The translations under genes and the position numbers were made by a program. Under the pieces are notes generated by a model, which saw only the letters and a program-made list of their open reading frames with translations, made no database searches and was not told the origin of the DNA. Shown here in pieces: positions 1-33,226 of a stretch of 33,226 bases of DNA (positions are counted from its first letter, which is position 1; each line of letters starts with the position of its first letter). This stretch comes from a bacterium. Lineage in GTDB: Bacteria > Cyanobacteriota > Vampirovibrionia > Gastranaerophilales > Gastranaerophilaceae. The DNA lies in contig JAFUPZ010000125.1 of NCBI GenBank assembly GCA_017472545.1, positions 1 to 33,226 of the forward strand, read 5' to 3'.

Positions 1-606
1 AATATGATTGATTTATTTTTAGCAAATAAATTTGGAAACATTTCAGAAAAACAGAAATTTGCACTAGACAACATGAAAGCTTCAAACCAAAGCTTGCTTG
101 ATCTTGTACAAATCCTACTTGAAACATACAAACTAAAAGATCAAGGTATAAAATTAGTCAAGGAAAAAGTTGAACTTGATACATTTATCCAAGAAATTAT
201 CAAAGAAGTTGAGCCTCTTGCTACCGAAGCAAAATTAAAAATAAACTTCACCAAAACAACAAGCTCAACAATTAACGCAGACCCAATGCAGTTAAGACGT
301 GTTATCAAAAACTTAATCTCAAACGCAATAGACCACAGCAACACAAAAACTCATATCGACATAGAAGTTGGGAAAATTCAAAACTTCACAACAATTTCCG
401 TAATCGATTACGGTCAAGGAATTGCAGAAAAAGAAATTAAAATGATTTTCAACAAATATTATTCAGCAGCAAAAAAATTACGAAAAGTCGGCACAGGCTT
501 GGGCTTGTACTTATCCCAACAAATCGCTGTTGCTCACGGCGGAGAAATCATTGTAACAAGTGAAGAAAACGTCCGCACCGAATTCTGCGTAAAAATTCCA
601 AGTTAA
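1..606 (+). CDS. Sensor histidine kinase, C-terminal part (5' end outside window)
   Basis: This is the catalytic end of a two-component sensor kinase, which autophosphorylates a histidine and passes the phosphate to a response regulator. Numbering from the ATG at position 4, residues 1-48 look like the second helix of a HisKA dimerisation domain; the H box with the phospho-histidine should lie just upstream, so the frame is open at base 1 and this ATG is probably internal. The HATPase_c domain is complete: N box around residues 97-111 (QLRRVIKNLISNAIDHS), G1 at 135-140 (DYGQGI), F box near 149 and G2 at 163-168 (GTGLGL). The stop at 604-606 faces the sigma factor gene 56 bases away. The sensory input domain and cognate regulator are not visible. 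Confidence 0.9.
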   Translation, partial: NMIDLFLANKFGNISEKQKFALDNMKASNQSLLDLVQILLETYKLKDQGIKLVKEKVELDTFIQEIIKEVEPLATEAKLKINFTKTTSSTINADPMQLRRVIKNLISNAIDHSNTKTHIDIEVGKIQNFTTISVIDYGQGIAEKEIKMIFNKYYSAAKKLRKVGTGLGLYLSQQIAVAHGGEIIVTSEENVRTEFCVKIPS

Positions 607-662
607 TATAGCAAACAATTCTGGCTCATACCCAGAACAACGTCTTGATTGTATATTTACCC

Positions 663-1694
663 CTATGCGTTAAAATAATTCATCAAGCCGTCATGTAGTT
701 TTTCGTTTTTACATAGCTTTTTAAGCTTTGAAATCGCACGGTTTTCAATCTGACGAATTCTTTCTCGAGATACTCCGTACTGAGAGCCAATCTCATCAAG
801 AGTTTTCTTCATTCCATTATTGTCTAGACCGTAACGTAAAATAAGAACATCACGCTCTTTTTGGCTTAATTGATTTAAAATTCGTCTAATATCTTCTAAC
901 AAGTTATCATGAGTAACCTTTCCATCAGGAGTGATTGTAGAGTTATCAACGATAAAATCTGCAATTTTTGATGAATCCTCATCAGAAGTTGTCGGAGTAT
1001 CCATACTCACTGTAGATTGAGCAGACTTGATTATTGCAGTTAATTTAGAAACAGGTAAACCTAATCTGTACGCAATTTCTTGTTTTGTTGGTGGATGCCC
1101 AAGTTCTGTTGTCAAATCAATAGTCGCACGGCGAATTTTACCGATAGAATCAATCATATGAATTGGTAATCGGATAATTCTTGCCTTGTCAGCAATCGCA
1201 CGAGTAATAGATTGTTGTATCCACCAAGTAGCATAAGTTGAGAATTTGTAACCCTTTTTATAATCAAAACGTCCTGCAGCTTTAATTAAACCAACATTAC
1301 CTTCTTGAATTAAATCTAAAAACGACAAGCCTCTGCCGATATATTTCTTCGCAATACTTACAACAAGACGCAAGTTAGCATTAACAAGAACATCTTTGGC
1401 AAACTCATCACGATTTTCTTGAATCTTTTTAGCTAATTCCAATTCTTCTTCAGAAGATAATAGCGGAATTTTACCAATCTGTCTTAGATAAATTTTTACA
1501 CTATCATCTGAATTGACAGACATCAAACTTTCTTGAACTTTAGGATCTTCAACTGATTTTAGGACATCCTCACCGTCTTCATCTTCAGACTCAGCTTCAA
1601 GTTCTTGAAGTTTTTTAAAATCTATATCTTCATCAGAAATATCATCTGAAAGTATACCAAAATGTTCAAATTCTTTTTTCACAGTATGCTCCAA
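663..1694 (-). CDS. RNA polymerase sigma factor, sigma70 family (RpoD/SigA-like)
   Basis: Promoter-recognition subunit of RNA polymerase, 343 residues. Residues 15-50 are very acidic. Region 1.2 starts near 64 ([11 protein letters not shown]), region 2 covers about 100-172 with the -10 recognition and melting helix ([20 protein letters not shown] at 151-170), region 3 follows, and the helix-turn-helix of region 4.2 is at 298-327. It is close to the primary-sigma type but shorter than typical RpoD, without a long region 1.1 or non-conserved insert. The start is TTG at 1692-1694: an in-frame TAG lies 15 nt upstream and the next ATG is residue 58, inside region 1.2. No strong Shine-Dalgarno site is seen. 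It is last in a nadA-rlmB-sigma cluster. Whether it is the sole housekeeping sigma cannot be told from this window. Confidence 0.93.
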
Positions 1695-1700
1695 TCTTAC

Positions 1701-1719
1701 TATATCACTCTATGATATA
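1701..1719 (-). promoter_or_regulatory. 7-bp inverted repeat just upstream of the sigma factor start
   Basis: TATATCA (1701-1707) and TGATATA (1713-1719) form a perfect inverted repeat with a 5-nt spacer, 6 nt before the TTG start of the sigma gene. It could be an operator or an RNA hairpin that limits initiation. AT-rich DNA yields such repeats by chance, so this is tentative. Confidence 0.3.
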
Positions 1720-1755
1720 ACTAAGTTCAAAAATTTGGGTCATCTGATTGTATTA

Positions 1756-2508
1756 TTATTTTCTGGTTTTAACTAATTTTTGACGTAATGTTTCAAAAAT
1801 AATCGCACTTAATGCATTAGAAACGTTCAATGAATTAAAACTATTCTGCATAGGAATTTTAACAACAAAATCAGAAGCTTTTAACAAAGACTTTGAAACT
1901 CCTGCATGCTCAGCACCCATAATTATTGCAAAGTTCATATCATCATATTTAACATCATAATAATTATCATTTGCTGATGCATCTGTTGCAATTATCCACC
2001 AGTTGCTATCCTTTAGAGTCTGAACTGCGTTAACAAGGCTATTTACTTTTATAATAGGAATGTGATTAATTGCGCCTGCACTTGTTTTTTCCACAACTGA
2101 ATTAACCTGAACATTTCTACGTGAAGGAATAATAATCCCATCAACCCCAGCACAAACACAAGTTCTAATAATAGCACCCAAATTATGAGAATCTTCTACA
2201 CCATCCAAAATTACAAGTGAAGAATTTGTATGCTCTCTACTTTCTAAGAATTCATCCAAATCATAATATTTAATAGGTGAAATCTGCGCAATAATACCTT
2301 GATGATTAAATTCTGCATAAGGTTGGAATTTTTCCTTAGCTACAAACTGAAAAACAATTCCGCGCTCTTGCGCCAATTCCTTTATTTTATTAATCTTATT
2401 GTCTGAATGAATATTTTTAGAAATGAGAATTTTATTAATTTCTCTATTTCCAGCAATAAGAGCTTCCATTACCGAATTTTTACCATAGATAATATCAGAA
2501 TTTTCCAT
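1756..2508 (-). CDS. rlmB: 23S rRNA (guanosine-2'-O-)-methyltransferase, TrmH/RlmB family
   Basis: SpoU/TrmH-type SPOUT methyltransferase of 250 residues, which transfers a methyl group from S-adenosylmethionine to a ribose 2'-OH, in RlmB that of G2251 in the 23S rRNA peptidyltransferase loop. The N-terminal 80 residues fit the substrate-binding domain (IIYGKNSVMEAL near 6-17, HQGIIAQ at 69-75). The three SPOUT motifs are present: NLGAIIRT at 109-116, IIMGAEHAGVS at 195-205, and the knot-forming IPMQNSFNSLNVSNA at 218-232. The ATG is 2 nt after the nadA stop, so the two are probably translationally coupled; the sigma gene follows after 61 nt. The exact target nucleotide is inferred from family resemblance; a tRNA-modifying relative is the main alternative. 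Confidence 0.9.
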   Translation of the reverse strand: MENSDIIYGKNSVMEALIAGNREINKILISKNIHSDNKINKIKELAQERGIVFQFVAKEKFQPYAEFNHQGIIAQISPIKYYDLDEFLESREHTNSSLVILDGVEDSHNLGAIIRTCVCAGVDGIIIPSRRNVQVNSVVEKTSAGAINHIPIIKVNSLVNAVQTLKDSNWWIIATDASANDNYYDVKYDDMNFAIIMGAEHAGVSKSLLKASDFVVKIPMQNSFNSLNVSNALSAIIFETLRQKLVKTRK

Positions 2509-2510
2509 AA

Positions 2511-3440
2511 TTATTTCGATGCCTCTAACATTCTATCAATACATTTTACAGCTTTTTTGGCGATTTCTCTATCAACTGTAATTTCATTAGTTTCGTTTTC
2601 TAAAACTTCTAAAATATCTTCCAAAGTTGTCATCTTCATAGACGGACAAACCAAATTATCCCTAATCGGAATAAACTCTTTATCAGGATAATCTCTTTCG
2701 AGCCTATCTACAACACCTTTTTCTGTAACAATTACAAAAGACTTGTTTTCAGAATTTTTTACAAAATTCATAATACCTGCAGTACTACCAACAAAATCCG
2801 CCAATAAAGATACGGACATTTCACACTCAGGATGAACTAGCACTAGCGCTTCTGGATATTTGCTACGAATATTAACAATTTCTTCAGGTCCAATTTGTTC
2901 ATGAATTGGACAGCAACCTGGATATGTAATAACTTCTAGATTACCCAATTGTTTTTCTACCCATTTCCCTAAATGTTGGTCAGGTAAGAATAATATTTTT
3001 TCTGCATTTAAACTCTTGACAACTTGTACAGCGTTTGAACTTGTACAACACAAGTCGCACTCTGACTTAACTTCTGCAGTCGAATTTACGTAACAAACCA
3101 CAGGTATGTCTGGATGTTTTTTCTTAAACTCAAGAACCTGATTATAATTAATCATGTCTGCCATTTCACACCCAGCATCTTTTTGAGGAAGTAAAACTTT
3201 TTTTGTAGGTGAAAGAAGTTTTGCAGTTTGCGCCATAAACGATACCCCAGCAAAAACAATAATTTCTGCATCAGTTTTCGCAGCCACTTGACTTAAGTAT
3301 AAGGAATCTCCTACATAATCTGCAACATAATCAATCTCAACAGGCTGATAACAATGAGCCAGTATTACAGCCTTTTTTTCCTTCTTAAGCTTATTTATTC
3401 TCTCTATTAATTTATACATATAAAAAGTTTTGTCCTCCAT
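2511..3440 (-). CDS. nadA: Quinolinate synthase NadA
   Basis: [4Fe-4S] enzyme condensing iminoaspartate with dihydroxyacetone phosphate to quinolinate in de novo NAD synthesis. Of 309 residues, the family landmarks are VILAHCYQ near 25-32, YVGDSLYLS at 42-50, and three cysteines in the positions expected for cluster ligands: C91 (DAGCEMAD), C177 (YPGCCPIHEQ) and C265 (LVCPSMKMTTLE). YVNSTAEVKS at 117-126 and VHPECEMS at 202-209 are also typical. The first ATG lies inside a GGAGG sequence, so the true start may be M8 (position 3419), which this GGAGG precedes by 14 nt and which better matches family N-termini. No nadB or nadC is in the window. Confidence 0.96.
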   Translation of the reverse strand: MEDKTFYMYKLIERINKLKKEKKAVILAHCYQPVEIDYVADYVGDSLYLSQVAAKTDAEIIVFAGVSFMAQTAKLLSPTKKVLLPQKDAGCEMADMINYNQVLEFKKKHPDIPVVCYVNSTAEVKSECDLCCTSSNAVQVVKSLNAEKILFLPDQHLGKWVEKQLGNLEVITYPGCCPIHEQIGPEEIVNIRSKYPEALVLVHPECEMSVSLLADFVGSTAGIMNFVKNSENKSFVIVTEKGVVDRLERDYPDKEFIPIRDNLVCPSMKMTTLEDILEVLENETNEITVDREIAKKAVKCIDRMLEASK

Positions 3441-3530
3441 GTGGTGTAAATTTATGTTAAGATTTTTTCATTTATAAAATATATTGTATAATAAAAATAA
3501 GATTATAGTAAGAAGAGTAAAAAGGTAGAT

Positions 3531-5183
3531 ATGGCAATAAATAGTTTATTCGGAATGGGTGGAGGAATTGAAGTCTACGTAACGGTTTCAGCGGCGTGTG
3601 GCTTGGAAATGATTGAGCTTGACAAAGGTGGAAACGTCAAATCTTACGCTCAAACAAAGTTAGATTACAATGAAGCACAAAGGGAAATTGCTAATTACGA
3701 AGATTTTCGTGTTGGCTTAGAGTCCTTGTTCAAAATGCGTAACATCAATCCAGCAAAAGCGGTAGTTCACTTGAGCTTACCAACAGTTTGGTTTGGTTTA
3801 AAAGAAGGGTTGCCATTACTTTTAGATGATGCAGCAATCACAAACATTGTTATTGGTGAATTGGAACAAACTTACGTATTCAAACGTAAAGAACCATTAC
3901 CACGTTGGTTTGATGCTATGGCTTCTACTAATTCAGATTCAAGAAGCGTATTCTATACTGCGGTTCAAGCTGATGTTGTAGAAAAGATTAAAGAAATCTT
4001 AGCAGGTATGGGCTCAACACTTGCAAGCGTTGAATGTTCACTATTTGCAGACTTAAAAGGTTTGGCAACAACAGGAATTGCTGCTGCACAAATGCAAGAC
4101 GGTCATTCTTGGAGTTTAATGATTGTAAACAACAGTGGTTTCCAAATGTTAGGTTTACAAGGCAAAAGAATCCTTGAATTCTACGAAGAACCACTTCCAT
4201 TGAAATCATATGAAGGTGAAGAAATCTATGGAGCAATCGAAAATGCTGCTCAAATCGCATTGATGAGTACACCTTCAAGCTCATTAGTTATTATTTCAGA
4301 AACAGATTTAGTTTCTGCAGAAATTTTAGCAAGTCAATTACAATTCGGTGGTCAAACTATTTTCGTTGAAGAAAACCAATTCAGAAAAGAACCTTTGATG
4401 GAAATGAGTTTGAATATTCTTGCTGAAGATCAATTAAGCGTATCATTGCACGCAATAGGTGCAATTACACCAGCAGGAATGATGCCAGTTGATATTGACT
4501 ATATCGCTGAAGGCAAAAAGAAAACTCAAATGGCAGTAATTGAGTTAGGAGGAATGCAAATCACACCTCCTAAGGCTACTGTATTTGCAATTATTATATT
4601 AGCATTAGTTTTGGCACCTTTAGGATTTGGTTTCATTGCTACTCAACAATTGATGAATAGCGAACAAGCTAAAATCTCTGACTTGGATAGCCAAATCACA
4701 CAACTTGATGCTCAATTAGCGGCATTTACTCAAGAAAAAGGTACTACTGAATTTGATCCACTTATGGAAATCGAAAGAGTACTTAAAAACAACAGAACAA
4801 AAATTATGGCTTATGCGGCTTTGGGTGAATCTATTCCGCAAAATCTATATCTAACATACTTCTTAACTACTGGAGAAGGCAAAATCAATATTAAAGGTTG
4901 CGCTGACTCTGTAGAAGATGTTTATGTGTTCTTCAAAAACTTAAAAGATTCTCTTCTTGAATCTAATTTACGTATCAGCAAATTAGATTTGAAAGCTGGT
5001 TCATTAGATAAAATTGTTAATAGCACAGCTTCAACAATTGATAATGCTCCATATATTTTCGAAATCACAAACATGAGCGAAGATGAATTAAAAACATACT
5101 TAGCAAATATCGCAAAAGAAGCTATGAAAGAAAAAGAAGAAAAAGAAAAAAGAGAGAAAGAACAAGCTGAAAACAACCAATAG
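3531..5183 (+). CDS. PilM-like/PilN-like fusion protein, type IV pilus (or type II secretion) assembly
   Basis: A 550-residue protein with two parts. Residues 1-345 resemble the PilM/GspL actin-like cytoplasmic domain (VVHLSLPTVWF near 81-91, a repeated alpha/beta pattern, a second lobe around 180-320). A single hydrophobic helix at about 350-372 is followed by a coiled coil (about 375-400) and a 130-residue periplasmic domain resembling PilN (IPQNLYLTYFLTTGEGKINI, then a VEDVYVFFKNLKDS helix). The tail from 525 is a highly charged K/E run. PilM and PilN are usually separate, but a GspL-like arrangement joins them. The 5' site AAAAAGG lies 6 nt before the ATG and the PilO-like gene follows after 40 nt. 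The fold call rests on pattern and context. Confidence 0.65.
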   Translation: MAINSLFGMGGGIEVYVTVSAACGLEMIELDKGGNVKSYAQTKLDYNEAQREIANYEDFRVGLESLFKMRNINPAKAVVHLSLPTVWFGLKEGLPLLLDDAAITNIVIGELEQTYVFKRKEPLPRWFDAMASTNSDSRSVFYTAVQADVVEKIKEILAGMGSTLASVECSLFADLKGLATTGIAAAQMQDGHSWSLMIVNNSGFQMLGLQGKRILEFYEEPLPLKSYEGEEIYGAIENAAQIALMSTPSSSLVIISETDLVSAEILASQLQFGGQTIFVEENQFRKEPLMEMSLNILAEDQLSVSLHAIGAITPAGMMPVDIDYIAEGKKKTQMAVIELGGMQITPPKATVFAIIILALVLAPLGFGFIATQQLMNSEQAKISDLDSQITQLDAQLAAFTQEKGTTEFDPLMEIERVLKNNRTKIMAYAALGESIPQNLYLTYFLTTGEGKINIKGCADSVEDVYVFFKNLKDSLLESNLRISKLDLKAGSLDKIVNSTASTIDNAPYIFEITNMSEDELKTYLANIAKEAMKEKEEKEKREKEQAENNQ

Positions 5184-5223
5184 TTCAGTATAAGCAAGAT
5201 TAATAAAATTAAAAGGATAAAAA

Positions 5224-5814
5224 ATGGATAACAGCGAAAAACTAAGACAATTTTTAATACCACTTTTATTATTAGCGGTAGCGCTAATATGTATTGGTTA
5301 TTTTGCTCCAAAGATTTGGGAAAACTACCAAGGATATTTGAGTACAAAATCTGAAGTAGAACAAAAACAAGCTCAAATCCAAGAAAGACAAGCTAAATTA
5401 GAGCAATACCAACGCAAAGAACAAGAAGAAGCGGCAAAAGAACAAGAAAATAAAAAACTTGGCAAACCTTTCTACAAACCTGTATTAACAGGTTTAGACC
5501 AAGAAGCGGTTATTGCTGGTGAATTTGCTGAAATTCTTCAATTAGTTCGTGCTAACCAAATCAAAGTTAGATCTATCAAATATAATTACAAACCTGAAAA
5601 TGATGCCTTCTTCCAATCTGCAGGTTCTCAATACCACGTTGCAGAATTGAAAATGGAAATGATAGGTAATTATTCAAATTATGACAATTTCTTAAAAGAA
5701 ATGTACAAACATGATCATTTCTTAGATATTCAATCAGCTGAAATTGTTCCTTACAAAAAGAATAAGAGAATCCTTCTTATCAACTTCAGAGTAAGATTAT
5801 ACGCTAAAAAATAA
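5224..5814 (+). CDS. PilO-like inner-membrane assembly protein
   Basis: A 196-residue bitopic protein: short cytoplasmic N-terminus, one transmembrane helix at about 11-30 (IPLLLLAVALICIGYF), a Q/E/K-rich coiled coil at about 40-80, then a small alpha/beta domain ending in GNYSNYDNFLKEMYKH and ILLINFRVRLYAKK. This is the layout of PilO (and GspM), which pairs with PilN through coiled coil and ferredoxin-like domain to form the alignment complex of a type IV pilus or type II secretion machine. The pattern YSNYDNFLKEM is typical of the second PilO subdomain. AAAAGGATA precedes the ATG. It sits 40 nt behind the PilM/PilN fusion in an evident operon. PilP and PilQ partners are not present here. 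Confidence 0.72.
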   Translation: MDNSEKLRQFLIPLLLLAVALICIGYFAPKIWENYQGYLSTKSEVEQKQAQIQERQAKLEQYQRKEQEEAAKEQENKKLGKPFYKPVLTGLDQEAVIAGEFAEILQLVRANQIKVRSIKYNYKPENDAFFQSAGSQYHVAELKMEMIGNYSNYDNFLKEMYKHDHFLDIQSAEIVPYKKNKRILLINFRVRLYAKK

Positions 5815-6672
5815 TCATTCAAACATAGAAAAATCGATTGAAAACAGTTGTTTTTTAGCTCTAACACAAGTATTACAAAAGCTCGTTTCTAACGAGCTTT
5901 TTTTGTTGTAATCAACAAAACTACTCCCACAGCGTCCGCGATAATCGTTCGCTAAAAATGGACAAGAATACACCCCATTTATTGTCAAAACTCTACTTGA
6001 TTCACAATCTAAAGAACTATAATTATCCAGACAACATTCTTCAAAAGATGAATTTTTATCATGCCAAGGAATAATGTGTAAATTAGACGAATCTAATTCA
6101 AAATTATTTCTTTCAAATAGCTTTTCAAAACCATTTTCCCATTCATCATTTGACAAATTGTAGTAATTTACAACCGTAATTATTGGGTTAAAATTGTATT
6201 TCAAAAGATGTTTTATAGCAAAGACCGCTTGGCGAAAAGCTCCACGATACCTTATATCATCATTTTTAATCTCTTCAAAATGATCAAGACTTAGTTTAAA
6301 AATTATTTCATTAGAAGATTCTTCTTCAACACGTTTTAAAAATCGCGCTTTTTTCTCATTAATAAAAGAACCATTCGTACAGATACAAACATTTGAGCGT
6401 CTTAAGCATAATCTTAAAATAGCATTAAAATCAGGATGAGTCATTGGTTCTGCACCAGTTAAATAGATACACTCAAGATCTTCTTGCATAGTATCGTTCA
6501 ATGCTTGCTTAACAGCATCAATAGTTATAAAATCAACCTCTTTTTTATACATAGGAAAATCAATATAACAATGTTTGCAATGTTGATTACAATTTTTAGC
6601 AGTCATTTCGATAAACAAGTTACTTAAAGACTTCAAATGAACAACCTCAGGCTGGTAAATATTACTCTTCAT
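5815..6672 (-). CDS. Radical SAM protein with C-terminal cysteine-rich (SPASM-like) region
   Basis: A 285-residue radical SAM enzyme. The cluster motif C-x3-C-x2-C is at residues 28, 32 and 35 (CNQHCKHC), followed by the substrate/SAM-binding strand YLTGAEPMTHPDF, which replaces the usual GGEP. The last 80 residues carry several cysteines (ECCLDN, YSCPFL, GRCGSS, CNTC), suggesting an auxiliary cluster as in SPASM/twitch proteins that modify peptides or act on sugars. The chosen start at 6672 has GAGGAG 9 nt upstream; an upstream in-frame ATG adds 28 residues without such a site. It is divergent from a DRE-TIM aldolase, 112 nt away. The substrate is unknown; no obvious peptide precursor gene is adjacent. 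Confidence 0.85.
   Translation of the reverse strand: MKSNIYQPEVVHLKSLSNLFIEMTAKNCNQHCKHCYIDFPMYKKEVDFITIDAVKQALNDTMQEDLECIYLTGAEPMTHPDFNAILRLCLRRSNVCICTNGSFINEKKARFLKRVEEESSNEIIFKLSLDHFEEIKNDDIRYRGAFRQAVFAIKHLLKYNFNPIITVVNYYNLSNDEWENGFEKLFERNNFELDSSNLHIIPWHDKNSSFEECCLDNYSSLDCESSRVLTINGVYSCPFLANDYRGRCGSSFVDYNKKSSLETSFCNTCVRAKKQLFSIDFSMFE
5877..5904 (+). terminator. Intrinsic terminator of the pil operon, inside the opposing gene
   Basis: AAAAGCTCGTT (5877-5887) and AACGAGCTTTT (5891-5901) form a perfect 11-bp stem with a 3-nt loop, and the T-run extends to 5904. It terminates plus-strand transcripts from the PilO gene, whose stop is 63 nt upstream. It lies entirely within the 3' coding part of the convergent radical SAM gene. 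On the minus strand the stem is followed by only four T residues, so the signal is stronger for the plus strand. Confidence 0.8.
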
Positions 6673-6769
6673 AATTAAAACTCCTCTCAATATAAGACAT
6701 GTTTGTCCAGCCCTGAAACAAAATAAATTATCCAACTTGGCAAAAGATTGTATCAATAGAACTATTTTG

Positions 6770-6778
6770 TGCTAAAAT
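6770..6778 (+). promoter_or_regulatory. Extended -10 promoter element for the aldolase gene
   Basis: TG-C-TAAAAT is an extended -10 box. It ends 6 nt before the ATG at 6785, which would place transcription initiation at about the start codon. No Shine-Dalgarno site precedes that ATG. A weak -35 (TTGTAT, 6748-6753) is 19 nt upstream. Confidence 0.45.
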
Positions 6779-6784
6779 TCGAAT

Positions 6785-7495
6785 ATGGTAAAAATATTAG
6801 ATTGCACAATCCGAGATAGCGGTTTTGAAACAAATTGGAACTTTGAAGATGAATTTGTTTTTGATTTAATGCGCGAATTAAATGAAAAAGCCGTAAACCT
6901 CATTGAAATAGGATACCGCAACCATATAGATACCGAAGGTAAAGGTCGTTTTTATAATTGCACCCCTAATTTTTTAAAACCTTTTTATGAGAAGAAAGGT
7001 AATCTAAAATTAGGAGTAATGGTTGATACTACAAGATTTTCAACCGAAGATTTTCCAGCAATTGAAAAAGATTATATTGACTTTGTTAGAATCGCTGGCC
7101 GTTCAGAAAAGATTTCAGAAACACTTGAAATTGCTGAAATTTTGCATAACAAAGGCTACAAAATTTACTTACAATTGATGGATATTTCAAACGTTGACGC
7201 AAATGGTTATCTAAAATTATACGCTTGGGAGCACAAGGACATAATCGAAAGTGTCTATTTTGCAGATAGCAAAGGGACTTTGCAACCTGATGAGATTTCG
7301 AGTTATTTCTATAAATTAAAAACTCTTGGATACCATAATATAAGTTTTCACGCACATAACGCATCTAATTTAGCATTAAAAAATTCACTAAAAGCCATTG
7401 AATTAGGGGTTACAAGTATTGATATTTCACATATTTCAGGCGGTCGCAACGGCGGTAACCTAACCGCTGAAGAATACTTTAATTATACATTTTAA
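6785..7495 (+). CDS. DRE-TIM (HMGL-like) metallolyase/aldolase family protein
   Basis: A 236-residue TIM-barrel protein of the HMG-CoA-lyase-like/4-hydroxy-2-oxovalerate aldolase group. The metal and catalytic motif D-C-T-I-R-D is at residues 6-11 and the two metal-ligand histidines are in FHAHN at 188-192 (H189, H191). HISGGRNGGNL near 216-225 matches the glycine-rich segment after the last strand. It is shorter than 4-hydroxy-2-oxovalerate aldolases (about 340 residues) and lacks their C-terminal domain, as in the short aldolase-type proteins sometimes found in polysaccharide clusters. It is divergent from the radical SAM gene, so the two may act in one pathway. The reaction is unknown. Confidence 0.75.
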   Translation: MVKILDCTIRDSGFETNWNFEDEFVFDLMRELNEKAVNLIEIGYRNHIDTEGKGRFYNCTPNFLKPFYEKKGNLKLGVMVDTTRFSTEDFPAIEKDYIDFVRIAGRSEKISETLEIAEILHNKGYKIYLQLMDISNVDANGYLKLYAWEHKDIIESVYFADSKGTLQPDEISSYFYKLKTLGYHNISFHAHNASNLALKNSLKAIELGVTSIDISHISGGRNGGNLTAEEYFNYTF

Positions 7496-7498
7496 TTA

Positions 7499-7681
7499 TT
7501 ACTTAGAAGTAATTTTTTTCTCAACTTTTTTATCGCTTTTTGTGATAATTAATTTATCACCTTCCATGGTGTATTTAACCATATCAACTTCAGGATTAAC
7601 ATCTAATAATCCTAATATTGTTGAATTAATAGTCAAAGCCCACCCATTACCATTTCTTATAAGTTTTCTATCAAATGCCAT
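7499..7681 (-). CDS. AbrB/MazE-like (SpoVT-AbrB domain) DNA-binding protein
   Basis: A 60-residue swapped-hairpin AbrB-type protein. The pattern LIRNGNGWALTINSTILGLL, then VDMVKYTMEGDKLIITK, matches the family plan: basic/glycine turn, proline-free strand, acidic linker, then a strand ending in an L-I-I triplet. Such proteins are transition-state regulators or antitoxins. I chose the ATG at 7681 because AAGGG lies 7 nt upstream and the product then begins as the family does; an upstream ATG adds 7 residues. No toxin of the MazF/PIN type is adjacent: the neighbours are the convergent aldolase (3 nt) and a divergent unknown gene. Antitoxin versus stand-alone regulator cannot be decided. Confidence 0.72.
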   Translation of the reverse strand: MAFDRKLIRNGNGWALTINSTILGLLDVNPEVDMVKYTMEGDKLIITKSDKKVEKKITSK

Positions 7682-7702
7682 ACAAATACCCTTACATTTC
7701 AC

Positions 7703-7731
7703 TTGACAATATAATAGTATTTGTATATGCT
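7703..7731 (+). promoter_or_regulatory. Candidate sigma70 promoter for the 152-residue protein gene
   Basis: TTGACA at 7703-7708 and TATGCT at 7726-7731 with a 17-nt spacer. The -35 is perfect, the -10 is a weak match. It lies in the divergent region shared with the AbrB-like gene. Confidence 0.4.
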
Positions 7732-7780
7732 AATTTCTAATATGACATTGTATGGTTATTTGTAATGTTAAAGAGGAAAT

Positions 7781-8239
7781 ATGAAATATACCCTAGATAA
7801 AAGTGAAATAGAGGAATTATTCAGAAATAATTCTGTAAAAATTAACGAACAAAGCAATCTTGAATTATTAAAAGACTCATTGATAATAAATAATGATGGG
7901 AACATATTTAAGCTAACAAAAGCTACTTTTTACTTTGAAAAACAAGAAATTGAGCAAAAATTTAAAGTAGAATTTCTTAAGAGCCTAGTATGCAAGCATT
8001 TAAATCTAAAAAAGAACGAGGTATTATTTGTCTCGGATAGCGAAAATGATACAGTATTTAGAATCAATTTATTCCCTCAAGAAGAAATATACATTATTGT
8101 ATGCCATAGAAACTCTGCAATACTAACATCAAAAGATTTTTATACAGAAATAATAATCGAAGAACATTCAAATACAGTCGGACCCTACAAACGCCTATCT
8201 AATTCCGATTATTATTTTAGATGGTCATACATTGATTAG
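7781..8239 (+). CDS. Protein of unknown function, 152 residues
   Basis: I do not recognise this gene. It encodes a soluble-looking protein of 152 residues, rich in E, K, N and hydrophobic strand-like segments (FRINLFPQEEIYIIVCHRN near 94-112, FYTEIIIEEH near 121-130), with no signal peptide, membrane helix or catalytic motif. The start is well supported by AGAGGAA a few nt before the ATG. It is divergent from the AbrB/MazE-like gene with about 100 nt between, and convergent with a response-regulator gene whose stop is 6 nt away. The divergent pairing would fit control by the AbrB-like protein, but nothing shows it acts as a toxin. Confidence 0.6.
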   Translation: MKYTLDKSEIEELFRNNSVKINEQSNLELLKDSLIINNDGNIFKLTKATFYFEKQEIEQKFKVEFLKSLVCKHLNLKKNEVLFVSDSENDTVFRINLFPQEEIYIIVCHRNSAILTSKDFYTEIIIEEHSNTVGPYKRLSNSDYYFRWSYID

Positions 8240-8245
8240 AATAAA

Positions 8246-8632
8246 TTACTCCAGAAATTGTTTATAAACTTCTGCATCTGAATTTCTCGCCACAACTTTA
8301 GGCAAATACAAAACCCCATGACGTTCTGCGATTTTTTGAATTGAAGGAGATGCCGAAACTATAACAACCTTTGTATCTTTATAATATTTTGAATAAGTTT
8401 TTATCTGTTCAACAAACCATTCACCCGCCAATTTTGGAAGAAAATCACTCTCCATTTGCAAGTCAGTAAAAATTGTTGTATACGGTTCATCAATCGAAGC
8501 TTCTAACTTTGAAACAGCTTCTCTTGCCGAATTTGCCGTATCAATTTGAGCCTCCATATTCAAATATTCAATATTATTTTGATGAAATCTAACCCAACCA
8601 GGAACATCATCGACTATCAATATTTTTTTCAT
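8246..8632 (-). CDS. Single-domain response regulator (receiver domain)
   Basis: A stand-alone CheY-like receiver of 128 residues with no output domain. The acidic pair is D8-D9 (IVDD), the phospho-acceptor is D57 (IFTDLQME), the switch Ser is in VIVSASP, and the conserved Lys is in YLPKVVA. It probably relays phosphate from a histidine kinase or regulates by protein contact. The insertion around DFLPKLAGEWFVEQ after the phospho-site is longer than in CheY. No Shine-Dalgarno site precedes the ATG; a -10-like TAGAAT is 9 nt upstream. The gene is not next to a kinase, so the partner is unknown. Confidence 0.85.
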   Translation of the reverse strand: MKKILIVDDVPGWVRFHQNNIEYLNMEAQIDTANSAREAVSKLEASIDEPYTTIFTDLQMESDFLPKLAGEWFVEQIKTYSKYYKDTKVVIVSASPSIQKIAERHGVLYLPKVVARNSDAEVYKQFLE

Positions 8633-8641
8633 AACAAAAAT

Positions 8642-8670
8642 ATTCTACACAAAAATCCCTCTTTTTTCTA
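8642..8670 (-). promoter_or_regulatory. Candidate promoter of the receiver gene
   Basis: On the minus strand, TAGAAA (8665-8670) and TAGAAT (8642-8647) with a 17-nt spacer. The -10 ends 9 nt before the ATG, so the transcript would have at most a few leader bases. Confidence 0.35.
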
Positions 8671-8730
8671 CCAAAACGGATAATGTTTCGCTACAGATTT
8701 TTCAATAATCTGAGTTCAAGGAGGAATATT

Positions 8731-9207
8731 ATGAAAACAAAAATCTTATTAACACTCTTATTTTGCGCAATAATTTACCCCCAAGCCTTTGCCAGCACAC
8801 CTCAAAAAGCTGTAGAATTTTTCAAACAATATCAAAACTTGGCAAATACCTACGATGAAACCCTTTTACAAATGTATTCACCAGATGTAAAAATTATAAG
8901 AGAAGTTGTTAAACCTACAGGAGAAACCGTCGATATTGTAGTTCCACCAAAAAGATTTTTTAAAGAATTGAAAATGGGACAAAAAACTGCTAAACTAAGA
9001 AGGTACAAAAACAAATACAGAAACATTACAGCCCAAGAAACTCCAGAAGGAATAAAAATCACAGCGGAAAGACAACCTTCAAAAGAAACTTACTGGCTAA
9101 AGATGTATCAAATTGTACAAAACACAGATTCAGGTTTTAAAATCAAAGAAGAAATGATGCAGACAAAAGTTCAATCATTTCTGAAACACAAAGACGAAGG
9201 TGAATAA
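8731..9207 (+). CDS. Small secreted protein of unknown function
   Basis: A 158-residue product with a clear signal peptide (KTK, hydrophobic ILLTLLFCAIIYPQ, then AFA-S as the likely cleavage site near residue 21). The mature part is basic, with KAVEFFKQYQNLANTYDETLLQMYSPD at its start, a pattern like the NTF2-like/SnoaL or DUF4440 fold (helix pair, then curved sheet), ending ETYWLKMYQIVQN and FKIKEEMM. That fold call is only a guess. I chose the ATG at 8731 because AAGGAGGAA lies just upstream; an in-frame ATG 48 nt earlier has no such site. Its stop overlaps the aroC start by one base (TAATG), so aroC is translationally coupled. Confidence 0.7.
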   Translation: MKTKILLTLLFCAIIYPQAFASTPQKAVEFFKQYQNLANTYDETLLQMYSPDVKIIREVVKPTGETVDIVVPPKRFFKELKMGQKTAKLRRYKNKYRNITAQETPEGIKITAERQPSKETYWLKMYQIVQNTDSGFKIKEEMMQTKVQSFLKHKDEGE

Positions 9208-10262
9208 TGAACAATTTCAGATTCTTAACAGCAGGAGAAAGTCACGGAAAATGCTTAACCGCAATAATTGAAGGTGTTCCTGCAGGAATAACAATCGATG
9301 TAGATTTTATCAATAATGAACTAAAACGTCGCCAACAAGGATATGGCAGAGGCGAACGTATGCAAATCGAAAACGATACTGTAGAGATTACATCAGGTGT
9401 TCGTTTTGGTAAAACTCTAGGTTCACCAATCACTTTGGTTATCCAAAACAGAGATTTTGAATCTTGGAAAAAAATTATGAGTGTTGCCCCAGAAGATATA
9501 ACTGATGAAAAAGCGTTCTCAACATATCGTCCAGGACACGCTGATTACGCAGGCAGCGTAAAATACAACCAAACAGACTTGCGCAATGTTTTAGAACGCT
9601 CAAGTGCAAGAAAAACAGCTATAGAGGTTGCAGTTGGAGCTATTGCAAAACTTGTTCTGAAAGAATTAGATATTACAGGCTCATCAAAAGTTCTTCAAAT
9701 CGGTTCTGCATGTTGCGCTGCAGATTTTGAATCAGAAGTAGACATTATGCGAGGAAAAGGTGATACTGTTGGCGGTAAATTTGTAGTTATTTATAAAAAT
9801 TTACCAGTTGGTTTGGGCTCTCACGTTCATTGGGACAGGGGAATTGATGGCAAACTAGCCCAAGCTATTATGAGTATACCTGCGGTTAAAGTTGTAGAAA
9901 TCGGAACAAATCCTCTAGGCTATCAAGGAAGCGCATACCACGATGAAATTTTTATAAATAATGGTGAAATTGAGCGCAAAACAAACAACGCTGGCGGAAT
10001 TGAAGGCGGTATGACAAATGGTGAAGACTTGGTTGTATTTGGAGTAATGAAACCAATTCCTACTATGAAAACCCCATTAAAGACTGTAGATTCACAAACT
10101 AAAGAAGAAACCGAAGCTCATTTTGAACGTTCAGATGTTTGCGCAGTAGAAGCTTGTTCTGTTGTGGCAGAAGCTCGTGTTGCTTGGATTTTAGTTGATG
10201 AAATTCTTCACAAATTCGGCGGTGATTCTTTGGAAGAATTAAGAAAAAATTACAATAAATAA
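9207..10262 (+). CDS. aroC: Chorismate synthase AroC
   Basis: Last shikimate-pathway enzyme, converting 5-enolpyruvylshikimate 3-phosphate to chorismate with reduced FMN, in the cytoplasm. At 351 residues it has normal length. Signatures seen: FRFLTAGESHGKCLTAIIEGVPAG at the N-terminus, RRQQGYGRGERMQIE at 37-51, RPGHADYAGSVKYNQTDLRNVLERSSARKTA around 112-142, and NNAGGIEGGMTNGEDLVV around 260-277. The consensus ASARETA reads SSARKTA here, with Lys where Glu is usual. It starts at an ATG overlapping the previous stop, with GAAGGTG as ribosome-binding site. Its stop directly abuts the stop of the convergent nuclease gene (0 nt between). Confidence 0.97.
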   Translation: MNNFRFLTAGESHGKCLTAIIEGVPAGITIDVDFINNELKRRQQGYGRGERMQIENDTVEITSGVRFGKTLGSPITLVIQNRDFESWKKIMSVAPEDITDEKAFSTYRPGHADYAGSVKYNQTDLRNVLERSSARKTAIEVAVGAIAKLVLKELDITGSSKVLQIGSACCAADFESEVDIMRGKGDTVGGKFVVIYKNLPVGLGSHVHWDRGIDGKLAQAIMSIPAVKVVEIGTNPLGYQGSAYHDEIFINNGEIERKTNNAGGIEGGMTNGEDLVVFGVMKPIPTMKTPLKTVDSQTKEETEAHFERSDVCAVEACSVVAEARVAWILVDEILHKFGGDSLEELRKNYNK

Positions 10263-11423
10263 TTACTTATTTCCTTTTGCCCTGTTATGAACTTTGCAAA
10301 GCATTTGGCAATTAGAAATATCAGTAGAACCACCTTTACTCCACGCGGTAACGTGGTCGGCATCCATTTCTGTAATTTTCCAAATGCGAGTTTTATTATT
10401 ATCATTCCCTAAGGCACATAGTGGACAGTTTGATACTCCTTTAGCCTGAGCTTCCTGTGTCTGTTTTGTATAGACGGTTTTTTTATCTCTTTCTTCAAAT
10501 ATACGGATTTCTAAAAGCTTGCTATCAACACAACCTCCAAGAACATATTCAAATATCCCCTTTTTATTTCTAACATATTCATCAGCATATAATTCTGCAA
10601 CTTTTACACCTATTTCTTTAGGATTATAAGGTTTTTTATGATGTTCTTCATATAATCTACCCCATTCTATTGTTTGCATTTCAGAATATACTTCTGGGAA
10701 TACACAATCAACCCAATCAATAACGGAATTGAAGTAAGTTTTTAGTTCATTAATATTATCATCTCTTCGATGCATAGACATATAACCATCAATATTTCCT
10801 TTGCTTACCCAGCCTAAAGCACAAGCTAAAAATTCTTGACGATTTGCAACAGCTTTTATATAAGAACTCCATTTATCAATGTTGGAATTTTGAGAGTTAC
10901 TAAATTCTTCTTTTGCTAAGGTAACAAATGAACCTGAGTAAATTGCATTTAATTTTTCTTGTTCATTAAGAGGTACACCAACAATATTAATGGTTTTAAA
11001 CCAAGCCTTTATTTCTTCTTCAGTACCTTCACAAACGTATATTAATAATTTCGTATTAAGAATTTGTTGTTGTTGCTCTTGGGAAAGACCTCTAAAATAT
11101 TGTTCCATCCCATTTACTTTAATTGCAAATCTACTTGTTATAAAACGGCCTAAACTGGTTATTCTTTGCTGGCCATCTAAAACTTCAAGCTGACCATTTT
11201 CAGTTCTATTAAAATATATTAGACCTATAGGATAACCTTTTAAAACTGAATCTATAACTGCTACATCTTTTTTTCCATCAGCATAAATGTAATTTCTCTG
11301 ATATTCAGGCTGAATGGTTAATTTACCATCCATGCCAAATAGACCTTTTCCTTCAAGTTCATTATAAACAAAACCTGAACATATATCTTGTACTGTCCAT
11401 TCTGTATGCAATTCTGTTATCAT
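10263..11423 (-). CDS. DUF262 (GmrSD-N/ParB-like) and HNH endonuclease, putative restriction enzyme
   Basis: A 386-residue nuclease candidate. The N-terminal DUF262 domain shows IQPEYQRNY at 37-45, a helix with [16 protein letters not shown] at 56-71, and the DGQQR motif at 83-87, which in SspE and GmrSD-type proteins belongs to a nucleotide-hydrolysing site. The C-terminal 55 residues form an HNH domain: C333-x2-C336, D-A-D-H357, GGSTDISN371, and C376-x2-H379-N380. It lies 3 nt downstream of an EcoRI-family methyltransferase gene, and its GAGG ribosome site is inside the end of that gene, so the pair is coupled. A role as the restriction partner of the methyltransferase is inference; modification-dependent (type IV-like) cleavage is the alternative. 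Confidence 0.85.
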
Positions 11424-11426
11424 AGA

Positions 11427-12509
11427 CTACCTCTTTTTAATTATTACTCTTGCGTATTTAGGTTTTCCATTGACTTCTGTTAAATATGTACCTTGTGTTT
11501 CAGGAGTTGGACCCGTTAGCATACTATACCTTCCAATAGCATCAATAATTTCAAATTGTTCAGGATTGTATTTATCTAAAAAGGTTACAGGCACGCCCAT
11601 AGCTTCTTCATAATCACTTGGAATAGCATCTGTGTAAGGGACTTCTATCGCATTATAATTATCATATTTTTGATATTCTTGCCCTCTAATTTCTTTATGT
11701 TTGCTGTGTTTTATATTTTCTGCCATAGTCATTAATTTTAAAGGCAGGTGTCTTCTTCCATGATCTATATTGGTAAGCCATAAGCAACTATTTGTTGCAA
11801 CGATTCTATTTCCATTTTCATCAATTCTAGCTTCAGAGCCATAAAGTTCATAATTTTCAGGAACAATAAAACCGGAAATAGCACGCCCCATTCCTGTTCC
11901 AAGCCAAACTTTATTATTCTTGATTAAAGTAAATACTTCTCTATATGTTAGACAGTTTATATTTCCTATGATTAACAGTTTTTTTTCTGCTTCCATAATC
12001 CAAGCTAAAAATTCCCTAAACAAAGAAAAAGGAGGATTTGTGATAATAATATCTGCTTCATCACGAAGTTTCTTAACCTCTTTGCTTCTAAAATCACCAT
12101 CGCCTTCAAGATATTTCCATTCAAGGTCTTCTATATCAATTACACCATTTTGATTAGCATCATGGTCAAGAGTAAATATCTTTCCTCTTGTTTTATTTAT
12201 ATCAGGATCAAAATGAGGTGCTTGTTCTTCAAACAATGATGTTTGATATGGCATATTTACTTTTTTGCTTTCAAAAGCATAACTTGTGCTAATAAGTTTT
12301 TTTAGTCCGAATTCTTCAAAATTTTGAGCAAAAAACTTTGTAAAATTACTCCATTCAGGGTCATCACACGGTAATAATACTGTTTTACCTCTAAAAACAT
12401 CAGGATTATAATCAATATATGCCATAATTTCTTTTTCAATATCGCACCATTGAGTATAAAACTCATCATTTTTTGCTTTTTTAGCCTGTTTTAAATTATC
12501 ATTTGCCAC
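11427..12509 (-). CDS. Adenine-specific DNA methyltransferase, EcoRI-methylase family
   Basis: N6-adenine DNA methyltransferase of 360 residues resembling the EcoRI methylase family. Visible marks: KAKNDEFYTQ at 11-20, the AdoMet-site region VLLPCDDPEWSNF at 44-56, the catalytic motif IIITNPPF at 154-161, and the late GMGRAISGFIVPENY and SCLWLTNIDHGRRH segments. I chose the GTG at 12507-12509: AGGTGAG lies 10 nt upstream and the resulting N-terminus (MANDNLKQAKKAKNDEFYTQ) looks family-like; another GTG five codons earlier overlaps that ribosome site. It presumably protects host DNA from the coupled HNH nuclease. Residues 115-145 hold an acidic, glycine-rich insertion. The recognition sequence cannot be read from the protein. 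Confidence 0.88.
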   Translation of the reverse strand: MANDNLKQAKKAKNDEFYTQWCDIEKEIMAYIDYNPDVFRGKTVLLPCDDPEWSNFTKFFAQNFEEFGLKKLISTSYAFESKKVNMPYQTSLFEEQAPHFDPDINKTRGKIFTLDHDANQNGVIDIEDLEWKYLEGDGDFRSKEVKKLRDEADIIITNPPFSLFREFLAWIMEAEKKLLIIGNINCLTYREVFTLIKNNKVWLGTGMGRAISGFIVPENYELYGSEARIDENGNRIVATNSCLWLTNIDHGRRHLPLKLMTMAENIKHSKHKEIRGQEYQKYDNYNAIEVPYTDAIPSDYEEAMGVPVTFLDKYNPEQFEIIDAIGRYSMLTGPTPETQGTYLTEVNGKPKYARVIIKKR

Positions 12510-12533
12510 GTTTAAAAATCTCACCTAATGTTG

Positions 12534-12628
12534 TCTATTAGTCACATGTTACATTATTATTTATATATAACATCCTCTTTTTTATTGATTTTATATATAT
12601 GTCTGAAAGTCGGTAGATTACTAATAGA
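12534..12628. promoter_or_regulatory. Paired inverted operator-like sites between methyltransferase and XRE genes
   Basis: TCTATTAGT (12534-12542) and its exact reverse complement ACTAATAGA (12620-12628) sit near the two ends of the divergent intergenic region, 24 nt before the methyltransferase start and 20 nt before the XRE start. Each reads ACT-AAT-AG in the direction of its own gene, resembling the ACT/AGT half-sites of C-protein boxes. The right copy lies in the spacer of the proposed XRE promoter. Confidence 0.45.
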
Positions 12629-12652
12629 AGATAAAGCATAATTAAATTATGC
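12614..12652 (+). promoter_or_regulatory. XRE gene promoter with palindromic operator over the start codon
   Basis: A -35-like TAGATT (12614-12619) and -10 CATAAT (12637-12642), spacer 17, place the transcript start near the ATG at 12649. GCATAATT (12636-12643) and AATTATGC (12645-12652) form a perfect palindrome around one central A, covering both the -10 and the ATG. This suits autorepression and a leaderless mRNA, both known for C-protein genes. Confidence 0.45.
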
Positions 12653-12888
12653 ATAAAGATGAAAAACTAAAAAGAAAAATTTCTAAAAAAATTGGAACAT
12701 CTATAAAGTTTTACCGAAACAAGAATAATATTTCACAAGAAAAACTAGCTTTTAGTATCGGTGCAGATAGAACTTATATTAGTGCTCTTGAACAAGGTAG
12801 TAAATGTGCCTCCATATACTGCTTATACCTTATTGCCCAAGAGCTGAACATCAATATAAAAGACTTGTTAGACATGAATATCAAATAG
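12649..12888 (+). CDS. XRE-family HTH regulator, restriction controller (C protein)-like
   Basis: A 79-residue single-domain Cro/CI-type repressor, about the size of C proteins that time restriction-modification expression. The five-helix fold is visible: SIKFYRNKNNISQEKLAFSI (helices 1-2), GADRTYISALEQGSK (recognition helix with RTYIS and E-x-G), then YCLYLIAQELNINIKDLL. It is divergent from the methyltransferase-nuclease operon. No Shine-Dalgarno site precedes the ATG, and a -10-like box ends 6 nt before it. A palindrome overlaps its start codon, suggesting autoregulation. A lone repressor not tied to the island is possible, but position and size favour the controller role. Confidence 0.8.
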   Translation: MHKDEKLKRKISKKIGTSIKFYRNKNNISQEKLAFSIGADRTYISALEQGSKCASIYCLYLIAQELNINIKDLLDMNIK

Positions 12889-12893
12889 CTTTC

Positions 12894-12976
12894 TGTCATT
12901 CTGACAAAAGTCAGAATCTATCAGTTTGTTGTTATAAAGCAACATTGACAGATCCTGAATCAAGTTCAGGATGACA
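12894..12976. repeat. Composite palindromic intergenic element (MITE/REP-like)
   Basis: Outer arms TGTCAT (12894-12899) and ATGACA (12971-12976) enclose two perfect hairpins: ATTCTGAC-AAAA-GTCAGAAT (12898-12917) and ATCCTGAA-TCAAG-TTCAGGAT (12952-12972), plus a weaker GTTG/CAAC hairpin between them. The layout resembles short dispersed palindromic repeats found in many bacteria. It sits 5 nt after the XRE stop, at the edge of the restriction island. There is no T-run, so it is not a classical terminator. Only one copy is seen in this window. Confidence 0.55.
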
Positions 12977-13068
12977 TTACATATTCAACTTGTAACAATA
13001 TCAGAAATTTTAGGCAATTTTTAATATTTTCTTTTTTTATCTATAATGAAATTAAAAAGGAGTTATTA

Positions 13069-14316
13069 ATGCCGATAGATTTCAACCCACATACAATGTT
13101 TTATTACTCACCAAACGTATCTCAACGTATGGTTCAGTCACAAATTCAAATGCCACAACAACTTGCTCAAGATACTTTTACAAAAAGCGTTCAAGTTGAA
13201 AATAAAAACATTGACACTAATTTTGATGGGATGAAAATCACTCAAAAATCTTTTGGTACAATTGAAAAAACTAAAGAAGAGGCAATCCTTTATACAATTA
13301 CCAATAAAAATGGCGCAAGCGTAGATTTATCAACTTTTGGCGCAACAATCACATCTATAAAAGTTCCTGACAAAAATGGAAACTTAGTAGACGTTACACA
13401 AGGTTATGACAATGTAACTCCATACGAAAAATCTCCTGTCGGACATGCCGGCGGAACTATCGGACCTTGCGCAAATAAAATTTCTGGTGGTAAATTCACA
13501 ATCGGAGAAACCACCTACGACTTAGAAAAAAACAAAGACAACGGCCAAACACATTCACACGGTGGAACTCAAGGTTTTGATGTTAGAAATTGGAAAGCAA
13601 CCGTTTTAAAAGATGGAATTAAGTTTACTTACATAAAACCTGATATGGAAATCGGTTATCCAGGAAATGTCGAGGCATCAGTAACTTATAAATTTGATAA
13701 TGACAATAAACTTCATATTGAATATAGCGCAAAATCAGATAAAGACACTCTAATCAATATGACAAACCACACATATTTTAATCTTGACGGTGTTGAAAAT
13801 ACCCAAGAAAATTCTGTATATGACCACATTGTAAAACTTCCAAATTCATCATCAATAACAGAAAATAATTCAATTGCAATTCCAACAGGTAAAATTAGAC
13901 TTGTAAAAGGAACACCTTTTGATTTTTCAGAAGAACACAAAATCGGTGATGTAATAAATTCTGACGACGATCAAATGAAAATTGGCTCAGGCTTTGACCA
14001 AAATTATTGTGTTGACGGCTATGACGGCAAAAAATTAATTGAAGTTGCAGAAGTTAAATCTACCAAAACAGGTATTGAATTAGAAGTTTATACAGACCTA
14101 CCAGGATTCCAATTCTACACCGCAAACCATCTTGGTAAAGCAACTCAACCAAATGGCAAACACGGCTCTAAGTATGAAAAACGTTCATCTTTCTGCGTTG
14201 AACCGCAATTTTTCCCAAATGCCATAAATACTGAAAATTTCAAAGATAAAGGCATTTTGAAAGCTGGAGAAGAATACAATAGAAGAATTATTTACGCATT
14301 CTCTACTGAAGATTAA
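13069..14316 (+). CDS. galM: Aldose 1-epimerase (galactose mutarotase) with N-terminal extension
   Basis: Mutarotase interconverting alpha and beta anomers of hexoses such as galactose. The GalM domain covers about residues 55-415: GHAGGTIGPCANKISGGKF at 125-143 (family GR.aNRI region), HSHGG at 162-166 with the acid His (H164), the second catalytic-site His H234 in NHTYFNL, GSGFDQNY at 307-313, PGFQFYT at 345-351, and the catalytic base E378 in CVEPQFFPNAIN. The first 54 residues are extra: Q- and N-rich, without a standard signal peptide. AAAAAGGAG precedes the ATG, and TATAAT at 13042-13047 is a likely -10. Its stop shares a TTAA with that of the convergent gene. Confidence 0.93.
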   Translation: MPIDFNPHTMFYYSPNVSQRMVQSQIQMPQQLAQDTFTKSVQVENKNIDTNFDGMKITQKSFGTIEKTKEEAILYTITNKNGASVDLSTFGATITSIKVPDKNGNLVDVTQGYDNVTPYEKSPVGHAGGTIGPCANKISGGKFTIGETTYDLEKNKDNGQTHSHGGTQGFDVRNWKATVLKDGIKFTYIKPDMEIGYPGNVEASVTYKFDNDNKLHIEYSAKSDKDTLINMTNHTYFNLDGVENTQENSVYDHIVKLPNSSSITENNSIAIPTGKIRLVKGTPFDFSEEHKIGDVINSDDDQMKIGSGFDQNYCVDGYDGKKLIEVAEVKSTKTGIELEVYTDLPGFQFYTANHLGKATQPNGKHGSKYEKRSSFCVEPQFFPNAINTENFKDKGILKAGEEYNRRIIYAFSTED

Positions 14317-16532
14317 TCATTATAATCTGGTTCTAACTTCAAAGCTTCCAAAACTTCTTGCTCTCTTTGAGCTAATATCTTGTCTTGCGAAGAAAAATTA
14401 GAAACTTTTAAACCTGTTGAAAGAACAACTTTTTCTGCATCATCGCGTTTAACAAAAAATTCTTCCAAATATGCAGGAATCTTGTCCGCAATTGGACATT
14501 CTTTAGCAAATACACTTTTTGCTACGTAATGCACACGATGTTTTTCATCAATAACCAAACGGCCTTCTGGCGTAGATTCCAAAAGTTTTCCAACTTCTTT
14601 ATCAAAGTTCAAGATATAAGTTTGTCCATCTTTAACAACTTTTACTGAATAATAACTAAAATCAACATACAATGGAGATTTAATTTTTGATACTGTAACT
14701 TGAGCCCCATCAAATGTATTTATAGTAATTCTACCTTTAAATATTCTACCATCTGGTAGATATTCATGAATAAGGTGTGGACTACGTTCGTCAACTGGAG
14801 TTTCAAACAAATCGGTTAAATTGTTAACAAATTTTGGAATACTAAACTGATTAAAGGTAAGTCTGCTGGTTACAACTTGTCTAGTTACAGAACGTAATTC
14901 GAAATTTGTATAAGTTGTTTTTGATTGGTCTTTTTTAGCTGTTAATCTTTTTCTAGGTTTGAAAACTTCTTCTTTTTTAGGAACTAATTCTTTTGTTGCG
15001 TAACGATCTTCTATACGTCTTTCTGCTGCTCGCACTTTTGAATTTACTTTTGGGTTGAGGGTTCCAAGCAATTTTTCTTGGACACTTTTTGCACGCCTTG
15101 CAATGTTCATCAACTGAGCTTGAAGTTTGCGTTGTTCCAAAATTTCTTTTTCTTCTTCTAATACAATTTTTTCTGCTTCTCTTAACAGAGAATATTCTTC
15201 TCTTTGTTGTTTTAATCTTGCAGCTTGTTGCTCTTTTGCAATTCTTGCCTCTTCTTTTTCTTGTCTTAATTTTTCAGCCGCTTGTTCTTTTACTTTTCTT
15301 GCCTCTTCTTTTTCTTGTCTTGCTTTTTCTTTTTGGGCAGAAATTTTTTCTTTTTCAATTCTTCGTTCTAATCTTTGCTCTTTGCGCTCAGCTTTTTGAA
15401 TTAATTCAGCTTTTCTTCTAGCTTTTTTATCACTTTTAGCTTGAACTTTACCTGCTACAAAGGATTTAAAATTAGTTATGTTTTGATTAACAACATCCAT
15501 TGTTGCTCTTAAGTTTAAAGATTCTATTTCATTGTCTGATAGTAAAGCTAAATTTTGGATTCTAAAATCTTCAGCTTTCATACCTTCAACATTAACCTGT
15601 TTCATAACTCGCCCATCTTCAAAGAACACAAATCCATTTTTGATTTTTCCATCTTTATCTTGTACAACTAACCTTAAAACTCTATTATCATCTTTTGATT
15701 TTGCAGGACAATAAAGATAAGTTTCTCCATTTTGACCTACATTTCTGAATAAAATTCCCTTAGCGCAATCGTAATCATCACCAAAATACATACGTTTATA
15801 CGTTACTGCATTAGTTGAACGCCCAATTTTTAATAGAGAATCCAATTCTGTATAATTTGCAATTAAAAAATCCATTTCAGGTTTCAAGCCTGAACTTTTT
15901 TGCAATTCTCGAAGGTGAGCAACAGTTGAACGAACTGTTTTCGGATTCATATTTCCTTTTAATGTTCTACTTATACTAATGAAATTATCAGAATATAATT
16001 CCAAATCACTAAATTCTTCACTCAACATTGTCAAAAACTTATCAGAATTAAACTTAGTTTTTTGCTCAAAAGGATTGACTCTAAGCGTTGGTGCTGAGAA
16101 AGTATCCGAAGTCAGCAACGCAGTGCCATCTTTATTCACTCTACAGGTTAACAAATCATTATAATCTTTATCTACAACTCTTAACGAAAACAATTCTTTT
16201 TCATTATGTGCATCTAATTTTGCAACCTGCAATTTTTTATTTTTACTTGGCAAAAGACCTTCAAATACAAAACCTTTTTTTACTTCACCAGCAACCATAC
16301 CTGGGAAACAATCTTTGAATTTATAACGATATACTCCGTTCAACTTTGATGAAAATTCCATCGCTTTTCTATACGCTTTGGCAATAAAAGACAATTGTTC
16401 AAATTGTTTTTCATCAAAAACTATTTCTTTTGAAAGCTTCAATTTTCTTGCCTCAAAAGAAATACTATTACGTTGAGATTGCTGATATTGAGATTTATAT
16501 GGGTTATTTGTAAATATATTCTGGATAATCAT
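14313..16532 (-). CDS. Large coiled-coil protein of unknown function, 739 residues
   Basis: I do not recognise a family. The N-terminus carries NSISFEARKLKLSKE around residues 22-36, an F-x-A signature like that of two other proteins here. Residues 40-360 look globular, with mixed strands and helices. Residues about 361-481 are an E/K/R/Q-rich coiled coil with an 18-residue near-repeat (RQEKEEARKVKEQAAEKL, then RQEKEEARIAKEQQAARL). A basic linker with KPRKRLTAKK follows, then a C-terminal globular domain of about 190 residues. There is no signal peptide or clear membrane helix. A structural or scaffold role is a guess. It may be co-transcribed behind the acetyltransferase gene, 39 nt upstream. 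Confidence 0.75.
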   Translation of the reverse strand: MIIQNIFTNNPYKSQYQQSQRNSISFEARKLKLSKEIVFDEKQFEQLSFIAKAYRKAMEFSSKLNGVYRYKFKDCFPGMVAGEVKKGFVFEGLLPSKNKKLQVAKLDAHNEKELFSLRVVDKDYNDLLTCRVNKDGTALLTSDTFSAPTLRVNPFEQKTKFNSDKFLTMLSEEFSDLELYSDNFISISRTLKGNMNPKTVRSTVAHLRELQKSSGLKPEMDFLIANYTELDSLLKIGRSTNAVTYKRMYFGDDYDCAKGILFRNVGQNGETYLYCPAKSKDDNRVLRLVVQDKDGKIKNGFVFFEDGRVMKQVNVEGMKAEDFRIQNLALLSDNEIESLNLRATMDVVNQNITNFKSFVAGKVQAKSDKKARRKAELIQKAERKEQRLERRIEKEKISAQKEKARQEKEEARKVKEQAAEKLRQEKEEARIAKEQQAARLKQQREEYSLLREAEKIVLEEEKEILEQRKLQAQLMNIARRAKSVQEKLLGTLNPKVNSKVRAAERRIEDRYATKELVPKKEEVFKPRKRLTAKKDQSKTTYTNFELRSVTRQVVTSRLTFNQFSIPKFVNNLTDLFETPVDERSPHLIHEYLPDGRIFKGRITINTFDGAQVTVSKIKSPLYVDFSYYSVKVVKDGQTYILNFDKEVGKLLESTPEGRLVIDEKHRVHYVAKSVFAKECPIADKIPAYLEEFFVKRDDAEKVVLSTGLKVSNFSSQDKILAQREQEVLEALKLEPDYND
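15244..15321 (-). repeat. Internal direct repeat encoding the 18-residue coiled-coil unit
   Basis: An identical 24-nt stretch occurs at 15244-15267 and 15298-15321, offset by exactly 54 nt (18 codons). It encodes the repeated R-Q-E-K-E-E-A-R unit of the coiled coil in the 739-residue protein. Confidence 0.75.
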
Positions 16533-16571
16533 TGTAAAAGTACAAAAACTTGTGAATATATTTTTTGCTAT

Positions 16572-17129
16572 TTATTGCTCAATTTTTTTAATCACCTTAC
16601 AAGGATTTCCAACCGCAACAACATTAGATGGAATATCTTTCGTTACAACAGAACCAGCACCAATTACCGCCCCATTACCAATCGTTACATCTGGTAAAAT
16701 TGTAACTCCGCCACCAATCCAAACATTTTTGCCTATCGTGATTGGTTTTGCAGATTCTATACCCTTGTTACGTTCTTCGGCTTTTAGAGGATGAATCGCG
16801 GTATAAAATCCGCAATTTGGGCCGATAAAAGTATTATCTCCAACTTTAATTTTTGCACAATCCAAAAATACACTATTGTGATTTATATAAACAAATCCGT
16901 CAAATTCAATATTATATCCATAATCACAGAAAAAATTCGGCTCAATTACGCTATCTCTGCCATAATTCCCTAGTAAGGAAATTAAAATTTCTTTTTTCTC
17001 TTCTTGTTGAAATGGCGAAAGTGAATTATATTGCATACACAATTTTTTCGCATTCAATCTATCTGCAACAAGTTCATCACAATTTGGATTATAGCATTCT
17101 CCGTTCAACATTTTTTCGCGTTCTTGCAT
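16572..17129 (-). CDS. Sugar O-acetyltransferase (maltose/galactoside/NodL type)
   Basis: Left-handed beta-helix acetyltransferase of 185 residues, transferring acetyl from acetyl-CoA to a sugar hydroxyl. The N-terminal maltose-acetyltransferase domain starts MLNGECYNP at 7-15; hexapeptide repeats run from about 60 to 170 (VFLDCAKIKVGDNTFIGPNC, ITIGKNVWIGGGVTILPDV, IGNGAVIGAGSVVTKDI). The catalytic His is H113 in FYTAIHPL. The C-terminus NVVAVGNPCKVIKKI is typical. I chose the ATG at 17129 because AAGGGG lies 8 nt upstream; an upstream in-frame ATG adds 10 residues. The acceptor sugar is unknown. Confidence 0.9.
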   Translation of the reverse strand: MQEREKMLNGECYNPNCDELVADRLNAKKLCMQYNSLSPFQQEEKKEILISLLGNYGRDSVIEPNFFCDYGYNIEFDGFVYINHNSVFLDCAKIKVGDNTFIGPNCGFYTAIHPLKAEERNKGIESAKPITIGKNVWIGGGVTILPDVTIGNGAVIGAGSVVTKDIPSNVVAVGNPCKVIKKIEQ

Positions 17130-17182
17130 AATTAAACCCCTTTTAGCAAATTTTAACACATCTTGAACAAATTTCCAACAAG

Positions 17183-17211
17183 TTGCGTTTTATTAGTAGA
17201 TAAGTTATAAT
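17183..17211 (+). promoter_or_regulatory. Promoter of the inactive matrixin-like gene
   Basis: TTGCGT (17183-17188) and TATAAT (17206-17211), spacer 17 nt, lie 23 nt before the ATG at 17235. AAAGGGA in between serves as ribosome-binding site. Confidence 0.55.
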
Positions 17212-17234
17212 CCGAATATGAAAGGGATTTAGAT

Positions 17235-17813
17235 ATGATTAAAAAAGTTTTACTTGGAATAATTGCAATATTTATTTTTGTTTTCACATTTGCAAATATA
17301 GCAGAAGCTGTATCTACAAACACTTCTGCAAAAAAAGTTACACCTCCATGGGATAAAAAAATTATCAAAGTCTATGTCCCACAAGATACTAACGCTGCAG
17401 CTATGAAAAATGCATTTGGGAAATGGCAAACAGTTAGTAGCGGAAAAATTCAATTCCAATATGTGCCAAAAGATAAAGCTGATATTACTGTAGAATTTAC
17501 TGACAAAGCTGAGGGATTAGAAAGTAAACTTGGCGGATACTCAGTAGGAAGCACAGATGGTAAGAAGAAAGCAACTATCAAAATCGCAAGCAAAAGCCCT
17601 GCTGCTAAAAAATACTCAAAAGATTATATGTACATAACTATGCTACACCAAGTTGGTCATGTTCTTGGATTACCTGATAATAGTACAAAACCAACAAGTA
17701 TAATGTATATGCCAATATCAGAAAAACAATCTGTCTTAAAAATAGACGTTAGAAAGCTATACTCAACCTATGGCTGGTCATACGCTAATCGCAATATGCC
17801 AAGTCAACGTTAA
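17235..17813 (+). CDS. Matrixin-like secreted protein with degenerate active site (pseudoprotease)
   Basis: A 192-residue protein with an N-terminal signal peptide (KK, hydrophobic core, AEA-V near residue 25) and a matrixin-like domain matching the two genes next door. Its motif reads HQVGHVLGLPDN at 138-149 where the neighbours have HEIGHALGIFDH and HEIGHAIGLGGH: the catalytic Glu is Gln139 and the third zinc His is Asn149. The Met-turn (TSIMYMP) remains. With both changes it should not be a working protease. The frame is intact and has a good promoter and ribosome site, so it looks maintained, perhaps as an inhibitor, decoy or binding protein. Its stop is interleaved with the next gene through TTAA. 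Confidence 0.85.
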   Translation: MIKKVLLGIIAIFIFVFTFANIAEAVSTNTSAKKVTPPWDKKIIKVYVPQDTNAAAMKNAFGKWQTVSSGKIQFQYVPKDKADITVEFTDKAEGLESKLGGYSVGSTDGKKKATIKIASKSPAAKKYSKDYMYITMLHQVGHVLGLPDNSTKPTSIMYMPISEKQSVLKIDVRKLYSTYGWSYANRNMPSQR

Positions 17814-18349
17814 TCCCAACCGTATAACTTACTTATAAAATCAACGTCATACTTTGTAATAGCCTGATTTCTACTAGCTTTTGCATAGTACATAATACTG
17901 CTTTTATTTGGAGAATGGTCAAAAATACCTAATGCATGGCCTATTTCGTGCACCATAACTCTATATACTGCATCTTTTCTAAATAGCGCACCATTTGGAG
18001 ATCTTTCAGAAATTGTTATCTCAGCAAAAATCATATGTCCACCCATAGACCTATGATAAGTTTGTCCAATTGTTGTTTTATTCCCAGTTACATCATAAAT
18101 ATCACGAACAAATTTTACTTTTATTTGTGCTTTTTCAGGGTCTTGAACATATTTAAATGCAATTTTACCCTTTGTTGCAGTTGTCCAAGCAGAAAATGCT
18201 TGTTTCATCAACGCAGATTTTGAATGTGGCTGAATATATGTTCTAATCGTCTTAGGATTATCCCACACTGCATTTGCCAAAACCTGTGAACAAGTTGTTA
18301 GGAAAAATGAAAAAATTAAAACAAATAATAGTAAAATTCTTTTCATCAT
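17810..18349 (-). CDS. Matrixin-like secreted zinc metalloprotease
   Basis: A 179-residue secreted zincin. The signal peptide (MMKRILLLFVLIFSFFLTTC, then VLANA-V) is followed by the KTIRTYIQPHSKSALMKQAFSAWTTATKGKIAFKY segment typical of matrixin N-terminal strands. The zinc motif is VHEIGHALGIFDH, an HExxHxxG...H variant with the third His one residue later than in animal matrix metalloproteases; the Met-turn is SSIMYYA. I chose the ATG at 18349 because AAGGAGA lies 6 nt upstream; the upstream in-frame ATG would place that site inside the gene. The LTTC segment is a poor lipobox. It follows a sister gene with 14 nt between, so the two form an operon. Confidence 0.87.
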   Translation of the reverse strand: MMKRILLLFVLIFSFFLTTCSQVLANAVWDNPKTIRTYIQPHSKSALMKQAFSAWTTATKGKIAFKYVQDPEKAQIKVKFVRDIYDVTGNKTTIGQTYHRSMGGHMIFAEITISERSPNGALFRKDAVYRVMVHEIGHALGIFDHSPNKSSIMYYAKASRNQAITKYDVDFISKLYGWD

Positions 18350-18363
18350 ATCAATCTCCTTAA

Positions 18364-18921
18364 TTACCATCCATAAACTTCATCAAGCCATTCTAAATCG
18401 CCTTTTGAAATTTCTTGTCTATCATCTTCTGTCGGATACATAATACTCATTGGATCATCAGAATGTCCACCAAGTCCAATTGCATGTCCAATTTCGTGTA
18501 ACATTACAGTATATACAGCATCTCTACCAAGCTGAACACCTGTAGAAGTTTTTTCTGCAATATAAATAGTTGAATGAATTAATCTATTTCCACTAATAAA
18601 ACGTGACCTTGTCAATCCAATTTCGCGCTCTGCATTCGGTACAATATTAACAAACTCTACCACAATATCTGCCGTAGCTTTTGAAGTTACATAACGAAAA
18701 ACAATCTTGTTATTTGTTTTTCTTGACCATTCTGCAAATGCATTTTTCATCATTTGAGTTCTTTTGTGGTTTGGTGGAATATAAGTTTTAATCTTTTTAG
18801 GAAATTGCCATCTACGGTTTTGACTCTCAGCAGCAAAAGCTTCTGGCGCAACAGTTACAGGCATTATAAATGTCGCTAAAAATGAAAAAATTATACAAAA
18901 TATAATAACAATTTTTCTCAT
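18364..18921 (-). CDS. Matrixin-like secreted zinc metalloprotease
   Basis: A 185-residue paralogue of the neighbouring metalloproteases. The signal peptide runs to about residue 30 (AFA-A). It shows KKIKTYIPPNHKRTQMMKNAFAEWSRKTNNKIVFRYV, then ADIVVEFVN and a hydrophobic strand before the zinc motif MLHEIGHAIGLGGHSDDP, with all three His and the Glu present, and the Met-turn MSIMYP. Matrixins cleave peptide bonds in extracellular proteins; substrates here are unknown. There is no visible propeptide cysteine switch. AAGG lies 7 nt before the ATG. It is first in a two-gene operon and divergent from the helicase gene. Confidence 0.88.
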   Translation of the reverse strand: MRKIVIIFCIIFSFLATFIMPVTVAPEAFAAESQNRRWQFPKKIKTYIPPNHKRTQMMKNAFAEWSRKTNNKIVFRYVTSKATADIVVEFVNIVPNAEREIGLTRSRFISGNRLIHSTIYIAEKTSTGVQLGRDAVYTVMLHEIGHAIGLGGHSDDPMSIMYPTEDDRQEISKGDLEWLDEVYGW

Positions 18922-19030
18922 AAATTACCTTATACTCGCGTTTATTCAACACACATGTAAGTAATCGGCAAAAGTTGTGAAAAAGTTTAAAAAAAGAGCC
19001 CCAGACTTATCAAATCTTTACATATAAAAA

Positions 19031-19060
19031 TTGGAAAAATTACTCAAAGTGATTTATAAT
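19031..19060 (+). promoter_or_regulatory. Promoter of the UvrD-like helicase gene
   Basis: TTGGAA (19031-19036) and a perfect TATAAT (19055-19060), spacer 18 nt. The -10 ends 8 nt before the ATG at 19069, so the mRNA would be almost leaderless; no Shine-Dalgarno site is present. Confidence 0.6.
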
Positions 19061-19068
19061 AGGCTCGT

Positions 19069-21072
19069 ATGGGAAATGAAATCGTTACAACAGAAGAGAA
19101 TAAACCTACACGCAAAAAATATGTTTTAAAAAAGCGTGAAGCTACTAAAACTGATTACAAGGTTAATTATGAAACAGACCTAAATCAGGCTCAACTTGAT
19201 GCAGTGACATCAAAAGAAGGTCCTATTCTAGTTATTGCAGGCGCAGGTTCTGGTAAAACCAAAACCCTTACATACCGTGTCGCAAGATTAATTGAGGATG
19301 GGATAAAACCTGAAAATATCCTTCTGCTAACTTTTACAAAAAAAGCTGCAACAGAAATGCTTTCTCGTGCAACAATCGTACTTGATGACAGATGCGAAAA
19401 GGTTGCCGGTGGAACATTTCATTCTTTTGCCAACATAATTCTAAGGAAATATTCAAATTTACTAAAACTTAAAAATAATTTTACAATATTAGATAAAACA
19501 GATTGCGAAGATATTATAAATCACATAACAGGGCAACTTTACCCTAAAAAAGAAAAACGATTCCCTAAAAAATCTACAATCTTAGAAATCTATTCAAAAA
19601 GTGTTAACAAAGAAACTCCAACCAAACAAATTATTGAGGATGAGTTTCCACAATTTGCACACTGTGAAGATAAAATCATCGAAATTCACAAAGCATACGT
19701 TGCTTACAAACGAGAAAACTCCGTTTTGGATTACGATGATTTACTGTTGTATATAAAGCTTTTGCTTGAAAATAACGAAAATTTGAGAAAAACTCTTTCA
19801 AATCAATATCAATACATAATGGTTGACGAGTACCAAGACACAAATACCCTTCAGGCTGATGTAATTAAACTATTGGCCTCTGAGCATAACAATATTATGG
19901 CTGTTGGAGATGATGCCCAAAGTATTTATTCTTTCAGAGGGGCAAATTATAGAAACATTTTAGATTTCCCAAAACTTTTTGATGGAACAAAAATAATTAA
20001 ACTTGAGCAAAATTATCGTAGCACCCAAAATATCTTGAACCTAACTAACACAATAATTTCAAGAGCAAAAGAAAAATTTGCGAAAAACTTATTTTCAGAA
20101 ATTCAATCACCTGTAATGCCAGCTTTAATCTGTGCTAAAGACACTCAAATGGAAGCTGATTTTATTTGCCAAAGAATCTTAGAATTACTTGATGAAGATA
20201 TTAGTCTATCGGACATTTGTGTTCTTACACGTAATGCCAGAATGTCATATTCTTTGGAGATTGAACTTTCAAAACGAGCAATTCCATTCCAAAAGTTTGG
20301 CGGTCCAAAATTTATGGAAACGGCACATATAAAAGATGTTGTGGCTCATTTAAGAGTAATTATCAACCCTGATGATGTGATAAGTTTGAACAGAATTTTA
20401 TTACTATTAAAAGGTATTGGGGCAGCTACTGTAAACAACATCATGCCAGTAATCAAAGGGCAATTAAACCCTGATGTCAAACTTTTACCATCAAACAAAA
20501 CTACAAGCATTGTTCCAATGTTAAAAACTTTGGACAAATTAAGAAACTTCATCGCAACAAAAAAACCGTCAGATATAGTTGAGGAAGTAATCAATTACTA
20601 CCTACCAATATTAAAAGACAAATATGATGATTTTAATAAACGTGAAAAAGATTTGGATCATTTTCAGTACTTGGCAGGTCAATACTCAAATTTGGAAGAT
20701 TTTATAAGTGATATAGCGCTTGAGCCACCTGACGCTAGTGTTGAAGAAATGTATAAAAGAAATTCTGATGATGAAGCTTTAACTATTTCTACAATCCACT
20801 CGGCTAAAGGTTTGGAGTGGGATAGCGTATTCATTATTGGTGCTGTTGACGGAAGATTTCCAAGCGCGTATTCATTCAATTCTGAAGAAGAAATGGATGA
20901 AGAGTTGCGCTTGATGTATGTTGCAACAACTAGAGCGAAGAATAATCTATATATCACATATCCAGTTGATATGTACGATTATTCTATGAATATGGTATTA
21001 TCAAAACCATCAAGATTTTTAGACAATATTCCAGATGATATTCTAGAACTTTGGGATATTACAGAAGGATAA
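19069..21072 (+). CDS. UvrD/PcrA/Rep-family ATP-dependent DNA helicase
   Basis: Superfamily 1A 3'-5' DNA helicase of 667 residues acting in repair or replication restart. Motifs in order: Q-motif LNQAQLDAV at 38-46, Walker A AGAGSGKT at 57-64, Ia TFTKKAATEM, II VDEYQDTN around 252-259, III GDDAQSIYSFRGA, IV LEQNYRST, V TISTIHSAKGLEWD and VI EELRLMYVATTRAKNNLYITYP. A basic 30-residue N-terminal extension precedes the Q-motif. It ends soon after motif VI, without the C-terminal RNA-polymerase-binding tail of PcrA, so uvrD, pcrA or rep cannot be told apart. RNase HI follows after 48 nt and is probably in the same operon. Confidence 0.93.
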   Translation: MGNEIVTTEENKPTRKKYVLKKREATKTDYKVNYETDLNQAQLDAVTSKEGPILVIAGAGSGKTKTLTYRVARLIEDGIKPENILLLTFTKKAATEMLSRATIVLDDRCEKVAGGTFHSFANIILRKYSNLLKLKNNFTILDKTDCEDIINHITGQLYPKKEKRFPKKSTILEIYSKSVNKETPTKQIIEDEFPQFAHCEDKIIEIHKAYVAYKRENSVLDYDDLLLYIKLLLENNENLRKTLSNQYQYIMVDEYQDTNTLQADVIKLLASEHNNIMAVGDDAQSIYSFRGANYRNILDFPKLFDGTKIIKLEQNYRSTQNILNLTNTIISRAKEKFAKNLFSEIQSPVMPALICAKDTQMEADFICQRILELLDEDISLSDICVLTRNARMSYSLEIELSKRAIPFQKFGGPKFMETAHIKDVVAHLRVIINPDDVISLNRILLLLKGIGAATVNNIMPVIKGQLNPDVKLLPSNKTTSIVPMLKTLDKLRNFIATKKPSDIVEEVINYYLPILKDKYDDFNKREKDLDHFQYLAGQYSNLEDFISDIALEPPDASVEEMYKRNSDDEALTISTIHSAKGLEWDSVFIIGAVDGRFPSAYSFNSEEEMDEELRLMYVATTRAKNNLYITYPVDMYDYSMNMVLSKPSRFLDNIPDDILELWDITEG

Positions 21073-21120
21073 ATATAAATTATCCATAGCCAAAACAAAG
21101 CGATATAGAACGGAGAAAAG

Positions 21121-21600
21121 ATGTTAATCAAAATATACACAGACGGCGCATGTAGCGGAAACCCTGGTAAAGGTGGATATGGAACAATTCTCATTGCAGA
21201 AGATGATAATGGAACTGTTCATAAAAAAGAATTAACCGAAGGTTTCAAAGTTACAACAAATAATAGAATGGAGCTTCTTGCGGCTATTGTCGGACTTGAA
21301 GCATTGAAAAAACCTTGTGATGTAGAATTAACATCAGATTCAAAATACTTAGTTGACGCATTCAATCAAAAATGGGTAGACGGCTGGATTAAAAAGGGTT
21401 GGAAAGGCGCAAATAAACAACCAGTTAAAAACCAAGATCTTTGGAAAAGATTATTAAAAGCAAAAGAGCCTCATAACGTTAAATTTATTTGGGTTAAAGG
21501 TCATGCAGGTCACGAATTCAACGAAAGATGTGACGAAATGGCTGTTGCTTCGTCTAACAGCGACAATCTACTTGATGATACAGGCTTTAGTGGGGTATAA
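21121..21600 (+). CDS. rnhA: Ribonuclease HI
   Basis: Cuts the RNA strand of RNA-DNA hybrids, clearing R-loops and primers. At 159 residues it is the classic type I size. The metal-binding carboxylates are D8 (YTDGACSGNPG), E51 (NNRMELLAAI), D73 (TSDSKY) and D138 (ERCDEMA), and the handle region (WVDGWIKKGWKGANKQPVKN) is present, as is WVKGHAGHEFNE. GGAG lies about 6 nt before the ATG. It is placed 48 nt behind a UvrD-like helicase, a sensible pairing for R-loop handling. The C-terminal 15 residues are a variable acidic tail. Confidence 0.95.
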   Translation: MLIKIYTDGACSGNPGKGGYGTILIAEDDNGTVHKKELTEGFKVTTNNRMELLAAIVGLEALKKPCDVELTSDSKYLVDAFNQKWVDGWIKKGWKGANKQPVKNQDLWKRLLKAKEPHNVKFIWVKGHAGHEFNERCDEMAVASSNSDNLLDDTGFSGV

Positions 21601-21623
21601 AACAAGTCCTATAGAGCGTTTCT

Positions 21624-21652
21624 TTGACTTTTAGTCAATTTTATGTTAATAT
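21624..21652 (+). promoter_or_regulatory. Promoter of the 304-residue protein gene, with -35 in an inverted repeat
   Basis: TTGACT (21624-21629) and TAATAT (21647-21652), spacer 17 nt. The -35 is one arm of TTGACT-TTT-AGTCAA (21624-21638), which could be an operator, or a weak terminator of rnhA given the TTTT that follows. Confidence 0.6.
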
Positions 21653-21696
21653 AAAAACCGCGATTATTTTATATTACAAATTGACTTGGAGAACAA

Positions 21697-22611
21697 ATGA
21701 GAGTTACCCCAGTAGATAGAACTTCGTTTCATGGAGCTCAAAATCAGGATTTGAATCCTGAGAAAAACCAGCCTGAAAAACCAAAACAACAATACATTGA
21801 CCCCCTTGCCAATTGGCCTTTAAGAGGTCTTGGATATACAAACGACATAGGGATTGCAATTAATGAAATTGCACCTACTGTTGCTAGATTATTCTGGGTA
21901 CCTGCATTGATGTATTTTGGAGCAGATATTTATGACAAATACAAAAACGAAGGTAATGAATACGATCCTAGCGGGAAACGCGCATTTTCTCAAGCGATTT
22001 TCCAAGCTATGGCAAGTATAGCGCTACCAACAGTTTCAGGTCACATAGGTCAAAGCGCTTTTTCTTATGCAAGTAAAGTTCGTGGCGAAAAACTTTCAAC
22101 AAACGCAAAAGAGCAAACTCTAAGGTTTATATGTAGCCACGCAGTTTCCAATGATGTTTTTGCACAAGGACAAGACAAAAATGAATTGCTAAAAGATTTC
22201 AAAGAAAATTTTGATAATTTTTACGCTCATAAGAAAAAGCACTATAATCGAAAAAATATCATAGTAAAGGTATATGATACCTTACTTGCAAACTGCCATA
22301 GAGGCGCTGTAGCAAATTCAAATGAAACTCGAATAAAAGATTTTGCATCAAAAGAATTTGAAAAAATCATAACCAACTGCAATGATTCTGTTCAAATGAA
22401 AACGGCTCTAGAAAAAGATATATTTAAACTAAAAGCTTGGAAATCACTTGGCGCATTTACTGCATTAATTCTAACCGTAGGACCAATTGATAAATTCGTA
22501 GAACACATAATAATTAAAAAATTCCTTGAACCGCAAATGGATAAAATAAACTTCAGTAAAATAAAGAAAATTACAGATTTTGGGACTACAAACGCTAGCA
22601 AATCAGCTTAA
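21697..22611 (+). CDS. Protein of unknown function, N-terminal F-x-G type, probably membrane-associated
   Basis: I do not recognise this 304-residue protein. It opens with TSFHGAQNQDLNPEKNQ, then a proline- and lysine-rich linker to about residue 40. Residues 55-80 hold a hydrophobic stretch (VARLFWVPALMYFGADIY), there is a second at about 100-120 (IFQAMASIALPTVSG), and a third near 250-265 (LGAFTALILTVGPI). The middle is charged and helical. GGAGA lies 6 nt before the ATG, and it has its own promoter. Its stop is only 3 nt before the carbonic anhydrase promoter. The opening motif resembles those of two other unknown proteins here. No function can be assigned. Confidence 0.65.
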   Translation: MRVTPVDRTSFHGAQNQDLNPEKNQPEKPKQQYIDPLANWPLRGLGYTNDIGIAINEIAPTVARLFWVPALMYFGADIYDKYKNEGNEYDPSGKRAFSQAIFQAMASIALPTVSGHIGQSAFSYASKVRGEKLSTNAKEQTLRFICSHAVSNDVFAQGQDKNELLKDFKENFDNFYAHKKKHYNRKNIIVKVYDTLLANCHRGAVANSNETRIKDFASKEFEKIITNCNDSVQMKTALEKDIFKLKAWKSLGAFTALILTVGPIDKFVEHIIIKKFLEPQMDKINFSKIKKITDFGTTNASKSA

Positions 22612-22614
22612 TTT

Positions 22615-22643
22615 TTGACATCGGATAAATCATTTTATATGAT
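22615..22643 (+). promoter_or_regulatory. Strong sigma70 promoter of the carbonic anhydrase gene
   Basis: A perfect TTGACA (22615-22620) and TATGAT (22638-22643) with a 17-nt spacer, 22 nt before the ATG at 22666 and 3 nt after the stop of the upstream gene. Confidence 0.72.
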
Positions 22644-22665
22644 AATAAATACACAAGGAGAAAAA

Positions 22666-23292
22666 ATGAATTTACCGACAAATATTCCTGAAAAAGCGCG
22701 CAAAGAGCTAGAAAAATTATTAAACGGCAACAAAAACTTTATCAATGGAACCCCAACCGCAAAGAACATGTGTCTTTCAACCCTACAAAAATTAGCGCTA
22801 TACCAAGAGCCTTATGCCTGTGTTCTAAGCTGTTCTGATTCAAGGGTTGTACCTGAGATTATCTTTGATTGCGGTATCGGAGAACTTTTTGTCGTCAGAG
22901 TAGCAGGAATTACTGTTGGAGAAAACGTTAGAGAAAGTATTGAATATGCCGTAAAAAAACTACACGTTCCTCTCCTAATTCTGTTAGGACACGATGATTG
23001 TGGAGTTATGAACTACGCAAACACGCACTATCCTGAAATTACAGAAGAATTTCAATCAATTTTAAAATGTGTATACCCTGTTATTGACCATGCTGGCCAA
23101 CTTGATTGTAATAACAAATTCGCAAGAAAACACACCATATGGGTTGAAAACTTCTTATTAGAAAATTCAAAAATTCTCAAAAGTGCAGTAGATGAAGGGA
23201 ACTTATACATTGCAAAATGTCACTTCGACCACCATACAGGTGAAGTTTATATGATTAACGAAAATTTAGACACTATTCACTATACAATGTAA
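22666..23292 (+). CDS. Beta-class carbonic anhydrase
   Basis: Zinc enzyme interconverting CO2 and bicarbonate, 208 residues. The zinc ligands are C56, H109 and C112 (SCSDSRV and GHDDCGV), with the D58-R60 catalytic dyad; VVRVAGITVGENVRESIEYAVKKL at about 77-100 is typical. I chose the ATG at 22666 because AAGGAGA lies just upstream; the longer frame would start inside the promoter. It is probably cytoplasmic, since no signal peptide is seen, and may supply bicarbonate for carboxylations. The last 13 nt overlap the end of the convergent thioredoxin-like gene. Confidence 0.94.
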   Translation: MNLPTNIPEKARKELEKLLNGNKNFINGTPTAKNMCLSTLQKLALYQEPYACVLSCSDSRVVPEIIFDCGIGELFVVRVAGITVGENVRESIEYAVKKLHVPLLILLGHDDCGVMNYANTHYPEITEEFQSILKCVYPVIDHAGQLDCNNKFARKHTIWVENFLLENSKILKSAVDEGNLYIAKCHFDHHTGEVYMINENLDTIHYTM

Positions 23293-23585
23293 TTCATTAA
23301 ACGATTGAGAAGCTGAGCCTTTTCATGAAATCCAACAAATTCGGCAATTTTCTCACCGTTTTTTAACAATACAAATGTTGGGAAACCTGTAATTCCGTAT
23401 CTTTTAGCTATTTCAGGACACTCATCAACATCTAATAAACCAATCCAAACTTCACTATCTTCAAGATCAATCAATTCTATTCTTTGATTTCGACAATAAT
23501 TACACCAAGGAGTATAAAATTCTACTAATTTCAAACCATTTTTTGTCTCTTTGTCAAAATTTTCTTCATTTAATTCTACTATCAT
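23280..23585 (-). CDS. Thioredoxin-like protein
   Basis: Thioredoxin-fold protein of 101 residues, probably a cytoplasmic thiol-disulfide reductase. The active site is W-C28-N-Y-C31 instead of WCGPC, following LVEFYTPW, and the cis-proline is P69 in GITGFPTF. The C-terminal helix HEKAQLLNRLM is typical. GAGAGG lies 5 nt before the ATG, and TATAAT (minus strand, 23616-23621) is a likely -10. The unusual dipeptide between the cysteines should change redox potential and partners, so it may serve a specific reductase rather than general thioredoxin duty. Confidence 0.88.
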   Translation of the reverse strand: MIVELNEENFDKETKNGLKLVEFYTPWCNYCRNQRIELIDLEDSEVWIGLLDVDECPEIAKRYGITGFPTFVLLKNGEKIAEFVGFHEKAQLLNRLMNYIV

Positions 23586-23756
23586 ATAAACCTCTCATTT
23601 TTTAAATTATTTTACCATTATACAAAATTTTCCACATTAGACACGAAAATAAAACCTAAGATAACAAAAAATTAAGAAAGATTAATATTTTCATACGAAT
23701 TAGCAAAAAAAATATTTATGTAATTTATAATTAACATAATAAATAGAAGGTTATCC

Positions 23757-25202
23757 ATGATTCAATTTACTGGTATTGATACAAAACAAAATATATACTT
23801 CACCCAAAAGAAACCCTCAAAGGTTCAACCTCAGCCAAATTTCGAACATCGAGAATATCATCCTATTCAGGACAAAGCAATTTCGCTTGGTGAGGGAACT
23901 GAACTTTTCATTGGAGGATTACTTAAACAAGGGAAAGAAATGATAACTTCTATCATTAAGCACCCTCTAAAATCTGCAGGAATAATGCTTGGAACTTCTG
24001 CAGCTTTTATGGCATTGCCTTTAGTTGGAATCCCTTCTGCTGTCGGTGGAGGAATCTTAGCTATTGGATTTGCAGGTTATGCAATTGGAAAAGCCTTATA
24101 TCATACCGCACAATTTGCTAAAACAAATCAAAAAGGAAGTTATGATATTGCAAGAATACACCTTCAACAAATGGGTGAAGATACATTTGATATAGCTTTA
24201 TCCGCCCCATTTGCACCAAAAGCAGCTTCAAATATCAAAAATTTTATTAAATATGGCAAAATAGGTGTTAATAGCGAATTGATAGCAAATATAAAATCTG
24301 CTAACAAATTTACTGAAAAAATCCGTATCCTAGCAAAGACTGATGCAGAATTATCAAGAAATTTCAACTTCCAAAACGCAGTAGATAAGGAAATACGAAA
24401 TCTAAAAGATTTGAATGATGCTCAAAAAGCACAAATTAAAAAAGAATTATTAGAATTTAATATTGAAGCTGAAAAAATTCCAGAACTAGTTTTGAGAAAA
24501 TATGGCGAAGCTAAGGGTATAACAACAATGCCTGATTTGGAATATATTCCAATGGCTTCAAATACACAAGGAATTGCAGTTGCAAACGATTGTAAAATAT
24601 ACTTAAATAACAACAAACCATATAAAGGTAAGCCAACATTCTCCGAATATACAACAATTAAACAAGAATTGATTAACGGCGAATACAAGATTACTTATAA
24701 ACATAAGCCAACTGGTGATATTATCGTTGAGACTTGTGCTGCAGATATTGTTGATAAATACAACACATTATGCCAATTGTATAAAGAACTTTCTCCTGAA
24801 TCTGTAAAAATTCTAACAATTTTACACGAAAGAGAACATATTCATCAATTTGCACAAGTATTTGCAACTCAAGGTTATGACTGGATTCCAGGAGAAGTAA
24901 CTCCACGAGCAAAAGACTTATTTAACAAAATGGCAGCAGAGATGAAAACCTCTGAACCTCTTTCTGCTGAAGCCCTAGAAAAAATCGCAAGTTATACAAA
25001 AGGTGCAGAAAATGGAACACCTTTATCATACATAAAAACACCAAGAGAAATTGCAGCAAGACAATTTGAAGTAGAAGCTTGCACTCATCCAACATTCCTA
25101 CCGTTAGATGGTGTGTTTAAAACTATGAAATACTCAAAAGGTCTTTCTATCGGCGAAAATATTCTAATCAATGACGTTAGAATTGAATCATCTAATTCTT
25201 AA
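23757..25202 (+). CDS. Putative membrane-anchored zincin metalloprotease, N-terminal F-x-G type
   Basis: No known family recognised. The 481-residue product starts IQFTGIDTKQN, an F-x-G opening like two other proteins here. Residues 73-112 are hydrophobic with a central proline/glycine turn (LPLVGIPSAVGGGIL), suggesting a membrane hairpin. A charged helical region follows (about 170-250). The C-terminal half has a zinc-protease-like H357-E-R-E-H361 in TILHEREHIHQFAQ; the downstream REIAARQFEVEA (E431, E438, E440) could give the third, glutamate ligand of a gluzincin. AGAAGG lies 7 nt before the ATG and TATAAT is at 23726-23731. The enzymatic call rests on one motif. Confidence 0.6.
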   Translation: MIQFTGIDTKQNIYFTQKKPSKVQPQPNFEHREYHPIQDKAISLGEGTELFIGGLLKQGKEMITSIIKHPLKSAGIMLGTSAAFMALPLVGIPSAVGGGILAIGFAGYAIGKALYHTAQFAKTNQKGSYDIARIHLQQMGEDTFDIALSAPFAPKAASNIKNFIKYGKIGVNSELIANIKSANKFTEKIRILAKTDAELSRNFNFQNAVDKEIRNLKDLNDAQKAQIKKELLEFNIEAEKIPELVLRKYGEAKGITTMPDLEYIPMASNTQGIAVANDCKIYLNNNKPYKGKPTFSEYTTIKQELINGEYKITYKHKPTGDIIVETCAADIVDKYNTLCQLYKELSPESVKILTILHEREHIHQFAQVFATQGYDWIPGEVTPRAKDLFNKMAAEMKTSEPLSAEALEKIASYTKGAENGTPLSYIKTPREIAARQFEVEACTHPTFLPLDGVFKTMKYSKGLSIGENILINDVRIESSNS

Positions 25203-26116
25203 TATCTCAATGGGATTTTTGAACGATAGACCTCAATATCTTCGTAGCCAAAATTGTGCAACATTCTGTTTGTACTTGTATAGAAGATATTTTCATCAAA
25301 TGTCGGACCAATATTGATTGATTTTACAGAATCTTTTGCAAACTTATATTCCAAATAAGGAACAAAAAGTCCGTTCTTTTCAATAATACCTGTCGGTTTG
25401 GAATCAGGAATTCCATAAACATTAACAACCACTATTCTGAATTCTCGTTCGTATTCAAATTGTGGATTTTTGAAAAATATACTTACAATACTTAAAACAT
25501 CCAAAAGTTCAAACAAAATATCAAAAAGTTTAACTTCATTATTCTTTTTCGATTTCAATGCTCTATTAAATAATTGATTCCACTTTTTAAAAATCGCGTG
25601 AATAATTTTTACCTGTTTTTGCTTGTCGTAGATAACACTGCCATAAACAGGAAGGTAGCCATTTTCAGTCATATCAGTAATAAGTTTTTTCTTATCAAAA
25701 CCTATATTATATCCTGTGTAATTTTTACCCTTTGCATAGTTATTCCACAAGGTTAAATTATCACTTTCTGTTGAAAAAGAAGTTGTAAAATATTCCAACT
25801 TGTTCACAAAATCATTGTTTCCATCCACAATGTGTTTGTATTTATTGCGGAAATGAGCTTTTACTTTATCAAACAAATCAGGATTTAATCCTTCATTTGC
25901 AAATTCATCGATTAAATTCACAATCAAACGATAAGAATAAGCGATTTCTTCTTTATCATTAAGATACAAGGCATTAGAAAACCTAATTGCCCCACCAGAC
26001 AATATGTTCAAAAGCTTTTCAGGTTTTGTATAGTGATAAATCGGACAATTCGTATCGTCATCCAAAACTCGTTTAATCTTGGGGATTTTTTCCAGCAAAT
26101 CATCATAATATGACAT
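25199..26116 (-). CDS. DUF2971-family protein
   Basis: A 305-residue protein of the DUF2971 type: IYHYTKPEKLLNILSGGAIRFSNALYLNDKEE near residues 25-56, FTTSFSTESDNLTLWNNYA in the middle, YNIGFD, and EREFRIVVV in the second half. The family's function is not settled. The HYT, then strand, then E-x-EFR order recalls ADP-ribosyltransferase folds (H-Y-E), which is my inference. I chose the ATG at 26116 because GAGG lies 9 nt upstream; an upstream in-frame ATG adds 9 residues. It follows a 52-residue gene by 65 nt, and its stop is interleaved with that of the convergent zincin gene through TTAA. Confidence 0.72.
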   Translation of the reverse strand: MSYYDDLLEKIPKIKRVLDDDTNCPIYHYTKPEKLLNILSGGAIRFSNALYLNDKEEIAYSYRLIVNLIDEFANEGLNPDLFDKVKAHFRNKYKHIVDGNNDFVNKLEYFTTSFSTESDNLTLWNNYAKGKNYTGYNIGFDKKKLITDMTENGYLPVYGSVIYDKQKQVKIIHAIFKKWNQLFNRALKSKKNNEVKLFDILFELLDVLSIVSIFFKNPQFEYEREFRIVVVNVYGIPDSKPTGIIEKNGLFVPYLEYKFAKDSVKSINIGPTFDENIFYTSTNRMLHNFGYEDIEVYRSKIPLRY

Positions 26117-26181
26117 GTAACAAGACCTCGCAGAACTATACAAATATTATAGCATATTTTCTTAGACTTTTCTAGATGCAA

Positions 26182-26340
26182 CTAACGTTTAATAGATTTT
26201 TCAAGTCGTTTTTTGATATGCAAAACTTCTTCTTTCGACAAATACTTATGAAATCTTGCAAACTCTTCCATAATGTCCCAAGACGAATAATTTCTGGTTT
26301 CGACTTTACGAATCCAATCATTGACTTCTTTTGTAATCAT
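26182..26340 (-). CDS. Small charged protein, 52 residues, unknown function
   Basis: A short gene on the minus strand encoding 52 residues (begins MITKEVNDWIRKVETRNY, ends RLEKSIKR). AAGGAG lies 8 nt before the ATG, one of the best ribosome sites in the window, and the frame is free of stops. It starts 11 nt after the GT9 glycosyltransferase stop and is followed by the DUF2971 gene, so the three are probably co-transcribed. The product is helical, with both acidic and basic residues and two tryptophans, and no membrane helix. No family is recognised. Confidence 0.65.
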   Translation of the reverse strand: MITKEVNDWIRKVETRNYSSWDIMEEFARFHKYLSKEEVLHIKKRLEKSIKR

Positions 26341-26351
26341 AATTTTTCTCC

Positions 26352-27350
26352 TTATATGTGACCACTAGCAAATAAATTATCAACTTCAAGCATTATATCG
26401 TCAGTTTCAATTAATTTCATACAAGGAGCGTATAAGTCTTTAGAGCCAACTAAATACTTACACTTAATATGATCACATGGGGCACATTTCATTGGGGATA
26501 AAACTACGGAACAATTTTTTCCGCAAGGTCTAAATCTAGATATTGGCATAGCACCAAATAATCCAATTGCCTTGATGCCAAGTGCTGCAGCAATATGTAA
26601 TGGTCCGCTATCACCTGAAATCAACATATCAGCATTTTTGATTAAAGCTGAATTTTCTTCTAGGGTAAGTTTATCAACATAAGAAACAGCGTTAGGGATT
26701 TGTTCTAGAGGTTTTAAAACCTCACAATCAGCCTTAACACCAGTTATTATAATTGTTCCATTATATTTTTCTTGGATTTTGTTTCCTAATTCAATCCACT
26801 TTTCAATAGGGTAAGTACGACCTTGCCTTTTGGCAAAAACATGTCCTGCATTTAGGACAACTAGGGGTTTTCGGTATTGAGAAAGTTCATTTTTCATCTT
26901 TTCAGAAACTTCCTCACTTAAATACATTTTCAAATCCGAATATTGTCTAACATCAGGAAAAGCTTTTTTTGCAGTTTCCCAATAATTCATAACCGCATGA
27001 TGCTTCGGATTTTTCTCATAATTAAACTGTTTTTTTATGCCAGCCAAAGTTGCCAACATTTTTAATTTGAAAGATGGTTGTAAATTTATCACAGCATCAA
27101 ATTTTTCAGCTTTCAAAATTTGTGCCCATTCTTTCATATATTTTGAAAAAACTTTTAACTGTTTATCTTTAATTGACCAAACTTTAGAGATATTTTTATC
27201 AAATTCTAACAATTTTGTATCAATTGAAGTTAAATAATGAATTTCTACCTCTGGATGAGCTTCTTTAATCGCGCGAAAAGTATTGGTAGTGTGTATTACA
27301 TCACCAATTGCTCCTGTGCGAATAATTAAAATTTTCTTAAACTCAGCCAT
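26352..27350 (-). CDS. Glycosyltransferase family 9 (heptosyltransferase-like)
   Basis: GT-B glycosyltransferase of 332 residues resembling ADP-heptose:LPS heptosyltransferases (WaaF/WaaC type), which act at the cytoplasmic face of the inner membrane in lipopolysaccharide core assembly. Marks: KKILIIRTGAIGDVIHTTNTFRAIK at 5-29, FDAVINLQPSFK, VVLNAGHVFAKRQGRTYPIEKW, and the nucleotide-sugar site ISGDSGPLHIAAALGIKAIGLFGAM. The C-terminus has a cysteine cluster (C-x2-C-x4-C, then another C) as in many GT9 enzymes. AAGGA lies 8 nt before the ATG. It supports a diderm envelope; donor and acceptor are not proven. Confidence 0.88.
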   Translation of the reverse strand: MAEFKKILIIRTGAIGDVIHTTNTFRAIKEAHPEVEIHYLTSIDTKLLEFDKNISKVWSIKDKQLKVFSKYMKEWAQILKAEKFDAVINLQPSFKLKMLATLAGIKKQFNYEKNPKHHAVMNYWETAKKAFPDVRQYSDLKMYLSEEVSEKMKNELSQYRKPLVVLNAGHVFAKRQGRTYPIEKWIELGNKIQEKYNGTIIITGVKADCEVLKPLEQIPNAVSYVDKLTLEENSALIKNADMLISGDSGPLHIAAALGIKAIGLFGAMPISRFRPCGKNCSVVLSPMKCAPCDHIKCKYLVGSKDLYAPCMKLIETDDIMLEVDNLFASGHI

Positions 27351-27372
27351 TAGATTTTCCTTAAGTAGAACT

Positions 27373-27402
27373 ATAATAATCCAAATTCGATATATTTATC
27401 AA
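27373..27402 (-). promoter_or_regulatory. Promoter of the GT9 glycosyltransferase gene
   Basis: On the minus strand, TTGATA (27397-27402) and TATTAT (27373-27378) with an 18-nt spacer, 22 nt before the ATG at 27350 and downstream of the dapL terminator. Confidence 0.55.
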
Positions 27403-27423
27403 GGATGTTAAGTTCCTTTACTA

Positions 27424-27453
27424 AATAAAAAAGCGGGATAATATCCCGCTTTT
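27424..27453 (-). terminator. Intrinsic terminator after dapL
   Basis: AAAAGCGGGAT (27429-27439) and ATCCCGCTTTT (27443-27453) form an 11-bp stem with a 3-nt loop. On the minus strand the stem is followed by TT and then ATTT. It begins 2 nt after the dapL stop. It could also work weakly on the plus strand. Confidence 0.87.
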
Positions 27454-27455
27454 AA

Positions 27456-28631
27456 TTATTTTAAAAATTCATCTAGTCTTTTAACAGCTTCTAAGGTATT
27501 TTCTCTGCTTCCAAAAGATGTTAAACGGAAATAACCTTCTCCATTTTTACCAAATCCAGAACCTGGAGTTCCAACAATTTGAACATTTTCCAATAAGTAG
27601 TCAAAAAATTCCCAAGAAGTCATACCATTTGGACATTTTAACCATAGATATGGTGAATGCTCACCACCAATATACCAAATATTATGTTTTTTAAGAACTT
27701 CTGCAATTAATTTTGCATTTTCTTTGTAATAATTTAGGTTTTCTTGAATTTCTTTTCTACCAGCTTCAGTAAATACAGCTTCCGCCCCACGTTGGATAAC
27801 ATAAGGAACACCATTGTATTTTGTAGTTTGGCGACGTAACCACATTTTGTTTAATAAACCATCCGCCAAAGCCTTTGGAACAACAGTCCAACCACATCTT
27901 GTACCTGTAAATCCAGCCATTTTTGACAACGAACAGAATTCAATTGCACAAGTTTTAGCACCTTCAATTTCAAAAATACTTCTTGGTAAATCTTTATCTG
28001 AAATAAAACATTCATATGCTGAATCAAAAAGAATTACTGCATTATTTTCATTCGCATAATCAACCCAAGCTTTTAGTTGTTCTTTGTTATAAACCGCACC
28101 TGTTGGATTATTTGGAGAACAAATATAGATAATATCAGCTTTTACTGATTTATCTGGAAGCGGTAAGAAATTATTTTGTGCATTTGCATCAATATAAACA
28201 ATTTTTCTGCCTGCCATTGTGTTTGTATCAACATACACCGGATAAACTGGATCTGGAACTAACACAGTATTGTCAACTGCAAACAAATCTAGAATATTTC
28301 CCAAATCAGACTTTGCACCATCAGAGATAAAAATCTCATCTCCATCAAGATTAACACCATTTTCTGTATAATATGCTTGAACTTTAGATTTTAAAAACTC
28401 ATAACCTTGCTCAGGACCATAACCTCTAAATGTTTCTTTTACCCCCATTTCATCAGAAGCATTTTTTAAAGCCTCAACTACAACTTTGCAAAGCGGTAAT
28501 GTTACATCACCAATCCCAAGTCTAATAATTTTTTTATCAGGATTTGCATCAGCAAACTCTCTTACTTTTCTGTTAATAGTTGAAAATAAATAACTATCTG
28601 AAATGTTTTGATAATTAGTATTAATATTCAT
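27456..28631 (-). CDS. dapL: LL-diaminopimelate aminotransferase
   Basis: Pyridoxal-phosphate enzyme converting tetrahydrodipicolinate directly to LL-diaminopimelate for lysine and peptidoglycan, the DapL shortcut known from plants, cyanobacteria and relatives. At 391 residues it fits the family: IRLGIGDVTLPL near 32-43, FRGYGPEQGYEFLK, ISDGAKSDLGNI, SPNNPTGAVY, FDSAYECFI, and the Schiff-base lysine in SLSKMAGFTGTRCGW. I chose the ATG at 28631 because GGGAG lies 9 nt upstream; an upstream in-frame ATG adds 9 residues. It has an extended -10 upstream (TGATATAAT) and a strong terminator, so it is a single-gene unit. Confidence 0.95.
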   Translation of the reverse strand: MNINTNYQNISDSYLFSTINRKVREFADANPDKKIIRLGIGDVTLPLCKVVVEALKNASDEMGVKETFRGYGPEQGYEFLKSKVQAYYTENGVNLDGDEIFISDGAKSDLGNILDLFAVDNTVLVPDPVYPVYVDTNTMAGRKIVYIDANAQNNFLPLPDKSVKADIIYICSPNNPTGAVYNKEQLKAWVDYANENNAVILFDSAYECFISDKDLPRSIFEIEGAKTCAIEFCSLSKMAGFTGTRCGWTVVPKALADGLLNKMWLRRQTTKYNGVPYVIQRGAEAVFTEAGRKEIQENLNYYKENAKLIAEVLKKHNIWYIGGEHSPYLWLKCPNGMTSWEFFDYLLENVQIVGTPGSGFGKNGEGYFRLTSFGSRENTLEAVKRLDEFLK

Positions 28632-28670
28632 AATTTTACACTCCCTACTTAACTTCAATATGTTAAAATG

Positions 28671-28679
28671 ATTATATCA
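28671..28679 (-). promoter_or_regulatory. Extended -10 promoter element of dapL
   Basis: On the minus strand the sequence reads TG-A-TATAAT, 39 nt before the ATG at 28631. No clear -35 box is seen, as expected for an extended -10 promoter. Confidence 0.45.
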
Positions 28680-28762
28680 TAAAACCCTCAAATTAAATTG
28701 TTACATTATATTTACCAAAGTTAATATTTTGACAAAAAATATTTTTTTTTAGACTTACTTTT

Positions 28763-28787
28763 GGTATAGTCATGAAAAAGACTATAC
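28763..28787 (+). promoter_or_regulatory. Extended -10 and inverted repeat upstream of the P-loop kinase gene
   Basis: TGG-TATAGT (28762-28770) is an extended -10. GTATAGTC (28764-28771) and GACTATAC (28780-28787) form a perfect 8-bp inverted repeat with an 8-nt spacer, overlapping the -10 and the start of the transcript. This is a good operator position; a 5' hairpin is the alternative. Confidence 0.42.
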
Positions 28788-28818
28788 ATGTAGTAATAAG
28801 TTTACAAAAAGGTGAGTA

Positions 28819-29703
28819 ATGGTAGAATATATACTTCACAAAACAAAAGAAGAAACTGCATTAAACACACGTAAAATGTATGTTTCTACCCCTTACAACA
28901 GAGTTCAAGCTGTAGAAGAGAGATTAAAAAAGATTTTTGACGAAGAACTAAAATCAGAAGGTTCAATCCTTGTTAGTTATAAACCAGCTGTTCTTTCAAA
29001 ATTAGCAAAATATTTGTCAGGACATATTTCTCGTCCAGCATCTATAGGTATCGCAGGCGAAACAGCAAGTGGAAAATCTACCATAACCCTTGATATAATT
29101 GACACCATCAAATCTTTTGCAACAGAATTTGAAATTGAAAATGCAATCACTAGAGTAAATACAGATGATTACTATTATGATAGATCTGAAATGGTAAAAG
29201 CAGCAGGAAGTTTCGCTGAATTTGCTAAAAATTACGACTTAGACGTTCCTCAAGCCCTAGAATTAGAATTAATGAGCGAACATATTAAAGAATTACTAAA
29301 CGGGAAATCCGTATTTCTACCAAAATATGATATGTCAGGAACTGCAATCCGTCATGACAATCATACATTAGCAAACCCTTCAAAAATAATTATCTCAGAA
29401 GGATTATTCACCCTAACAGAAAAAATCAAAGATGCATTTGAGTTCAAAATCTATGTTGATGTAAGAGCAAATGTTCAAAAAGATAGATTTTTTGTACGTG
29501 CAGAAGAAAGAGGCTTAGGCGAATCTGCAAACGGAATTTACCAAAACGCATCTCAAAAAGCAGAAATCTATATTAGACCTTGCAAACAAGACGCTGACAT
29601 TGTTCTTTCTGGTGAAGCTGTAAGAGCAAGATATAAAGCATTCTTAAATAGATTAATCAGCATTGTTCAGCAAGAAAATTTTAGAAACAAAATCATTCTT
29701 TAA
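28819..29703 (+). CDS. Uridine kinase/phosphoribulokinase-like P-loop kinase
   Basis: A 294-residue P-loop kinase of the uridine kinase/phosphoribulokinase group. Walker A is GETASGKST at 80-88 (IGIAGETASGKSTIT). Further family marks are RVNTDDYYYDR near 113-123 (Udk DxFY region), KYDMSGTAI, and IIISEGLFTLTEKI followed by FKIYVDVRANVQKDRFFVRAEERG, the lid and substrate region. The first 75 residues are an added domain of unknown role, missing from bacterial Udk (about 210 residues). AAGGTG lies 5 nt before the ATG. The substrate (uridine, cytidine or another) is not determined. Confidence 0.82.
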   Translation: MVEYILHKTKEETALNTRKMYVSTPYNRVQAVEERLKKIFDEELKSEGSILVSYKPAVLSKLAKYLSGHISRPASIGIAGETASGKSTITLDIIDTIKSFATEFEIENAITRVNTDDYYYDRSEMVKAAGSFAEFAKNYDLDVPQALELELMSEHIKELLNGKSVFLPKYDMSGTAIRHDNHTLANPSKIIISEGLFTLTEKIKDAFEFKIYVDVRANVQKDRFFVRAEERGLGESANGIYQNASQKAEIYIRPCKQDADIVLSGEAVRARYKAFLNRLISIVQQENFRNKIIL

Positions 29704-29724
29704 TTGTAACAAAATGCTAATTTC

Positions 29725-29772
29725 TTGAATATTTTAAGATACCTATTACAATGATAAAGGATACGTATCTTA
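29725..29772 (+). promoter_or_regulatory. Promoter and inverted repeat upstream of the giant repeat protein
   Basis: TTGAAT (29725-29730) and TACAAT (29747-29752), spacer 16 nt. TAAGATAC (29735-29742) and GTATCTTA (29765-29772) form a perfect 8-bp inverted repeat bracketing the -10, 24 nt before the ATG. Repressor site or leader hairpin are both possible. Confidence 0.42.
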
Positions 29773-29796
29773 GAACAATAATCAAACTAGAAATTA

Positions 29797-32700
29797 ATGA
29801 ATAAGAGAATGAAGAGATTTTTGGCTGTTGCTGCTTGTATTGCTGTAGTTGGTAATACAGGAATTTCAGCGTACCCTGCAGTCGTTTCAATAGACTCTAC
29901 AACAAACGCAAATGCAGAAGCAGGCATCTTAACAAATACATCAACTGTAGATGGAAGTGTCACAGAACACGTATGGCAAAAAGGGGCAACTGATTCTGCT
30001 AGTGTTGATTTAACAGGCGGTTCTCTTGATGTTTCAGGTTATTCAGCATCTGTTTTAAATGACACAATTACAGCAACTAGCGGAAATCTCAACATTAAAA
30101 ACGGAACTTTCACCGTAGGCAACAATAGCTCTATAGGTAGTACCGTAAACACAAATGTAGAATATGGTTCAGTTTTCGCAGTTTCTGGGGGAAGTGCAAC
30201 ATTTGATTCTGGCGATATTTGGGATGGTGTAGTCGGAATCGAACGCGGAACTTTAACATTAAACGATGCAAACAAAAGTTTAGACGGTTCATTTGTTCAA
30301 GTTGGCGGCAATACCACAATTACTGGTTCTAACTTTAGTATGGCTAATGCTTTAGATGAGGTTAGCGGTGGAATTCTTAATATCGGTACTACAGCAAACC
30401 CTGCAAATTTAACTGTTAAAAACGGTGCAATTACTCAAGATGCAACAGTAAACTTTGCCGAAAATAGTACTATTAATTTAAATTCAGGAAACGTATCCTT
30501 AAATGTTGGTGACACTTGGGCGGGCAACATCGATGTAAGCGGTGGAACACTAAATGTAAATAACCTTCCAAAAACAGGAACACTTACCCAAACAGATGGA
30601 ACACTAAATGTCACAGGACAAAGATTTGACTTAAATAATACTAACGACAACCTAGATGGCGGAACAATTAACGTAGGAAATGGTTCTACAACTTCTAAAT
30701 TAAATGTTTCAAAAGGTACTATAACAACAAGTTCGACCGTGAATTTAACAAACAAAAGTACCCTAAACCTTTCAGGAGGCAACGTAACATTAGACGTAGA
30801 TGATACAATCGACGGTAATGTTAACGTTACATCAGGAAGCTTGTCACTTGTTGGTATTACAAAATCAAAAGATACATTGTTTACTCAAACTGACGGATCA
30901 ACAACAGTCACAGGTAAAAGTTTCGATTTAAACAACGAAAACGATTATTTTGCTGGTGGAGAATTGACCATTGGTAACGGCATCAATGCTTCAAAAATGT
31001 CGGTTTCTCAAGGTGCAATTGCTGATACTAAGGTTAATATAAAAGAACACTCAAGTTTAGAAGTTAACGGTGGTATTGTTGACATAACTTCTGATTCAAC
31101 TTGGGATGGAACTATCAACATTACAGAAGGCACACTAACTCTTGATAACGTAACAAAAAATTCAACCGCTAATTTTGCACAAAGTGGCGGTAAAACAACC
31201 GTAATCGGTAATGGCTTAGATTTAGATAACACAGAAGATATTGTTTCTGGTGGTACATTTAATATTGGTAATAAAACAACTCAAACAGAAGTAAGCGTTT
31301 CTCAAGGTTATATTGAATCAGATGCGATTGTAAACATCAACCGCAACGGGAAATTAAGTGTTTCAGGCGGGGAAGTAAACTTAGATGCTTCAGACACTTG
31401 GCGTGGGGATTTAGACATCACAGAAGGTGTTTTAACAATTTCTGATGTAACTAAAAACAGCTCTGCTAAATTTACTCAAACAGGTGGTACAACAAGCATT
31501 TCTTCTCAAAACTTTGTATTGAACAACGAATCAGACAAAATTTCTGGTGGAACTTTAAATATTGAAAACGGTACCAATTTTGAAATATCAAAAGGTCTTG
31601 TAGAGGGCGGTGCAAGAGTTAACTTAGATAACAACACTACTACAACAGTTTCTGGTGGTGGCCTAACACTTGACAACACTGATACTTGGAATGGAAATGT
31701 TCACAATACTGGTGGAAGCTTGGCCCTTGTCGGTATTAACCACAAAAACGGAGTATTTACCCAAACTAAGGGTGGTACAACCGTTACTGAAACAGGTTTT
31801 GATCTCAACAACAGAGCCGATCAAATTACTGGAGGTGTCGTCAATGTTGGTGACGGTACCACAATTAGTAGCATGAACGTTTCGGCTGGTACAATTGGAG
31901 TAAACGCAACCGTTAATATTAACAAAGAAGGTTCTTTGAATGTAGACGGTGGTACTGTTAACTTAAAGAAAGATACCCTTTGGGAAGGTGCAGTAAACGT
32001 ATCTGACGGTACATTAAACTTGAATTCTGTTAGCAAAAGTGGAAGCGCAGTTTACTCACAAAGTAACGGAACTGCAACCGTTATTGGTTCAGATTTTAAT
32101 CTAAATAACAGTTCAGATAGTGTTGCAGGAGGCACATTCAATATCGGTGACGGCACAACACTAACAACTTTAGATGTTTCAAATGGTACAATTCACTTTA
32201 ACGCAAACACTAATGTTAATTCAAATTCAACATTAAATATCATGGGTGGCGAAGTTAACCTAAATAACAACGACACTTGGAATGGCAAAATTAACATGAA
32301 CAACGGTACCCTTGAACTTGTTAATGTAACAAAATCAGAAGATGCTGTTTTCTCAAATATCGGCGGGAAAACAACAATACGCGGAAATACTTTTGATTTA
32401 AACAGTACAAATGATATTATCTCTGGTGGAGTTGTAAATGTTGGAACAGATTCATCACCATCAATTTTGACAGTTTCAAAAGGTACAATCACTACCGATG
32501 CGACAACAAATCTTGAACTATATAGCGGAATAAATATCACTGGTGGTAAGGTTTCGCTTGACAGCACCGATACTTGGGACGGAAATATTAACCTTTCAAA
32601 TGGTTCATTAGCACTTATTGGAATTAATAAAAATCTTTCAGGAACAATCAATCAAACTGGTGGTAATTTAACCATTACAAATGAAAACTCACTTAATAAC

Positions 32701-33226
32701 GAAAAAGATTTGATTTCTGGTGGTAACTTGGTAATTGGTACAGAAACAGAAAACGGTACTCTTAACGTTACACACGGCACAATCGAAACTGGTGCAACTG
32801 TTACTATCAATGAAACAGGTGTCCTAAATGTTAAAGGTGGAACAACAAATATTGATGTTAATGATAGATGGAACGGTGAAATCAATGTTTCAAGCGGTAC
32901 ACTTAACTTGATTTCCAACAAAAACAATACTCGAGGAGTAAGTACAGCTAAATTTAATCAATCAGGTGGTACTACAAACATCGATGATACAAAACTTTCA
33001 CTTGATGATGCCAATAGCAAAATTACAGGTGGAACAGTTAATATCACATCTACTGGGGAACTTAATGTAAACAACTCATTAGAAAACACATCTGAATTGA
33101 ATTCAACAGGTGGAAAATTCACTATTGGTGCAAATAGCAAATATACCACAACTGCAGGAACAATTGATGAAGACTCAAAAGTTGCTATAGAAAGTGGTTC
33201 AACACTTGCTATCACTGGGGAAAATA
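29797..33226 (+). CDS. Giant secreted repeat protein, beta-helix/adhesin-like (3' end outside window)
   Basis: An open frame of at least 1143 residues without a stop, continuing beyond the window. It begins with a signal peptide (NKRMKRFLAVAACIAVVGNTGISA-Y). The rest is low in charge, rich in T, S, N, G and V, in short strands with G-G turns, as in right-handed parallel beta-helices of adhesins and autotransporter passengers. About ten repeats of 96-99 residues follow one plan: DTWNG, a G-T-L-x-L strand, FxQxGG, FDLNN, SGG-x-x-N-I-G, VSxGxI, and L-x-V-x-GG. No Shine-Dalgarno site is clear at this ATG; M5 at 29809 is the alternative. The anchor or secretion domain would be at the unseen C-terminus. 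Confidence 0.8.
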   Translation, partial: MNKRMKRFLAVAACIAVVGNTGISAYPAVVSIDSTTNANAEAGILTNTSTVDGSVTEHVWQKGATDSASVDLTGGSLDVSGYSASVLNDTITATSGNLNIKNGTFTVGNNSSIGSTVNTNVEYGSVFAVSGGSATFDSGDIWDGVVGIERGTLTLNDANKSLDGSFVQVGGNTTITGSNFSMANALDEVSGGILNIGTTANPANLTVKNGAITQDATVNFAENSTINLNSGNVSLNVGDTWAGNIDVSGGTLNVNNLPKTGTLTQTDGTLNVTGQRFDLNNTNDNLDGGTINVGNGSTTSKLNVSKGTITTSSTVNLTNKSTLNLSGGNVTLDVDDTIDGNVNVTSGSLSLVGITKSKDTLFTQTDGSTTVTGKSFDLNNENDYFAGGELTIGNGINASKMSVSQGAIADTKVNIKEHSSLEVNGGIVDITSDSTWDGTINITEGTLTLDNVTKNSTANFAQSGGKTTVIGNGLDLDNTEDIVSGGTFNIGNKTTQTEVSVSQGYIESDAIVNINRNGKLSVSGGEVNLDASDTWRGDLDITEGVLTISDVTKNSSAKFTQTGGTTSISSQNFVLNNESDKISGGTLNIENGTNFEISKGLVEGGARVNLDNNTTTTVSGGGLTLDNTDTWNGNVHNTGGSLALVGINHKNGVFTQTKGGTTVTETGFDLNNRADQITGGVVNVGDGTTISSMNVSAGTIGVNATVNINKEGSLNVDGGTVNLKKDTLWEGAVNVSDGTLNLNSVSKSGSAVYSQSNGTATVIGSDFNLNNSSDSVAGGTFNIGDGTTLTTLDVSNGTIHFNANTNVNSNSTLNIMGGEVNLNNNDTWNGKINMNNGTLELVNVTKSEDAVFSNIGGKTTIRGNTFDLNSTNDIISGGVVNVGTDSSPSILTVSKGTITTDATTNLELYSGINITGGKVSLDSTDTWDGNINLSNGSLALIGINKNLSGTINQTGGNLTITNENSLNNEKDLISGGNLVIGTETENGTLNVTHGTIETGATVTINETGVLNVKGGTTNIDVNDRWNGEINVSSGTLNLISNKNNTRGVSTAKFNQSGGTTNIDDTKLSLDDANSKITGGTVNITSTGELNVNNSLENTSELNSTGGKFTIGANSKYTTTAGTIDEDSKVAIESGSTLAITGEN
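30220..33163 (+). repeat. About ten tandem repeats of 288-297 nt in the giant gene
   Basis: The Trp codon of the D-T-W-N-G motif recurs at 30220, 30517, 31102, 31399, 31687, 31981, 32278, 32575 and 32869, with an Ile codon replacing it at 30808. Intervals are 297, 291, 294, 297, 288, 294, 297, 297 and 294 nt, always whole codons. The sequence is diverged between units, so these are old repeats. After about 33000 the pattern decays. Confidence 0.85.

Follow-up and report, generated by a model that had tools for sequence, protein, structure and literature searches.

An orthologous gene for a small secreted matrixin-like protein (group A) in a genus of Gastranaerophilales has lost its active site repeatedly, beside sister genes (group B) that never do. 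The losses are confined to A, the reading frame and fold are kept, and inactive copies are held under purifying selection in species other than the one in which the first case was seen. That case lies in the window, i.e. the whole stretch of DNA that was analyzed (33,226 nt), and from its sequence it looks like a young one and the mildest of the series (a single base, known from one MAG); the general finding is independent of it. The explanation placed first here, judged about equally likely to be right or wrong, is that selection maintains the secreted matrixin A for a role that is independent of cleavage and probably consists of binding, hence its repeated conversion to a pseudoprotease. The intact and inactive versions found in related gut species form natural pairs in which decay and new function can be tested against each other. 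Animal and plant pseudoproteases are well documented. For inactive bacterial matrixins, a search of the open-access full-text literature found no example, and a search on proteases of Gastranaerophilales gave nothing relevant.

Locus and active-site motif in the window

The window carries three ORFs for secreted matrixin-like proteins (192, 186 and 185 aa), all of which exceeded the Pfam Matrixin (PF00413) cut-off. A sequence-only reading of this DNA had described them as a cluster of three paralogues, the third with an intact frame of matching length, and both descriptions were confirmed. The features of the locus are as follows.

16572..17159, minus strand: maltose O-acetyltransferase-like gene (named by eye), conserved flank of the locus
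17221..17226, plus strand: AAAGGG, ribosome-site-like, 8 nt upstream of the ATG of A (by eye)
17235..17813, plus strand: group A gene, encoding a secreted matrixin-like protein of 192 aa that in the source genome is a predicted pseudoprotease
17235..17309, plus strand: signal peptide-like N-terminus of A, residues 1–25 (...ANIAEA|VST; cleavage site by eye)
17646..17681, plus strand: active-site region of A, HQVGHVLGLPDN; the motif reads HQVGHVLGLPDNS
17646-17648, plus strand: H138, first motif His of A
17649-17651, plus strand: Q139 in place of the catalytic Glu, codon CAA
17658-17660, plus strand: H142 of A
17676-17678, plus strand: D148 at the third-ligand position of A
17679-17681, plus strand: N149 of A
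17703..17705, plus strand: Met-turn methionine M157 (SIM), kept in window A
17810..17813, both genes: TTAA in which A and the nearest B gene, which are convergent, both have their stop codon
17810..18370, minus strand: B gene nearest A, active-type matrixin HEIGHALGIFDH; internal Met8 is a possible start
18364..18921, minus strand: second B gene, active-type matrixin HEIGHAIGLGGH
19069..21072, plus strand: UvrD/PcrA-type helicase gene (named by eye), conserved flank on the B side

The N-termini of all three proteins were signal-peptide-like by eye, and in the AlphaFold2 model of A a helix (residues 3–19) was followed by a disordered stretch (23–35). The signal peptide and ribosome site proposed earlier for A were thus borne out by eye. 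The proposed promoter was not, as a consensus scan located 13 sites against 11.3 ± 3.3 in shuffles, which is no excess. The two B genes overlap by 7 nt and are therefore probably transcribed together. The source genome, a fragmented MAG of 1.5 Mb that is 82% complete, encodes two more M10 proteins elsewhere.

The A protein scored 46.8 bits against the Pfam Matrixin cut-off of 24; its match to Pfam M7 (PF02031) was below the cut-off (15.3 vs. 25 bits), and a weak NCBIfam snapalysin match was obtained. The AlphaFold2 model of window A (pLDDT 82) and that of a HEVGK protein from genus g9, described below (pLDDT 89) matched karilysin and MMP catalytic domains with Z of about 13–15 (window A against MMP domains, 14–15), and as modeled the matrixin (metzincin) fold is kept.

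The two minus-strand sisters read HEIGHALGIFDH and HEIGHAIGLGGH, retaining the active-type motif ascribed to them, and the catalytic Glu of the third paralogue is indeed replaced by Gln139 (CAA at 17649-17651). The replacement of a third zinc ligand by Asn149 was not upheld. The third ligand of HExxHxxGxxH occupies position 11, and in the window motif, HQVGHVLGLPD, that position is D148 and not N149. The third His of B sits one residue beyond the canonical place (HExxHxxGxxxH), and N149 seemed to align with it because the loop of the sisters is one residue longer. Asp was the commonest position-11 residue among the A genes of the genus; His, Glu, Asn, Ser, Gly, Val, Ile, Leu and Thr also occurred. 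A double hit at the catalytic center was therefore rejected, D148 being usual in A and N149 not being a ligand position. Judged against its orthologues, window A carries one derived change and not the two separate ones proposed, namely E139Q, a single-base substitution (GAA to CAA, base 17649) at a codon that is GAA or GAG in the orthologues. The Met-turn Met was present in the aligned A and B genes. B-type matrixins at many related loci often carry a late third His, up to HEIGHAIGFQGSHEHS in L046.

Window A lacks the full HExxHxxGxxH (catalytic Glu plus three His) and would be classed as a matrixin homologue, not as a canonical matrixin enzyme. It also departs from HExxHxxGxxD, the zinc-binding motif of snapalysin and other Asp-zincins (PMC3890501), in that the Asp is present and the Glu replaced; many of its orthologues carry this motif complete. 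The intact A genes are plausibly active, since HExxHxxGxxD is an Asp-zincin zinc motif. By these scores and motifs A is best described as a matrixin with a snapalysin-like ligand and not as a snapalysin, since the M7 match is below and the Matrixin match well above the cut-off. With E139Q, window A is a protease-family homologue without a residue required in catalysis, which is one of the marks of a pseudoprotease. Designation as a pseudogene on the basis of the frame was rejected, the frame being intact.

Active-site losses among the orthologues

Of the 46 genomes from the genus, 39 yielded an A gene with a readable motif. The A genes formed one clade (support 98 in one tree and 90 in another), and in most species a helicase gene is followed by one to three B genes, by A in convergent orientation and by an acetyltransferase gene. 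Orientation of A and B was tail-to-tail in all 33 assembled pairs, and in 28 of these the genes lay within 40 nt of each other or overlapped. In L168 and L169 (G033 and G005) the helicase and a B gene were present and A was absent, an apparent clean loss of A. The nearest orthologues of window A (L066 and L045; 62–65% identity, clade support 96/99) occupy the same pcrA-B-A-acetyltransferase locus, retain HEVGH and Asp, and both have GAA at codon 139. Q139 was found in the window gene alone among A genes. Conservation of Q139 in orthologues, which had been suggested as a check, is thus absent, and a pseudoprotease with Q139 fixed at this locus was discarded. The sequence-only reading had counted canonical HExxH orthologues at the locus, or frameshifts in relatives, against repurposing; the former exist, as HEVGH in the sister species, and the latter were not found, no stop or frameshift breaking the frame in any of the 39 A genes.

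A core residue of HExxH (H1, E2 or H5) was lost in eight of the 39 A genes. These are the window gene (HQVGH), L060 (HNIGL), L051 and L053 (QEVGH, with Asn at position 11) and a K/R clade made up of L056, L059 and L068 (HEVGK) and L072 (HEAGR). No such loss was seen in 66 B genes of the genus, nor in 147 non-A matrixins of this and related genera, the inactive lineage of g9 being set aside. Fisher tests gave p = 2.2e-4 (A vs. B of the genus) and p = 2.0e-6 (A vs. the 147), on sequences that are not independent. Five losses in A were counted by parsimony. Branch lengths summed to 14.9 within A and to 32.3 for everything else sampled, which gave a probability of every loss falling in A of 0.003 for five losses and 0.01 for four. 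Five is the parsimony count and three the cautious floor, because AU tests permitted a single loss for L051 and L053 (p 0.38) and a joining of L060 with the K/R clade (p 0.32). The inactive copies retain 25–33 of the 34–36 positions that are at least 90% conserved among intact A genes. Repeated loss of the active site in A and never in its neighbors, with the remainder of the protein kept, suggests that A is useful beyond cutting. As a counterpoint, most A genes keep HExxH, and cleavage is presumably useful in many species for that reason.

Selection on inactive copies and a second lineage

Codon models with branch classes were fitted in Python; synonymous sites were saturated on most branches, and the omega values are rough. 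For the K/R clade (four species; two zinc ligands lost) omega was 0.067–0.071 and omega = 1 was rejected (2dlnL about 200), all branches of this clade postdating the loss provided that it happened once. For the window branch omega was 0.06–0.07 and 1 was rejected (2dlnL about 18), Q139 being datable to anywhere along that branch. On the L051, L053 and L060 branches omega was roughly double the background value and still well short of 1 (foreground vs. background 2dl 5–7), a faster evolution such as relaxed constraint would give. In other species, inactive versions of A thus persist under purifying selection. To that extent the earlier proposal of repurposing rather than decay is supported in part; its argument from two changes is not.

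A second, independent inactive lineage was found in genus g9, which belongs to the same family: in six of its species a matrixin carries HEVGK or HQVGK, with Ser as the position-11 residue. In all six it shares the strand of fliE and fliF and lies directly upstream of them (flagellar names by eye from the sequence), as in the following example.

L153, 2272-2853, plus strand: matrixin
L153, 2990-3358: fliE
L153, 3504-5219: fliF

The same order was repeated in L155, L156 (the HQVGK form), L234, L235 and L236. A seventh species, G310, has a more degraded relative (KSVGL) at a different locus. At L214 (2000-2572, minus strand) a matrixin relative reading KSVGL has no HExxH residue left and its frame is open. 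None of 29 other fliE loci from other genomes had a matrixin upstream of fliE, and a pre-fliE matrixin as a family-wide habit was rejected on this count.

The g9 group formed a clade separate from A (support 99). Membership of the g9 HEVGK family in A was considered, as the A profile scored slightly better, and was rejected since the tree places it on a separate branch; by this placement the family is treated as convergent with A. For the six g9 genes omega was 0.055 and 1 was rejected at 2dlnL 417, and the least diverged pair gave dN 0.029 and dS 0.458 (NG86). On these unsaturated data, inactive matrixins of these bacteria are kept.

Proposed binding role of A and alternatives

In appearance the majority of A proteins are functional enzymes whose third ligand is of the Asp type (HExxHxxGxxD). 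Under the preferred explanation, selection on A would keep mainly the folded secreted domain and a binding surface, and not cleavage; A would have been converted to a pseudoprotease several times, and B never, because the selected role does not need cleavage. Window A is predicted not to hydrolyze substrate because the general-base Glu is gone. By analogy with MMP mutants it would retain its affinity for zinc and for a peptide (substrate or inhibitor), and would act as a non-cleaving binder, whether trap, competitor or scaffold. Such binding is likely because His138, His142 and Asp148 remain and because Glu-to-Gln MMP mutants serve, by the entry titles of 4jij and 1eak, to hold substrates. Binding rather than cleavage is, we infer, the function most consistent with all of the cases, its possible targets being host proteins, substrates, inhibitors and the sister proteases.

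The best structural match of window A was karilysin of Tannerella forsythia (M10; 4in9, Z 15.4, rmsd 2.7 over 139 residues, about 19% identity), which is likewise a single-domain secreted matrixin fold; karilysin has the full HExxHxxGxxH, whereas window A has Gln for Glu and Asp as third residue. The usual A motif is that of snapalysin (M7) and the Asp-zincins. The model also matched 1eak (proMMP-2 E404Q) and 4jij (inactive MMP-9 with peptide). These laboratory mutants carry by design the inactivating Glu-to-Gln substitution that is natural in window A, and 4jij, by its entry title, is an inactive MMP-9 mutant that still holds a peptide substrate; the Asp presumed to be the third ligand sets window A apart from them. 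ADAM pseudopeptidases (unc-71, ADAM2) have a metzincin fold in which HExxH residues are lost and the Met-turn is retained (PMC11266112). They are large animal membrane proteins, whereas A is a small secreted bacterial single domain in which, unlike in the ADAM proteins, independent losses have recurred at one orthologous locus.

The chief alternative is relaxed selection, in which A is partly redundant beside active B, its active site decays occasionally, and the window gene has gained no new function and is at an early, passing stage of that decay. It accounts for the single-base change in the window, the intact nearest orthologues, the fast evolution of L053, L060 and L051, and the entire loss of A in G033 and G005, where B is kept. 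It is nevertheless considered unlikely. The K/R clade has outlived several speciations at omega about 0.07 with two zinc ligands gone, the 39 A frames are free of stops and frameshifts, and an inactive gene is kept in seven species of g9.

An inactive relative may regulate an active one, as the Trypanosoma prozyme and the iRhoms do (PMC5201418, PMC11248996). On the analogy of Trypanosoma AdoMetDC and its prozyme, A would form a heteromer with the co-located B and regulate it. The tight, conserved tail-to-tail neighborhood of the 33 pairs, the fold and signal-peptide-like leaders shared by A and B, and the precedent of inactive paralogues as regulators (PMC5201418, PMC11266112) are in keeping with this. 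Set against prozyme and the iRhoms, A and B are separable in the genome and a complex of the two is hypothetical. Convergent genes are not co-transcribed, and the inactive g9 gene has no adjacent active matrixin. In the K/R species A lies apart from B (A adjoins a kinase gene in L056, L059 and L072, and B genes adjoin the helicase in L057, L170 and L171) and yet stays conserved, so that its upkeep does not depend on the B neighborhood. Because A of this clade, the best supported of the inactive ones, no longer adjoins active sisters, a role tied to them, such as the inhibitor or decoy function suggested in the sequence-only reading, is weakened, short of exclusion. Regulation of B by A is given a low probability.

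Comparably improbable is that base 17649 was misread or misassembled, or represents a minor strain variant, and that the true gene encodes an intact HEVGHVLGLPD enzyme. A single-base difference (GAA to CAA) in a fragmented MAG that was the one genome available for its species, with GAA in the two nearest relatives, would fit, but C for G is atypical of homopolymer error, and independent losses of the Glu, as HNIGL in L060 and as HQVGK in L156 (another genus), show that such alleles do occur.

Extended to both lineages, the preferred reading of a role without cleavage becomes a tentative one, held at slightly under even confidence: that Gastranaerophilales have dedicated secreted pseudo-matrixin families, derived independently from active ones and in at least two genera by the same change of the second zinc His to Lys (HEVGK), with a catalysis-free function (binding, or a structural Glu-Lys pair replacing zinc), and that in one genus the gene is now tied to the flagellar fliE-fliF locus. 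In the HEVGK forms the Lys, one turn from the Glu, could at a guess fill the empty zinc site. The HEVGK-type A protein of L068 (2305-3039, plus strand) is extended at its C-terminus by about 50 residues of low complexity.
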